Source: Deltaproteobacteria bacterium RIFOXYA12_FULL_61_11
Lineage (GTDB): Bacteria > Bdellovibrionota_F > JAHFAK01 > YA12-FULL-61-11
Length of the DNA: 8,605 nucleotides
Direction: 5' to 3'
NCBI GenBank assembly: GCA_001799195.1
Contig: MGSU01000034.1
Span: forward strand, 9,730-18,334
Shown piece after piece: positions 1-8,605 of this stretch; the first letter of the stretch is position 1; the number at the start of each line of letters is the position of its first letter. Below the pieces are notes generated by a model, which was not told the origin of the DNA, did no database searches, and worked only from the letters and a program-made list of their open reading frames with translations. The position numbers and the translations under genes are program-made.

Positions 1-170
1 TCAACAACGACGAACCGATCAATCCCCTGGAGCTGCGCCCCGCAACGGGCGTAGGTTTGCGCTGGTACTCGCCGATCGGTCCCCTGCGTTTCGAATGGGG
101 CTTCCCGCTGGACCGCCGCGACGACGAGCGCTCCATGGTCTTTGAATTCAGCATCGGCACGCCGTTCTAA
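1..170 (+). CDS. BamA/Omp85-family outer-membrane assembly protein, C-terminal fragment (5' end outside window)
   Basis: The first complete codon starts at base 3 and the frame stays open to a TAA at 168-170, giving the last 55 residues of a protein. The segment contains the pattern [21 protein letters not shown], followed by a charged turn (DRRDDERS) and a final strand ending in GTPF. This is the look of the last β-strands of Omp85-family barrels: 'SPIGPLR' plus a C-terminal phenylalanine is the outer-membrane sorting signature recognised by the BAM complex. Members insert β-barrel proteins into the outer membrane (BamA) or translocate autotransporters (TamA). BamA and TamA cannot be told apart from this fragment; BamA is slightly preferred from the strand wording. 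No terminator is seen directly after the stop. Confidence 0.85.
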
Positions 171-176
171 AACAGG

Positions 177-187
177 CGTAGCACCGC
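177..187. repeat. 11-bp direct repeat flanking element copy 1 (left)
   Basis: CGTAGCACCGC lies 4 bp outside the left inverted repeat and recurs exactly at 332-342, 5 bp outside the right one. It may be a target-site duplication or part of a larger nested element. The 4-5 bp offsets from the inverted repeats make a simple target duplication less certain. Confidence 0.5.
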
Positions 188-191
188 AATT

Positions 192-326
192 CTTCAGTCT
201 TAACGAGGTAAGGGGTCCTGTCACCTCTCACCCCCACCATGCTCATCCTTGCGCGTGGCGGGGGACCCCCGTCGGTGCCACCCCCAACGTAGAGACAATC
301 AACCTGCAATCCACTCAAGACTGAAG
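192..326. mobile_element. MITE-like intergenic element, copy 1
   Basis: A 135-bp non-coding stretch is bounded by perfect 10-bp inverted repeats, CTTCAGTCTT (192-201) and AAGACTGAAG (317-326). The same left end occurs at 5581-5590, and both copies then share the 14-mer GGTAAGGGGTCCTG (207-220 here, 5599-5612 there). The interior is G/C-tract rich: GTGGC (255-259) can pair with GCCAC (277-281), enclosing GGGGGACCCCC (260-270). No open frame inside resembles a protein. An 11-bp direct repeat lies just outside the ends (177-187 and 332-342). A non-autonomous, transposase-mobilised element or a structured intergenic repeat would both fit. The inverted repeats and the similarity between copies are visible; mobility is inferred. 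Confidence 0.55.
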
Positions 327-331
327 GTATT

Positions 332-342
332 CGTAGCACCGC
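332..342. repeat. 11-bp direct repeat flanking element copy 1 (right)
   Basis: Second perfect copy of CGTAGCACCGC, separated from the right inverted repeat (317-326) by GTATT. Together with 177-187 it brackets the element almost symmetrically. Confidence 0.5.
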
Positions 343-369
343 GAAAACTCCTTGCATTCCCGGGCGGGA

Positions 370-393
370 TCCGGTCCTATGGGTTGACCCGGA
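370..393 (+). promoter_or_regulatory. Leader hairpin overlapping the ribosome site of the response-regulator gene
   Basis: TCCGGTC (370-376) can pair with GACCCGGA (386-393), giving seven base pairs with one bulged C and a 9-nt loop. The 3' arm runs into GGAG (391-394), the only Shine-Dalgarno-like sequence ahead of the ATG at 408, with a rather long 13-nt spacing. The fold could mask the ribosome site. This is a visual dyad only; no promoter of convincing quality was seen upstream. Confidence 0.3.
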
Positions 394-407
394 GATGCAC
401 AATCGAG

Positions 408-812
408 ATGCTCGTGCAGGAACCTCTTTCCACCCGTCGGCCCTCGGTGCTCATCGCCGAACGCGAACGCCTCATCGCCATGGAACTGGCCCACCAACTC
501 GAAGACAGGGGTTACAACGTCTGCGCCATTACCTCGTTCGGGCAAGATGCTCTTTTCCTCGCACAGCAATGCCGCCCCGACCTCTTGGTGCTCGACGTCC
601 TGCTCGGTGACGGCATGTCCGGCCGGGACGTGGCCCGCGCGATCAATACCCAACGCACCACTCCGGTGGTCTTCCTCTCGACCTGGAGCGACCAGCAAAT
701 CGACCACAGCGGCCTCCTGAGCTGTTGGTGGCGCTGTCTCCTCAAGCCTTTCACCGCCGAGGACCTCGCCGCCAGTCTGAACGAGCTCACCCTCGGAGGA
801 AATTCCACTTAG
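408..812 (+). CDS. Single-domain response regulator (receiver domain only)
   Basis: The 134-residue protein is essentially one CheY-like receiver domain without an output domain, so it probably acts by phosphorylation-dependent protein contact. The phospho-acceptor is D63 in LLVLDVLLGDGMSG, the switch Ser/Thr is S91 (or T92) in VVFLSTWS, and the conserved lysine is K113 in LLKPF. The acidic metal-binding pair, usually E-D or D-D after β1, reads E18-R19 (VLIAERE), so the second acid is replaced by arginine; Mg2+ binding or phosphorylation may be altered. The ATG at 408 was chosen because the frame upstream (from 249) runs through the repeat element with no family resemblance. No histidine kinase gene is adjacent, so the partner is unknown. 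The gene ends convergently with the MazG-like gene, overlapping it by 4 bp (809-812). Confidence 0.85.
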   Translation: MLVQEPLSTRRPSVLIAERERLIAMELAHQLEDRGYNVCAITSFGQDALFLAQQCRPDLLVLDVLLGDGMSGRDVARAINTQRTTPVVFLSTWSDQQIDHSGLLSCWWRCLLKPFTAEDLAASLNELTLGGNST

Positions 813-1162
813 TCTTCGAACTCGTTGTATTTCTTTGACGATCCATAGGCCTTCTCTACCGGGTACTTCCGCTCGTTGAGCTCCAGTTTTCGGAAGGCGC
901 ACTCGAGGGGGTCCAGACCGAGGCCGTGGCAGAAGTTGAACAGGTGGAGGACGATGTCGCCGACCTCCTCCCCGATGCGCGCCACGAGTTCCGGTGAGGG
1001 GCAGCGGCTCTCTTCTTCCTTCTGCCACATGAACAGTTCGAGAAGCTCATTGGCCTCGACCGAGAGTCCGATCGCCAGGTTCTTCGGCGCGTGGAATTGA
1101 TCCCAGTTCCTGGCCTCCACGAAGGCGCGGAGTTTCCGGTCGAGTTCCTTCAGGCGTTCCAT
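809..1162 (-). CDS. MazG-like nucleotide pyrophosphohydrolase
   Basis: The 117-residue protein matches the small single-domain all-α NTP pyrophosphatases (MazG-like/RS21-C6 type), which hydrolyse (d)NTPs to (d)NMP and PPi and are thought to sanitise nucleotide pools. The N-terminus has the typical W20-DQFHAPKNLA run. The Mg2+-binding motif E-x2-E...E-x2-D is present as E36/E39 (SVEANELLE) and E66/D69 (GEEVGDIVLHLF). The C-terminus has the family's KYPVEKAYGSSKKYNEF signature. Length is normal for a stand-alone domain, shorter than two-domain E. coli MazG. GGAGG (1170-1174, - strand) lies 7 nt before the ATG. It is the last gene of the - strand cluster, 61 bp after the putative peptidase. Substrate preference (dCTP or broader) cannot be read from the sequence. 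Confidence 0.9.
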   Translation of the reverse strand: MERLKELDRKLRAFVEARNWDQFHAPKNLAIGLSVEANELLELFMWQKEEESRCPSPELVARIGEEVGDIVLHLFNFCHGLGLDPLECAFRKLELNERKYPVEKAYGSSKKYNEFED

Positions 1163-1191
1163 GCAAGGCCCTCCCCGAGAAGGATGACGAG

Positions 1192-1206
1192 CTCGGCGGC
1201 GCCGAG
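1192..1206. other. Short hairpin between the putative peptidase and MazG-like genes
   Basis: CTCGGC-GGC-GCCGAG is a perfect 6-bp inverted repeat with a 3-nt spacer in the 61-bp gap. No U-run follows on either strand, so it is not a convincing intrinsic terminator. It could be an mRNA processing or stability element, or chance in GC-rich DNA. Confidence 0.25.
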
Positions 1207-1223
1207 AGTGGCCAAACGTCGGC

Positions 1224-3614
1224 TCAGCGCCTCACGAGCACGGTGGCTCGGGCTTCGAAGAGCTCTGCGGGCGGGTTGTGCAAGGTGGTCAGCACGAACG
1301 TACCGCGCAGGGATTGCACTGACTGGACCGTTCCCTCGACCGTCCGCAGGAAGAGCTGTCCCGCCTCTTCGGTCACGACCGTCACGGCGCGGCCGACCTC
1401 GCGATCGAGAACCTCGACCTTCTCGTGCCGCGCCTCGGGCTTCAGCACGAAAAGGTTTCCCTGAGCATCGAGAGCATAGTGCGAGGTCCTGAAACGCCAC
1501 CCACCCTCGGGAAGCTCATAGGGATCGGGCCGGGTGGTCTGGTGCTCGTCGAGAAAATACATCCCTCCCGAGGAGGTCCGCACGAAGACGTAATGTCCCT
1601 CCCGTCCCGGCAACTCGAGCGTCGAGGACTCGACGATGCTCTCCCCGCGAGGAAGCTCGAACACGCTCAGGTCGAGCCTCGGTTGTCCGCTTTCGACCTC
1701 CCGGAGGTAGCGCAGGGAACGCCCGTGGTACGGCAGGAACATCGGGATCGCCTCGAACCTCGTCTGCTCGGAGGTCACCGCGAATATGCCGCGCTGATGA
1801 GCGTCCGGCTTCCGGCCTTTGACAATCGCGGCGCCGAGCAACACCGAGTGCGTGTCCTCCTCGGGAACCTCGAGGTCTCCCTCCACGGGTTGGAAGGTCT
1901 CGCCCTGATCATTCCACAGATAGTAGAGGCCGTCCTCGGTCTTCCCGTAACTGCGGCCGTCAAAGGAACCGATCTGGACGAACCGCACGCCCTCGGGTGA
2001 CTGCCGCTTGCTGACGAGGGTCTCGGACGTGGTGTCGGTCGTGCGATAGTAATAGAGGCGTCCTAGCTCGTCGAGGGCATAGCGATACGCGTCCTTGACC
2101 GTGTTGGAGATGTAGACGAACCGCCGCCCTTCCGGCGGCACCATGGCCGAACGCAGCCCTGCACCGTCCTTGCCGACGTAGTAGATACGGCCGTCGGAAC
2201 CGAGGCCGAACAGGGTCTTGTCCATCATCCTGATCTGCACCAGTTCGACTCCGGGCGGAACGACAAAATTGGCCGTGCTGTAGTAGGTCCTGCCCTGTTC
2301 ATCCTGCGCGGTGACGAGATGCGGTTTCTCCTTCTGCTGTTCCCACTGCCCGAGCCTGACGGAACGGGGAGCGACGAAGCGGTTCTCGTCCTCGAAGAAC
2401 CCCCGGAAGACGAAGTTCGGCGTGGTGTCCGTCGGACGATGCTTGTTCACCTCGACATTGATGGTGTGGGCATCGGCCGCGGCGAGGAGCTGCTCGAGCA
2501 GCTCGGTGGTCCGTGGGACGAAATCGGCAAAATACGCGATGTCGGCAGTCCCTGCCGCGTCCATGGTCCGGCCGGTCTTGCCCTTCTTCCTGGCCTCGGC
2601 CAGGATCGGCGCCGCATACTTGGAAAAACTGTCGCAACTCTCCAGCACGAGCAGGGCATAGTGTTGCCCCCCGAGAGGTGCCCTGCGTTCGAGGTCCTTT
2701 TGGTCGTTCAGGCCGAGTTGAAGATGGAGGTCCTCGAACTCCTCCGAGAACTTGTACTTCCCGCTCTGGTAATTGGAGTGCCCGTGGAACATGGTCAGGT
2801 CCGCGTTGGCGAGGCCCATGGCGAAGTTGGCCAAGTTGCGTTGCCCGTGGAGCTTCTTGCTGCCCGTGGCCGTGGTGACCACCCGGGCGAGGAGGGGAAC
2901 CCCCTGGAACGAGAACTCCTTCCAGAACCAACGGGGATTCTCGGTGCCGGGATAGGCGGTGAAACCGAGCTGGTCCCGGAGGGCCGTGCGCAGGGCATCC
3001 ATGTAGGCCCCCGATTGGTTGTCCAGCGTTCCGCCGGAAATCGCCACATCGAAATACCCGTCCATGAACATCAAGGCATAATAGGGCGTCTGGTCGGGGA
3101 CCTTGTTGGTCCCGAAGGAGAATGAGAGCTTGGTGCGCAAGTGGGTGAGCCGCGCCAGGTGGGGGTGACTGTCGAAGAGCTCTTGCTTGAGCGCCGGGGC
3201 CTCGGGCACTTCTGCCAGGACCCGTTCGTGCAACTCGCTGAGGACATAGTACGGGGTCGGCAAGGACCAGTACAGCAGCAGGACCGTTCCCGCCAGAGCG
3301 CGCAGGGCAACCGGATCCTTGGCCGCAGTGAAACGCTCGGCGAGGTCGCCGACGTAATCGGCCAACTCCAGGACCGCGACGAAGCCCTTCTGCTCGTCAT
3401 AGCGGCTGCCGAACCCCCCGAGATAGCCGGTCTCGTCCTTCACGAAGGTCTCGTAGAGGCCGTGCGGCCAGCGATAGAGCAGCCGACCGTCCGGCAAGGT
3501 CCGAAAATACTCCCGGCCGAGGCGAACCGTCTGGTTTTTGCTCGGCAAGGCATCGAGCTGCAAGGGGGCGAGCAACGTCAAGACGCTGAGGGCGAGGAGC
3601 GCACAACGGATCAT
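1224..3614 (-). CDS. Exported putative clan CD-like (caspase/gingipain-type) cysteine peptidase with β-propeller-like repeats
   Basis: This 796-residue protein begins with a Sec-type signal peptide (hydrophobic core about residues 5-20, likely cleavage after LDA near residue 22). A middle domain (about 160-410) contains a strand followed by M275-FHGHSN (H277, G278, H279) and, 50 residues on, LLVLESC (C327) DSF. The order 'hydrophobic strand-H-G ... hydrophobic strand-x-x-C' and this spacing resemble the His/Cys dyad of clan CD peptidases (caspases, gingipains, separases). A following strand, GTADIAYFADF (355-365), also fits that fold. From about 435 to 796 there are eight turns of the form G-x-[LIM]-[YF] (near 441, 475, 518, 562, 609, 683, 719 and 752), several preceded by P-x-G and spaced about 35-75 residues, suggesting a β-propeller. 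The start at 3614 has CGGAGGT (- strand) 4 nt upstream. The location would be periplasm, surface or outside. The peptidase call is inference from motif layout; an inactive or unrelated α/β fold is possible. Confidence 0.55.
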   Translation of the reverse strand: MIRCALLALSVLTLLAPLQLDALPSKNQTVRLGREYFRTLPDGRLLYRWPHGLYETFVKDETGYLGGFGSRYDEQKGFVAVLELADYVGDLAERFTAAKDPVALRALAGTVLLLYWSLPTPYYVLSELHERVLAEVPEAPALKQELFDSHPHLARLTHLRTKLSFSFGTNKVPDQTPYYALMFMDGYFDVAISGGTLDNQSGAYMDALRTALRDQLGFTAYPGTENPRWFWKEFSFQGVPLLARVVTTATGSKKLHGQRNLANFAMGLANADLTMFHGHSNYQSGKYKFSEEFEDLHLQLGLNDQKDLERRAPLGGQHYALLVLESCDSFSKYAAPILAEARKKGKTGRTMDAAGTADIAYFADFVPRTTELLEQLLAAADAHTINVEVNKHRPTDTTPNFVFRGFFEDENRFVAPRSVRLGQWEQQKEKPHLVTAQDEQGRTYYSTANFVVPPGVELVQIRMMDKTLFGLGSDGRIYYVGKDGAGLRSAMVPPEGRRFVYISNTVKDAYRYALDELGRLYYYRTTDTTSETLVSKRQSPEGVRFVQIGSFDGRSYGKTEDGLYYLWNDQGETFQPVEGDLEVPEEDTHSVLLGAAIVKGRKPDAHQRGIFAVTSEQTRFEAIPMFLPYHGRSLRYLREVESGQPRLDLSVFELPRGESIVESSTLELPGREGHYVFVRTSSGGMYFLDEHQTTRPDPYELPEGGWRFRTSHYALDAQGNLFVLKPEARHEKVEVLDREVGRAVTVVTEEAGQLFLRTVEGTVQSVQSLRGTFVLTTLHNPPAELFEARATVLVRR

Positions 3615-3634
3615 GTCGACCTCCGGGGTACGAC

Positions 3635-3650
3635 TGGTCTTTCGAGACCA
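3635..3650. other. Hairpin in the pepF-putative peptidase intergenic gap
   Basis: TGGTCT-TTCG-AGACCA is a perfect 6-bp inverted repeat with a 4-nt loop, about 20 bp before the ATG of the putative peptidase gene. In - strand RNA the loop reads CGAA; on the + strand it is UUCG. There is no U-run, so it probably does not stop transcription. It may set the relative expression of the two genes or protect mRNA. Confidence 0.35.
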
Positions 3651-3672
3651 CTAACAGAGCGGCAGAGCGAAC

Positions 3673-5499
3673 TCAAGCACGCTTTCGGTCATCCGCAGTC
3701 AGCCGTTCGAACTCGCCGAGCAGCCGGGAGAATCTCGCCACCGTGTTCTCGACCGGCCTCGGGGTCGTCATGTCGACCCCGGCCGCCTTGAGGATGGCGA
3801 TGGGGTGATCCGAACCGCCCGCGGAGAGGAACCCCAGGATCTTGCCGCGCGTGGCCGCCTGGTCGTGTTCCAGCAGGGCAAAGAGGTCGTGGGCTGCCGA
3901 GATCGAGGTAGCGTACTTGAAGACGTAGAAATCGTAATAGAAGTGCGGAATACGCATCCAGCCCATCTTCACGTCGTCGTCGAGCACGAAATCCGGGCCG
4001 AAATATTTGGTGAGCCCGCGGCCCCACAGGTCGTCGAGGTATTCGTGGTCGAGGGCCTCGCCGGCCTCGGCCCGTTCGTGTACCGCCAATTCGAATTCGC
4101 TGTACATGGTTTGGAAGTACAACGTCTTGACGATGTTGGAGAGATAGCTGTCGAGGTACGAAAGCTTCTCGCCCGGGTCAGAGGTATGGTCGATGAGATG
4201 GTTCACCAGCAAGGTCTCGTCGAGCGTCGAGGCGACCTCGGCACAGAAGATGTCATACCCCGCATTCACATAATGCTGGGCCTTATTGCTGAAGTACGAA
4301 TGCAACGAATGCCCCAGCTCGTGGGCCAGGGTGCACAGGTCCTCGAACTCATCTTGGTAATTGAGCAGGATATAGGGCACGGTGTCGTAACAACCCGAGG
4401 AATAGGCCCCACTGCGCTTGCCCTTGTTCGGGAAGACGTCGATCCAGCCCTCTTCGGGAGAAAGGGCCACCTCGAGCGCCGCCACGTATTCCTGGCCGAG
4501 CACTCCCAGAGCCGCCACGAGATGCCCACGGGCCTGGTCGTAAGGGAACCTCGCCTCGGGTCTCTGCGAGAGCGGTGCATAGAGGTCGTGCCAGTGAACC
4601 CCGTCGGAGAGGCTCAGCAACTCGCGACGCAGGTGGACGAAACGGTGCAGGGGTTCGAGGTTTGCCCCTACCGTGCGGATCAGGCCGTGGAACACTTCGG
4701 CCGGGATCGCCGCGGAGAAGAGCGAGGCCTCGAGACAGCTCGGATACCGGTGTACTTCCTGGTGGAACTGGTGCGCCTTGACCTGGGCCGAGAGCGTGTA
4801 GGTCAGGGTATTGCGGATGCGCCCGAAGGACGCCAGATAGCGCCGCAACCAGCGCTCGCGCAGCGTACGATCGGGATGGCGCAAGGCCACGGTGTAACGG
4901 GCGTGAGACACCTCGTGCTCCGTCCCCTGCTCGTCGACGAGCGGTTCGAAGCTCTGATCCGCATCATGGGCCACGTTGTAGATGTTGCCCGGAGCCATGG
5001 TCAGCTCCGCGGCCATGGCCGCTATCCGTTCTTCCTGCTGCGACAGGGTGTGCGGCCGGGCGCGTTGGATGTCGAGCAACGAGAACCGGTAGGGAGCGAG
5101 GCCGGGGGTGGCGGCCAACCAGGTCCCGAGCACCTCGGGCTCGAGGGCCAGGATCTCGGGGTTGAGGAAGGACAGGGTTTGTTCGAGCCTGGCGTGCAAC
5201 CCCTGCGAGCGGCCCTCGAGGGCTTGGTACCGGGTCACCCTGGCGTCCCCGTCGTGCCGCATGTGCGCGTAATTGTGCAGCTTCTCGACCTCCCGCCCCA
5301 CCTCGGTCATGAGGTCGAGGAAGGCGAGCAGGGTAGCGGCGTTCTCGGCCAAGCGCCCGCGATAGGCCTCCAGCTCTGGCAGCCGGTCCTCGATCGTCCC
5401 GAAGGCCCGCTCCCAGGCCTCGTCGTCCGCGTAGATGCGCTCCAGCTTCCACTGGTAACGCGGGTCGAGTTCCTTCCGTTCCCTGGTCGTCTGGCTCAT
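3673..5499 (-). CDS. pepF: Oligoendopeptidase F-like M3 family zinc metallopeptidase
   Basis: The 608-residue protein is a full-length M3B peptidase, which cleaves short cytosolic oligopeptides. The zinc site is H393-E394-L-G-H397 in TLAHELGHSLHSYF, and the third ligand is E421 in CAEVASTLDE, 24 residues after the second His, the usual M3 spacing. Downstream PHFYYDFYVFKYA (518-530) carries the conserved His/Tyr substrate-binding residues, and NKGKRSGAYSSGCYDTVPYILLNY (358-381) is the typical strand region before the active site. No signal peptide is present. The start at 5499 (MSQTTRE...) is preferred over an ATG 36 bp upstream, because AGGAGGT (5506-5512, - strand) sits 6 nt before it and the extra 12 residues look unlike the family. 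It is the first gene of the - strand cluster, 58 bp before the putative exported peptidase. Confidence 0.93.
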   Translation of the reverse strand: MSQTTRERKELDPRYQWKLERIYADDEAWERAFGTIEDRLPELEAYRGRLAENAATLLAFLDLMTEVGREVEKLHNYAHMRHDGDARVTRYQALEGRSQGLHARLEQTLSFLNPEILALEPEVLGTWLAATPGLAPYRFSLLDIQRARPHTLSQQEERIAAMAAELTMAPGNIYNVAHDADQSFEPLVDEQGTEHEVSHARYTVALRHPDRTLRERWLRRYLASFGRIRNTLTYTLSAQVKAHQFHQEVHRYPSCLEASLFSAAIPAEVFHGLIRTVGANLEPLHRFVHLRRELLSLSDGVHWHDLYAPLSQRPEARFPYDQARGHLVAALGVLGQEYVAALEVALSPEEGWIDVFPNKGKRSGAYSSGCYDTVPYILLNYQDEFEDLCTLAHELGHSLHSYFSNKAQHYVNAGYDIFCAEVASTLDETLLVNHLIDHTSDPGEKLSYLDSYLSNIVKTLYFQTMYSEFELAVHERAEAGEALDHEYLDDLWGRGLTKYFGPDFVLDDDVKMGWMRIPHFYYDFYVFKYATSISAAHDLFALLEHDQAATRGKILGFLSAGGSDHPIAILKAAGVDMTTPRPVENTVARFSRLLGEFERLTADDRKRA

Positions 5500-5505
5500 G
5501 CGGGG

Positions 5506-5512
5506 ACCTCCT
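5506..5512 (-). promoter_or_regulatory. Strong Shine-Dalgarno site deciding the pepF start
   Basis: Read on the - strand, AGGAGGT is followed by a 6-nt spacer and the ATG at 5499-5497. An ideal match and spacing decide between this start and the ATG at 5535, which would place the site inside the coding region. Confidence 0.8.
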
Positions 5513-5530
5513 GGCACGCTCGCTCCCGGC

Positions 5531-5559
5531 CTCATACCTCAGGCAGGACCAGGGAGCAA
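5531..5559 (-). promoter_or_regulatory. Candidate promoter of the pepF cluster
   Basis: On the - strand, TTGCTC (5559-5554) and TATGAG (5536-5531) are separated by 17 bp and would give a leader of about 25 nt. The -35 match is weak (3/6) and the -10 moderate (4/6). An inverted repeat, GACCAG (5547-5552) / CTGGTC (5565-5570), spans the -35 position and could be an operator. This is inference from spacing only. Confidence 0.3.
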
Positions 5560-5580
5560 GGATTCTGGTCGACGACGATC

Positions 5581-5759
5581 CTTCAGTCTTGGTTGTGGGG
5601 TAAGGGGTCCTGCCGCCACACCGACGCCGCTGCTTCGTGCGCGTCGCATGGAGGTCGGCCTCCCTGCCGCCACCACCGTTGCTCTCTGCATCCTGCAGCA
5701 ACGGTAGGTCGGCATCCCTGCCGCCACACCGACGCCGCTGATTCGAAAAAAGACTGAGC
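5581..5759. mobile_element. MITE-like intergenic element, copy 2 (enlarged by 54-bp repeats)
   Basis: The left end, CTTCAGTCTT (5581-5590), and the nearby GGTAAGGGGTCCTG (5599-5612) match copy 1 at 192-220. The right end, AAGACTGA (5750-5757), matches the inverted repeat for 8 of 10 positions. The 5-mer CGATC abuts both ends (5576-5580 and 5760-5764), as expected for a 5-bp target duplication. The interior differs from copy 1 and consists of a 54-bp-period repeat. No credible coding region was found in it. It separates the divergent pepF cluster and the lipoprotein gene. It could be a non-autonomous transposable element or a structured intergenic repeat. Confidence 0.55.
5609..5740. repeat. 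54-bp-period tandem repeat (two full units and a partial third) with hairpins
   Basis: The motif CCTGCCGCCAC begins at 5609, 5663 and 5717, exactly 54 bp apart. Units 1 and 3 share 24 identical bases (5609-5632 and 5717-5740). The junctions into units 2 and 3 (5652-5673 and 5706-5727) match at 21 of 22 positions. The unit centres differ in sequence but both can fold: CGACGC (5622-5627) with GCGTCG (5641-5646), and ACCGTTGCT (5675-5683) with AGCAACGGT (5697-5705), each around a 13-nt loop. The regular conserved/variable alternation recalls a CRISPR array, but the 'spacers' are palindromic and one recurs. Confidence 0.75.
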
Positions 5760-5778
5760 CGATCTCTCGGCTGTCTTT
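5746..5778 (-). terminator. Terminator-like hairpin, stronger on the - strand
   Basis: AAAGAC-TG-AGCCGA (5749-5762) pairs with TCGGCT-GTCTTT (5767-5778): 12 base pairs, a 2-nt bulge and a 4-nt loop. On the - strand the loop is GAGA and the 3' arm runs into six T residues (5751-5746), the layout of an intrinsic terminator. On the + strand only a short T-run is present. It would stop transcripts running antisense to the lipoprotein gene from entering the pepF cluster. It overlaps the right inverted repeat of element copy 2. Confidence 0.55.
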
Positions 5779-5816
5779 CAAGCGCCGCGCGAAGAGGGCC
5801 GAGGTGCGCCCGCTGG

Positions 5817-5846
5817 TTGACCGTCACCGGTCTGCATTGCTATCCT
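5817..5846 (+). promoter_or_regulatory. Candidate σ70-type promoter of the lipoprotein gene
   Basis: TTGACC (5817-5822, 5 of 6 to consensus) and TATCCT (5841-5846, 4 of 6) are separated by 18 bp, placing transcription start near 5853 and leaving a leader of about 30 nt before the GTG at 5882. A small dyad, GACCG-TCAC-CGGTC (5819-5832), overlaps the -35 element and could bind a regulator. Confidence 0.45.
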
Positions 5847-5881
5847 TACGACCTCAAAGCCTGCTTTTAGGTGTGGAGTGA

Positions 5882-8362
5882 GTGGGGTTCGGAGTGCTGC
5901 AAAAATCGCTGCAGAAGCTAAGTCCAACGAGGAGTGGGTTCGCGATCTTGCTGCTCTGGCTGGCCCTGCTCGGTTGTCGACTGGAGGAGAACCCGGATCG
6001 CTCCTCGACCGTAGATGGTGAGGAACAAGCCACGAAGGACCCCAGCCTCACCGCAGAGGGTTCTCAGGACCCTCTGCAGGTCGAGGATGGTGGATGGGAG
6101 CAGGTAGAGCAACCGCCCGTAGATTCCTCTGATGCCTCGGACGAGGATCAGGGAGCCGAAAACCCTTTTTCGGGTTCTACCGAGGGAGAGCCGACGGACG
6201 CTGTGGCCCAGGATGGGGAGCTTTCGGAGGACAGCGGTGATCCGGTCTTGAGTGATCTCATCGACAAGGAACTCGTGCCCGCCCCCCTGGTGCAGGTACC
6301 CCAGGAACCGACGAGTGCCTTCGAGGGGTTGGGAAGCTGTGCAGCCTTTGCCGGGCTCGATTCCATTGCCCTGCGCTTCGTTTTCGATACCAATCAGCCC
6401 ATCTCTATAGCCGGGAGCGCATTGCTCGATACTGCCCGGGCAGGGCAAGCGGGGTTGAACCTTTCCGGATACAGTCACCGCTGCAACGGCGACTATTCGA
6501 TGACCTTCGAGGGGGAGCTTGAGGAGGTCGCGCTGGGTTGTGCCTTTTCCTTCGACCTGAACGGTCTGTCTTGCCGCTGTCAGATCCTCGATACGGGCAT
6601 GTCCTGCGGGGAAACGGGACATGCCATTGCCGAGATAGGGGATGGCCGGATCCAGGTCGAGGGAGAGGACTTCTTTCTCTTCGGAACGCATTATTACCCG
6701 CTCTTCTACGAATCGGGGACCAGTTGGTTGATCGAGCTGGCCCGGGATCCGGAGAAAGCGGAGAAACTGGAGGCGGTGAAGCGCGATCTCACCAAGATCC
6801 GGAACCTTACGCTCAACCACGTCACGGTAACCTGGCACAACTTCCGGTATCCCGAGGAACTCCCAGAGTATTGCACGGGGTTGCAGCTGTTCCTGGAGGC
6901 TGCGGAGGAATTCAAGCTAAAGGTCACGCTCCAAACCATCCCCTTCAGCGCCGTCTGGAACCCGAACCCAAAGGGGGCCTGGAAACTCTACGAGGGCAAC
7001 GAGGAAAAACTCGCGAACCTCTTGCAGAGCTGTTATCTCCAGGGCTACCGCCAGCTCATCGGGTACATGCTGGAACAGGAACCCACCTTCGAGCTGGAGG
7101 AACAGGAAATGGATCTCGATAAACGGGTGCGGAACTGGGCCGAGGTCAAGGATGCCTGGGTGAGCTGGGTTGAGGATCGCTACGGAACGACGGAAAATTT
7201 CGCCACGGTGACCGGCGTTGCTTTCACTATGGTCCCGACGGATGGGGTCCTGTGCCCCGAAAGCGATCCCGGGACCGGGGCCGATCCTCTCGTGGCCAAC
7301 TACCGCGCCTTTCTGACCTGGTTCCTGAGCAAGAGGCTGGCGACTTCGGTGTGGGGCCTGAAGGCGCTGGACGACACCAGGATCATCTATTACGAGACGG
7401 GCAAGAGCGGAGGGGACATCCCCTCCGTCTGCCGCTACCTCAACTGGAATCCGCGCTACCTGACAAAGGACGTGGACATGGTCAGCTTCGATTCTTACAA
7501 CCTCCTGGGAGGGCAGAACCGCGTGTACGTCAATGGCAACATCGACGTAAGTTACATGAACGAGGGGTTCTTTCTCTTCTCGTACTTCAAGACGACCCGG
7601 CCCCTGATGATCGGCGAATACGGCTACGATGTCCTTTCCGAAACCCATAGCGAAACGACCAAGTCGCTGACCAATCAGAAACTCGTTTACGAGAAGTTCT
7701 TCTCCCTGGCCAACGAGGCAGGCCTGGCAGGGCTCTCCAACTGGTGGCTGATCGGTCGGGCACTGGTGGAGACCAGGACGAGCGATTTCGGTGTGCTGCG
7801 TGAAGACGACTACACGGGCAGACCGGCGGTCAGCTCGATGAAGGCTTTCGAGCACGTGGACGGGGTCAAGACCTGTAACAAGGCCCTGGTGGTGGACGAA
7901 GACGAGTTCACCAGCGAGACCGCCTTCTACCTGAAGCACCGCGACGACTATCGCCAGAAATGTCCCGTGGGCGGCTTGCCAAAGGTGGTGACCAGGTGCA
8001 GCGGGATCACGTCGAAAACGGATGATTCCGCGAAGTACAAGTGGGCCTGCCAGGGATGCACGGAGAGCCACGGAGCGAACGCGGCGATTTGCTCGGGACA
8101 TTCTCGGCGGTGTGAGTTGAAGTGCTTCAAGTCCGAGATCATGAAGATCGGTGCCGACAGAATCGTCGTCGCCAATACCGGTGAGGGAACCTGGAAAGAC
8201 AATGTGAAGTTGAAGGTCGGGACGCAATTCTTCGATCTTCCCTCCGAGGTCGAGATGAACGGCAAAGTCATCATCCAAGGCCACGAGATGGAGAGCGCGA
8301 GGGGCGAGGTGGTCATGGTGCTCGACGACAGGGAATTCGGAGAGCGGGGCGAGAAACCCTGA
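5882..8362 (+). CDS. Surface lipoprotein with clan GH-A glycoside-hydrolase-like domain and Cys-rich tail
   Basis: The 826-residue protein starts at GTG 5882: an in-frame TGA at 5879-5881 excludes earlier starts, AGGTG (5869-5873) lies 8 nt upstream, and GTG 5894 is an alternative. A hydrophobic stretch (residues 19-31) ends in the lipobox LLGC (C32), marking a lipoprotein. Residues about 33-130 are an acidic, Ser/Pro-rich linker. A small domain (150-250) holds six cysteines. A (β/α)8-like domain follows (about 255-660): FFLFGTHYYPLFYE resembles β1, E400 in IGYMLEQEP sits where the acid/base of the usual 'NEP' motif lies, and E579 in RPLMIGEYGYD fits the β7 nucleophile. LSNWWLIGRA fits β8. 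The family (GH5, GH72, GH2-like?) and substrate are unknown. Residues 694-748 form a cysteine cluster, and 750-826 may be an Ig-like β-domain (VVANTGEGTW). It probably acts on a polysaccharide at the cell surface. Confidence 0.7.
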   Translation: MGFGVLQKSLQKLSPTRSGFAILLLWLALLGCRLEENPDRSSTVDGEEQATKDPSLTAEGSQDPLQVEDGGWEQVEQPPVDSSDASDEDQGAENPFSGSTEGEPTDAVAQDGELSEDSGDPVLSDLIDKELVPAPLVQVPQEPTSAFEGLGSCAAFAGLDSIALRFVFDTNQPISIAGSALLDTARAGQAGLNLSGYSHRCNGDYSMTFEGELEEVALGCAFSFDLNGLSCRCQILDTGMSCGETGHAIAEIGDGRIQVEGEDFFLFGTHYYPLFYESGTSWLIELARDPEKAEKLEAVKRDLTKIRNLTLNHVTVTWHNFRYPEELPEYCTGLQLFLEAAEEFKLKVTLQTIPFSAVWNPNPKGAWKLYEGNEEKLANLLQSCYLQGYRQLIGYMLEQEPTFELEEQEMDLDKRVRNWAEVKDAWVSWVEDRYGTTENFATVTGVAFTMVPTDGVLCPESDPGTGADPLVANYRAFLTWFLSKRLATSVWGLKALDDTRIIYYETGKSGGDIPSVCRYLNWNPRYLTKDVDMVSFDSYNLLGGQNRVYVNGNIDVSYMNEGFFLFSYFKTTRPLMIGEYGYDVLSETHSETTKSLTNQKLVYEKFFSLANEAGLAGLSNWWLIGRALVETRTSDFGVLREDDYTGRPAVSSMKAFEHVDGVKTCNKALVVDEDEFTSETAFYLKHRDDYRQKCPVGGLPKVVTRCSGITSKTDDSAKYKWACQGCTESHGANAAICSGHSRRCELKCFKSEIMKIGADRIVVANTGEGTWKDNVKLKVGTQFFDLPSEVEMNGKVIIQGHEMESARGEVVMVLDDREFGERGEKP

Positions 8363-8396
8363 TCCTTATCATTATCTCTGCCGAGGTTTATGAAGT

Positions 8397-8605
8397 GTGG
8401 AAACTATAAATCATATTGTTAAAATAGAAGAAATTGCATCGGCTTTGGGGTGCTTTCACGATGGACATGTCCAGTTCCTCGGATCTCGGTCTCAGCAGCT
8501 CTACCTCGAAGTCAACGGTTGCTTTGACCCTTATGATTCGCCTGACAATAGGAAATCATGCTGTCTGGTCTTCATCGATTATCGAGAAGATTCGCTGAGG
8601 CTGGA
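8397..8605 (+). CDS. Hypothetical protein, N-terminal fragment (3' end outside window)
   Basis: From GTG 8397 a frame stays open for 69 codons to the window edge. A TGA at 8391-8393 closes the frame just upstream, and GAGG (8383-8386) lies 10 nt before the GTG. The product begins METINHIVKIEEIASALGCF and continues HDGHVQFLGSRSQQLYLEVNGCFDPYD, with alternating hydrophobic residues suggesting β-strands. The 'FHDG-x-V' turn followed by paired strands recalls small uncharacterised bacterial proteins (some of them in immunity-like families), but no family can be named. The first 40 bases are far more AT-rich than the rest of the window. It lies 34 bp after the lipoprotein stop on the same strand, so co-transcription is possible; no terminator was seen between them. 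Confidence 0.6.
   Translation, partial: METINHIVKIEEIASALGCFHDGHVQFLGSRSQQLYLEVNGCFDPYDSPDNRKSCCLVFIDYREDSLRL

Follow-up and report, generated by a model that had tools for sequence, protein, structure and literature searches.

The window, by which we mean the whole 8,605-nucleotide stretch of DNA analysed here, carries on its minus strand a gene for a 796-residue protein with the following features and neighbours:

1224..3614, minus strand: whole gene for an exported clan-CD-like protein with a C-terminal repeat domain; open reading frame from 3614 (ATG) to 1224 (TGA), 796 residues
3543..3614, minus strand: signal peptide, residues 1 to about 24, from inspection of the sequence; no lipobox
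3120..3542, minus strand: N-terminal region, residues 25-165; largely helical on inspection of the sequence
2379..3119, minus strand: core clan-CD-like domain, residues 166-412, from the family profile and profile-profile comparison
2778..2780, minus strand: H279, predicted catalytic histidine, in FHGHSNY; histidine in all 38 relatives that span the position, aligned with the catalytic His of peptidase families C25 and C14
2634..2636, minus strand: C327, predicted catalytic cysteine, in LLVLESCDSF; cysteine in 39/39 relatives, aligned with the catalytic Cys of C25 and C14
1305..2315, minus strand: probable beta-propeller, residues 434-770, with 7-8 repeats about 33-49 residues apart where motifs adjoin
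3673..5535, minus strand: pepF (oligoendopeptidase F), TIGR00181 match above cut-off, 58 nt upstream of the 796-residue gene
809..1162, minus strand: gene for a MazG-like protein, PF12643 match above cut-off, 61 nt downstream of the 796-residue gene

The 796-residue frame is a real gene. GGAGG lies immediately 5' of its ATG, and its GC content by codon position is 0.64/0.42/0.83, against 0.66/0.42/0.84 in the adjoining pepF. Its placement between a PepF and a MazG-like enzyme, made in the original prediction from the translations, is borne out by the two family matches. Given the spacing to both neighbours and the shared strand, co-transcription is possible, and pepF and the 796-residue gene may form an operon. 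The gap that separates the pepF stop codon from the start of the 796-residue gene contains a perfect 6-bp hairpin (TGGTCT CGAA AGACCA, window 3635-3650) without a T run, which could be regulatory. The intergenic DNA upstream of pepF (window 5609-5745) contains a near-identical 29-nt direct repeat (5609-5637 and 5717-5745) as well as a 22-nt repeat, and this region had no match in Rfam. On the plus strand, window 5882-8362 encodes an 826-residue protein that looks exported or lipoprotein-like; its sole family match is a weak one to glycoside hydrolase 42 (E 0.021, below cut-off).

The protein starts with what appears by inspection to be a typical export signal, MIRCALLALSVLTLLAPLQLDALPS, as originally proposed. 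A lipobox was looked for in the window protein and none was seen; many of its relatives have one. Residues 25-165, which follow, had no family match in Pfam or NCBIfam and no counterpart was identified for them in the relatives; they are possibly a prodomain.

Remote relatives and their conserved residues

Searched alone, the window protein had no match in Pfam at E 10 (C25, C14 and propeller families included), none in NCBIfam or PADLOC at E 1 and no meaningful match among PDB sequences. Direct search of 386 sampled genomes and scans of genome contigs found no relative, nor, at the sensitivity used, did searches of plasmids, phages and viral contigs. Random decoy rows, which are no homologues, were put into six alignments solely to steer search motifs. 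The weak direct-search matches that we examined were due to chance: the antisense of a phosphorylase-like gene, a lytic transglycosylase and a PBP. The lack of close relatives can be ascribed to the set searched, in which the window's phylum is represented by two genomes only. More remote relatives were reached through residues 150-410, which were searched over 195 genomes of another phylum and gave three true relatives; the alignment made from these three served as the profile for a second round. With this profile, members were found in 23 of the 195 genomes and, across bacteria, in 8 of the 386 sampled genomes, the window's own included. The resulting family alignment contains 39 full frames and covers remote relatives of residues 166-412. 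When the window protein was left out of the profile, it scored 65.3 bits; the highest of 1000 shuffles reached 8.7. In the family tree it forms a long branch with no firm placement, and its loop does not contain the GPDFDD stretch seen in the closest relatives.

Two residues stand out as the most conserved of the family. The histidine corresponding to H279 is kept in all 38 members whose sequence extends over this column (L049, a fragment, lacks it), and the cysteine corresponding to C327 in all 39; the family motifs around them are [DE]hhh[YF]xGH[SAG] and YQhhhhxxCx[ST], and the window protein carries both the GH[SAG] and the C. The earlier reading had pointed to an HGH motif and a cysteine 50 residues further on, each after a hydrophobic strand. 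Both are present: HGH occupies residues 277-279, within LTMFHGHSNY; C327, part of YALLVLESCDSF, follows H277 by 50 residues and H279 by 48, and H279 and C327 each come after a hydrophobic, strand-like segment. The only other cysteine of the protein is C4 in the signal, which makes C327 the sole cysteine of the mature form. The conservation expected of H277/H279 and C327 holds for H279 and C327 but not for H277, at which the family varies. Because H277 is not conserved, we correct the predicted dyad to H279/C327 and leave H277 out of it. An AlphaFold2 model of the whole protein from the one sequence reached a pLDDT of 34.5 and gave no usable structure of the core.

Relation to the clan CD families

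We compared a 38-sequence family profile with profiles of C25, C14 and CHAT by hhalign, taking the comparison sequences from the same genomes as the family. The family scored 37.9 against C25 (P 1.5e-4), whereas 200 column-shuffled controls reached at most 18.9 and reversed C25 gave 17.0. Against C14 it scored 38.8 (P 5.4e-5), and 60 column-shuffled controls reached at most 15.3. As a yardstick, C25 against C14 scored 39.9 (P 7e-5), so that, judged by these profiles, the family is as close to C25 and to C14 as C25 is to C14. The single hhalign probabilities are moderate (42-67%). Both alignments put H279 on the catalytic histidine and C327 on the catalytic cysteine. The CHAT domain (PF12770), which belongs to the same clan, gave a weak profile match of 24.6, far weaker than those of the family to C25 and C14.

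The likeness to the gingipains of C25 (PF01364) extends to secretion and to the GH loop and the cysteine after hydrophobic strands, which align at the catalytic positions. Three members match PF01364 directly but weakly (best E 3.9e-4), and the C25 matches examined singly, at 12.8 and 13.2 bits, stay below the cut-off of 23 bits. Likewise, the caspases, meta- and orthocaspases of C14 (PF00656) have their catalytic His and Cys in register with the family, but the family motifs YxGH[SAG]..G and [GS]Cx[ST][FY]xY are not the typical p20 motifs; PF00656 matched one relative only (E 0.22, 11.6 bits against a cut-off of 21.4 bits). In view of the profile-profile scores, and since neither family's cut-off was reached in the cases checked, the family is best read as a third, separate clan CD family beside C25 and C14 and a member of neither. 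The clan CD layout proposed for the window protein is thus supported, with the histidine and cysteine in register with both families at scores far above the shuffles, but the protein is neither a C14 caspase nor a C25 gingipain. HMM comparison reveals the link when the family profile is used, where the single protein had no Pfam match. The family is absent from Pfam and NCBIfam as used here, and the literature searched held no description of it, which is weak evidence of absence.

The clan and its families have been reviewed (PMC4357240). The window's own genome also encodes four gingipain-type C25 proteins above cut-off (L074, L081, L087 and L093) and one or two caspase-type C14 matches, from which exported clan CD proteins appear to be a theme of this organism.

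The C-terminal repeats

About eight repeats had been counted in the tail, and we find 7-8 weak ones, with motif starts near residues 440, 474, 516, 560, 683, 717 and 750 and a degenerate one near 609. Since the regular expression of the first motif search was written after seeing the sequence, we count only self-alignment as evidence of repetition. Residues 434-796 aligned with themselves at a best score of 78, compared with a maximum of 68 in 200 shuffles, and the core gave no excess over its shuffles.

A single-sequence model of residues 427-796 has a mean pLDDT of 41.7, its better part being residues 436-576 (block means mostly 55-70). Among its top 50 rows this low-confidence model matches nothing but propellers, and it does so only over about residues 428-580; the matches comprise WD40 (WDR5), RCC1 (HERC2 RCC1-like), BamB and designed propellers. 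The DG.[LI]YY... and PxG..F..I repeats of the tail also resemble those of RCC1/WD40-type propellers, but even at E 10 the window protein has no match to a propeller family of Pfam. A search of 485 genomes gave no confident homologue for the tail. Taken together, the repeats above all shuffles and the propeller-only model matches support the propeller reading, and the tail is probably a propeller-shaped binding domain, with the number of blades left unproven.

Proposed function and novelty

We consider it fairly likely, from comparison of sequences and profiles, that the gene encodes an exported protein in which a clan CD cysteine peptidase domain of an unlisted family is followed by a propeller-like repeat domain. 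H279 and C327, each ending a hydrophobic strand, would form a His-Cys dyad, which may act outside the cytoplasm to cleave peptide bonds. The propeller at the C-terminus may hold a substrate or a cell-surface partner. In the relatives, this holding part could be played by other domains: among the 39 members, Pfam finds PG_binding_1 in 14, PPC in 6 and the P-domain in 4. Such domains are common in secreted proteases or cell-wall proteins. Together with the lipoboxes of several relatives, they fit exported, surface-bound proteins.

Instead of a general endopeptidase, the same fold could provide a transpeptidase or a sortase, or could process itself in the manner of PorU or the CPD domains and in this way anchor or release the propeller. 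Autoprocessing domains are known within the clan (PMC4357240), as is the sortase PorU, which belongs to type IX secretion (PMC8545088), and either role would be compatible with attached binding domains. No secretion or anchoring system was identified beside the gene, however, and the relatives have no cargo or tail in common; we regard this alternative as rather unlikely. The clan CD domain might also have lost catalysis and serve as a scaffold for binding; pseudo-enzymes occur among the caspase homologues of bacteria (PMC6426788), and the window protein is itself divergent. Yet the two predicted catalytic residues are precisely those that the family conserves best and that even this divergent member has kept, which makes a dead domain quite improbable. 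A fortuitous resemblance of the GH and C motifs to clan CD, in an alpha/beta enzyme of other descent, is only a slight possibility: the homology of the core to clan CD rests on profiles, but in the independent comparisons with C25 and with C14 both residues fall on the catalytic pair, at scores far above those of the shuffled and reversed controls.

If the core is indeed a clan CD peptidase domain as we propose, the clan would gain a family, in exported bacterial proteins, that current domain libraries have missed, and the set of caspase and gingipain relatives acting outside the cell would widen, with H279 and C327 as two residues offered for testing. The picture of how a clan CD enzyme works would be unchanged. 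The combination had been thought to be an undescribed architecture, and this holds within the family sampled, where the propeller-like repeats occur in the window protein only and no propeller family of Pfam matches any of the 39 members. Elsewhere, fusions of metacaspases to WD40 propellers are common; among the prokaryotic caspase homologues, 10.9% have WD40 repeats and 1.6% peptidoglycan-binding domains, and homologues with a predicted extracellular location have been described (PMC3501461). Since the principle of a caspase joined to a propeller and extracellular caspase homologues were already known, the novelty would lie in the family and in this particular combination. In our judgement there is an even chance that the family is an unlisted, exported clan CD family spread across several bacterial lineages with varied wall- or surface-binding fusions, of which the window protein is the sole known propeller form.

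Three members (L064:1192-2277:+, L066:403-2259:- and L065:916-1947:+) make up a deep branch of the family with the motifs YxGHSRxGxGP and FFSCxS, and two of them have C-terminal hydrophobic segments that look membrane-spanning.
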